Virus record (IMG/VR): IMGVR_UViG_3300030406_003045
Location: 1-33,931 of that record
DNA: 33,931 nucleotides
Origin: a virus
Strand: one strand, 5' to 3'
Under the pieces are notes generated by a model. That model had not been told where the DNA came from and made no database searches. It saw nothing but the letters and a program-made list of their open reading frames with translations. Made by a program: the position numbers and the translations under genes. Numbering within the stretch: the stretch's first letter is position 1; every line of letters starts with the position of its first letter. Shown in pieces: positions 1 to 33,931 of the stretch.

Positions 1-195
1 GCAGGCGGCGTTGCTTTTTTCCTAGTAGCACGCGCCAAGCAGGGCGATCTATTTTTATTTCACGGGCGCGACGCGCTGAAACTTGCGAGTAACGGCCTGC
101 ATAATATGGAACAAAGTGCCGTGTATCACGGCACAAGCTTGCAGGCTTGCGTCGATTGCGTCTTGCGTCTTGCGGGTGTGTATCGTGAGGCATAA
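1..195 (+). CDS. 3' end of an unidentified rightward gene (partial)
   Basis: Frame 1 is open from the left edge to a TAA at 193-195 and encodes about 64 C-terminal residues with a normal protein-like mix, including VYHGTSLQACVDCVLRLAG near the end. The gene starts outside the window. It converges on the leftward operon, with a hairpin terminator lying between the two gene ends, which is a sensible layout. The opposite strand is also open to the edge (from an ATG at 220), but its product is an arginine-rich, low-quality sequence without a ribosome binding site, so I prefer the + frame. A perfect 8-bp inverted repeat lies inside it at 116-134. I do not recognise the family. Confidence 0.42.
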   Translation, partial: AGGVAFFLVARAKQGDLFLFHGRDALKLASNGLHNMEQSAVYHGTSLQACVDCVLRLAGVYREA

Positions 196-239
196 TGTCT
201 TGCGAGTATTCTCTAAGCATAGAAAAAAATGAGCCGAGC

Positions 240-277
240 AAAAAGACCCAAGGCACTCGATGGGGGTGCCTTGGGTC
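240..277 (-). terminator. Rho-independent terminator of the leftward operon
   Basis: A perfect 12-bp stem (245-256 paired with 266-277, arms GACCCAAGGCAC and GTGCCTTGGGTC) encloses a 9-base loop. Read on the minus strand it is followed at once by TTTTT. It sits just after the last leftward gene (stop at 284-286) and before the end of the converging + gene. On the + strand there is no T-run after the stem, so it should act mainly leftward. Confidence 0.85.
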
Positions 278-283
278 GGATGA

Positions 284-445
284 TTAGAATGCAAGATAGT
301 CGAGAATATTATTCCTCGCCCAGACTAGAAATTCTTCATCGCCCATCTCTTGACGAAGTTCATTGTCGAAGCGATATGTTTCGCCTCTGAAATAGACAAC
401 AGCATCCACTGTGCCATCATCTACAAACTCTATCTCTTCAGTCAT
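284..445 (-). CDS. Small acidic protein, last gene of leftward operon
   Basis: A 53-residue ORF begins MTEEIEFVDDGTVDAVVYFR and ends DYLAF. It is acidic and has no membrane segment. Its ATG overlaps the stop of the preceding gene in an ATGA arrangement (442-445), which suggests translational coupling. Its stop lies seven bases before the terminator stem, so this is the last gene of the operon. The length, position and coupling support a real gene, but I do not recognise the family and assign no function. Confidence 0.7.
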   Translation of the reverse strand: MTEEIEFVDDGTVDAVVYFRGETYRFDNELRQEMGDEEFLVWARNNILDYLAF

Positions 446-921
446 TCTGCCGCTTCCTTATTGTGGTGTTCAGTTATTCTCACAGCTTCATCGAAGTGCC
501 GCTTGAGCCATTTAGCTCTTGGTTCGTCTGATACGTTCGTCGCCAGCCCAATATGGTTGCGCACGCACTCATATGTAATTAGCTCGTCGCCAGCCTCGAA
601 GTTTGTCCCGTCGCGTTTGTTCCAGTACTCTGCCGATCCTTCGCTGTGTGTCGGCGCGACGTGACCAATCAATGCTTCCAGAATTCGGTAACGATACCAA
701 AACTCAGTGCAGTTCTTTTCGGTTATGCGACCCAGCCCGACGCTCATCGTTAGCCAAATCAGCGCGTTAGTCTCTGGTCGCAGGTATTCTTTACCTTCTT
801 GCGTGTCATGTTCGCCCGGCCACTCTTTGTCAGCTTGCGCCCAAGCGATGTGGTCGGGTACGTCTTTTAAATTCCAATTTAGTGCCATGTGATTATTGGG
901 GCTGGATTGCTCCAGCCCCAT
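442..921 (-). CDS. Conserved phage protein of unknown function
   Basis: The 159-residue product is soluble, with many tryptophans, and contains the segments RPETNALIWLTMSVGLGRIT, TEFWYRYRILEALIG and VRNHIGLATNVSD. The combination of NALIW, GRITEKN and a HIGL.TNVS element resembles small proteins I recall from several phage groups, none with a known role. The ATG at 921 is four bases after the previous stop, but its AAGG directly abuts the ATG. A second ATG at 888 (148 residues, MALNWNL) looks more like a natural N-terminus and may be the real start; between them lies a GC-rich hairpin (898-919). The stop overlaps the start of the next gene. Confidence 0.75.
   Translation of the reverse strand: MGLEQSSPNNHMALNWNLKDVPDHIAWAQADKEWPGEHDTQEGKEYLRPETNALIWLTMSVGLGRITEKNCTEFWYRYRILEALIGHVAPTHSEGSAEYWNKRDGTNFEAGDELITYECVRNHIGLATNVSDEPRAKWLKRHFDEAVRITEHHNKEAAE
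898..919 (-). other. GC-rich hairpin at the start of the 442-921 gene
   Basis: An 8-bp perfect stem (GGGGCTGG with CCAGCCCC) encloses a 6-base loop. It lies between the stop of the upstream gene and the second candidate ATG at 888. There is no T-run after it, so it is not a standard terminator. It could tune translation of the downstream gene or protect a processed transcript. Confidence 0.45.
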
Positions 922-925
922 CCTT

Positions 926-1141
926 CTAATCTTCGAGTGTCCAGTGATAGGATCCTACCGCTTGGGTTAGGCCGCACGCTTTCATGAAGCGGTGATAGTC
1001 AAACCGGTCATTGGTTGCGGCTAGGTTTTCGGCAAACTCTTCGCACAATGCGATGAAGAGATCTTCCGGCGTCTCGTCTCTCATCGCCGACATAGTGTCG
1101 GCGATGAGGTTGAAGTGACGACGTGTCATTGAGACAGCCAT
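926..1141 (-). CDS. Small conserved phage protein of unknown function
   Basis: The 71-residue product begins MAVSMTRRHFNLIADTM and contains LCEEFAENLAATNDRFDYHR followed by FMKACGL. This layout (MTRRHF.LIA near the start, then LA.TN..FD..RF..ACG) is one I recall from many phage genomes as a short helical protein without an assigned role. The start overlaps the stop of the upstream gene by one base (TAATG), showing operon coupling. It probably belongs to the non-structural half of the genome. Confidence 0.75.
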   Translation of the reverse strand: MAVSMTRRHFNLIADTMSAMRDETPEDLFIALCEEFAENLAATNDRFDYHRFMKACGLTQAVGSYHWTLED

Positions 1142-1485
1142 TAGGACGCCGCTTTCTTGGCGGCTTCCACCACTTCAGCGAAACTCACTTGACGAAGCAA
1201 ACCGCTAATCTCGTCTCGCATTTCCTGCACCTTGTCGCGCAGTGCCTGATGGAGATCCGACATCATAATTTCGATGTCGATTGATCCAGTGATCGAGCCA
1301 CCGTCAAACTCGAATTCCGATGATTCAAGTTCGATCTCCACGTCTTCCACCGTGACGGTGACGTATGAATCACCATCGTTCTCGAACATCAGTTCCATGA
1401 TGTACTCGATGGGTGCTTGTTCGATCCAAGAATCTTGGATGTCTTGTGTGTCGTCAATGGACACGCTTCCAATAACAGATGCCAT
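1141..1485 (-). CDS. Acidic protein, first gene of leftward operon
   Basis: The 114-residue product is strongly acidic in its first two thirds (many Asp/Glu with beta-prone stretches such as VTVTVEDVEIELESSEFEF), followed by a helical C-terminus of about 40 residues. The ATG is preceded on the minus strand by GAAAGGGG at a good distance, so this start is well supported. It is the first gene after the leftward promoter. The charge pattern could suit a DNA-mimic or a partner of a basic protein, but this is only inference; I do not recognise the family. Confidence 0.75.
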   Translation of the reverse strand: MASVIGSVSIDDTQDIQDSWIEQAPIEYIMELMFENDGDSYVTVTVEDVEIELESSEFEFDGGSITGSIDIEIMMSDLHQALRDKVQEMRDEISGLLRQVSFAEVVEAAKKAAS

Positions 1486-1531
1486 GATTGGCCCCTTTCG
1501 TTTTGCTTGGCATTATTGCCTCGCTTGCCTG

Positions 1532-1563
1532 ATTATATAAGCACACCTAGCTCAACAGGTCAA
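1532..1563 (-). promoter_or_regulatory. Leftward sigma70-like promoter
   Basis: On the minus strand TTGACC (1563-1558) is followed by TATAAT (1537-1532) with 20 bases between them, longer than the ideal 17. The overlapping hexamer TTATAT preceded by TG gives exactly 17 bases, so the true -10 may be that one. The site lies about 45 bases upstream of the first leftward gene, whose ribosome binding site is good. Confidence 0.6.
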
Positions 1564-1582
1564 CAGAATAGTGAGGCAGCTT

Positions 1583-1621
1583 TACCCCAAAAAACTTGGG
1601 GTATTAGGCGCAAATCGCCTA
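1583..1621. repeat. Two tandem hairpins in the divergent control region
   Basis: The first stem is TACCCCAA (1583-1590) with TTGGGGTA (1596-1603) around a 5-base A-rich loop. The second is TAGGCG (1605-1610) with CGCCTA (1616-1621) around CAAAT. They lie just upstream of the leftward promoter. They could be operator sites for a dimeric regulator or structural parts of an origin or packaging site. Confidence 0.5.
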
Positions 1622-1772
1622 GCCTATTCCAGCCCCTGTGTCAACAAAAAAACAGCCTGTTGGCCTAAAAACCTGTGGATAACTTGGGGGTAACTACCAC
1701 TATATCTTGCGCCTGACCGAGGCCGCACCACTAGGGGTAGTGCCCACGAGGAGGTACGACGAGTACTTGGGG
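1594..1772 (+). repeat. Three copies of ACTTGGGG in the control region
   Basis: The 8-mer ACTTGGGG occurs at 1594-1601, 1682-1689 and 1765-1772 on the same strand, with 80 and 75 bases between copies. Three identical 8-mers within 180 bases is more than expected by chance. The spacing of roughly seven to eight helical turns would place them on similar faces of the DNA, as for iterated binding sites. Confidence 0.4.
1674..1682 (-). promoter_or_regulatory. Consensus DnaA box
   Basis: The + strand TGTGGATAA is the exact complement of TTATCCACA, the consensus binding site of the bacterial initiator DnaA. It lies in the only long noncoding stretch of the window, among hairpins and repeats. Only one copy is seen, so an origin is not established; a single box can also act as a regulatory site or occur by chance. 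Confidence 0.45.
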
Positions 1773-1784
1773 CACTGCCCCTAG
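1731..1784. repeat. 15-bp inverted repeat upstream of terminase
   Basis: CTAGGGGTAGTGCCC (1731-1745) and GGGCACTGCCCCTAG (1770-1784) pair along all 15 positions, with one T/G that becomes a wobble in RNA, around a 24-base loop. It ends 24 bases before the -10 box of the terminase promoter. In DNA it could be a cruciform or paired protein sites (for example a packaging or initiation site); in RNA it would be a strong leader hairpin if transcription begins farther upstream. Confidence 0.55.
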
Positions 1785-1813
1785 CTGGGTTGATAAATTC
1801 ATTGCCGTATAAT
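1785..1813 (+). promoter_or_regulatory. Rightward late promoter with -10 next to terminase start
   Basis: A perfect TATAAT lies at 1808-1813, only 11 bases before the terminase ATG at 1825. The best-spaced -35 (CTGGGT, 1785-1790) is poor; TTGATA at 1790-1795 matches better but is only 12 bases away. A start site about seven bases after the -10 would leave a leader of five bases or fewer. The weak -35 suggests an activator or a phage-encoded factor. Confidence 0.45.
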
Positions 1814-1824
1814 ATCGTTCGGAT

Positions 1825-3300
1825 ATGAGCCTAGATGCGATCCCCGACGAGGCGTTACACGAAATCCTCGCACTTCAAGAACAGCTTGCAACTCTACAAA
1901 AACGAGACGCAGCTAAAGATAGGTTTATGGCATTTGCCCATGGAGTCTATGATGATTTCATTGAGGGGAACCACCACCGGATAATCGCAGAAAAACTCGA
2001 ACTTGTTGCACAAGGCAAACTAAAACGCCTGATCATTAACATGCCGCCCCGTCATTCCAAGTCTGAACTAGCTTCATACCTCATGCCTGCATGGTTTTTG
2101 GGAAGGAACCCTAAACTCAAAATCATTCAGGCAACAATGAACACGGAACTAGCCACCCGTTTCGGTAGAAAAGTGCGTGATTTGATTGCTGATCCCATGT
2201 ACACCCAAATTTTCCCAGACACAGACCTTAAACAAGACAGTCAAGCGGCTGGTAGATGGGAGACAAGCAAGGGTGGTGAGTACTTTGCTGCTGGTGTCGG
2301 TGCCGCGATGACGGGTCGTGGTGCTGATTTGTTGATTATTGATGATCCACACTCAGAACAAGACGCTTTGTCGTCCACTGCATATGATCACACTTACGAA
2401 TGGTACACTTCTGGCCCTCGTCAGCGTCTGCAACCGGGTGGTTCTATCATCATTGTGCAAACAAGATGGTCAAAAAAGGACTTAACAGGCCGGTTACTGA
2501 ACGAGCAGATGAAAGACACGATGGCTGACCAGTGGGAACTGATAGAATTTCCTGCAATTTTGCCATCGGGGAACCCTGTCTGGCCTGAATTTTGGAATAA
2601 GGACGAATTACTGTCAGTAAAAGCGTCTTTGTCCCCTACAAAATGGAACGCGCAGTGGCAACAAAACCCCACATCTGAAGAAACTGCCATGGTCAAGCGC
2701 GAATGGTGGCAGGTTTGGACAAAAAATAAGGTTCCTCGACTCAAGTACATACTTCAGAGTTACGATACGGCGTTTTCTAAGAAAGAAACGGCTGACTACA
2801 CAGCGATTACGACGTGGGGGATTTTCGATCCCGACGAGGACAACACTGAACACATCATTTTGCTAGACGCACAGAAAGGTCGGTACAATTTTCCTGAGTT
2901 GAAGGAGGTTGCGGCAGATCAATACGAATATTGGGAACCGGACATGGTGTTGATTGAGGCAAAAGCATCAGGTCAACCGTTGGCAGATGAATTACTCAGG
3001 ATTGACATACCCGTTTTGACGTATTCACCGGGTCGAAGGAAGCGTGGTGGGGGCGTTGACAAGGTTACTCGTATGCACATGGTTGCCCCACTGTTTGAAG
3101 CTGGGCGAGTTTGGGCACCTGAAGAAACTTTTGCGGAAGATGTTATTGAAGAAGTTGCGTCATTTCCTAATGGCGACTACGATGACTACTGTGACAGCAT
3201 GACAATGGCACTTATTAGATTTAGACAGGGCGGCTTTGCGTCGTTGGAAGAAGAAGAGGAAGATCCGTACTACCGGCGCAAAAAATATGAGTATTACTGA
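1825..3300 (+). CDS. terL: Terminase large subunit (packaging ATPase-nuclease)
   Basis: At 491 residues it has the normal length for the motor that pumps phage DNA into the prohead and cuts it. A variant Walker A motif MPPRHSKSEL lies at about residues 73-82, Walker B LLIIDDPH at 169-176 and a TRW coupling motif at 213-215. The RNase H-like nuclease half shows the expected acidic residues D314 (SYDTAF), E378 (VLIEAK) and D454/D457 (DYDDYCDS). The C-terminus is acidic then basic. A stop codon (1810-1812) just upstream in frame fixes the start at 1825 or later. There is no Shine-Dalgarno sequence, and the -10 box is so close that the mRNA may be leaderless. No small-terminase gene is visible next to it. 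The stop overlaps the next ATG by one base. Confidence 0.95.
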   Translation: MSLDAIPDEALHEILALQEQLATLQKRDAAKDRFMAFAHGVYDDFIEGNHHRIIAEKLELVAQGKLKRLIINMPPRHSKSELASYLMPAWFLGRNPKLKIIQATMNTELATRFGRKVRDLIADPMYTQIFPDTDLKQDSQAAGRWETSKGGEYFAAGVGAAMTGRGADLLIIDDPHSEQDALSSTAYDHTYEWYTSGPRQRLQPGGSIIIVQTRWSKKDLTGRLLNEQMKDTMADQWELIEFPAILPSGNPVWPEFWNKDELLSVKASLSPTKWNAQWQQNPTSEETAMVKREWWQVWTKNKVPRLKYILQSYDTAFSKKETADYTAITTWGIFDPDEDNTEHIILLDAQKGRYNFPELKEVAADQYEYWEPDMVLIEAKASGQPLADELLRIDIPVLTYSPGRRKRGGGVDKVTRMHMVAPLFEAGRVWAPEETFAEDVIEEVASFPNGDYDDYCDSMTMALIRFRQGGFASLEEEEEDPYYRRKKYEYY

Positions 3301-3767
3301 TGGATCCTTTATCAACAGGACTGGCTGGTATCGCACTTGTGCAAAAATCGGTAGAGTTTATAAAGTCAAACATAGATACAGCTAATTCAATATCAGATAT
3401 TGCGGGGGCGATAGATGGACTTTTTGCGGGTGAAAAGCAAGTTCAACAAGAAAGGTTTGGTGGCAAAAGCATTCTTGGGCAGACTAAGGATGCTGCGCAC
3501 AGTGTTATCGACGCAAAACTGGCGCAGGAACAACTCCGCGATATGCAGATACTTATCGACAATCGGTTTGGGTACGGCACCTGGAGACAAATCATTGCCG
3601 AAAAAAACAAGCGTATCAGAGAAGAAAAAGAAAGGATCGCGGAAGAAAAGCGGATCGCGCGGCAAAAGAAAAAAGAACGTGACGAAATAATACTGGTTGT
3701 TGGCAGCGTAGTAGCAGTTGTCATGGTGCTTCTTCTAGCCGTTGTCGGCTACGTCAAACTGGGCTAG
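3300..3767 (+). CDS. Coiled-coil protein with C-terminal membrane anchor
   Basis: The 155-residue protein starts MDPLSTGLAGIALVQKSVEF. It has an N-terminal helical part, a charged Lys/Glu/Arg coiled coil (about 100-128) and a single hydrophobic segment near the C-terminus (about 130-152, rich in Val and Leu). The basic cluster before the segment predicts that the bulk faces the cytoplasm. I recall proteins of this architecture directly after terminase in marine phages, without a proven role. It overlaps the terminase stop (TGATG), so it is co-translated with packaging genes. It could tether assembly to the membrane or be an accessory lysis or ejection protein; this is inference. Confidence 0.8.
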   Translation: MDPLSTGLAGIALVQKSVEFIKSNIDTANSISDIAGAIDGLFAGEKQVQQERFGGKSILGQTKDAAHSVIDAKLAQEQLRDMQILIDNRFGYGTWRQIIAEKNKRIREEKERIAEEKRIARQKKKERDEIILVVGSVVAVVMVLLLAVVGYVKLG

Positions 3768-3775
3768 GCTGACGC

Positions 3776-5722
3776 ATGGTAGAAAAAAGATATGAGTATG
3801 GTCGTGTTCCAAGACCCCAGATTGAAACAATGGCTCCAGACCGTAGCGCGTTTCTTGGCACTGGAATCATGGGGCTTTCAGATTTTATCTCAGACATCTT
3901 TACGCCAGCCAGACGCGAAATCATAGAAGAACCAAAAGTAGATTTCTTCACTGCTAAAGAATACCAACAAATAAATCCTGGTTTCTTTGCTGATAGCGTC
4001 GTTGATCCTGATGAGATGATAGCAGTGCAGCAAAGTGCTGGTGTTTATGGTGAGCCGGAGGTTGGCTTTGAATACATGCCTGCTGCAAGATTCGCGTTGG
4101 ACGCTATTGATTATGTGAAAAGTTTTGTTACGGATGAGAAAACACGGGACGCGGCGGCACAGACTGCTGCCAAGATTCCTGGTATTGTGGCTGATGAGCT
4201 AGAAAAACAAAAAGAGTCGGTTGCTGTTGGTAGAACTGTCTATGACCCTGAGACAGGATCGACGACAACATTCGATCCTCTTGTTGCTGGAGTCGGGACA
4301 CTTGCAACAGCTAGGTTGATAAGTGGTATGCCTGATGATGCTGTTGGTGTTATGGGTGGTTCTAAAGCCGTAGGGTACTTTGAAAAACGTAATGATTATT
4401 TCCAATCGCTGTCTGATGACAAGGCGAAAGGAAAAGATGCTGATGAATTTAAAGCCTATAATAAAAGCGGCGGTGGTTTTAAAGATCCTCTTTCTGAAGA
4501 CTCTGCCTTTAGGTTTTTAATAGACTCAAGAAAAGCCAAACTCAAACCAGAGTTTATTGTGGATTTTGAACCAACGAACCCTAATCTTCCTAAGACAAGA
4601 TCAGTTGGAAATAAAACAGAATTAGATGAACTAGAAACTTACGATACACCTGAAAAGGCTCGTGAAAGGGCTGGTTTTAGCCTAACAAACCTGTTGGTTT
4701 TAGAAGACGTACTAGATTTTCCTGAACTTTATAAGCGATACCCGACGCTAAAAAACTATTCTGTACAACGTCTAAGTGCTCATACTGGAGCAAAAGCTTC
4801 TTTTAATGAAGAAACCAAAACCATAAAGCTAAAAGCTTTTGAAGCGGGAGATGAGGACAATGCCGTTTCAAGCTTATTGCATGAAGTGCAGCACGCGATA
4901 GACGATATTGAGGGCGTAGACCCTGGATCTAGCCCCTCGTTGTTTAAACCTTTTATGTTTGAAGAAATGAAAGAGGGGTACAAAGAAAAATTAAGCAAAG
5001 CTAACGACGCTGTTGAAAAGGCTAAAATAGGGCCAACATTTCAGGTTCAAGAACTTTATAAACTATTTAAAAATAAGCCTACTGGAGAAGGCGTATTATA
5101 TGGAAACGAGGCACTTCCGGGTGCCCTTAAAATTTTGCCGGAAGATGAAAGAACAAATGATGTTCTTAAAAACTTACAAAAAGCTTATGAGAACATAAAA
5201 AACAATCCAGAGCTAGAAGCACGCATAAACGCTGGTATTCCTGACGGTGCCGTTCTTGTTGGGGATGGGACAGAATCCGGTATACTTCAGGTGAAGTATT
5301 ATAGAATTATGCAAGACTTGTTTGGAAAAGATACCGAAACATCTCTTTCTAGTAAAACAGATGATAGAACTGATAAACAAAATATTGTCAAAGAAGTATT
5401 TGAGGTAAATAGCCGCCTTGATCAACTTGACGAAATTGAATATGAAGCTTTTGATAAGTACTACAAAACGAAAGGCGAGATAAACGCCAGGGCAGCAGAA
5501 GACTTTTTTAATAGCACAGAGCTTCAAGACTTTTACCCAGAGATTTTATTGCGAATGGCTCAAGAACGTCCTACCGGCGGCAGGTTATTTCCAGCTGATG
5601 CTACTCTTGATGACATCATGAGAGGGATTATACGAAAAGATGAAATAGACAGCCTAGAAGGGTTGAGCAAGGGCGGCGAAGTTAAGAAAGGAATTGGTTC
5701 CATGGCGAGAGAGGTGTTATAA
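3776..5722 (+). CDS. Virion-associated HExxH metallopeptidase-like protein
   Basis: The 648-residue protein contains LLHEVQHAIDDIEG with the zinc-binding HExxH at H369-E370-H373, and GEINARA at 567-573 whose E568 could be the third metal ligand. Upstream, GAKASFNEETKTIKL fits the beta strands preceding the active-site helix. This resembles the metallopeptidase domains known from phage large polyvalent proteins, which travel inside virions; the assignment is from memory. The first ~190 residues are unrelated to peptidases. The C-terminus carries LSKGGEV, a Gly-Gly motif shared with other proteins of this phage. The second half of the gene is much more AT-rich than its neighbours, hinting at a transferred domain. 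It lies between terminase and portal, so it may process head proteins or be injected into the host. Confidence 0.75.
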   Translation: MVEKRYEYGRVPRPQIETMAPDRSAFLGTGIMGLSDFISDIFTPARREIIEEPKVDFFTAKEYQQINPGFFADSVVDPDEMIAVQQSAGVYGEPEVGFEYMPAARFALDAIDYVKSFVTDEKTRDAAAQTAAKIPGIVADELEKQKESVAVGRTVYDPETGSTTTFDPLVAGVGTLATARLISGMPDDAVGVMGGSKAVGYFEKRNDYFQSLSDDKAKGKDADEFKAYNKSGGGFKDPLSEDSAFRFLIDSRKAKLKPEFIVDFEPTNPNLPKTRSVGNKTELDELETYDTPEKARERAGFSLTNLLVLEDVLDFPELYKRYPTLKNYSVQRLSAHTGAKASFNEETKTIKLKAFEAGDEDNAVSSLLHEVQHAIDDIEGVDPGSSPSLFKPFMFEEMKEGYKEKLSKANDAVEKAKIGPTFQVQELYKLFKNKPTGEGVLYGNEALPGALKILPEDERTNDVLKNLQKAYENIKNNPELEARINAGIPDGAVLVGDGTESGILQVKYYRIMQDLFGKDTETSLSSKTDDRTDKQNIVKEVFEVNSRLDQLDEIEYEAFDKYYKTKGEINARAAEDFFNSTELQDFYPEILLRMAQERPTGGRLFPADATLDDIMRGIIRKDEIDSLEGLSKGGEVKKGIGSMAREVL

Positions 5723-5728
5723 AAAATC

Positions 5729-8197
5729 ATGTCACAGTCACAATTACCGCCGGGAGCGATGGTTGACTCTGCAATGGGTGCGGGTGGTACGCCTCAACTC
5801 GAAGAGGGTATCGTCGAAGTTGAAGCGCAGAATCCTGGTATCACGGAAGAAGCGTTAGAGCAAATGATTCTTGATCTTGGCGACGAGGATCAAATAAACC
5901 CCGAAGAAACTTTGCAAGAATTAGGTCACACATCCAATCTTGCAGAATCGTTGGATGACCGCACGCTTGAAGGAATTGCAAGTGAGCTTGTTGATGCTTT
6001 TGAAGATGACCTTGATTCACGCGACGAGTGGGAACAGGCACTATCCAAGGGTCTGGGCTTACTAGGGATTAGTTATGAGGAACGTGATGAGCCATTCTCT
6101 GGCGCGTCCGGTGTAACACATCCACTTATCTCAGAGTCGGTGACACAGTTTCAGGCGCAAGCATATAAAGAAATACTTCCCGCAGCAGGGCCGGTACGCA
6201 CACAGATACTGGGTGCACAAACGCCGGAAGCTGAAGATCAGGCAAAGCGTGTCGAAGATTTTATGAACTACTACATCATGGAAGTGATGGAAGAGTATGA
6301 TCTAGACACTGACCAGATGCTGTTTTATCTGCCCTTGGCTGGTTCGACGTTCAAGAAAGTTTACTTTGATCCGATAAAAAATCGTGCCGTGGCTAAGTTT
6401 CTGCCAGCCGAAGATGTCGTGGTGCCATATTCGGCAACCGATATTCGCACAGCAGAACGTATCACTCACGTTTTGAGAACCTCTGAGAATGATCTGCGTA
6501 AGATGCAGGTCGGTGGGATATACAGGGATATTGAGATATCACCCTCGCAACTTGATGCTGATTCGGATGAACTGAAGGATCGTTTGAATGAGATATCTGG
6601 TGTTCGTCCGTCTTATCAGGACACCGGATACACGCTTCTTGAGATACACACCTATCTTGATATTGAAGGGTTCGAGGACACTGATATGTCTGGTGAGCCA
6701 ACAGGCGTGAAGTTGCCTTACGCTGTAACGATAGATCGTGATAGCAATCAAGTTCTTTCAATTTATAGAAACTTTGAAGAAGAAGATCCAACACGCACGG
6801 CTCTTCAACACTTTGTACACTACAAGTTTTTACCGGGTTTTGGTTTCTACGGTTTTGGTTTGATTCACATGATTGGTGGTTTGTCTCGCGCTGCCACTTC
6901 TATCCTACGTCAGTTGATTGATGCTGGTACGCTGTCGAACCTACCGGCTGGTTTCAAAGCTCGTGGTGTTCGTATTCGTAATGATGATGAACCGTTACAG
7001 CCTGGTGAGTTCAGGGACATTGATGCGCCCGGTGGTGATATTCGTAACGCTATATCACCGCTACCGTACAAAGAACCTTCGGGAACTTTGGCACAGTTGC
7101 TTGGTGTGATTGTTGATAGTGGTCGTAAATATGCGTCGATTGCTGACAACAATACCGGCGACATGAATACTCGCGCACCGGTGGGCACGACGGTTGCATT
7201 GTTGGAACGTGGATCACGAGTCATGAGTGCTATTCATAAACGGATGCACTATTCTCAAAAGCAGGAGTTCAAACTTCTTGCTACCATCATCGGTGATACT
7301 GTTGATGCGTATCCCTATCAGTTGCGTGTGCCTGCACAGGTTGCACCGCAGGACTTTGATGGTCGTGTAGACATCATTCCGGTATCAGATCCAAACATCT
7401 TTTCTGCTGCACAACGTCAGGCTTTGGCACAGACACAGTTACAGATGGCGGTGCAGAATCCTGAGATTCATGATTTACGCGAAGCGTATCGTCGTATGTA
7501 TGCTGCGCTTGAAGTTAAGAATATCGACGAGTTGCTGCCTAAGAAACCTGAACCGCAGCCGCTTGATCCAGCGGCTGAAATGGCGAAGGTTTTTTCTGGT
7601 CAGGATTTCAAAGCGTTCCCACAACAGAATCAAGAAGCACACATTACGGCTTATGTGCAGTTGTTACAGAATCCGATCATGAAAGAAACCAAGCCTGTTA
7701 AGGCAGTGTTGATTTCAAAACTGTTTGAAAGAATAGGTTTTCTTGCACAGCAAGTGGCGACTCAACAAGTGCAAGCACAATTACAGCAGCAGCTACAACA
7801 AATACAGGCGACAGTTACTGATCCTATGATGGCACAACAAATGCAGGCACAGGTGCAGGCACAGGCTCAACAACAGTTGGTGACTTCTATCCCACAAATT
7901 ACGGCACAGCTTATTCAACAATATGCGCCAACAATATCGCCGCCTGAAGCACCTGATCCGCTTGTTGGTATTCGCCAAGCTGAAGTTCAGATTGCAGCGG
8001 CTGATCAACAGCGCAAAACGCAAAAAGACCAGACTGATGCAGTACTCTCAGCCGCACGCATACAACAGTCAGCACAGCAGGCTGAAGATCGTCTGGACAC
8101 TCAGATGGAGATTGCTGAGAAACGTGATGAAACAAACAGAGAGCGCATACAAACGCAAGAAGAGATTGCTGTGATGAAGGAGTTGAACAAGGGATGA
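5729..8197 (+). CDS. Portal protein
   Basis: The 822-residue protein forms the dodecameric ring through which DNA enters and leaves the head. The order terminase, one inserted gene, then a long acidic-start protein matches P22-type portals. Typical stretches are FSGASGVTHPLISESVTQFQ (about 124-143), FYLPLAGSTFKKVYFDP (about 202-218) and PGFGFYGFGLIHMIGGL (about 370-386), which lies in the clip/stem region. The C-terminal 200 residues are a Gln/Ala-rich coiled coil, like the barrel that extends from P22 portals. The acidic N-terminal 110 residues are probably disordered. The stop overlaps the ATG of a tiny gene in ATGA form. Confidence 0.88.
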   Translation: MSQSQLPPGAMVDSAMGAGGTPQLEEGIVEVEAQNPGITEEALEQMILDLGDEDQINPEETLQELGHTSNLAESLDDRTLEGIASELVDAFEDDLDSRDEWEQALSKGLGLLGISYEERDEPFSGASGVTHPLISESVTQFQAQAYKEILPAAGPVRTQILGAQTPEAEDQAKRVEDFMNYYIMEVMEEYDLDTDQMLFYLPLAGSTFKKVYFDPIKNRAVAKFLPAEDVVVPYSATDIRTAERITHVLRTSENDLRKMQVGGIYRDIEISPSQLDADSDELKDRLNEISGVRPSYQDTGYTLLEIHTYLDIEGFEDTDMSGEPTGVKLPYAVTIDRDSNQVLSIYRNFEEEDPTRTALQHFVHYKFLPGFGFYGFGLIHMIGGLSRAATSILRQLIDAGTLSNLPAGFKARGVRIRNDDEPLQPGEFRDIDAPGGDIRNAISPLPYKEPSGTLAQLLGVIVDSGRKYASIADNNTGDMNTRAPVGTTVALLERGSRVMSAIHKRMHYSQKQEFKLLATIIGDTVDAYPYQLRVPAQVAPQDFDGRVDIIPVSDPNIFSAAQRQALAQTQLQMAVQNPEIHDLREAYRRMYAALEVKNIDELLPKKPEPQPLDPAAEMAKVFSGQDFKAFPQQNQEAHITAYVQLLQNPIMKETKPVKAVLISKLFERIGFLAQQVATQQVQAQLQQQLQQIQATVTDPMMAQQMQAQVQAQAQQQLVTSIPQITAQLIQQYAPTISPPEAPDPLVGIRQAEVQIAAADQQRKTQKDQTDAVLSAARIQQSAQQAEDRLDTQMEIAEKRDETNRERIQTQEEIAVMKELNKG

Positions 8198-8328
8198 CTA
8201 GCCCGAAAAATAAACGGACATTAAACAAGGTCATCAAAGATCTTAACAAAGCATCAAAGACACATGCGCGTCAGGCTAGGACTTTGAAAAAAGTTGTAAG
8301 CTCAAAAAGAAAGAAGAAGAAAAAATGA
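8194..8328 (+). CDS. Tiny lysine-rich protein
   Basis: The 44-residue ORF (MTSPKNKRTLNKVIKDLNKA to a run of Lys at the end) is extremely basic. It starts inside the portal stop codon (ATGA) and its own stop overlaps the next ATG in the same way, so it lies in a translationally coupled chain. AAGGAG lies upstream in the end of the portal gene. Such positive charge suggests binding to DNA or to the acidic portal end, but no family is recognised. Confidence 0.6.
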   Translation: MTSPKNKRTLNKVIKDLNKASKTHARQARTLKKVVSSKRKKKKK

Positions 8329-8486
8329 CTTCTGTTTGGGCTGGTCGCTGGGGGGAGTACCACAAAATAAAAAAGAAGATGGAAGAGTGGTATCGAAAAG
8401 GTGTGTCTATAGATGACATAGAAGAAAGAGTTCGTACAAATACTGACAACAAACCTGTAAAACTAAGGGTTGTTAATAATGACTAA
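8325..8486 (+). CDS. Small protein with a short helical motif, unknown
   Basis: The 53-residue ORF begins MTSVWAGRWGEYHKIKKKME and continues with EWYRKGVSIDDIEERV. The segment YRKGVSIDDIEERV looks like a helix-turn-helix-like or recruitment helix (short helix, Gly turn, second helix), but it is too short to be sure. It overlaps its neighbours by 4 bases on the left and 8 on the right, consistent with a coupled chain of small genes. Confidence 0.6.
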   Translation: MTSVWAGRWGEYHKIKKKMEEWYRKGVSIDDIEERVRTNTDNKPVKLRVVNND

Positions 8487-8799
8487 TAAAAAATTTGAAA
8501 CCGGTAGCCGTTACGAAGCCCACGATCTTGATGGTGATGGAATCGTAACAGATGCCGAGATTGCCCGTGAAAAAGAAATGGTCGAACTGGAACTGCGCGA
8601 GGAGAAAGCCAAGGCACAACAGTTTATGGCCTGGACAGCAATGGCTAGTATGATTGTAGCAAGCGTTGTGCTGTTTACACCGATTGTTTCTGACAGCCGT
8701 GTTGCTGGTTTGGCTGATCTTTTGGGTTTGTTTTACATTGCACAGGCAGGGGTGGTTGGAACCTACATGGGTACAACAGCATGGATGAACCGAAAGTAA
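8479..8799 (+). CDS. EF-hand calcium-binding membrane protein
   Basis: From the ATG at 8479 (AAGGG 9 bases upstream) the product has 106 residues; a TTG at 8470 is a less likely start. A complete EF-hand loop DLDGDGIVTDAE lies at residues 16-27, with Asp at loop positions 1, 3 and 5, Gly at 6 and Glu at 12. It is followed by a charged helix (28-48) and two hydrophobic segments (about 50-70 and 77-97). I recall EF-hand plus membrane-helix proteins of this kind in marine phages, role unproven. The location next to the holin suggests a calcium-sensing or regulatory partner in lysis, or a structural membrane protein. Confidence 0.8.
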   Translation: MTNKKFETGSRYEAHDLDGDGIVTDAEIAREKEMVELELREEKAKAQQFMAWTAMASMIVASVVLFTPIVSDSRVAGLADLLGLFYIAQAGVVGTYMGTTAWMNRK

Positions 8800-8915
8800 T
8801 CTATAAATACAACGGCCCATTAAACAAGTATCGCCAATATAGCTTGATGAGAAAAAAGCAACGAAGACTAAAGAAAGAATGGGACTCGAAAGATAAAGGA
8901 TTTAAGGGGTACTGA
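8781..8915 (+). CDS. Tiny basic protein between EF-hand and holin genes
   Basis: The 44-residue ORF (MDEPKVIYKYNGPLNKYRQY, then a Lys/Arg cluster, ending FKGY) starts inside the end of the EF-hand gene and stops two bases before the holin ATG. AAGGGG in its last codons is the holin ribosome binding site. Its position in an unbroken coupled chain supports expression; no function can be given. Confidence 0.55.
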   Translation: MDEPKVIYKYNGPLNKYRQYSLMRKKQRRLKKEWDSKDKGFKGY

Positions 8916-8917
8916 TA

Positions 8918-9379
8918 ATGCTTAGTGTAATAGGTTCGTTGATAGGTTTTGCTAGTAGCACGGCTCCAGCGATTGCTGATCATTTTAAACAAAAGAGCAA
9001 TCAGAAGTTTGAACTAGAAAAAATGAAGAGCATGGCAGAACTGCGCAAGGCAGGATTCGACCATGAGTTAAAAGCGTTTGAAGCACAGGCTGCTGACAAA
9101 GAGCATGACAGACTGATTCAGCATGACATGAGTATCAACAGCGGCACAGGGATTATCTCTGCATTGCAACGTTCAGTGCGTCCAGTAATCACTTATTGTT
9201 TTTTTGGTTTGTTTCTGGCGATTGAAATCACGCTGTTGCGTGAGGCACTGAGTAGCGGCATGAGTGTAGCTGAGTCTCTTAACGTGTTGTGGGATGAGGA
9301 TACAAAAGCTATCTTTGCTGCAATAATTAGTTTTTGGTTTGGTTCGAGAGCTATAGATAAAGCGCGAGGAAAGGGTTAG
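8918..9379 (+). CDS. Holin of the 3TM (gene-transfer-agent) type
   Basis: The 153-residue protein has an N-terminal hydrophobic helix (about 1-20), a charged cytoplasmic coiled coil (24-75), a transmembrane segment at about 89-107 (RPVITYCFFGLFLAI) and another at about 131-146. The signature WDEDTKAIFAAIISFWFGSR matches what I know of the 3TM holin family first described in gene transfer agents. Such proteins permeabilise the inner membrane to time host lysis. AAGGGG precedes the ATG. No endolysin is visible in the window, so the partner enzyme must be elsewhere or be unrecognised. Confidence 0.85.
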   Translation: MLSVIGSLIGFASSTAPAIADHFKQKSNQKFELEKMKSMAELRKAGFDHELKAFEAQAADKEHDRLIQHDMSINSGTGIISALQRSVRPVITYCFFGLFLAIEITLLREALSSGMSVAESLNVLWDEDTKAIFAAIISFWFGSRAIDKARGKG

Positions 9380-9383
9380 TCTG

Positions 9384-9728
9384 ATGCCATTAAATAAAAA
9401 AGGCGAAAAGATTATGGATGCCATGACAGAACAGTATGGCAAAAAACGAGGCAAGCAGGTTTTTTATGCTAGTCTCAATAAAGGTAAAATAGGAGGCGTG
9501 AAGAAAATGAAAGATGGCGGTGATGCAAAACTTAAAACCCCAATCGACGATCTACCCAATCCCGGTTTGAAGGCTCTTGCTAGAACGGAAAAGGGTAAGA
9601 AAGCTGTGGCTAGGATGGGTTTCAAGAATGGTGGTAAGGTTGCCAAAGGTGGTAAGTGTCCTAGTCGCGGAACAATTCGTGGCACGGGTGCGGCTATATC
9701 TGGTGTCGGCTTCAAAGGCGTTCGATGA
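9384..9728 (+). CDS. Small basic protein with two Gly-Gly motifs
   Basis: The 114-residue protein starts MPLNKKGEKIMDAMTEQYG, followed by KKRGKQVFYASLNKGKI, a pattern I recall from many phages as a short conserved N-terminal unit of unknown role. The middle carries MKDGGD and FKNGGK, and the end has RGTIRGTGAAISGVGFKGVR, a Gly-rich tail also recurrent in phages. Lys-rich and probably nucleic-acid or virion associated. It starts four bases after the holin stop and ends overlapping the next ATG. Confidence 0.72.
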   Translation: MPLNKKGEKIMDAMTEQYGKKRGKQVFYASLNKGKIGGVKKMKDGGDAKLKTPIDDLPNPGLKALARTEKGKKAVARMGFKNGGKVAKGGKCPSRGTIRGTGAAISGVGFKGVR

Positions 9729-9937
9729 ACCTTGTTGACTTCGTAACCAAATACCGCAAAACTCTGAACAATCGCATAAGTGATTTAACGATTGCTGTTT
9801 CAAGCGGGTCAATAAAAGACATGGAACAGTACCGCAGCATCGTCGGTGAGATACAGGGACTCTCAACCGCATTAGATGAATTAAGTTCCCTGCTAAAAGG
9901 TTTTGACACAGATGACGAAGACGTTACTGGTTCCTGA
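9725..9937 (+). CDS. Small helical protein of unknown function
   Basis: The 70-residue product (MNLVDFVTKYRKTLNNRISD ... LDELSSLLKGFDTDDEDVTG) is predicted to be two amphipathic helices with an acidic tail. It overlaps the upstream stop (ATGA) and runs into the co-chaperonin gene, with AAAAGG in its last codons probably serving that gene. I recall comparable small ORFs just before GroES-like or scaffold genes in phages; no activity is known. Confidence 0.7.
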   Translation: MNLVDFVTKYRKTLNNRISDLTIAVSSGSIKDMEQYRSIVGEIQGLSTALDELSSLLKGFDTDDEDVTGS

Positions 9938-10328
9938 TTACGCAAAAGCGGCGATAGAAGCAAAAAAGAAAGCCGAATCTAAACAGAAAGCAATGGAAAG
10001 AGTACCGCAGCCCACGGGCTGGCGTATTCTTGTTATGCCATATCGAGGGCGCGAAAAGACAGATGGTGGTATTTACATCCCTGATGCTGTCGCAGATCGT
10101 GAGGCACTTGCAACTGTGGTCGCGTATGTCGTGAAGGTTGGGCCACTTGCCTACAAAGATCCTGATAAATTTGGTGCAGACATGGAGCCTTGGTGCAAAG
10201 AGGGCGATTGGGTTTGCATTGGTCGATACGCCGGTTCTCGTTTCAAGCTAGAGGATGGCGAGGTTCGTATAATTAATGACGATGAAGTGATTGCTACAAT
10301 TATAGATCCAGAGGACATCAAAATTTAG
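9912..10328 (+). CDS. GroES-like co-chaperonin
   Basis: From the ATG at 9912 the product has 138 residues. A 30-residue charged helix precedes a Cpn10-like fold: PTGWRILVMPY (35-44), a candidate mobile loop RGREKTDGGIYIPD (45-58), EALATVVAYVVKVGP (64-78), KEGDWVCIGRYAG (96-108) and the closing strand DDEVIATIIDPEDI. In GroES the mobile loop docks on GroEL, and phage versions such as T4 gp31 replace GroES for capsid folding. The gene lies just before scaffold and capsid, the clients it would be expected to serve. A TTG at 9903 is an alternative start. The gene overlaps the end of the previous ORF. Confidence 0.85.
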   Translation: MTKTLLVPDYAKAAIEAKKKAESKQKAMERVPQPTGWRILVMPYRGREKTDGGIYIPDAVADREALATVVAYVVKVGPLAYKDPDKFGADMEPWCKEGDWVCIGRYAGSRFKLEDGEVRIINDDEVIATIIDPEDIKI

Positions 10329-10337
10329 GAGAAGAGT

Positions 10338-11291
10338 ATGTCTGAAGCAGAAGTAAAAGAAAACCAGGAAGAGCTAGACCTCGAAGTTGAGATTGAAGAT
10401 GAACCAGCCCCAAGTGAATCTACCGAAGCTACTCAGGAACAGACCGCAACTGAGGACGTGGGTGAAGAACCAGCAGACCAAACCGAAGCCGTGGAGAGTT
10501 CAGAAAACAATTCGGAAGAATTGTCCGAGTACACGCAGGGTGTCCAAAAAAGGATAGACCGTCTTACTAATAAAAGACGCGAAGCAGAGCGCAGAGAGCA
10601 GGCTGCTCTTGATTATGCTGAGTCAATGAAAACTCAACTTGAACAACTGCGCGAAGAAAATCAGCGCAGCACAACTTCCTTGGTTGGTGAGTTTGGCAGT
10701 CGTGTTGAGTCAGAGTTAGAGGCTGCAAAGATTGCTTATCAAAAAGCACATGAAGAGGGTGATGCGGAGGCTCTGTTTCAAGCGCAGCAAAAAATTAGTC
10801 AAATAGCTATAGACCAGGCAAAGTATCAAGAAGCTAAGAACAGACTTGAGATTGAAAAAGAAGCCCCGGCACAGACTGTTAATCCGGTTCCAGCACAGAC
10901 TCGCGCACCAGTCACTGAGCAAGACCCTGATCCTAAAGCACAAGCATGGGCAGAAAAAAACGATTGGTTTGGAGAAGATCAGTCCATGACATATGCGGCT
11001 TTTGGTATACACCGCAAGTTAGTTGAAGAGGGCTATGACCCCTCTTCAGATGAATATTACGCAGAGATTGATCGTCAGATGCAAGAAGATTTCCCAAGTA
11101 AGTTTGAAAAATCTGCTCCAAAAAGCGGAAAGCCACCCGTTGCAGCAGCGACAAGTTCTTCTTCTCGTTCGTCATCAAAACGTAAAAGAACGATAAAACT
11201 AACGGAATCAGAAAAAGCGATAGCTAGAAAACTGAATGTTCCATACGAAGCTTACGCCAAAGAAGTTGCAAAACTAAATAAGGATAGATAA
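10338..11291 (+). CDS. Capsid scaffolding protein
   Basis: The 317-residue protein is very acidic at the N-terminus (about 1-75, rich in Glu and Gln), then forms a long coiled coil (about 75-170), then a Pro-rich linker, a short conserved block around WAEKNDWFGEDQSMTYAAF (about 209-227) and a basic Ser/Lys-rich C-terminus (about 272-317). An acidic helical protein with a basic C-terminal tail directly upstream of the capsid gene is the normal layout for a scaffold, where the tail binds the coat. The AGGAGA ribosome binding site is strong. Confidence 0.85.
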   Translation: MSEAEVKENQEELDLEVEIEDEPAPSESTEATQEQTATEDVGEEPADQTEAVESSENNSEELSEYTQGVQKRIDRLTNKRREAERREQAALDYAESMKTQLEQLREENQRSTTSLVGEFGSRVESELEAAKIAYQKAHEEGDAEALFQAQQKISQIAIDQAKYQEAKNRLEIEKEAPAQTVNPVPAQTRAPVTEQDPDPKAQAWAEKNDWFGEDQSMTYAAFGIHRKLVEEGYDPSSDEYYAEIDRQMQEDFPSKFEKSAPKSGKPPVAAATSSSSRSSSKRKRTIKLTESEKAIARKLNVPYEAYAKEVAKLNKDR

Positions 11292-11292
11292 C

Positions 11293-11757
11293 ATGACTGA
11301 GAAACGCATACCACGAGAGTCGCAAACTCGCAAAAAGACTGCGCGAAAAACTCCTTGGAAGCCTCCTAGTATGCTGGAGGCACCTGAAGCCCCCAAAGGA
11401 TTTATCCATCGGTGGGTGAGAGTCGGCATTAGAGGTGAGGATGACAAAACAAATGTTCATTCGAAACTTCGAGAAGGATGGGAGCCAGTAAGATCGGATG
11501 AATATCCAGATTTTGAGGCACCCACAATCGACGAAGGTAAGTTTCAAGGCGTGATTGGAAACGGTGGGCTTATGCTTTGCCGGATTCCAGAGGAAACGGT
11601 TTCTGAGAGAACTGCCTATTTTCGGGATCAGACCCGCAACCAGATGAAAGCCGTTGATGAAAACCTCATGAGGGAACAACATCCCTCGATGCCGATACAA
11701 AGTGATCGGCAAAGTCGTGTAACTTTCGGGGGAAGAGGCAACGACTCCTCCGAATAG
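11293..11757 (+). CDS. Conserved head-region protein, unknown role
   Basis: The 154-residue protein has a basic start, then GFIHRWVRVGIRGEDDKTNV, LREGWEPVRSDEYPDFEAP, VIGNGGLMLCRIPEETV and a helical region with AVDENLMREQ, ending near VTFGGRG. I recall this block order from many marine phage genomes between scaffold and capsid genes, always without assigned activity. The position suggests a capsid-associated or assembly protein. The ATG follows the scaffold stop by one base, with AAGGA inside the scaffold end. Confidence 0.8.
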   Translation: MTEKRIPRESQTRKKTARKTPWKPPSMLEAPEAPKGFIHRWVRVGIRGEDDKTNVHSKLREGWEPVRSDEYPDFEAPTIDEGKFQGVIGNGGLMLCRIPEETVSERTAYFRDQTRNQMKAVDENLMREQHPSMPIQSDRQSRVTFGGRGNDSSE

Positions 11758-11784
11758 AACTGAAACGTTTGTTAGGAGTATAAA

Positions 11785-12420
11785 ATGGCAAACTCAAATG
11801 GTGCATTTGGCTTACGTCCCTACTCCAAAGTTGGACAGAATACGAACAGCACGGGTATGACCGAGTACCGTATTGCCTCCGATAACTCAAACGTCATCTA
11901 CACAGGTTCTCCAGTTATTCCACTTAGCACAGGTTTTATCGACATTGTTGGTGCAGCCGCTGGTGGAACTGTAGGTCTGTTGGGTGCGTTTAACGGATGC
12001 GAATACGTTAGCTCAACTACCGGTGAGGTCGTGTTCTCAAAACATTGGCCCGGGTCGGGTGCAGACAGTAATCATCCTGTCAGAGCCTTCGTTTTTGATG
12101 ATCCCCTACAACAGTTTGTAGTAGCGTCTGACGCTTCGCTAACAAGTGAAGCGACTGCTCGTGCCGCAATCTTTGCGAACGCGAACTTCTCTTCGGGTAC
12201 TTCTGGTAGTACGACTACTGGTAAGTCTTCCGCAGCGTTGGCAGTCAGCACAATCGCTACGACAAACACCTTGAATCTTCGGATCATGGGGATTGTTGAT
12301 GATGTCGAGAACGCAGATTTTGCGGCCTCTGGCATTGGTGTAATCGTGCGTCTAAACAACCACTTCAATTCACCGAATGGTGCGATTGCAGGTGGTACTG
12401 TTTCGACGACAGGCGTATAG
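11785..12420 (+). CDS. Putative capsid decoration protein
   Basis: The 211-residue protein starts MANSNGAFGLRPYSKVGQNT and contains NSTGMTEYRIASDNS, IYTGSPVIPLSTGFIDI and a Thr/Ser/Gly-rich middle. There are no membrane segments; composition is that of a beta-rich virion protein. AGGAG precedes the ATG. Its place immediately before the major capsid gene, and its similarity to proteins I recall in that spot in marine phages, make a head-decoration or cement role likely. An alternative is a minor capsid protein. Confidence 0.75.
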   Translation: MANSNGAFGLRPYSKVGQNTNSTGMTEYRIASDNSNVIYTGSPVIPLSTGFIDIVGAAAGGTVGLLGAFNGCEYVSSTTGEVVFSKHWPGSGADSNHPVRAFVFDDPLQQFVVASDASLTSEATARAAIFANANFSSGTSGSTTTGKSSAALAVSTIATTNTLNLRIMGIVDDVENADFAASGIGVIVRLNNHFNSPNGAIAGGTVSTTGV

Positions 12421-12431
12421 GAGTTTAGGTT

Positions 12432-13340
12432 ATGGCTATTTCTCGCGCACAACTTGCAAAAGAACTCGAACCCGGCCTCAACGCCCTGTTCGGGATGGAG
12501 TATAACCGTTACGAAGGCCAACACGCTGAAATCTTCGACACAGAGGCTTCTGATAGAGCCTTTGAAGAAGAGGTCATGCTGTCTGGTTTCGGTGCTGCTC
12601 CCACTAAGTCTGAAGGTTCAGCAGTAACTTTCGACGACGCACAAGAGGCATACACTGCTCGTTACACACACGAAACAGTAGCGGCAGCTTTCTCCGTAAC
12701 GGAAGAAGCTGTAGAGGACAATCTGTATGATCGTCTCTCATCTCGTTACACTCGTGCGTTGGCACGGGCTATGGCTCACACGAAGCAGGTTAAAGCTGCT
12801 GCAATTCTCAACAATGCTTTCGACAGCACCAAAAAAGGTGGCGATGGCAAAGAGCTTTGTGCAACTGATCACCCGCTTACTAATGGTGGCACACTGGCTA
12901 ACGAACCCAGCACTGCTGCTGATCTCAACGAGACATCTCTCGAAGATGCTCTGATCAGCATTGCTGGTTTTGTTGACGAGCGTGGTTTGATTATCGCCCT
13001 TCGCGGGTCGAAACTAATTATTCCGCGTCAGCTTCAGTTTGTTGCAGAGCGTCTGATGGCTTCAAATCTTCGTACTGCCACGGCAGATAACGACACAAAC
13101 GCCATCCGCAATATGGGAATGTTGCCGGAAGGTTATGTCGTAAACGATTATCTGACAGATACAGATGCGTTCTTCATCAAGACGGACTCACCGAATGGCT
13201 TCAAGCACTTCGAGCGTCTGTCGCTGACAACACAAATGGAGCCTGACTTCGATACAGGCAACATGCGTTATAAGGCGCGTGAGCGTTATAGCTTCGGCTT
13301 TAGCGACCCACGGTGCGTGTTCGGTTCACCGGGCGCGTAA
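12432..13340 (+). CDS. Major capsid protein (Mu gpT-like, HK97 fold)
   Basis: The 302-residue protein forms the head shell. The N-terminal helix with LEPGLNALFGMEYNRYEGQH, the E-loop region GSAVTFDDAQEAYTARY (about 62-78), the spine-helix region with RYTRALARAMAHTKQVKAA (about 105-123) and the P-domain segment GLIIALRGSKLIIPRQLQF resemble the Mu gpT-type coat family. The end RYKARERYSFGFSDPR is typical of the A-domain strands. AGGAG overlapping the upstream stop is an excellent ribosome binding site. It follows scaffold and decoration genes and is followed by a strong terminator, consistent with high expression. Confidence 0.92.
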   Translation: MAISRAQLAKELEPGLNALFGMEYNRYEGQHAEIFDTEASDRAFEEEVMLSGFGAAPTKSEGSAVTFDDAQEAYTARYTHETVAAAFSVTEEAVEDNLYDRLSSRYTRALARAMAHTKQVKAAAILNNAFDSTKKGGDGKELCATDHPLTNGGTLANEPSTAADLNETSLEDALISIAGFVDERGLIIALRGSKLIIPRQLQFVAERLMASNLRTATADNDTNAIRNMGMLPEGYVVNDYLTDTDAFFIKTDSPNGFKHFERLSLTTQMEPDFDTGNMRYKARERYSFGFSDPRCVFGSPGA

Positions 13341-13354
13341 CTTTCCCACGCCAG

Positions 13355-13387
13355 AAAGGGGGCGGTTGTTTGACCGCCCCTTTTTTT
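13355..13387 (+). terminator. Terminator after the major capsid gene
   Basis: An 8-bp GC stem (GGGGCGGT with ACCGCCCC), extended by AAA/TTT around one bulged G, encloses a 6-base loop and is followed by seven T. This is a strong Rho-independent terminator placed 15 bases after the capsid stop. Confidence 0.9.
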
Positions 13388-13398
13388 GTGTCTATACT
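13370..13398 (+). promoter_or_regulatory. Sigma70-like promoter nested in the terminator
   Basis: TTGACC at 13370-13375 and TATACT at 13393-13398 are separated by exactly 17 bases. The -35 lies in the loop and right arm of the terminator hairpin. Transcription would start near 13405, about 50 bases before the next ATG. The arrangement stops the capsid transcript and restarts a new one within 45 bases. Confidence 0.65.
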
Positions 13399-13412
13399 TT
13401 AAGAATCCTGAC

Positions 13413-13429
13413 AGTCACATGGTGTGACT
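13413..13429 (+). other. Hairpin at the 5' end of the restarted transcript
   Basis: A perfect 7-bp inverted repeat (AGTCACA with TGTGACT) has a 3-base loop and lies about 8 bases after the predicted start site. As DNA it resembles a small dimer operator; as RNA it would protect the 5' end. It is followed by the AGGAG of the next gene. Confidence 0.5.
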
Positions 13430-13455
13430 GACACTAGCCGCGACAGGAGATTTAC

Positions 13456-14082
13456 ATGGCTAATTCAACATTTTCGGGGCCAGTGCGCTCCAAAGGTGGA
13501 TTCACCTCAATCAGTGAAAACGCTACAACGGGAGCTATTACAACGCTCTCAAGCATCAGTTCAACAGGCGTATCGTCGTTTGATGCAAACACACTCGCAA
13601 CCGAAGCCGGAACAGGTATCACAGGTGGTACAGGCACGATCTATCGTAGTTCTGTCCAGCGCGTGGGTGGTATTATTACTACTCGTATTCTTATCGACCT
13701 GACTGGTTTGCGTTCAACTGCAAGTGGTGACATCATCGGTGTGAATGGAACGTCTAACGTATGTCACATTGGTCAGATTACAGCCGCCCGAAACGGAACA
13801 ATTCTGACAGGTAGCATGGAGTGCTTTGAAGCACCTGCTGGTGGCGACCCAGACATCAACGTACACTCAGCTACAGAAGGCACGGGTGTTGAAGACGGTG
13901 CTATTTCTAGTCTGACAGAGACTCTTCTGGTAAATGCAGGCGATGCTACTCTTGGTAGTAAAGTGTATTTCTCAGCTGTACCCGCTGCGGATGAGTTCTT
14001 GTACCTCACATTGGGCGACACAACTGACGCTGATTACACTGCTGGTAAACTCTTTATTGAATTGATGGGTTACGAAGCCTAA
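13456..14082 (+). CDS. Virion structural protein (spike or decoration type)
   Basis: The 208-residue protein starts MANSTFSGPVRSKGGFTSIS and is rich in Ser, Thr and Gly with no cysteine-rich or membrane regions. I recall the NSTFSGPVRS opening from marine phage virion proteins next to the capsid gene, annotated only as structural. The repeated short strands suggest a trimeric beta structure exposed on the head. It is the first gene of the transcript from the 13370-13398 promoter, with a strong AGGAG site, and is closed by an attenuator-like hairpin, which together point to high expression. Confidence 0.75.
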   Translation: MANSTFSGPVRSKGGFTSISENATTGAITTLSSISSTGVSSFDANTLATEAGTGITGGTGTIYRSSVQRVGGIITTRILIDLTGLRSTASGDIIGVNGTSNVCHIGQITAARNGTILTGSMECFEAPAGGDPDINVHSATEGTGVEDGAISSLTETLLVNAGDATLGSKVYFSAVPAADEFLYLTLGDTTDADYTAGKLFIELMGYEA

Positions 14083-14086
14083 TAAC

Positions 14087-14114
14087 GAGAGGGGGTAGTA
14101 CCCCCTCTCCTTTT
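14087..14114 (+). terminator. Hairpin with short T-run after the spike gene
   Basis: A perfect 9-bp stem (GAGAGGGGG with CCCCCTCTC) encloses TAGTA and is followed by CTTTTAT. The T-run is short, so partial termination is likely. It would lower expression of downstream genes relative to the 13456 gene. AAGGAG for the next gene begins right after. Confidence 0.7.
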
Positions 14115-14128
14115 ATAAGGAGTTTAGT

Positions 14129-14410
14129 ATGGCAGGTTCAGATGTAAAAACTACTCGTGTGACAGCGACAGGCACGGCATCTATAGGTCGTTGCCGTTTG
14201 TTGCAGGTTCTTGTTACATCGGGCGGTTCAGGAACACCCGAACTAAAACTTACCGATGGGTCAGATTCTGGTGCAACCAAACTGCATGTCGATTTACAGA
14301 CGGGTGAGACAGATACGATATCAATCCCAGCACAGGGCATTTTGTTTGAAACAGATGTAAACGTCCATACGATAGATGATATCACTTCTGTTGTGTTCTT
14401 TACTGCTTAG
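14129..14410 (+). CDS. Small beta-rich structural protein
   Basis: The 93-residue protein begins MAGSDVKTTRVTATGTASIG and contains RCRLLQVLVTSGGSGTPELK and a final strand DDITSVVFFTA. It looks like a single compact beta-sandwich. I recall this type near head genes of marine phages, often as an unassigned virion component. AAGGAG precedes the ATG at good spacing. Possible roles are capsid or tail decoration; nothing in the sequence decides between them. Confidence 0.72.
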   Translation: MAGSDVKTTRVTATGTASIGRCRLLQVLVTSGGSGTPELKLTDGSDSGATKLHVDLQTGETDTISIPAQGILFETDVNVHTIDDITSVVFFTA

Positions 14411-14432
14411 AAAGTAACAACAGGGGGACAAA

Positions 14433-15104
14433 ATGGTTCTTCAATCTGCTGGTTCTGCGATAAAGTTCAGTGAGATACAGGACGAATTTGGCGGCACAAA
14501 CCCGATATCGCTGTCCGAGTATTATATTGGTGGAGGTCTTGTTCCAGCCACTGTTATAGGTGGCGGTTCACCGGGTGCTTTTACAGCATTTTTTGGAAGA
14601 CAAAGTGTAACCACGCCTTTTGCGGCTGTTACTGGAACTCCAAATGACGGAAATTATTACCTTCACAGAGAGATAGATGGGACTGATAGCTCTCTTGCTG
14701 GTATGCTTAATAGTAGCGGTAACCAACACATTTATATTTTAAAATGGCAAGGTGTAGAAATTCTTAGAAGCACATCTACAGACGGGACAGCTACTTTTCC
14801 TGGTACAGTTAATGCTGGTTCCGCTAACTCAGTTACTTTTGCATCCGCTTTTAACTCTGCTCTTAACTCATCAAATGATGTGATAATTTCAACGGGCGGC
14901 TTTGACTATCAAATAGGGTCGCAAACCTTTAGTGAAGTTACTATTTTTGATGACCCTGGTGCAAACGACGCTATTGAGCATAATAGTTTCCAAACAGTTC
15001 GTAGAAGAACCTCATCTACACAAACAACAAGTTCTGTAAATCCTAACGTGCCTTCAAGCGGTGAAGTGTCCATGTCTGATTACTATGGTGGTCGAGATGA
15101 CTAG
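14433..15104 (+). CDS. Putative tail fibre or tail-associated protein
   Basis: The 223-residue protein has an N-terminal unit IKFSEIQDEFGGTNPISLSE followed by YYIGG, a pattern common at the start of phage fibre proteins. The C-terminal GEVSMSDYYGGRDD partly repeats it (S.S.YY.GG). The middle contains beta strands with DGTATFPGTVNAG. AGGGGG lies before the ATG. The duplicated YY.GG element at both ends may be a docking motif for a common partner. Its end overlaps the next gene, starting the basic mini-gene cassette. Confidence 0.68.
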   Translation: MVLQSAGSAIKFSEIQDEFGGTNPISLSEYYIGGGLVPATVIGGGSPGAFTAFFGRQSVTTPFAAVTGTPNDGNYYLHREIDGTDSSLAGMLNSSGNQHIYILKWQGVEILRSTSTDGTATFPGTVNAGSANSVTFASAFNSALNSSNDVIISTGGFDYQIGSQTFSEVTIFDDPGANDAIEHNSFQTVRRRTSSTQTTSSVNPNVPSSGEVSMSDYYGGRDD

Positions 15105-15381
15105 AAAAAGAACTAAGATGCCAGCCCGTAACAAGAAGAACTTCAGGCCAACTAAGGCTGGAGCAGGCATGACTAAAAAAGGCGTGGCTGCATATCGTCG
15201 CATGAACCCCGGCAGTAAGCTAAAAACTGCCGTGACAGGCAAAGTTAAAAAGGGTAGCGCGGCGGCGAAGCGCAGAAAATCATTCTGCGCTCGTTCTGCT
15301 GGTCAGATGAAAAAGTTTCCTAAAGCCGCTAAGAATCCTAATAGCAGGTTGCGTCAGGCAAGAAGACGGTGGAAGTGCTGA
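15097..15381 (+). CDS. Small basic Cys-containing phage protein (DUF6321-like)
   Basis: From the ATG at 15097, overlapping the upstream stop, the product has 94 residues and is about one third Lys plus Arg. The block VTGKVKKGSAAAKRRKSFCA with a final RRRWKC matches the family I recall as DUF6321, found in phages and large viruses. Two conserved cysteines (in SFCAR and at the C-terminus) could bind metal or form a disulfide. Strong positive charge suggests nucleic-acid binding. It heads a run of similar tiny genes. Confidence 0.75.
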   Translation: MTRKRTKMPARNKKNFRPTKAGAGMTKKGVAAYRRMNPGSKLKTAVTGKVKKGSAAAKRRKSFCARSAGQMKKFPKAAKNPNSRLRQARRRWKC

Positions 15382-15382
15382 C

Positions 15383-15583
15383 ATGAAAATTCAGGAAGCA
15401 GTAGCTCGGATAGAAAAGCATGAAGCAGAGTGTTCTCTTCGATACGAAGAGATACAACGTCGGCTCGAAGACGGTAAACAAAAAATGGATAAGCTGGATG
15501 CGAATATCTCAGCAAACTTTAAATATCTTGTTGGTATAATTATAGCAACTGCACTGCTACCTTTTGTTGAGAGGTTGTTCTGA
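15383..15583 (+). CDS. Coiled coil plus membrane helix (XhlA-like)
   Basis: The 66-residue protein has a charged coiled coil (about 1-44, with EKHEAECSLRYEEIQRRLED) and one C-terminal transmembrane helix (about 45-62, YLVGIIIATALLPFV). That plan is shared with XhlA-type accessory lysis proteins and with small spanin-like membrane proteins. It is separated from the 3TM holin by about 6 kb, so a second lysis factor or an unrelated membrane adaptor are both possible. The ATG begins one base after the upstream stop and the end overlaps the next ATG. Confidence 0.65.
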   Translation: MKIQEAVARIEKHEAECSLRYEEIQRRLEDGKQKMDKLDANISANFKYLVGIIIATALLPFVERLF

Positions 15584-15738
15584 TGACAATCTCTAGGTCG
15601 AGCATACCAAAGCAAATCACCAAGCCTCCACAGAAAAGAAAATGGAGCGCAAAACGCAAGCGTAGTATAAACTGTAAGAAGCCTAGAGGCTTTTCAGAAC
15701 GTGCCCATTGTGCAGGGCGCAGGAAAAGGAAGAAATGA
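15583..15738 (+). CDS. Tiny basic protein with paired Cys/His motif
   Basis: The 51-residue ORF is highly basic and contains NCKKPRGFSERAHCAGR, a C..P.GFSE.AHC motif I recall from many phage mini-proteins. The two Cys plus one His could contribute to metal binding, though four ligands are not obvious. The ATG overlaps the previous stop (TGATG). Function unknown; nucleic-acid binding is a reasonable inference from charge. Confidence 0.68.
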   Translation: MTISRSSIPKQITKPPQKRKWSAKRKRSINCKKPRGFSERAHCAGRRKRKK

Positions 15739-15739
15739 G

Positions 15740-15967
15740 ATGTCAAAAAAGGATGCTTGTTACCACAAAGTCAAAGCACGTTATCGTGTCTTTCCGAGTG
15801 CTTACGCTTCCGGTGCAATTGCCAAGTGCAGAAAAGTCGGAGCTAAAAACTGGGGAAATAAAAGCAAGAGTAAAACAGTTAGAAAAGCAGATGGAGGAAT
15901 GGTGCGCGGAGCTTCAAAGTTCAGAGACGGACAGAAGTACCGCTATAAAACCACCAAGATCTACTGA
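15740..15967 (+). CDS. Tiny basic conserved protein with ADGGMV motif
   Basis: From the ATG at 15740 the product has 75 residues; an upstream ATG at 15701 lies inside the previous gene. The block KKDACYHKVKARYRVFPSAY then ASGAIAKCRKVGA and NWGN is a conserved unit I recall from phage and giant-virus genomes. The second half has KADGGMVRG, the Gly-Gly motif seen in other proteins of this phage. Very basic with two Cys. It starts one base after the previous stop. Confidence 0.75.
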   Translation: MSKKDACYHKVKARYRVFPSAYASGAIAKCRKVGAKNWGNKSKSKTVRKADGGMVRGASKFRDGQKYRYKTTKIY

Positions 15968-16251
15968 TGCCAGCAGTAAGAAAAACTAAAAAAGGATTAG
16001 CCCTTAAACGTTGGTTCAAAGAGGACTGGAAAGACGTTCGTACTGGCAAGAAGTGTGGGCGTAGAAAAGGTGAGAAGAGAGGCACACCATATTGTCGCCC
16101 GTCAAAACGAGTCTCTTCCAAGACACCTAAGACCACCAAAGAAATGACAGCCGCTGAAAAGCGCAGTAGAATAAGACAGAAAAAAAGGTTGGGACAACCA
16201 GCTGGTAAACCTCGTAGAGTCAAAGCAGTCAGAAGGAGAAAGACGCGATGA
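15967..16251 (+). CDS. Small very basic conserved protein (DUF5872-like)
   Basis: The 94-residue product contains ALKRWFKEDWKDVRTGKKCG, RRKGEKRGTPYCRPSKRV and KTPKTTKEMTAAEKR. I recall this combination as a viral family named DUF5872 (name from memory). Two cysteines flank a basic loop. It overlaps genes on both sides. Together with its neighbours it would make a pool of small cationic proteins late in infection, perhaps packaged with DNA or RNA-binding; this is inference. Confidence 0.75.
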   Translation: MPAVRKTKKGLALKRWFKEDWKDVRTGKKCGRRKGEKRGTPYCRPSKRVSSKTPKTTKEMTAAEKRSRIRQKKRLGQPAGKPRRVKAVRRRKTR

Positions 16252-16514
16252 TGAAGAAACGGAAGGGCATGAAAAAGGGCGGCATGATGAAGTCAAAAGG
16301 CTACCGTCGTGGCGGTGCCGTTAAAATGAAGTCCAAGGGTATGAAGCGTGGCGGTGCTGTTCGCATGAAGTCGAAAGGCATGAAACGCGGTGGTGCTGTT
16401 GGTATGAAATCCAAAGGCATGAAACGCGGTGGTGCTACTAAAAAGCCTGCCATGACTCTTGCTCAACTCAGAGCAGCGGCGAAGAAAAAAGGTTATAAGC
16501 TCACTAAAGCATAA
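16248..16514 (+). CDS. Tandem-repeat cationic protein
   Basis: The 88-residue protein consists of a basic start, four 13-residue repeats with core MKSKGMKRGGAV (residues 14-65) and a helical C-terminus with LAQLRAAAKKKGYKL. The repeats are Lys/Arg and Gly rich, like a linker-histone tail or RGG-type nucleic-acid binder. The C-terminal part resembles a SAP-like or short helix-extended-helix segment. The ATG is inside the stop region of the upstream gene (ATGATG), and the stop overlaps the next ATG. A DNA-condensing virion protein is plausible but unproven. Confidence 0.72.
   Translation: MMKKRKGMKKGGMMKSKGYRRGGAVKMKSKGMKRGGAVRMKSKGMKRGGAVGMKSKGMKRGGATKKPAMTLAQLRAAAKKKGYKLTKA
16287..16442 (+). 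repeat. Four 39-bp coding tandem repeats
   Basis: Units begin at ATG triplets 16287, 16326, 16365 and 16404, exactly 39 bases apart, each encoding MKSKG(M/Y)(K/R)RGGA(V/T)x. They are nearly identical in protein but differ at wobble positions, so they are under coding constraint rather than freshly duplicated. Confidence 0.9.
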
Positions 16515-17191
16515 TGCCTTATCTTCAAAGCAATATCCCTCACTTCAAGTGTTGGGTGCGCCGGGAATATACACACAACCATGAGAAATACCATGGCGAG
16601 TTTCTACACGCCATGGCTATTGCTGTAACGACTATGCCATGCAGATCGTTGAGTTTTCAGGTTATATTCACGGGCATCGAAGCAGAAGGCGAGGAAGAGG
16701 ACACTGTTCATGGTGGTGCAATGTGGGCGCGTATGCCTATCACTGCACTGGTGGCAGATGAGCCTTTAGAAGAATGGCCTGTTCCTATGGCTGTTCACGA
16801 TGCACAACCGTGGGATTGTTCATCTTATAATCATGCTGTTTACGTTTTAGATAGAGCTACACCTTGTCCCTGGTTTGCAAAAATAGATGGCGAAATGTTT
16901 CCTGCCAAATATTTGTTTACAGTTGATTATGCAGAGAATGAAATAGCGGATGATCCAGCGCAGCACAAACAAAGTCATGTGTTGCATTTGCTTGATGCAG
17001 GTGAGTGGACAGGAAATATTGTAGCGTTGCCAAACAACCGTGTTAGAGTAACTCATCCAGCTTGGTTTGAAGCAGGAACCGGTGCCCCAGACTTCAAGCC
17101 ATCTGCTCATATACATTATTCTAAAAGTGATTTAGACTATACGTTAGATGTTAACAGGGTATTTGATAACCTTTATAATGAGGAAGAGTGA
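16514..17191 (+). CDS. Conserved marine-phage protein, probable neck/tail region
   Basis: The 225-residue protein starts MPYLQSNIPHFKCWVRREYT and has the segments HGGAMWARMPITALVADEPL, HDAQPWDCSS and DDPAQHKQSHVLHLLD. It is rich in aromatic residues and His and has no membrane helix. I recall this sequence type from many uncultured marine phages, always without function. Its position between head and connector genes suggests a structural or assembly role. Four conserved His/Asp-rich stretches could make a metal site, so an enzyme cannot be excluded. It is coupled to both neighbours. Confidence 0.8.
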   Translation: MPYLQSNIPHFKCWVRREYTHNHEKYHGEFLHAMAIAVTTMPCRSLSFQVIFTGIEAEGEEEDTVHGGAMWARMPITALVADEPLEEWPVPMAVHDAQPWDCSSYNHAVYVLDRATPCPWFAKIDGEMFPAKYLFTVDYAENEIADDPAQHKQSHVLHLLDAGEWTGNIVALPNNRVRVTHPAWFEAGTGAPDFKPSAHIHYSKSDLDYTLDVNRVFDNLYNEEE

Positions 17192-17859
17192 TGGCAACGT
17201 CCAGTTCAAGGAACTTTACTCTTGATGTAGCTGAAGTCATTGAGGAAGCCTACGAACGTTGTGGGTTAGAAGTCAGAACTGGGTATGATGCTGAGACAGC
17301 AAGACGTTCTCTGAACATCATGTTTGCAGATTGGGCTAACAGAGGTGTAAATCTTTGGACAGTTCAGCTAGGCACACAAGCTCTTACCGCTGGTACATCT
17401 ACCTACACACTATCTAACGAAATTACTGACATTCTTGAGGTTGTTGTTCGACGTGACAATACTGATTTTCAGGTGCAACGTATCAGCCGGGGCGAGTACC
17501 AGAATCAACCAAACAAAGCAACAACGGGAAAGCCCTCTAGTTTTTATTTTAACAGACAGATTACACCAGAGATAAATCTGTGGCCTACTCCTGAAAACAG
17601 CACAGATGTTTTGCGTTATTATTTTGTTCAACGCATACAAGATGCCGATGCTTTGGTGAACGATGTAGATGCACCCTTCCGGTTTCTGCCCTGCATGGCA
17701 GCAGGACTGGCATACTACTTGTCTGTTAAACGCGCACCTCAAAGAATACAGGTATTGAAAACAATTTATGAAGAAGAGTTTCAACGTGCGGCAGATGAAG
17801 ATGAGGATCGTGTAGCACTCAAACTTACTCCAAGTATTGATTATCTACGGGTGCGCTGA
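17191..17859 (+). CDS. Head-to-tail adaptor (P22 gp4-like)
   Basis: From the ATG at 17191 (TGATG overlap) the product has 222 residues; a GTG one codon earlier is possible. The N-terminus has helical AEVIEEAYERCGLEVRTGYD and ARRSLNIMFADWANRGVNLW, followed by beta strands (TSTYTLSNEITDILEVVVRR), PSSFYFNRQ and WPTPENSTDVLRYYF. This helix-then-strand order fits adaptors that attach under the portal in P22-like phages. The C-terminal helices end at DYLRVR. It is the first of two adaptor-like genes. Confidence 0.78.
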   Translation: MATSSSRNFTLDVAEVIEEAYERCGLEVRTGYDAETARRSLNIMFADWANRGVNLWTVQLGTQALTAGTSTYTLSNEITDILEVVVRRDNTDFQVQRISRGEYQNQPNKATTGKPSSFYFNRQITPEINLWPTPENSTDVLRYYFVQRIQDADALVNDVDAPFRFLPCMAAGLAYYLSVKRAPQRIQVLKTIYEEEFQRAADEDEDRVALKLTPSIDYLRVR

Positions 17860-18374
17860 TGGCTCGGTTTGCGTCAGGTAAAAGAGCATACGGTATCTCA
17901 GACAGATCTGGCTTTCGTTATCGCAAAGCAGAGATGCGGAAAGAGTGGAATGGTCTATTGGTGGGGCCGGATGAGTATGAACCCAAGCACCCACAGCTTA
18001 CACCGCCACGCAACATTTCTGACCCAGAAGCTATTCGCAATGCTAGAACAGATCGAACAGAACCAGCCGTTGAGGTTCTTTTGGGTCTTGATCCTTTTAC
18101 ATCAGGTTCGGCTAGTTCGGCGATTATAACTGTTATAGAGACAGCCCATGGTCGTTCTACTAACGATGTAGTTAGGTTCAGATCTACGCTGCCTTTTGAT
18201 GGTTTTACATCAACTGCGCTTGAGAACAGCAGCGGATTTACAATTACAGTTGTGAACACAAACTCTTATACTTTTGATATTAGTGAGCGAGGGTCGTCAG
18301 AGACAGCCACTGTTGGTTCTATGTCTGGTGGCGGCAAAGTAGCTTCGGCTGGGCCAGTAACAGTGAGTGCATAA
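17859..18374 (+). CDS. Conserved neck/tail structural protein
   Basis: The 171-residue protein has a conserved basic N-terminal half (MARFASGKRAYGISDRSGFR, then KEWNGLLVGPDEYEPKHPQL) and a beta domain from about 85 (AHGRSTNDVVRFRSTLPFDG ... NTNSYTFDI). The beta domain repeats a motif (AHG...D.V.F...N.Y..) also seen in the 27387 tail protein (THGALENDFVTFSG ... NSYQI), so the two share a fold unit. It sits between the two adaptors. Function unknown, likely a stopper or connector accessory. Confidence 0.75.
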   Translation: MARFASGKRAYGISDRSGFRYRKAEMRKEWNGLLVGPDEYEPKHPQLTPPRNISDPEAIRNARTDRTEPAVEVLLGLDPFTSGSASSAIITVIETAHGRSTNDVVRFRSTLPFDGFTSTALENSSGFTITVVNTNSYTFDISERGSSETATVGSMSGGGKVASAGPVTVSA

Positions 18375-18376
18375 TT

Positions 18377-19024
18377 ATGAGTTTTACTTACAGCGAACTA
18401 AAAACAGCGATTCAGGATTACACTGAGAATACAGAGACATCTTTTGTCACGCACTTGAATGATTTTATCAAAGCGGCTGAAGACAGGCTTTTTAAGTCTG
18501 TGGACTTTGAGATATTCCGTAAGAACGTTACTAGCGCGTTTACGTCCAGTGATCGGTTCTTGACCGTACCCACTGACTTCTTAGCGTCGTTTTCACTGCG
18601 TATTACAACATCAGGTTCCGAACGTTTTCTAGAACAAAAAGACGTTAACTTTTTGCAAACATACACCCCGTCTGCATCCACAACTGGTTTGCCCCGATAT
18701 TATGCAAGGTTCGATGAAAATAATCTTATAGTCGCGCCTACGCCAGATTCTAACTATGCGGTGGAGCTACACTATTATTTCCGACCCGCAAGCCTCACAG
18801 CTGGTGCAGATAGCGGGACGACTTGGCTGAGTACAAATGCGTCTTTTGCTTTGTTATACGGAAGTTTGTTTGAAGCCTACGCTTATATGAAAAGCGATCC
18901 TGATATGTTAAAACTTTATAGTGACAGATTTACAGAGGAACTGTTGCGACTGAAAGATCTGGGTGAGGCACGAGAAAACACAGATGCTTATCGTATGGGT
19001 CTTCCAAGTAGAGAAAGGACATAA
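18377..19024 (+). CDS. Phage adaptor protein (SU10-type)
   Basis: The 215-residue protein starts with TYSELKTAIQDYTENTETSF, VTHLNDFIKAAEDRLFKSVD and FEIFRKN, which is what I recall of the short-tailed phage adaptor family named after phage SU10. Then come strands (RFLTVPTDFLASFSLRI), GLPRYYARFDENNLIVAPTP and a helical C-terminal half with YAYMKSDPDML. Adaptors of this kind form the 12-mer ring joining portal to nozzle. Finding it together with the nozzle-like protein supports a podovirus-like tail. Confidence 0.82.
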   Translation: MSFTYSELKTAIQDYTENTETSFVTHLNDFIKAAEDRLFKSVDFEIFRKNVTSAFTSSDRFLTVPTDFLASFSLRITTSGSERFLEQKDVNFLQTYTPSASTTGLPRYYARFDENNLIVAPTPDSNYAVELHYYFRPASLTAGADSGTTWLSTNASFALLYGSLFEAYAYMKSDPDMLKLYSDRFTEELLRLKDLGEARENTDAYRMGLPSRERT

Positions 19025-19026
19025 CG

Positions 19027-19455
19027 ATGGCTACCTCTAATGCTGCAACCACATATCTTGAGGGTAAGCTACTTAGCTTTATCTTCAAAAACAACGCCGC
19101 AAGTTTCTCATCACCCGGCGACAGTATCTATGTTGGCCTAGCAACTGCTGTATCTGATGCAGAAGGTGGTAGTCTGACAGAAGCAAGTTTTACAAATTAT
19201 GCGCGACAGCAAGTTACAGCGTCTAACTGGACGATTGCTTCTACAAGCACGGACGCACAAACCGTTGTAAATGCCGCCAACATAGAGTTTCCAGCATCTG
19301 GCGGTAGCACTCAGACAATAACGCATGTGTTTTTGGCTGACGCATCAACCAGTGGCAACATACTTTTTGTAGGTGCTTTGGACTCTTCAAGGTCTGTTGC
19401 GTCTGGTGACATCTTCCGAATCAATGCGAGTAACTTAACCATTGAGTTGAAATAA
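19027..19455 (+). CDS. Small tail/fibre-associated beta protein
   Basis: The 142-residue protein has YLEGKLLSFIFKN near its start, SIYVGLATAVSDAEGGSL, NYARQQVTASNW, NAANIEFPASGG and a closing ITHVFLADASTSGNILFVGA. I recall this layout (N-terminal helix, YVGL, YARQ, IEFP, HV.L.DA..G..LF.GAL) from phage proteins annotated as tail fibre. It is a compact beta protein without membrane segments, next to the largest fibre gene and overlapping its ATG, so the two are probably made and assembled together. Confidence 0.75.
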   Translation: MATSNAATTYLEGKLLSFIFKNNAASFSSPGDSIYVGLATAVSDAEGGSLTEASFTNYARQQVTASNWTIASTSTDAQTVVNAANIEFPASGGSTQTITHVFLADASTSGNILFVGALDSSRSVASGDIFRINASNLTIELK

Positions 19456-21380
19456 TGGCTTTTGCAGTTAACGACAGGGTAAAAGAAACCAGCACGACTA
19501 CAGGCACTGGCACTCTCTCGTTGGCTGGTGCGCTCACGGGGTTCCAAACCTTTGTAGCTGGTATAGGTAACAGCAACACTACCTACTATGCGATTGTTCA
19601 CGAAAGTGCCAATGAGTTTGAGGTAGGTATTGGAACCGTAACGGATGCTTCGCCTGACACATTATCTCGTACAACTATACTAGAAAGCTCAAACAGCGAT
19701 AGTGCGGTTAATTTTTCGGCTGGCACAAAGACTGTGTTCTGTACGCTGCCTGCTGAAAAAGCACTTCTGGTGCCTGGGTCGGGTGATCTAACGATTGACG
19801 CGCCTGCTGACATTATTCTTGATGCAGATGGTGCGGATGTTTTGCTGAAAGATGCTGGCACACAATATGCTGCGCTGACTAATTCTTCTGGCAATCTAGT
19901 CTTAAAGTCAGGTTCTACTACTGCGATCACATTTGACGGAGCTAATGCAACGTTTGCTGGGACTGTCACAATAGGCAGTGCTGGTATTAGTGAAGCAGAG
20001 CTAGAGATACTTGACGGAGCAACTGTCACTACGGACGAGTTGAACGTACTCGACGGTATTACCTCTACAGTAGCGGAACTAAATATCGTTGATGGAAATA
20101 CTTCAGCTTCATCGGTCACAGTGGCTGATGCAGACCGCGTTGTGTTTAACGATGCAGGTACGATGAAGCAGGTGGCTGTTACAGACTTAGCCGCATACTT
20201 CGACGATGAAATTACAGCAATGCCTAACCTTACGTCTGTCGGTACGCTAACTGCGTTGACAGTGGATGATGTAGCGATAGACGGTAAAGTGATTACCATG
20301 ACCGGCTCCACCAGTGACACTGCTACGTTTACGGTGGGAACAAACGGCACACTAGACATTGTTACAACAGATGACGCAGCGGCGGCTGCGAACATACAGA
20401 TCACCGCAGATGGTACAGCAGAGCTTGCTGGCACTACAGTCACCTTGGATTCATCAGGTGGTATTACATTAGACGCAGATGGTGGCACAATTACCTTTGC
20501 TGATGGCGGCTCATCGCTGGGCACAATCACATCATCTGGATATTCAGGCACTGCCGCAGTCGCTACTACTGTCACTGTTAGCGATAGCACAGCAAACACA
20601 AACTTCCCGATTGTGTTTCATGATGAGTCAAACGGATTGCTAGATGACACTGGCGCACTGCGATACAACCCAAGCACGGGTGAGTTGTTGGTTCCAAAGC
20701 TCACGGTATCAGGAACAACCACAACAGTAGATACAGTTACGATGAACGCGCAAAACGCGATTATCTTTGAAGGTGCCACTGCTGATGCCCACGAAACGAC
20801 ACTTACAATCGTAGACCCAACAGCAGACAGAACAATCAATCTACCCAATCAATCAGGAACAATTCCTGTTCTAAATGCTGCGAGTAATACAGCAATTACA
20901 TCAACTCCAGAAGAGCTAAACATACTTGATGGTGTGACTGCGACAGCAAGTGAGCTTAATATTTTAGACGGTGTAACCGCGACAGCTACTGAACTAAATA
21001 TAATGGATGGTAATACGTCAGCCTCTAGCACAACGGTAGCAGATGCTGATCGTGTAGTTTTCAATGACGCTGGCACTATGAAGCAGGTCGCTGTCACTGA
21101 CATAGACACTTATATTTCTGCCACAACAAAAACTCTGACGAACAAAACTCTGACCACACCAACAATAACAACACCTGTTGTAAACGCGGGACTACAGTTA
21201 AAAAATGGATCTACATCAGCAGGGTTTGTAGAGTTCTTTGAGGATAGCGACAACGGCACAAACAAGGTAACGCTTATCGGCCCAGCCTCTACTGCCGATG
21301 CAACGCTGACACTACCCAGTGCAACAGGCACAGTGGCAACCACAGATGATGCAACAGCATTGGCAATCGCGTTAGGATAA
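19455..21380 (+). CDS. Long repetitive tail fibre protein
   Basis: The 641-residue protein has an N-terminal block (1-110) that may dock on the tail, then a long Thr/Ser/Ala-rich shaft. The shaft holds ELNILDG-type heptads: four at about 182-212 and three at 483-517. Two copies of a module GNTSASS.TVADADRVVFND plus AGTMKQVAVTD lie at 213-246 and 518-551. The end has TKTLTNKTLTTPTITTPVVN and a final LPSATGTVATTDD. These elements are common in trimeric phage fibres. There is no S74 domain here, unlike three later fibre genes. A long antisense ORF (19598-20599) is only a shadow of its biased composition. Confidence 0.85.
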   Translation: MAFAVNDRVKETSTTTGTGTLSLAGALTGFQTFVAGIGNSNTTYYAIVHESANEFEVGIGTVTDASPDTLSRTTILESSNSDSAVNFSAGTKTVFCTLPAEKALLVPGSGDLTIDAPADIILDADGADVLLKDAGTQYAALTNSSGNLVLKSGSTTAITFDGANATFAGTVTIGSAGISEAELEILDGATVTTDELNVLDGITSTVAELNIVDGNTSASSVTVADADRVVFNDAGTMKQVAVTDLAAYFDDEITAMPNLTSVGTLTALTVDDVAIDGKVITMTGSTSDTATFTVGTNGTLDIVTTDDAAAAANIQITADGTAELAGTTVTLDSSGGITLDADGGTITFADGGSSLGTITSSGYSGTAAVATTVTVSDSTANTNFPIVFHDESNGLLDDTGALRYNPSTGELLVPKLTVSGTTTTVDTVTMNAQNAIIFEGATADAHETTLTIVDPTADRTINLPNQSGTIPVLNAASNTAITSTPEELNILDGVTATASELNILDGVTATATELNIMDGNTSASSTTVADADRVVFNDAGTMKQVAVTDIDTYISATTKTLTNKTLTTPTITTPVVNAGLQLKNGSTSAGFVEFFEDSDNGTNKVTLIGPASTADATLTLPSATGTVATTDDATALAIALG

Positions 21381-21383
21381 AAC

Positions 21384-21734
21384 ATGGCTAATACATTTAA
21401 GGTAAAAACAAACGCGGCAATGCCAGCTTCAGCAGGCACACCGCTTACGCTTTACACCTGCCCCGGCTCTACAACATCTGTTGTCCTTGGCCTGATACTT
21501 TGCAACGTAGGCACAGCACAACACACTGTAGATGTGCAGTTGGTTTCGGACACCAGCGATACAGAAACAAACGAAACAGTGAAGCTGTTGGAGAATGTGC
21601 CGATACCTGTAGGCTCATCGTTAGAGGTTTTGTCTGGCGGTAAAGTTGTATTGCAGGCTACAGATGTTTTAAAAATTGACGCAGATACGGCGGCAAAGAT
21701 TGATGCGACACTGAGCATTATGGAGATTACCTGA
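21384..21734 (+). CDS. Small virion structural protein
   Basis: The 116-residue protein starts MANTFKVKTNAAMPASAGTP and contains TLYTCPGSTTSVVLGLILCN, TVDVQLVSDTSDTE and VPIPVGSSLEVLSGGKVVL. It looks like one beta-sandwich, a type I recall from cyanophage and pelagiphage virions. It is sandwiched between two fibre genes, with the stop overlapping the next ATG. A collar, fibre-cap or fibre-connector part is likely. Confidence 0.75.
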   Translation: MANTFKVKTNAAMPASAGTPLTLYTCPGSTTSVVLGLILCNVGTAQHTVDVQLVSDTSDTETNETVKLLENVPIPVGSSLEVLSGGKVVLQATDVLKIDADTAAKIDATLSIMEIT

Positions 21735-22942
21735 TGGGTTATACTGGCAAGAAGCCCACTAACGTAGTCGATGTCAGCGAAACGCAATCACTTACGGTTG
21801 ATGGCGACCTTACTGTTGACACCAACACTCTGAAGGTAGACAGCGCAAACAATCGGGTGGGAGTGGGGACTGCTTCACCAGCACATGAATTAGTTATACA
21901 AACTGCATCGGCAGACCCTACGTTTCGTATTCATGCCGATACAGATTCATCGCCCGTTCCAGCCCTTGAGCTTATGCGTGGTGCTAATGATACCTTCGGG
22001 GCTGATATTTACACCGATTACAGGTTGTCTGTTAATGCTGGTGATTTGAAGATTGAAAAAGCGGCAAGCGGCACAACAACTACGCCTATGACAATAGATG
22101 CGACTGGACGCTTACTTGTAGCAAAAACTGCCGCTGACAGCGGTGTAGCAGGATTTGAGGCTCGTAACACTGGAGAGACTTTTGCAACTGCATCAGGAAC
22201 AGCACCTTTTTATGCTCATAGATTATCTGATGATGGGGACATAGCAATATTTCAAGCGGCTGGAACAACGGTTGCTAAAATTACTGTGTCATCAAGTGAT
22301 AATATAGCTTTTGGTGCTACCGCCGCTTCTGGTTCAGGACTTTTTTACTTTAGTGGCAGTGGGGGCATACCAATTATTTTGCCAGCCAAAGCAAATTCTG
22401 CTGTGGATAATGAAGTAGATTTAGGACGTTCCGCACAACGCTTCCAAGATATTTTTGCTAGCAACGGAACCATTCAAACATCTGACCAGAATGAAAAGCA
22501 AGATATCGCCAGCTTAACTAGCGCAGAAATTACTGCCGCCAAAGCAATCAGCAAACTATTCAAGACTTTTAAATGGAAAGATAGGGTTGCGTCAAAGGGG
22601 GATAGTGCAAGAACACATGCTGGCGTTATCGCACAAGAAGTGCAATCAGCTATGAGCGATGCAGGGCTTGACGTAACCAAATATGCTTTCTGGTGTTCTG
22701 ATACTTTCTGGGAAAAAGATGTTGAAGTACCAGCAGTAGAAGCTGACGAAGAAAACGGCACCAAAGCAAGGGACGCATTTACCCGTACAGATGTTTATGA
22801 AACAGAAGAGGAAGCACCTGAAGGCGCAACAGAGTGCACCCGTCTTGGCATCCGGTATCCCGAATTGTTGGCGTTCATCGGTGCGGCTACTGAACAGCGT
22901 TTGACCGATATTGAAACACGATTGACTACACTGGAGGGCTAG
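21734..22942 (+). CDS. Tail fibre with S74 self-cleaving chaperone (1)
   Basis: The 402-residue protein opens MGYTGKKPTNVVDVSE, with beta repeats (NNRVGVGTASPAHELVIQ, LRNG-like fibre units) up to about 245. The C-terminal ~150 residues are a peptidase S74 / intramolecular chaperone domain: SDQNEKQDI carries the catalytic pair S250 and K255, followed by HAGVIAQEVQSAM, RYPELLAFIGA and a terminal coiled coil (TEQRLTDIETRLTTLEG). Known S74 domains help fibre trimers fold and then cut themselves off just before the Ser. An unusual acidic, Tyr/Glu-rich insert lies at about 325-370. Confidence 0.85.
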   Translation: MGYTGKKPTNVVDVSETQSLTVDGDLTVDTNTLKVDSANNRVGVGTASPAHELVIQTASADPTFRIHADTDSSPVPALELMRGANDTFGADIYTDYRLSVNAGDLKIEKAASGTTTTPMTIDATGRLLVAKTAADSGVAGFEARNTGETFATASGTAPFYAHRLSDDGDIAIFQAAGTTVAKITVSSSDNIAFGATAASGSGLFYFSGSGGIPIILPAKANSAVDNEVDLGRSAQRFQDIFASNGTIQTSDQNEKQDIASLTSAEITAAKAISKLFKTFKWKDRVASKGDSARTHAGVIAQEVQSAMSDAGLDVTKYAFWCSDTFWEKDVEVPAVEADEENGTKARDAFTRTDVYETEEEAPEGATECTRLGIRYPELLAFIGAATEQRLTDIETRLTTLEG

Positions 22943-24034
22943 ATGGCAAGCAAAGCAAGACAACTAGCACAATCTGCAAGCGCACCTGATGGTCGTAAGA
23001 ATATTGTAATAAATGGTGCAATGAACGTCTGTCAAAGAGCAACTTCAGTATCTGGTTTGGGTGATGTATCGAATAGCGGATATCACGTTCAAGATAGGTT
23101 TGATATGGTTTTTAGCACTTCTGGACGTTTTACTGTGTCTCAAGACAGTGATGCGCCAGCAGGGTTTAGTTCAGCAATGAAGCTGGCTTGTACAACTGCT
23201 GATACTTCTATTGCGGCTGATGAGTTTGGGCTTATTTCTTATCAAATAGAAGGTCAAGATTTGCAACATTTGCATAAAGGAACTTCGAGCGCAAAAGAAC
23301 TGACGTTGTCTTTTTATGCAAAAGCAAATGCCTCAAAAACTTATGTAGTTGAAATGAGAGACTATGATAACAGCAGAATAATGTCCAAAGCATTTACGGT
23401 TGGAACAAGCTATAGTCGCATTGAGTTGACTTTCCCTGCCGACACAACAGGAGAGCTTGATAATGATAACGCCAGAAGTTTTGCAATTAATATTTTTATT
23501 CATGCTGGCAGTACTTATTCCAGTGGCACTTTAGGCACAACGTGGGCAGCTTCGGTCACAGCCAATCGTGCGGCGGGAGTTGAAAGTTTTTTCAGCAGTA
23601 CAGACAACACATTTTTCATAACAGGCATCCAACTTGAAGTCGGCTCAGTAGCCACTGAGTTTGAGCATCGCACTTTTGCTGAAGATTTGCAGTTGTGTCA
23701 GAGGTATTTTTATAACAGCGTCCAAGAAACCTCTGGCATTAATGCACATATGATTCACATTTTAGGAGTATTCACAACTATTAGAGGTTTTTTTGGTCTA
23801 GATGCCCCAGTGCCTATGAGGAGTGCGCCTACTATTGGTATTACAGGTAGTGCTAATCTTAGAACAGGAAATTTAACGGCTGAAGGCACGATAAGCTCCA
23901 CAGCTATTTATGCGGCAACGTTTAATAATACAAGATTTTCTATAGATGTTGCTTTTGGTTCTAGTACAGCTAATACATTTAGAGGCATATCATTGGGGCA
24001 AAATGGTGGGTTTCTACTTGATGCGGAGCTTTAA
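22943..24034 (+). CDS. Putative receptor-binding tail protein
   Basis: The 363-residue protein has KNIVINGAMNVCQRATSVSG at about 19-38, a beta-jelly-roll region resembling carbohydrate-binding folds (ELTLSFYAKANASKTYVVEM, then TGIQLEVGSVATEFEHRTFA and EDLQLCQRYFY), and a C-terminal beta part. The NGAM.V.QR opening and the EFEHR..A.DL.LCQRYF block are typical of phage host-recognition proteins. No S74 domain follows, so it is a different tip type from its neighbours. It directly follows fibre 1, with one base of clearance. Confidence 0.82.
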   Translation: MASKARQLAQSASAPDGRKNIVINGAMNVCQRATSVSGLGDVSNSGYHVQDRFDMVFSTSGRFTVSQDSDAPAGFSSAMKLACTTADTSIAADEFGLISYQIEGQDLQHLHKGTSSAKELTLSFYAKANASKTYVVEMRDYDNSRIMSKAFTVGTSYSRIELTFPADTTGELDNDNARSFAINIFIHAGSTYSSGTLGTTWAASVTANRAAGVESFFSSTDNTFFITGIQLEVGSVATEFEHRTFAEDLQLCQRYFYNSVQETSGINAHMIHILGVFTTIRGFFGLDAPVPMRSAPTIGITGSANLRTGNLTAEGTISSTAIYAATFNNTRFSIDVAFGSSTANTFRGISLGQNGGFLLDAEL

Positions 24035-24036
24035 AA

Positions 24037-24210
24037 ATGAATATTACATCAGCACAGTATAGAAAAAATCTTGAGGGTGATAACTACGCTGTAATTGCAG
24101 TTATTGATGGTCAGACATGGGGTGTTCCAATGCAAGTGGGTAATCGCCACTATGACGAAATACTACGACAAGTAGAAGCCGGAACACTAACAATACAGGA
24201 CGCAGACTAA
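24037..24210 (+). CDS. Small protein ahead of fibre gene 2
   Basis: The 57-residue ORF begins MNITSAQYRKNLEGDNYAVI and ends NRHYDEILRQVEAGTLTIQD, AD. The closing NRHY.EILR.VEAG.L.I..AD pattern is one I recall from small phage tail-region proteins, sometimes thought to be assembly chaperones. The ATG comes two bases after the receptor gene and its stop overlaps the next ATG. It is absent from the computed long-ORF list size range but its sequence is clearly coding. Confidence 0.72.
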   Translation: MNITSAQYRKNLEGDNYAVIAVIDGQTWGVPMQVGNRHYDEILRQVEAGTLTIQDAD

Positions 24211-25550
24211 TGGCGTATATAGGCAAAGAACCGGGTAGTGGTCTTCGAGGCAGGTTTATCTACACAGCCACAGCAGGGCAGACTAGCTTTACTGGCGCAG
24301 ACAGCCTTGGGCGCACACTGACATACACAGATGGTGAGTACACAGATGTGTTTCTCAATGGCGTGAAGCTAGACAAAACAGACTACACCGCCACTAGCGG
24401 CACAAGCATCGTGCTGGACAGCGGAGCTTCCGCAGATGACACGCTAGAGATACTGTCGTTTGACACGTTTGGTTTGTTCTCTGGTGAGTTTGCACAAGAT
24501 GTATCTGTTAGCGGTGACTTAACAATCTCTGACAAAGTTGTTCATTCAGGGGACACAAACACCACAATTCGTTTTGCTGATACTGATACGGTCACTATAG
24601 AAACGGCCGGGACAGAGCGTGTGCGTATCGACAGTTCGGGCAATGTCGGCATCGGAACCTCGCCAGCGCAGACACTCAATGTTGCAGGCGCAGGCGCACG
24701 AATATATCTCACAGATGCAAATGAAGATATCGACATGGATGCTTCTGCCAATGGGCAACTGCAACTTGATGGCAACGGCTACGCTGGTGCAATCGCTCTC
24801 AACGATGACGGTATGCAAATTTATCACAATTCTAGTAGTCGTGCGCTAATATTTGGCATTAATGAAACGGAGCGTATGCGTATCGACAGTTCGGGCAATG
24901 TGGCAATCGGAGCGACATCAACAACAAAAAAACTTGAGGTGCGTGGACAGGGACTATTTACGTCAGATGGAAACTATAGAGCTAGTAATACCGGAGTTTT
25001 GAACGTATCTCCAAGTGGCAATCTAGGTATTGGATTCGGTGGAGATACTGATGCAAATTATTTTGCCACAATTTTCCACAATGCCAGTAACACGGCAGTC
25101 GGTTCTATTTTTGTAGATGCGTCAAGCACATCGTATTCCACATCTTCAGACTATCGCTTAAAAGAAAATGTCGTTGAACTTACGGGTGCTATTGATCGCG
25201 TTAAGACACTAGCCCCAAAGCGGTTCAATTTTATAACTGACCCCGACAATACAGTTGATGGTTTTTTAGCGCATGAAGTCACGGCTGTACCTGAAGCAAT
25301 CACTGGAATCAAAGACGAAACAGAGGCTATTGGTGATGTAAAAGACGCCGATGGCAATGTTGTAGAAAGCAAAGTGGTCAAACCAGAAACGCTTGAAGAT
25401 AGTTACATTTGGACAGAAACGGGGACACGACCTGTCTATCAAGGAATTGACCAAGCTAAGTTAGTTCCTGTACTAACTGCCGCACTGCAAGAGGCCATAG
25501 CAGAAATCGAAACTCTGAAAACTAAAGTTGCGGCACTAGAGGCTGGATAA
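24210..25550 (+). CDS. Tail fibre with S74 self-cleaving chaperone (2)
   Basis: The 446-residue protein has an N-terminal domain (AYIGKEPGSGLRGRFIYTAT, then LTYTDGEYTDVFLNGVKLD) that is a common fibre-base fold in marine phages, a shaft with two RIDSSGNV.IG units, and a C-terminal S74 domain: SDYRLKENV with S313 and K318, HEVTAVPEAITG, then coiled coil (LQEAIAEIETLKTKVAALEA). The N-terminal GVKLD.TDY module probably attaches to the tail. Its S74 domain is not closely similar to the one in fibre 1. Confidence 0.86.
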   Translation: MAYIGKEPGSGLRGRFIYTATAGQTSFTGADSLGRTLTYTDGEYTDVFLNGVKLDKTDYTATSGTSIVLDSGASADDTLEILSFDTFGLFSGEFAQDVSVSGDLTISDKVVHSGDTNTTIRFADTDTVTIETAGTERVRIDSSGNVGIGTSPAQTLNVAGAGARIYLTDANEDIDMDASANGQLQLDGNGYAGAIALNDDGMQIYHNSSSRALIFGINETERMRIDSSGNVAIGATSTTKKLEVRGQGLFTSDGNYRASNTGVLNVSPSGNLGIGFGGDTDANYFATIFHNASNTAVGSIFVDASSTSYSTSSDYRLKENVVELTGAIDRVKTLAPKRFNFITDPDNTVDGFLAHEVTAVPEAITGIKDETEAIGDVKDADGNVVESKVVKPETLEDSYIWTETGTRPVYQGIDQAKLVPVLTAALQEAIAEIETLKTKVAALEAG

Positions 25551-25551
25551 G

Positions 25552-25971
25552 ATGTTCGGTGAGTTAGCATTTTCAGATCGAGGTTTTTCTGCACATGGAG
25601 CGATAGTTAGTGAAGCGTCTAGCCAGAGCTTTAGTGCAACTCAAACTTCCACGCCCACGCTAATAGCCATACCCCCGGCTATTGTTACAGATTTTAATTT
25701 TACGAAAACATCCGCTGCTTTTGTTGTTATTGAAGATAGCGCGACTATAGATGCTAACTTTACACAAACCACGGCAGCAATTTATATCGCTAGTGGTGTA
25801 GGTTCCCTAATCGGTATTTTTAATGTAACTTCTAACGGAGAGCTTTTATTTGCTCCACTTGATGCGGCGACTTCAGCAGAAAGTTGGACAAATATTACGC
25901 ATACAGGAGATAGTTGGACAACGATAACACCATCAGGTTCTGAGTCTTATACCGATGTTGATACAAATTAG
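25552..25971 (+). CDS. Small Ser/Thr-rich structural protein
   Basis: The 139-residue protein starts MFGELAFSDRGFSAHGAIVS and is rich in Ser, Thr and Ala, with repeated TDFNFTKTSAAF / IDANFTQTTAAI units at about 44-78. The end SWTNITHTGDSWTTITPSGS resembles a module seen at the ends of some marine phage fibre proteins. It looks like a virion beta protein linking two fibre genes. No function can be assigned. Confidence 0.68.
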   Translation: MFGELAFSDRGFSAHGAIVSEASSQSFSATQTSTPTLIAIPPAIVTDFNFTKTSAAFVVIEDSATIDANFTQTTAAIYIASGVGSLIGIFNVTSNGELLFAPLDAATSAESWTNITHTGDSWTTITPSGSESYTDVDTN

Positions 25972-25982
25972 AGGACGGGACA

Positions 25983-27386
25983 GTGACTACTACAACGACA
26001 TATAGCAACAATCTTGGCATTACTCTAATCGGCACGGGTCAACAGGCTGGAACGTGGGGCACAACCACTAATACAAACTTTGAGTTGCTAGATGAAGCAA
26101 TCAACGGTGTTGTAACTCTGACGCTTTCAGCTACTGGCTCAACAGGTAGCCCTAACGATCAAACGATTGCAGATGGAACGTCTTCCACACTACGTCACAA
26201 GTACATTAATGTTACGAGTGGTAGCGATTTGGGCGGCACAGTTTACCTTCGCTTACTTGATAACGCGGTAGAAAAGATTGCAATCATTAAAAACAGCCTA
26301 GCGGGTAGCCAGTCACTTGTTTTGATACAAGGGACATACGATGCTGCCAATGTTTTAACTTTAGCAAATGGTAAAACGGTTGTAGCAAAGTTCGACGGGG
26401 GAGGATCGGGTGCAACAGTTGTTAATGCGCTGGGTGATTTAGCTATTGATGCTGTAGATAATGTTTCTGTTACAGCAAACAACAGCACAAATGAAAGTGT
26501 GTTTCCCGTTTTTGTTGATGGTGCTACCGGGGCACAAGGTCTAGAAAGCGACACAGGTTTTACCTACAACCCAAGCACAGGTGTTTTAACAACCACTTCT
26601 GTTACGGGTAATCTTACAGGTAACGTCACAGGTAATGTTACCGGTAATGTTACAGGTAACGTCACAGGTAATGTGACCGGTAACACAAGCGGCTCATCTG
26701 GGAGTTGCACTGGTAATTCTGCAACAGCTACTGCACTTGCAAGTGCGCGAACAATTACTTTGGCAGGAGATGTTACATCTAGTGCCGTATCGTTTGATGG
26801 CAGTGCAAATATTACAATCACCACCGCACAAGCAAATAACTCTGTTGATTTGACGACGCACACAACAGGAAATTATGTAGCTGGGATTAGCGGTGGCACA
26901 GGTGTAACAGCAAGTGGTTCTGGTAGTGAAGGGGCAACTGTTACTTTAAGTATCGGTCAAGATGTCCAAACCACTGCAAGTGTTCAGTTTACTTCGCTTG
27001 GTGTGGGCGCGTCTGCATCTGGTACTGCGGGTGAGATAAGAGCTACGAATGATATCACAGCGTTCTTTTCTTCTGATGAACGACTTAAAGAAAACATTTG
27101 TTATATCGAAGAAGCTCTAGACAAAGTGGCACAGATTCAGGGCGTGGAGTTTGACTGGACAGACGACTACATGCAGAACCGTGGGGGTGAAGACGGGCTG
27201 TTTGTACGCAAACACGATGTTGGGCTAATTGCCCAGGATGTAGAAAAAGTGTTGCCAGAAGTAGTTGCCAATCGAGAAGATGGTTACAAAGCCATCAAGT
27301 ATGATCGTGTAGTAGCTTTGCTGGTCAATGCTGTGCATGAGCTAACAAACAAAGTTGAAGATCTTGAAGCTAAACTGGAGAGTTAG
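25983..27386 (+). CDS. Tail fibre with S74 self-cleaving chaperone (3)
   Basis: The 467-residue protein uses a GTG start at 25983 with GAGGA a few bases upstream. The N-terminal TYSNNLGITLIGTGQQAGTW then GTTTNTNFELLDEAI is typical of fibre N-termini. The shaft includes a GNVT tandem repeat (209-232), and the C-terminus is an S74 domain with SDERLKENI (S364, K369), KHDVGLIAQDVEKVLPEV, YDRVVALLVNAVHEL and a coiled coil. It is the third S74 fibre in the cluster, each with a different N-terminal half. Confidence 0.86.
   Translation: MTTTTTYSNNLGITLIGTGQQAGTWGTTTNTNFELLDEAINGVVTLTLSATGSTGSPNDQTIADGTSSTLRHKYINVTSGSDLGGTVYLRLLDNAVEKIAIIKNSLAGSQSLVLIQGTYDAANVLTLANGKTVVAKFDGGGSGATVVNALGDLAIDAVDNVSVTANNSTNESVFPVFVDGATGAQGLESDTGFTYNPSTGVLTTTSVTGNLTGNVTGNVTGNVTGNVTGNVTGNTSGSSGSCTGNSATATALASARTITLAGDVTSSAVSFDGSANITITTAQANNSVDLTTHTTGNYVAGISGGTGVTASGSGSEGATVTLSIGQDVQTTASVQFTSLGVGASASGTAGEIRATNDITAFFSSDERLKENICYIEEALDKVAQIQGVEFDWTDDYMQNRGGEDGLFVRKHDVGLIAQDVEKVLPEVVANREDGYKAIKYDRVVALLVNAVHELTNKVEDLEAKLES
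26607..26678 (+). repeat. Six 12-bp GGTAAYNTNACM tandem repeats
   Basis: Units start at 26607, 26619, 26631, 26643, 26655 and 26667, encoding GNLT once and GNVT five times, with a partial seventh unit. Copies 2 and 5 are identical, as are most of 3 and 4, so slippage or recombination can change the copy number and shaft length without breaking frame. Confidence 0.9.
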
Positions 27387-29531
27387 GTGCCACTTACGAA
27401 ACTTCAGTTCAGACCCGGTGTTGCAACCGATATCACTTCGTACAGCAACGAAGGCAGTTGGGTAGATTGTGACAAGATCCGTTTCAGGTTTGGATATCCT
27501 GAAAAGATCGGTGGTTGGAAAAGCATATCTAGTGAAACTTACGAAGGCACTGCTCGTGGACTTATAAACTTTGTAACCACAGACGGTTCTGATTTAATTG
27601 GCGTTGGCACACATCTTAAATATTATCTTGAACAAGGTGGTTCGTATAATGATGTAACTCCGCTACGAGTTACTACATCAGCAGGAGATGTTACTTTTTC
27701 TGCTTCAAATGGATCTTCTACGATAACCGTTACGGACATTACTCATGGTGCTTTAGAAAACGATTTTGTTACTTTTTCAGGTGCCGCGTCGTTAGGTGGC
27801 AATGTAACTGCGGCAGTGCTTAATCAAGAGTATCAGATTGCAAACATCGTAAACGCAAACAGCTATCAAATAACCGCAAAAGACACGAGTGGCACGACAG
27901 TCACAGCTAATGCTAGCGACTCTGGCAATGGTGGTGGTTCTATTGTTGGCAAGTATCAGATTAACACTGGTCTTGATAGTGCTGTTGATGGCACTGGCTG
28001 GGGTGGTGGTTTGTGGGGTGGTGAAGTATCAGGTGCTGCACTCACAACCTTGAATGAAGGTGGCACACTAAGCGCAAGTGACACCACAATTACTCTTACA
28101 AGTGGAACTAATTTTCCAAGTTCTGGAACATTGTTGATTGATTCAGAGCTAATTGCTTACAGCGGTAAAAGCACTAACGATATCACGGGGGCAACACGCG
28201 GCAGTCTTGGTACTACTGCTGCTACGCATAGCGACGGTACAACTGTTGTCAATGCCACAGACTTTTTTGGTTGGGGTAGCTCTGCCCCAACAGGCACGAC
28301 ACTAAATCTTCGTCTTTGGTCACACGACACGCTGGGTGATGATCTTCTTTTGTGTGCACGCGACAGTGGTATTTTTCGTTGGGAAAAAGCGAACGGTTTA
28401 AACACCCGTGCAATAAAACTTGTGGACACTACCGGAGGCACACCTCGCAGTGTTCCTACAATAGCAAAACAAGTAATGGTTTTTCCGTTCCCACGTCATG
28501 TTATTGCTTTTGGTTGCGATGATGAGAACTCTGGTAGCACTGATACGGAGGGCGATGGCACACAGAATCCATTGAAGATTAGGTTTAGCGATTCTGAGGA
28601 TCAGTTAAAGTGGTTTGCTGTTACATCTGGTGGGTCAATCAATACAGCCGGTGGATTTGATCTGGGTGTTGGGTCTGAGATTGTACAGGCTGTCAAGACA
28701 CGCCGCGAAGTGGTTGTGCTTACAGACACTGCTATCTACTCAATGACATTTGTGGGTGGGCAATCAATCTTTGCTGCTAATCTAGTTGCTTCAAACATAT
28801 CTATTATTAGCCCAAACGCTGCTGTTGCTGTTGACGACACAGTGTACTGGATGGGTAAGAACAACTTCTATATTTATCGAGGCACTACTGAAAAACTGGC
28901 CTGCACGGTTGAGTTAAAAGTATTTAATGACATCAATGTTGATCAGTTCAATAAAATCATAGCAGGAGCTAATGCAGACCACGGCGAGATATGGTGGTTC
29001 TATACGTCTGCAAGCGCAAGCGAAAATGATCGTTATGTTATTTACAACTATCAGACTCAGATTTGGTACTTTGGTTCTCTGTCACGCACGGCTTGGATAG
29101 ATAAGACTAGCCGGTCTAACCCACACGCGGCGAGTGCATCGAAACTGTTTAAGCACGAAGACGGTGTAGATGATGACACAACAGCCATGACATCTTCAAT
29201 TACATCAGCTGTTATGGATATAGCGGATGGTGAAAACTTTAGCTTTGTAAGACGGGTTGTGCCAGATGTTAACTTTACTGGCTCAGAACAAACAGGAGTT
29301 ACTGCTACGTTCACCATGGAAGCCAGAAACTTTCCGGGCACAACGTTTGACTCAACTGACTCAGGTGCCGTGACCCGCACAGCTACGTCTCCTGTTGATC
29401 AATACACAGACCAGTTGCATATCAGGTTACGCGGCAGAGCTTACACGCTCAAGATATCGTCTGATCAGTTAGGCGTGCAGTGGCAACTTGGATCACCACG
29501 CTTCGACATCAGACCAGACGGAAGAAGATAA
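27387..29531 (+). CDS. Tail nozzle-like protein (P22 gp10 type)
   Basis: The 714-residue protein starts with GTG directly after the previous stop, with GGAGAG five bases upstream. The N-terminus MPLTKLQFRPGVATDITSYS then WVDCDKIRFRFGYPEKIGGW is the hallmark opening of podoviral tail hub/nozzle proteins that extend the tail below the adaptor. Two inserted domains at about 100-185 and 225-285 carry THG/GTNFPSSGTLLIDSELI-type beta units. A beta-propeller-like part follows with WSHDTLGDDLLLCARDSGIF and VKTRREVVVLTDTAIYSM. No tube or tape-measure gene occurs, matching a short tail. Confidence 0.82.
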   Translation: MPLTKLQFRPGVATDITSYSNEGSWVDCDKIRFRFGYPEKIGGWKSISSETYEGTARGLINFVTTDGSDLIGVGTHLKYYLEQGGSYNDVTPLRVTTSAGDVTFSASNGSSTITVTDITHGALENDFVTFSGAASLGGNVTAAVLNQEYQIANIVNANSYQITAKDTSGTTVTANASDSGNGGGSIVGKYQINTGLDSAVDGTGWGGGLWGGEVSGAALTTLNEGGTLSASDTTITLTSGTNFPSSGTLLIDSELIAYSGKSTNDITGATRGSLGTTAATHSDGTTVVNATDFFGWGSSAPTGTTLNLRLWSHDTLGDDLLLCARDSGIFRWEKANGLNTRAIKLVDTTGGTPRSVPTIAKQVMVFPFPRHVIAFGCDDENSGSTDTEGDGTQNPLKIRFSDSEDQLKWFAVTSGGSINTAGGFDLGVGSEIVQAVKTRREVVVLTDTAIYSMTFVGGQSIFAANLVASNISIISPNAAVAVDDTVYWMGKNNFYIYRGTTEKLACTVELKVFNDINVDQFNKIIAGANADHGEIWWFYTSASASENDRYVIYNYQTQIWYFGSLSRTAWIDKTSRSNPHAASASKLFKHEDGVDDDTTAMTSSITSAVMDIADGENFSFVRRVVPDVNFTGSEQTGVTATFTMEARNFPGTTFDSTDSGAVTRTATSPVDQYTDQLHIRLRGRAYTLKISSDQLGVQWQLGSPRFDIRPDGRR

Positions 29532-29770
29532 TGGCAAGAAAGACAGATGTTTCTACTATTATTCTACCCACGCCACCTGGAGGTGGTGAGGTTACGTTGG
29601 AGTATTTGACAGACCTTGTTCTTGTTTTACAACAGTTTATTGATGAAGAGCGTAGTACCCGCGCTCTTCGTGGTACGACATTAACTCTGACACAAATCCC
29701 TACGTCAAGCAGTGGTCTTGAAAGTGGCGCATTGTTTAGCGATAGTGGAACTGTTAAGGTGGTATCATGA
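29531..29770 (+). CDS. Small conserved tail-region protein
   Basis: The 79-residue protein (ATG at 29531, overlapping the nozzle stop) has a Pro/Gly-rich start (IILPTPPGGGEVTLEYLTDL), a helix with LQQFIDEERSTRALRG and an end with SSSGLESGALFSDSGTVKVV. That end (SSGL.SG.L..D.G.V..V) resembles phage structural-protein C-termini I recall. It probably assists nozzle or internal-protein assembly. No motif gives an activity. Confidence 0.7.
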   Translation: MARKTDVSTIILPTPPGGGEVTLEYLTDLVLVLQQFIDEERSTRALRGTTLTLTQIPTSSSGLESGALFSDSGTVKVVS

Positions 29771-31695
29771 TGAATATGAATACAGCAGCACAGCAGGGGT
29801 TTTTCGGCAAGTTTCTCGACCAACAGGGAGGGATTGAAGGTTTGTTGCAAAACATGAACCTGCCTGAAGAGGGTGGAGGTGTTATTGGTAGAACCTTGCG
29901 AGAAGCACGGGATAGACAACAAGCTCAACCTCAAGCTGGAGCAGAAGCTGCTAGGTCTTCAGTAACATTTACTCCTAAAATGGAAGAGTTAATGTCTCTT
30001 TTTGAAAAAGGCGCGGCTGTTGACCCAAGAGTAAATAATATCGGTTTATATCAATTACTTAAAGCTGGCAGACAAGCTGGAGAAGGAACGGGATTAGCAG
30101 CGCGTGCTGGTGTAAGTTCTTTGGCTACTCCTGAATTGGCTGACAGACTAGCTAAAATGGGTCGCTATGATGATGATCAGATTGCACACGTTGCTGAAGG
30201 CGAGATGCTTGTACCGGCACCCATTCTCAAATATTACCCAGAAGTAAGAGAGGAGATATTTGATGTCATCAGAAAAGAAGGACTTAATCCGCAAGAGTTT
30301 ATCGTCGGCGGTGACATGGTTGCGCGAAACCCACTCACGGGTGTCCAAGAGTTTGGTTTCTTTTCAAAAGTATTTAAAAAAATTAAGAAAGTCGTTAAGA
30401 AACTTGCTCCAGTAATTTTAGCTTTTGCTCTACCGGGGATTGGGTCTGCATTAGGCACCAGTGCGTTTGGCTATGCTAGTTTAGGGCAAGCCGCACTAAC
30501 GGGTGCAGCCGCAGGTGGTCTAGGCACATTAATTCAGGGCGGTAAATTCAAAGACGCTCTAAAAGGCGCAGCTATTGGTGGTCTGACAGCAGGCATATTT
30601 AAGGGTGCAGGTAACAAGTTGGCTGGTAGAGGCTTCTTTGATTCTGGTGTTAGTGCAACTGCACCTGGCCTTCCTGAAAGCTTACAAGGGACTGGACGGA
30701 ATATAGCACCCCGTCCTCCTGTTGGGCAATATGGGGCAGATGCTGGGGCAATACCTCCTGAAGTTATGGAAACGTTTAATGCTACAAGCGGTATGCGTCC
30801 TCTAGAGTTAGTGCCGGGTGGCCCTACGATTTCTGAACCCTTTGGTGCAGGTGCAGGTTCAGGTTTAGGCAGTGGTGCTGGCCCTGTAAGTGGAGGTGGC
30901 CTAACTCAGACAAGTGCTGCGACACAAGCACTCGCTGACAGTGCCGCTGCTGGTAGTCAGAATATCACTAACCCTCTTGCGGGAACTGGGATTCCTGATG
31001 CTACCAATCTTAAACCACTGCCGCCACCATCGTTACCACCATCACCACCGACAACAGACCCTAGCTTGTTCCAGAAATTTAGAACAGGAATTGGTAATCT
31101 CAATCCGTTTAAAGCACCTGCGCCTATTAAAGACCAAATACTAGCGATTCCCGACATGACCCAGGCTAGATTAGACGCTGCAATACAATCGGGAGTCAAT
31201 CGTGGTCTGTCGCCAGATCTAGCACTTGCGGAATATGCAAAGAGTTTAGAGACTCTAAATCTGCTCAAGCCAGCCGCTTCTGTTGGAGACAAGTTAATGT
31301 ATGGAGGCTTTCTGGGTTTGACAGCAGCCCCACTTCTATTTACTCCAGATGAAGAAATGGTAGATCCAGAAACGGGTGAACCATTAACAGAAGAAGAACG
31401 TAATGCTTTGTTTAATCTTGGTGGAGATCCAGCAATAGGTCAGCAAGGATTTGATTTTGTTGACGCTTATAGACGACGCCAGAACTATGAAGGTGTCGGT
31501 TCGTTGCCTGCGTTTGCTGCTGAAGGTGGCGAAATTGCTGGCCCCGGAACGGGCACATCAGATAGTATACCAGCCTTGTTGTCTGACGGTGAGTTTGTCA
31601 TGACTGCTAAAGCAGTTCGCAATGCAGGTAATGGTAGCCGCCGCAAAGGTGCAGCTAAAATGTACAAACTCATGAGAGAGTTGGAGGCTGTGTGA
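29767..31695 (+). CDS. Long virion protein, probable ejection protein
   Basis: The 642-residue protein has an N-terminal helical part with DDDQIAHVAEGEMLVPAPIL and YYPEVREEIFDVIRKEG (about 135-175), then a strongly basic amphipathic stretch (FFSKVFKKIKKVVKK, about 197-212) leading into a long Ala/Gly-rich hydrophobic region (213-290) that could insert into membranes. A Gly/Pro/Ala linker follows, and the C-terminus has EGGEIAGPGTGTSDSIPALL, SDGEFVMTAKAV. That end block is one I recall from marine phage internal or tail proteins. The lack of long coiled coil argues against a tape measure. A role as a pilot protein ejected through the short tail is likely. Confidence 0.72.
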   Translation: MMNMNTAAQQGFFGKFLDQQGGIEGLLQNMNLPEEGGGVIGRTLREARDRQQAQPQAGAEAARSSVTFTPKMEELMSLFEKGAAVDPRVNNIGLYQLLKAGRQAGEGTGLAARAGVSSLATPELADRLAKMGRYDDDQIAHVAEGEMLVPAPILKYYPEVREEIFDVIRKEGLNPQEFIVGGDMVARNPLTGVQEFGFFSKVFKKIKKVVKKLAPVILAFALPGIGSALGTSAFGYASLGQAALTGAAAGGLGTLIQGGKFKDALKGAAIGGLTAGIFKGAGNKLAGRGFFDSGVSATAPGLPESLQGTGRNIAPRPPVGQYGADAGAIPPEVMETFNATSGMRPLELVPGGPTISEPFGAGAGSGLGSGAGPVSGGGLTQTSAATQALADSAAAGSQNITNPLAGTGIPDATNLKPLPPPSLPPSPPTTDPSLFQKFRTGIGNLNPFKAPAPIKDQILAIPDMTQARLDAAIQSGVNRGLSPDLALAEYAKSLETLNLLKPAASVGDKLMYGGFLGLTAAPLLFTPDEEMVDPETGEPLTEEERNALFNLGGDPAIGQQGFDFVDAYRRRQNYEGVGSLPAFAAEGGEIAGPGTGTSDSIPALLSDGEFVMTAKAVRNAGNGSRRKGAAKMYKLMRELEAV

Positions 31696-33023
31696 TGGTG
31701 ACATTCCGTGAAGTACCTGGAGAAGAACCTTTAAATCCTGGCGATGGAACTTTAACTAGAAGCGATCCACTCGCAGGTCTTATTGAAAAACTTAAAACAG
31801 ATAATCTTCAGGCTGCGATACAGATTCCTGTTACACCTGAGTATCAAAAACAGTTTCAACGCGAACTGTTTGATAGACTTCGCGCTTTGGCAGACCCAGA
31901 AAAAGGTATTCCATTTGTAACCCCAGCAAGTGCGCCTTTCGTTGCAGGTCTGTCTCCAGAACAACAACAAGCTATAACAACGGCCCAAGGGGGACTAGGA
32001 TCTTATCTTCCGTTTATGCAACAAGCTGGTGCTACGTTTGATCAAGCTGGTGGTGCGTTAGGTGCTTTAGGAGATTATTCTGACACACTCGCACGGATGG
32101 GCGGCACGGCAGCAGGTCAGGCCACACCGTTTAGTGATCAAGCAGTTATGTCTGCGTCAGATGCTAGGGGAACTATAGGAGATATAGGCCAACAAGTTGC
32201 GGGTCTACAAGAAAGCACAGGCAGGTTCGATCCATCAGACATTAGTGCGTTCCGTAATCCATTTGAAGACCAGCTAGTGGAGCAGATACGAGAAGACATT
32301 GCAGAGTCCACAGGTCGTCAAAGACAAAAGCAACAAGAGGCACTTGTAGCATCTGGTGCTGCTGCTATGGGCACACGCGCAGATAGACAACGTGCCGATT
32401 TATCACAAAAAGCTTTGGAAGCTGAGATTGACGCGATCACTCGTTTGAGAAAACAGGGCTTTGACGATGCACAAACACGGGCACAGCAAGCGTTTGAAGC
32501 ACAACAAACTCGCCGCCAACAGGCCGCACAACTTGGTATTGCTGGACTTGAAGGTGCAGGACGACTTGGGCTGAGTGCTGGGCAACTTGGATTAAGTGCT
32601 GGAGAACTTGGACTAAAAGGCACGGAACTTGGTGGTACTCTTGTTGGTGCTGGTGCTGGGTTGTTAAGCGATCAAGCAAAACAACTACAAGCTCTTGGTG
32701 GGTTACGAGCAGATCTTGGTGGCGCACAACAACAGGCTGGACTTCAAGATATCAATACACTTCTTAGCCTTGGTGGATTAACACAACAAAACCAACAAGC
32801 ACTTCTTGACGCACGATTCAGAGATGCTGTGGCTCAACAAACAGATCCATACAAGGCACTGCAAATACAGTCAGATATTTTTGCAGGTATCCCAAGTAGT
32901 CAAAGTATTGTTACAGCGCAACAAGCACCACCTGTTCAAGCTGTTCCTCAACCAAGTCCCGTATCACAAGTTGCAGGATTAGGGTTAGCCGGTCTTGGTG
33001 CGTATAGATCTATTTTTGGGTAA
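31695..33023 (+). CDS. Ala/Gln-rich internal virion protein
   Basis: From the ATG at 31695 the product has 442 residues; a GTG one codon earlier is possible. It is mostly helical, with a block NPFEDQLVEQIREDIAEST near 190-210, then a coiled coil with many Gln and Arg (QKQQEALVASGAAAMGTRAD, about 212-231) and a Gly/Leu repeat region (LGIAGLEGAGRLGLSAGQLG) at about 276-310. Such helical, Gln-rich proteins beside the nozzle gene are typical of internal or ejection proteins in short-tailed phages. The stop is five bases before the last gene. Confidence 0.7.
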   Translation: MVTFREVPGEEPLNPGDGTLTRSDPLAGLIEKLKTDNLQAAIQIPVTPEYQKQFQRELFDRLRALADPEKGIPFVTPASAPFVAGLSPEQQQAITTAQGGLGSYLPFMQQAGATFDQAGGALGALGDYSDTLARMGGTAAGQATPFSDQAVMSASDARGTIGDIGQQVAGLQESTGRFDPSDISAFRNPFEDQLVEQIREDIAESTGRQRQKQQEALVASGAAAMGTRADRQRADLSQKALEAEIDAITRLRKQGFDDAQTRAQQAFEAQQTRRQQAAQLGIAGLEGAGRLGLSAGQLGLSAGELGLKGTELGGTLVGAGAGLLSDQAKQLQALGGLRADLGGAQQQAGLQDINTLLSLGGLTQQNQQALLDARFRDAVAQQTDPYKALQIQSDIFAGIPSSQSIVTAQQAPPVQAVPQPSPVSQVAGLGLAGLGAYRSIFG

Positions 33024-33028
33024 GAGAC

Positions 33029-33931
33029 ATGAGATATAAAGGCGCAAATCGTAGAATGTTCAGAGAGCCGGGTCTGGCTCGACAGGCTATTGGCATACTT
33101 GCATCATCGCGTGAGTTGATGAACGAAGCGCAGCCCATGCGTATGTCCAACGGTGGTGATGTTAGTGTACCGCAATCTGATTTCATTGTACCGTTTGGAA
33201 GAGGTAGTGTATCGCAACCTGATCCCGTCACACCGCCAACAGTTTTTAAATATCTTGGTAATCCTTACGATGTTCAGCAACCTGATCCCGTCACACCGCC
33301 AACAGTTCTTAAATATGTTGGTGAGATTCCTTACGATGTTCAGCAAGAGTTTAACAAAAGAACAAAAATGCCAATGATAGGTCAAGAGGAGGAAGTTCCT
33401 TATACTAGACAACCACCAGACCCAGCTTATGTAAACGCATTAAGATCTGAATCTAGTTTGTATACAGACATAATATCTGAGTTTGAAAGAGGCAAATTAG
33501 GACGGACTGAATACACTGGAATGGGTCGTCTTACTGACACATCAGGTGCGTTTAGAATTGAAGACGTAATAGATGATTGGTTTGAAGACAATCCTGAACT
33601 GGGTGAAGCTTATCTTAGTTATTACAATCGCAACAGAGATGATCCTCTTAGCGAGAGAGCGTTCAAGCGACTTCTTGAAAATCGGTATTTAGAGTCAGAA
33701 ATTCTTGGCAGGCGTGGAATTAGAGCAATAAATACTAGTGAAGCGTCAACAACTAGCCCATTCTTGCTTTCAGACTTTGGGATTAAAGAAGATTTTCCTG
33801 AACTTAGTGCCCAGAGACAAAGACAGGAAAAACAAATACAGTCGTATCAATCAGAGCTAAATGAAAGGGCCAGGGAAAGCAGAGGGGACACTCAAGAACC
33901 ACTGCGTATGGCTAACGGCGGGATTGCAAGT
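33029..33931 (+). CDS. Virion protein with Gly-Gly motifs (partial, runs off the right edge)
   Basis: An open frame from ATG 33029 to the right edge encodes at least 301 residues, starting MRYKGANRRMFREPGLARQA. The first 50 residues are basic and include MRMSNGGDV; the current end is LRMANGGIAS. A Pro-rich 21-residue repeat (QPDPVTPPTV.KY.G) follows at about 63-105. The rest is charged and helical with DWFEDNPELGEAYLSYYNRN. The start has TAAGAGACATG, with a moderate GAG. The Gly-Gly motifs match those in five other proteins here. Probably an internal or tail-associated protein; the end of the gene lies outside the window. Confidence 0.75.
   Translation, partial: MRYKGANRRMFREPGLARQAIGILASSRELMNEAQPMRMSNGGDVSVPQSDFIVPFGRGSVSQPDPVTPPTVFKYLGNPYDVQQPDPVTPPTVLKYVGEIPYDVQQEFNKRTKMPMIGQEEEVPYTRQPPDPAYVNALRSESSLYTDIISEFERGKLGRTEYTGMGRLTDTSGAFRIEDVIDDWFEDNPELGEAYLSYYNRNRDDPLSERAFKRLLENRYLESEILGRRGIRAINTSEASTTSPFLLSDFGIKEDFPELSAQRQRQEKQIQSYQSELNERARESRGDTQEPLRMANGGIAS
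33214..33342 (+). repeat. Two tandem Pro-rich coding repeats (63 and 66 bp)
   Basis: The first unit begins at 33214 and the second at 33277, sharing the stretch GCAACCTGATCCCGTCACAC and its continuation, with a few substitutions and one inserted codon in the second. They encode QPDPVTPPTV.KY.G repeats. The high base identity indicates a recent duplication. Confidence 0.88.

What the first reader, a model, noticed from the sequence alone, without database searches (positions are those of the whole stretch)
3776..5722. HExxH metallopeptidase-like virion gene between terminase and portal
HEVQH (H369, E370, H373) plus a downstream GEINAR (E568) gives a plausible full zinc site of the gluzincin type. 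Its placement between terminase and portal is not that of a standard prohead protease and no other protease is visible near the capsid genes. It could be an unrecognised maturation protease or a host-directed enzyme carried in the head and injected.
Basis: partly seen in the sequence, partly recalled or inferred. Interest (0 to 1): 0.75.

Follow-up and report, generated by a model that had tools for sequence, protein, structure and literature searches.

The report
Phage zinc-peptidase in head-gene cargo slot
A gene sitting among the head genes of a podovirus-like phage encodes a probable zinc-dependent protein-cutting enzyme of a family already known from proteins that phages carry into the cell with their DNA; it is probably injected cargo rather than a capsid-building protease, which makes it a new branch of a known kind.

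Summary
ORF 3776-5722 (648 aa) has HEVQH at 369-373 and GEINAR at 567-572. Across 56 aligned homologues, H369, E370, Q372, H373, Y562 and E568 are invariant. In 28 homologues selected only by the neighbouring LPD23 domain, 27 keep HExQH and one has HExxxH. AlphaFold2 puts HEVQH on a helix after a three-strand sheet and E568 on a later helix, the published zincin layout of phage polyvalent-protein metallopeptidases.

Family: a stand-alone, derived LPD23-metallopeptidase module. Elsewhere it sits inside giant phage proteins, one of them (Pseudomonas phage H66) described as structural. The window's protein belongs to a supported clade found between terminase and portal.

Maturation protease is unlikely: related head-gene blocks lack the gene. 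The interval is empty in 20 of 50 portal-anchored contigs that also show terminase, and cultured relatives give no hit.

Most likely it is a virion-carried, injected peptidase. Injection, zinc binding, catalysis and substrate are all untested.

By-product: the interval behaves as a variable cargo slot, and many unrelated proteins in it end in a similar 'GG-hydrophobic' tail, possibly a sorting tag.

The parts
3776..5722 (+). The gene: 648-aa LPD23-like plus zincin-like metallopeptidase protein
3863..4345 (+). N-terminal region (about residues 30-190), conserved only in homologues that also have the peptidase domain, mostly those in the terminase-portal interval
   Evidence: HMM search, alignment
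4346..4561 (+). Derived LPD23-like region (about residues 191-262); below Pfam's threshold here, but it aligns with the LPD23 of homologue L129
   Evidence: L129 residues 175-230 hit PF18838 with 62.5 bits
4691..5545 (+). Zincin-like metallopeptidase domain (about residues 306-590)
4880..4894 (+). HEVQH (residues 369-373): predicted zinc ligands H369 and H373, general base E370
   Evidence: invariant; helix 360-379
4934..5464 (+). Helical insert between the two active-site helices (about residues 387-563); length varies widely among homologues
   Evidence: (HExxH to GE distance 31-243)
5474..5491 (+). GEINAR (residues 567-572): predicted third zinc ligand E568
   Evidence: E568 invariant; start of helix 566-584
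5666..5719 (+). C-terminal tail SKGGEVKKGIGSMAREVL (residues 631-648), similar to tails of unrelated proteins in the same interval of related phages
1825..3300 (+). Terminase large subunit
   Evidence: phrog_38, Terminase_6C
3300..3767 (+). 155-aa ORF of unknown function with a hydrophobic C-terminal stretch
5729..8197 (+). Portal protein
   Evidence: phrog_1216
9903..10328 (+). GroES-like co-chaperonin (Cpn10)
10338..11291 (+). Probable scaffold (inferred from its place upstream of the capsid gene)
   Evidence: phrog_28737 of unknown function
12432..13340 (+). Major capsid protein
   Evidence: Phage_capsid_4, phrog_371

Best explanation
The gene encodes a stand-alone zincin-like metallopeptidase of the LPD23-MPTase kind found in phage polyvalent proteins. 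It is made late with the head genes, enters the virion as internal cargo, and is delivered into the host with the DNA. There it cuts a host protein (or an incoming phage protein) to favour early infection. H369, H373 and E568 bind zinc and E370 activates water. Shown here by computation: homology, invariant catalytic residues, predicted zincin layout, head-gene context, and absence of the gene from related head modules. Inferred: zinc binding, proteolysis, late expression, packaging, injection and any target.
For: Invariant H369, E370, Q372, H373, Y562, E568 in 56 homologues. In 29 loci fetched by LPD23 alone, 28 carry the domain and 27 of those keep HExQH. Predicted sheet, HExxH helix and Glu helix, the layout given for polyvalent MPTases in PMC5512222. 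Relatives match LPD23, DUF6782 putative metallopeptidase, SprT-like and MPTase-PolyVal. Viral structure hits are led by phage proteins, several named for polyvalent-associated domains. The same module lies in giant proteins of F116-like phages, described as structural in H66 and compared with the injected N4 RNA polymerase (PMC5217972). The gene is tightly packed between terminase and portal, and 18 slot homologues including the window form one clade. The interval is a variable accessory slot.
Against: No virion proteomics exist for this protein. PDB matches for the compact model are led by metallopeptidases but are not significant (E 0.056-0.13). The window protein itself passes no Pfam threshold. 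The protein has no other recognised effector domain that would point to a target.
Confidence: 0.6

Rival explanations
1. It is a processing enzyme for packaged phage proteins: it cuts itself, or another internal protein, before or after injection, as proposed for polyvalent-protein peptidases.
For: Iyer et al. [quoted passage not shown] Homologues range from about 340 aa to several thousand aa.
Against: The window protein is a solo form with no second recognised effector domain to release. The tail shared by slot proteins also occurs in loci where no peptidase was found, so it is unlikely to be this enzyme's own cleavage site.
Confidence: 0.2
2. It is the phage's prohead maturation protease, cutting scaffold or capsid protein during head assembly.
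For: It lies in the head-gene block and no other prohead protease was found there.
Against: Related head modules lack it: the terminase-portal interval is empty in 20 of 50 portal-anchored contigs that show terminase and holds this domain in two; none in 158 further loci; cultured relatives give no tblastn hit. The fold is not that of known prohead proteases (general knowledge: those are serine-type).
Confidence: 0.06
3. The metal site is present but the protein is not a peptidase: a structural or packaging role, or another HExxH chemistry.
For: In phage N4 the HExxH-bearing region of the virion RNA polymerase is required for encapsidation and that protein is packaged unprocessed (PMC5512222). 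HExxH enzymes that are not peptidases exist (cited in PMC12633501).
Against: The predicted general base E370 is invariant together with the ligands, which a purely structural site would not need.
Confidence: 0.13

Closest known systems
Zincin-like MPTase domains of phage polyvalent proteins with LPD23 (Iyer et al. 2017, PMC5512222; Pfam PF18838, PF18818, PF20573)
   Same: HExxH helix followed by a helix with a conserved Glu after a three-strand sheet; LPD23 (or a derived version) directly upstream; phages with terminase and portal.
   Different: Stand-alone protein rather than part of a giant one; LPD23 too diverged for Pfam's threshold; its own clade in the terminase-portal interval; carries the slot-type C-terminal tail.
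Giant polyvalent proteins of F116-like Pseudomonas phages, phage 8P and ctsTn925
   Same: Same peptidase module with HExQH and GExEAR.
   Different: There it is one domain of a protein of several thousand residues.
EBPR podovirus 3 gp3
   Same: Short protein near the genome end with a weak LPD23 and the same HEIQH...GEMDAR module.
   Different: About 335 aa, outside the slot clade in the tree.
HTVC023P-type pelagiphages and CRP-901-type roseophages
   Same: Same terminase, portal and, mostly, GroES, scaffold-like and capsid gene order.
   Different: The slot is empty or holds other ORFs; no copy of this peptidase found.
Phage N4 virion RNA polymerase C1 domain
   Same: HExxH zincin-like domain in a virion protein that is injected (PMC5512222; PMC12633501).
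   Different: Different MPTase type as far as known here; no direct comparison was run.

Membership tests
Zincin-like MPTase of polyvalent proteins | HExxH on a helix after a three-stranded sheet | tested here: met
   AlphaFold2 models, (prediction, not a solved structure)
Zincin-like MPTase of polyvalent proteins | Conserved Glu on the following conserved helix | tested here: met
   E568 invariant, in helix 566-584
Zincin-like MPTase of polyvalent proteins | Zinc bound by two His and one Glu with suitable geometry | not testable with these tools
Zincin-like MPTase of polyvalent proteins | Significant match to a curated model | tested here: not met
   P0001 itself: only DUF6782 at E 0.081. Relatives do match
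LPD23-MPTase module | LPD23 directly upstream of the peptidase | tested here: inconclusive
   P0001 has no Pfam LPD23 hit, but its residues 191-262 align with the LPD23 of L129; 24 of 56 relatives match
Polyvalent protein | Several domains with different activities in one polypeptide | tested here: not met
   Only an LPD23-like region and the peptidase are recognised
Injected virion protein | Found in virions and delivered into the host | not testable with these tools
   Only indirect: head-gene position, and a relative's giant homologue described as structural
Prohead maturation protease | Present wherever the same head module is used | tested here: not met
Prohead maturation protease | Match to a known prohead protease family | tested here: not met
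Active peptidase | E370-dependent proteolysis | not testable with these tools
   needs expression and assay

The most novel reading that the evidence does not exclude
The terminase-portal interval of these podovirus-like phages is an exchangeable cargo slot, and a short C-terminal 'GG-hydrophobic' tail, present on this peptidase and on many otherwise unrelated slot proteins, is a sorting tag that loads cargo into the capsid (or docks it at the portal) for injection.
Probability: 0.3. Interest if true: 0.78.

Novelty: new member of a known kind. Interest (0 to 1): 0.42.

Why it matters
It places a group of unannotated phage genes in a family predicted to be injected, and argues against a hidden capsid protease. 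If the slot and the shared tail are what they seem, they would give a simple sequence handle for finding injected proteins in uncultured phages, and a testable answer to how such phages choose which proteins to package.

Tried and rejected
Prohead protease: rejected on presence and absence across related head modules. Known defence-system part: PADLOC found nothing. Identification by sequence in the PDB: nothing with the single sequence or the profile. Full-length Foldseek against PDB gave only helical-bundle noise, probably because of the long insert, so a compact homologue was modelled instead. The conservation seen in the first homologue harvest was partly circular because LLHEVQHA was a search seed; it was re-tested with loci selected by LPD23. 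A search with the N-terminal alignment failed because it is too divergent. The tail as this enzyme's own cleavage site: rejected because it occurs in loci where the domain was not found. A literature search for a conserved C-terminal motif in ejection proteins returned nothing, which is weak evidence because the library is partial.

Full report
OBSERVATION. The ORF at 3776-5722 encodes 648 aa, with HEVQH at 369-373 and GEINAR at 567-572. Shuffles of its own residues almost never give HExxH and never gave it with a downstream GExxAR. The window is a whole 33.9-kb IMG/VR virus record. The gene lies after terminase large subunit and a 155-aa ORF, with gaps of 8 and 6 nt to its neighbours, directly before portal, in a block that continues with a GroES-like Cpn10, a probable scaffold (inferred from position) and the major capsid protein. 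dN/dS against the three closest relatives is about 0.26-0.31.

FAMILY. The window protein alone passes no Pfam cut-off, but relatives are plentiful. In a 56-row alignment the invariant residues are H369, E370, Q372, H373, Y562 and E568. In a 39-row alignment of the domain, H, E, Q and H of HExQH, one Gly, one Tyr, and G, E, A and R of GExxAR are invariant; rows there were picked as having both motifs. The distance from HExxH to the Glu motif runs from 31 to 243 residues, so the window's 198-residue gap is a variable insert and not an oddity. Of the 56 members, 24 match Pfam LPD23, 23 match DUF6782 (putative metallopeptidase), four match SprT-like and three match MPTase-PolyVal.

AVOIDING CIRCULARITY. 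The first harvest used LLHEVQHA as a seed. I therefore fetched viral loci with an LPD23 sequence that contains no part of the peptidase. Of 29 loci, 28 carry this domain after LPD23; 27 keep HExQH and one has HEAAGH, the HExxxH variant that Iyer et al. also describe. The 29th (L365) has a different HExxH stretch. The Glu motif, as GExxAR or GEVESR, was found in those with enough downstream sequence to look. LPD23 is rare in bacterial genomes (1 of 369 and 2 of 389 including the seed genomes), as expected for a mobile-element domain.

STRUCTURE. AlphaFold2 on the full protein gives a confident core: three strands, the HEVQH helix 360-379, a long helical insert, and the E568 helix 566-584. A compact homologue shows the same order at mean pLDDT 82. 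This is the arrangement that Iyer et al. give for polyvalent zincin-like peptidases (PMC5512222). Viral-library Foldseek hits are led by phage proteins, several of them named for large-polyvalent-protein-associated domains. PDB hits for the compact model are led by metallopeptidases (MATCAP, 4l7a), but not significantly (E 0.056 to 0.13). Ligand distances were not measured.

WHERE ELSE IT OCCURS. The same module lies inside giant proteins of F116-like Pseudomonas phages, phage 8P and phage ctsTn925; the H66 copy is described as structural (PMC5217972). A tree of the domain puts the window and 17 other slot proteins into one clade (support 96/95) apart from the embedded forms; one slot protein, L129, falls outside on a long branch.

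NOT A MATURATION PROTEASE. Cultured relatives of the portal share most of the head-gene order. CRP-902, Caulobacter RW, Planktothrix Pag-Yong1 and Alcaligenes QDWS535 have no annotated protein gene between terminase and portal. HTVC027P, HTVC023P, 023Pt_psg01 and DSL-LC04 have other ORFs there, in DSL-LC04 one with a PcfJ domain. None of these gave a tblastn hit to the window protein, although that search reaches only moderately distant relatives. Of 80 loci fetched by portal, 50 show terminase; by my count of the table, 20 of these have less than 300 nt between the genes and two carry the peptidase. A second set of 158 portal-anchored loci, drawn from closer relatives of two pelagiphage-type portals, has no copy of the domain. 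A protease needed for this type of head would not be distributed like that.

MECHANISM. Best reading: a late-made, packaged and injected peptidase acting early in infection. Shown by computation: family, invariant site, predicted fold, context, and absence from related head modules. Inferred: zinc, catalysis, late expression, packaging, injection, target. The main rival is processing of itself or of other packaged proteins; next is a metal site without proteolysis; last is head maturation.

THE SLOT AND THE TAIL (by-product). The proteins in the slot of relatives are largely unrelated to each other (47 clusters from 101 proteins), yet many end alike: peptidase homologues with AEGGVISL...RGPRGVGSLAPIARNMYRTMVS, and unrelated proteins with KAKGGLVQMIDIFEVA, MANGGLTNTIPP... 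or YARGGLATMFTRRR. With a pattern written after looking, 18 of 34 non-peptidase slot families have it in the last 45 residues, against 2.4 expected from internal windows of the same proteins. In a held-out set only four families were new; 3.5 of them had it against 0.1 expected. With a looser pattern, portal (0 of 97), scaffold (0 of 22) and capsid (0 of 13) lack it, but terminase (25 of 57), GroES (15 of 19) and on average 43% of unassigned downstream families match, so the pattern alone is not specific. In cultured pelagiphages similar tails end slot proteins (HTVC027P gp41, HTVC023P gp30) and large late proteins (HTVC027P gp85, HTVC023P gp83). A sorting tag is the reading I would test; it is unproven.

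Noticed in passing
Window 5666-5719; C-termini of slot proteins in L038, L048, L061, L112, L125, L147, L160 and others: A similar 'GG-hydrophobic' C-terminal tail on this peptidase and on many otherwise unrelated proteins encoded between terminase and portal; enriched over internal windows, but the pattern is loose.
   Followed up: partly
Terminase-portal intervals of L095-L174 and L175-L332: The interval is a variable accessory slot: empty in some contigs, holding unrelated ORFs of up to about 1600 aa in others; most have no Pfam match, a few hit DUF6884 or PcfJ.
   Followed up: partly
Window 16248-16514: 88-aa basic protein made largely of repeats of KSKGMKRGGAV, the same GG-hydrophobic motif in tandem.
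   Followed up: no
Window 9903-10328: GroES-like co-chaperonin (Cpn10) in the head module, conserved in this position in relatives.
   Followed up: no
Window 21734-22942, 24210-25550, 25983-27386: Three tail-type proteins each with a Peptidase_S74 intramolecular chaperone domain.
   Followed up: no
Window 17188-17859 and 18377-19024: Two SU10-type adaptor proteins two genes apart.
   Followed up: no
Window 16514-17191: Protein matching phrog_3704, annotated ferredoxin / host takeover, inside the structural gene block.
   Followed up: no
L372, ORF from base 19: A homologue with HEAAGH (HExxxH) in place of HExxH, the active-site variant described for polyvalent peptidases.
   Followed up: no
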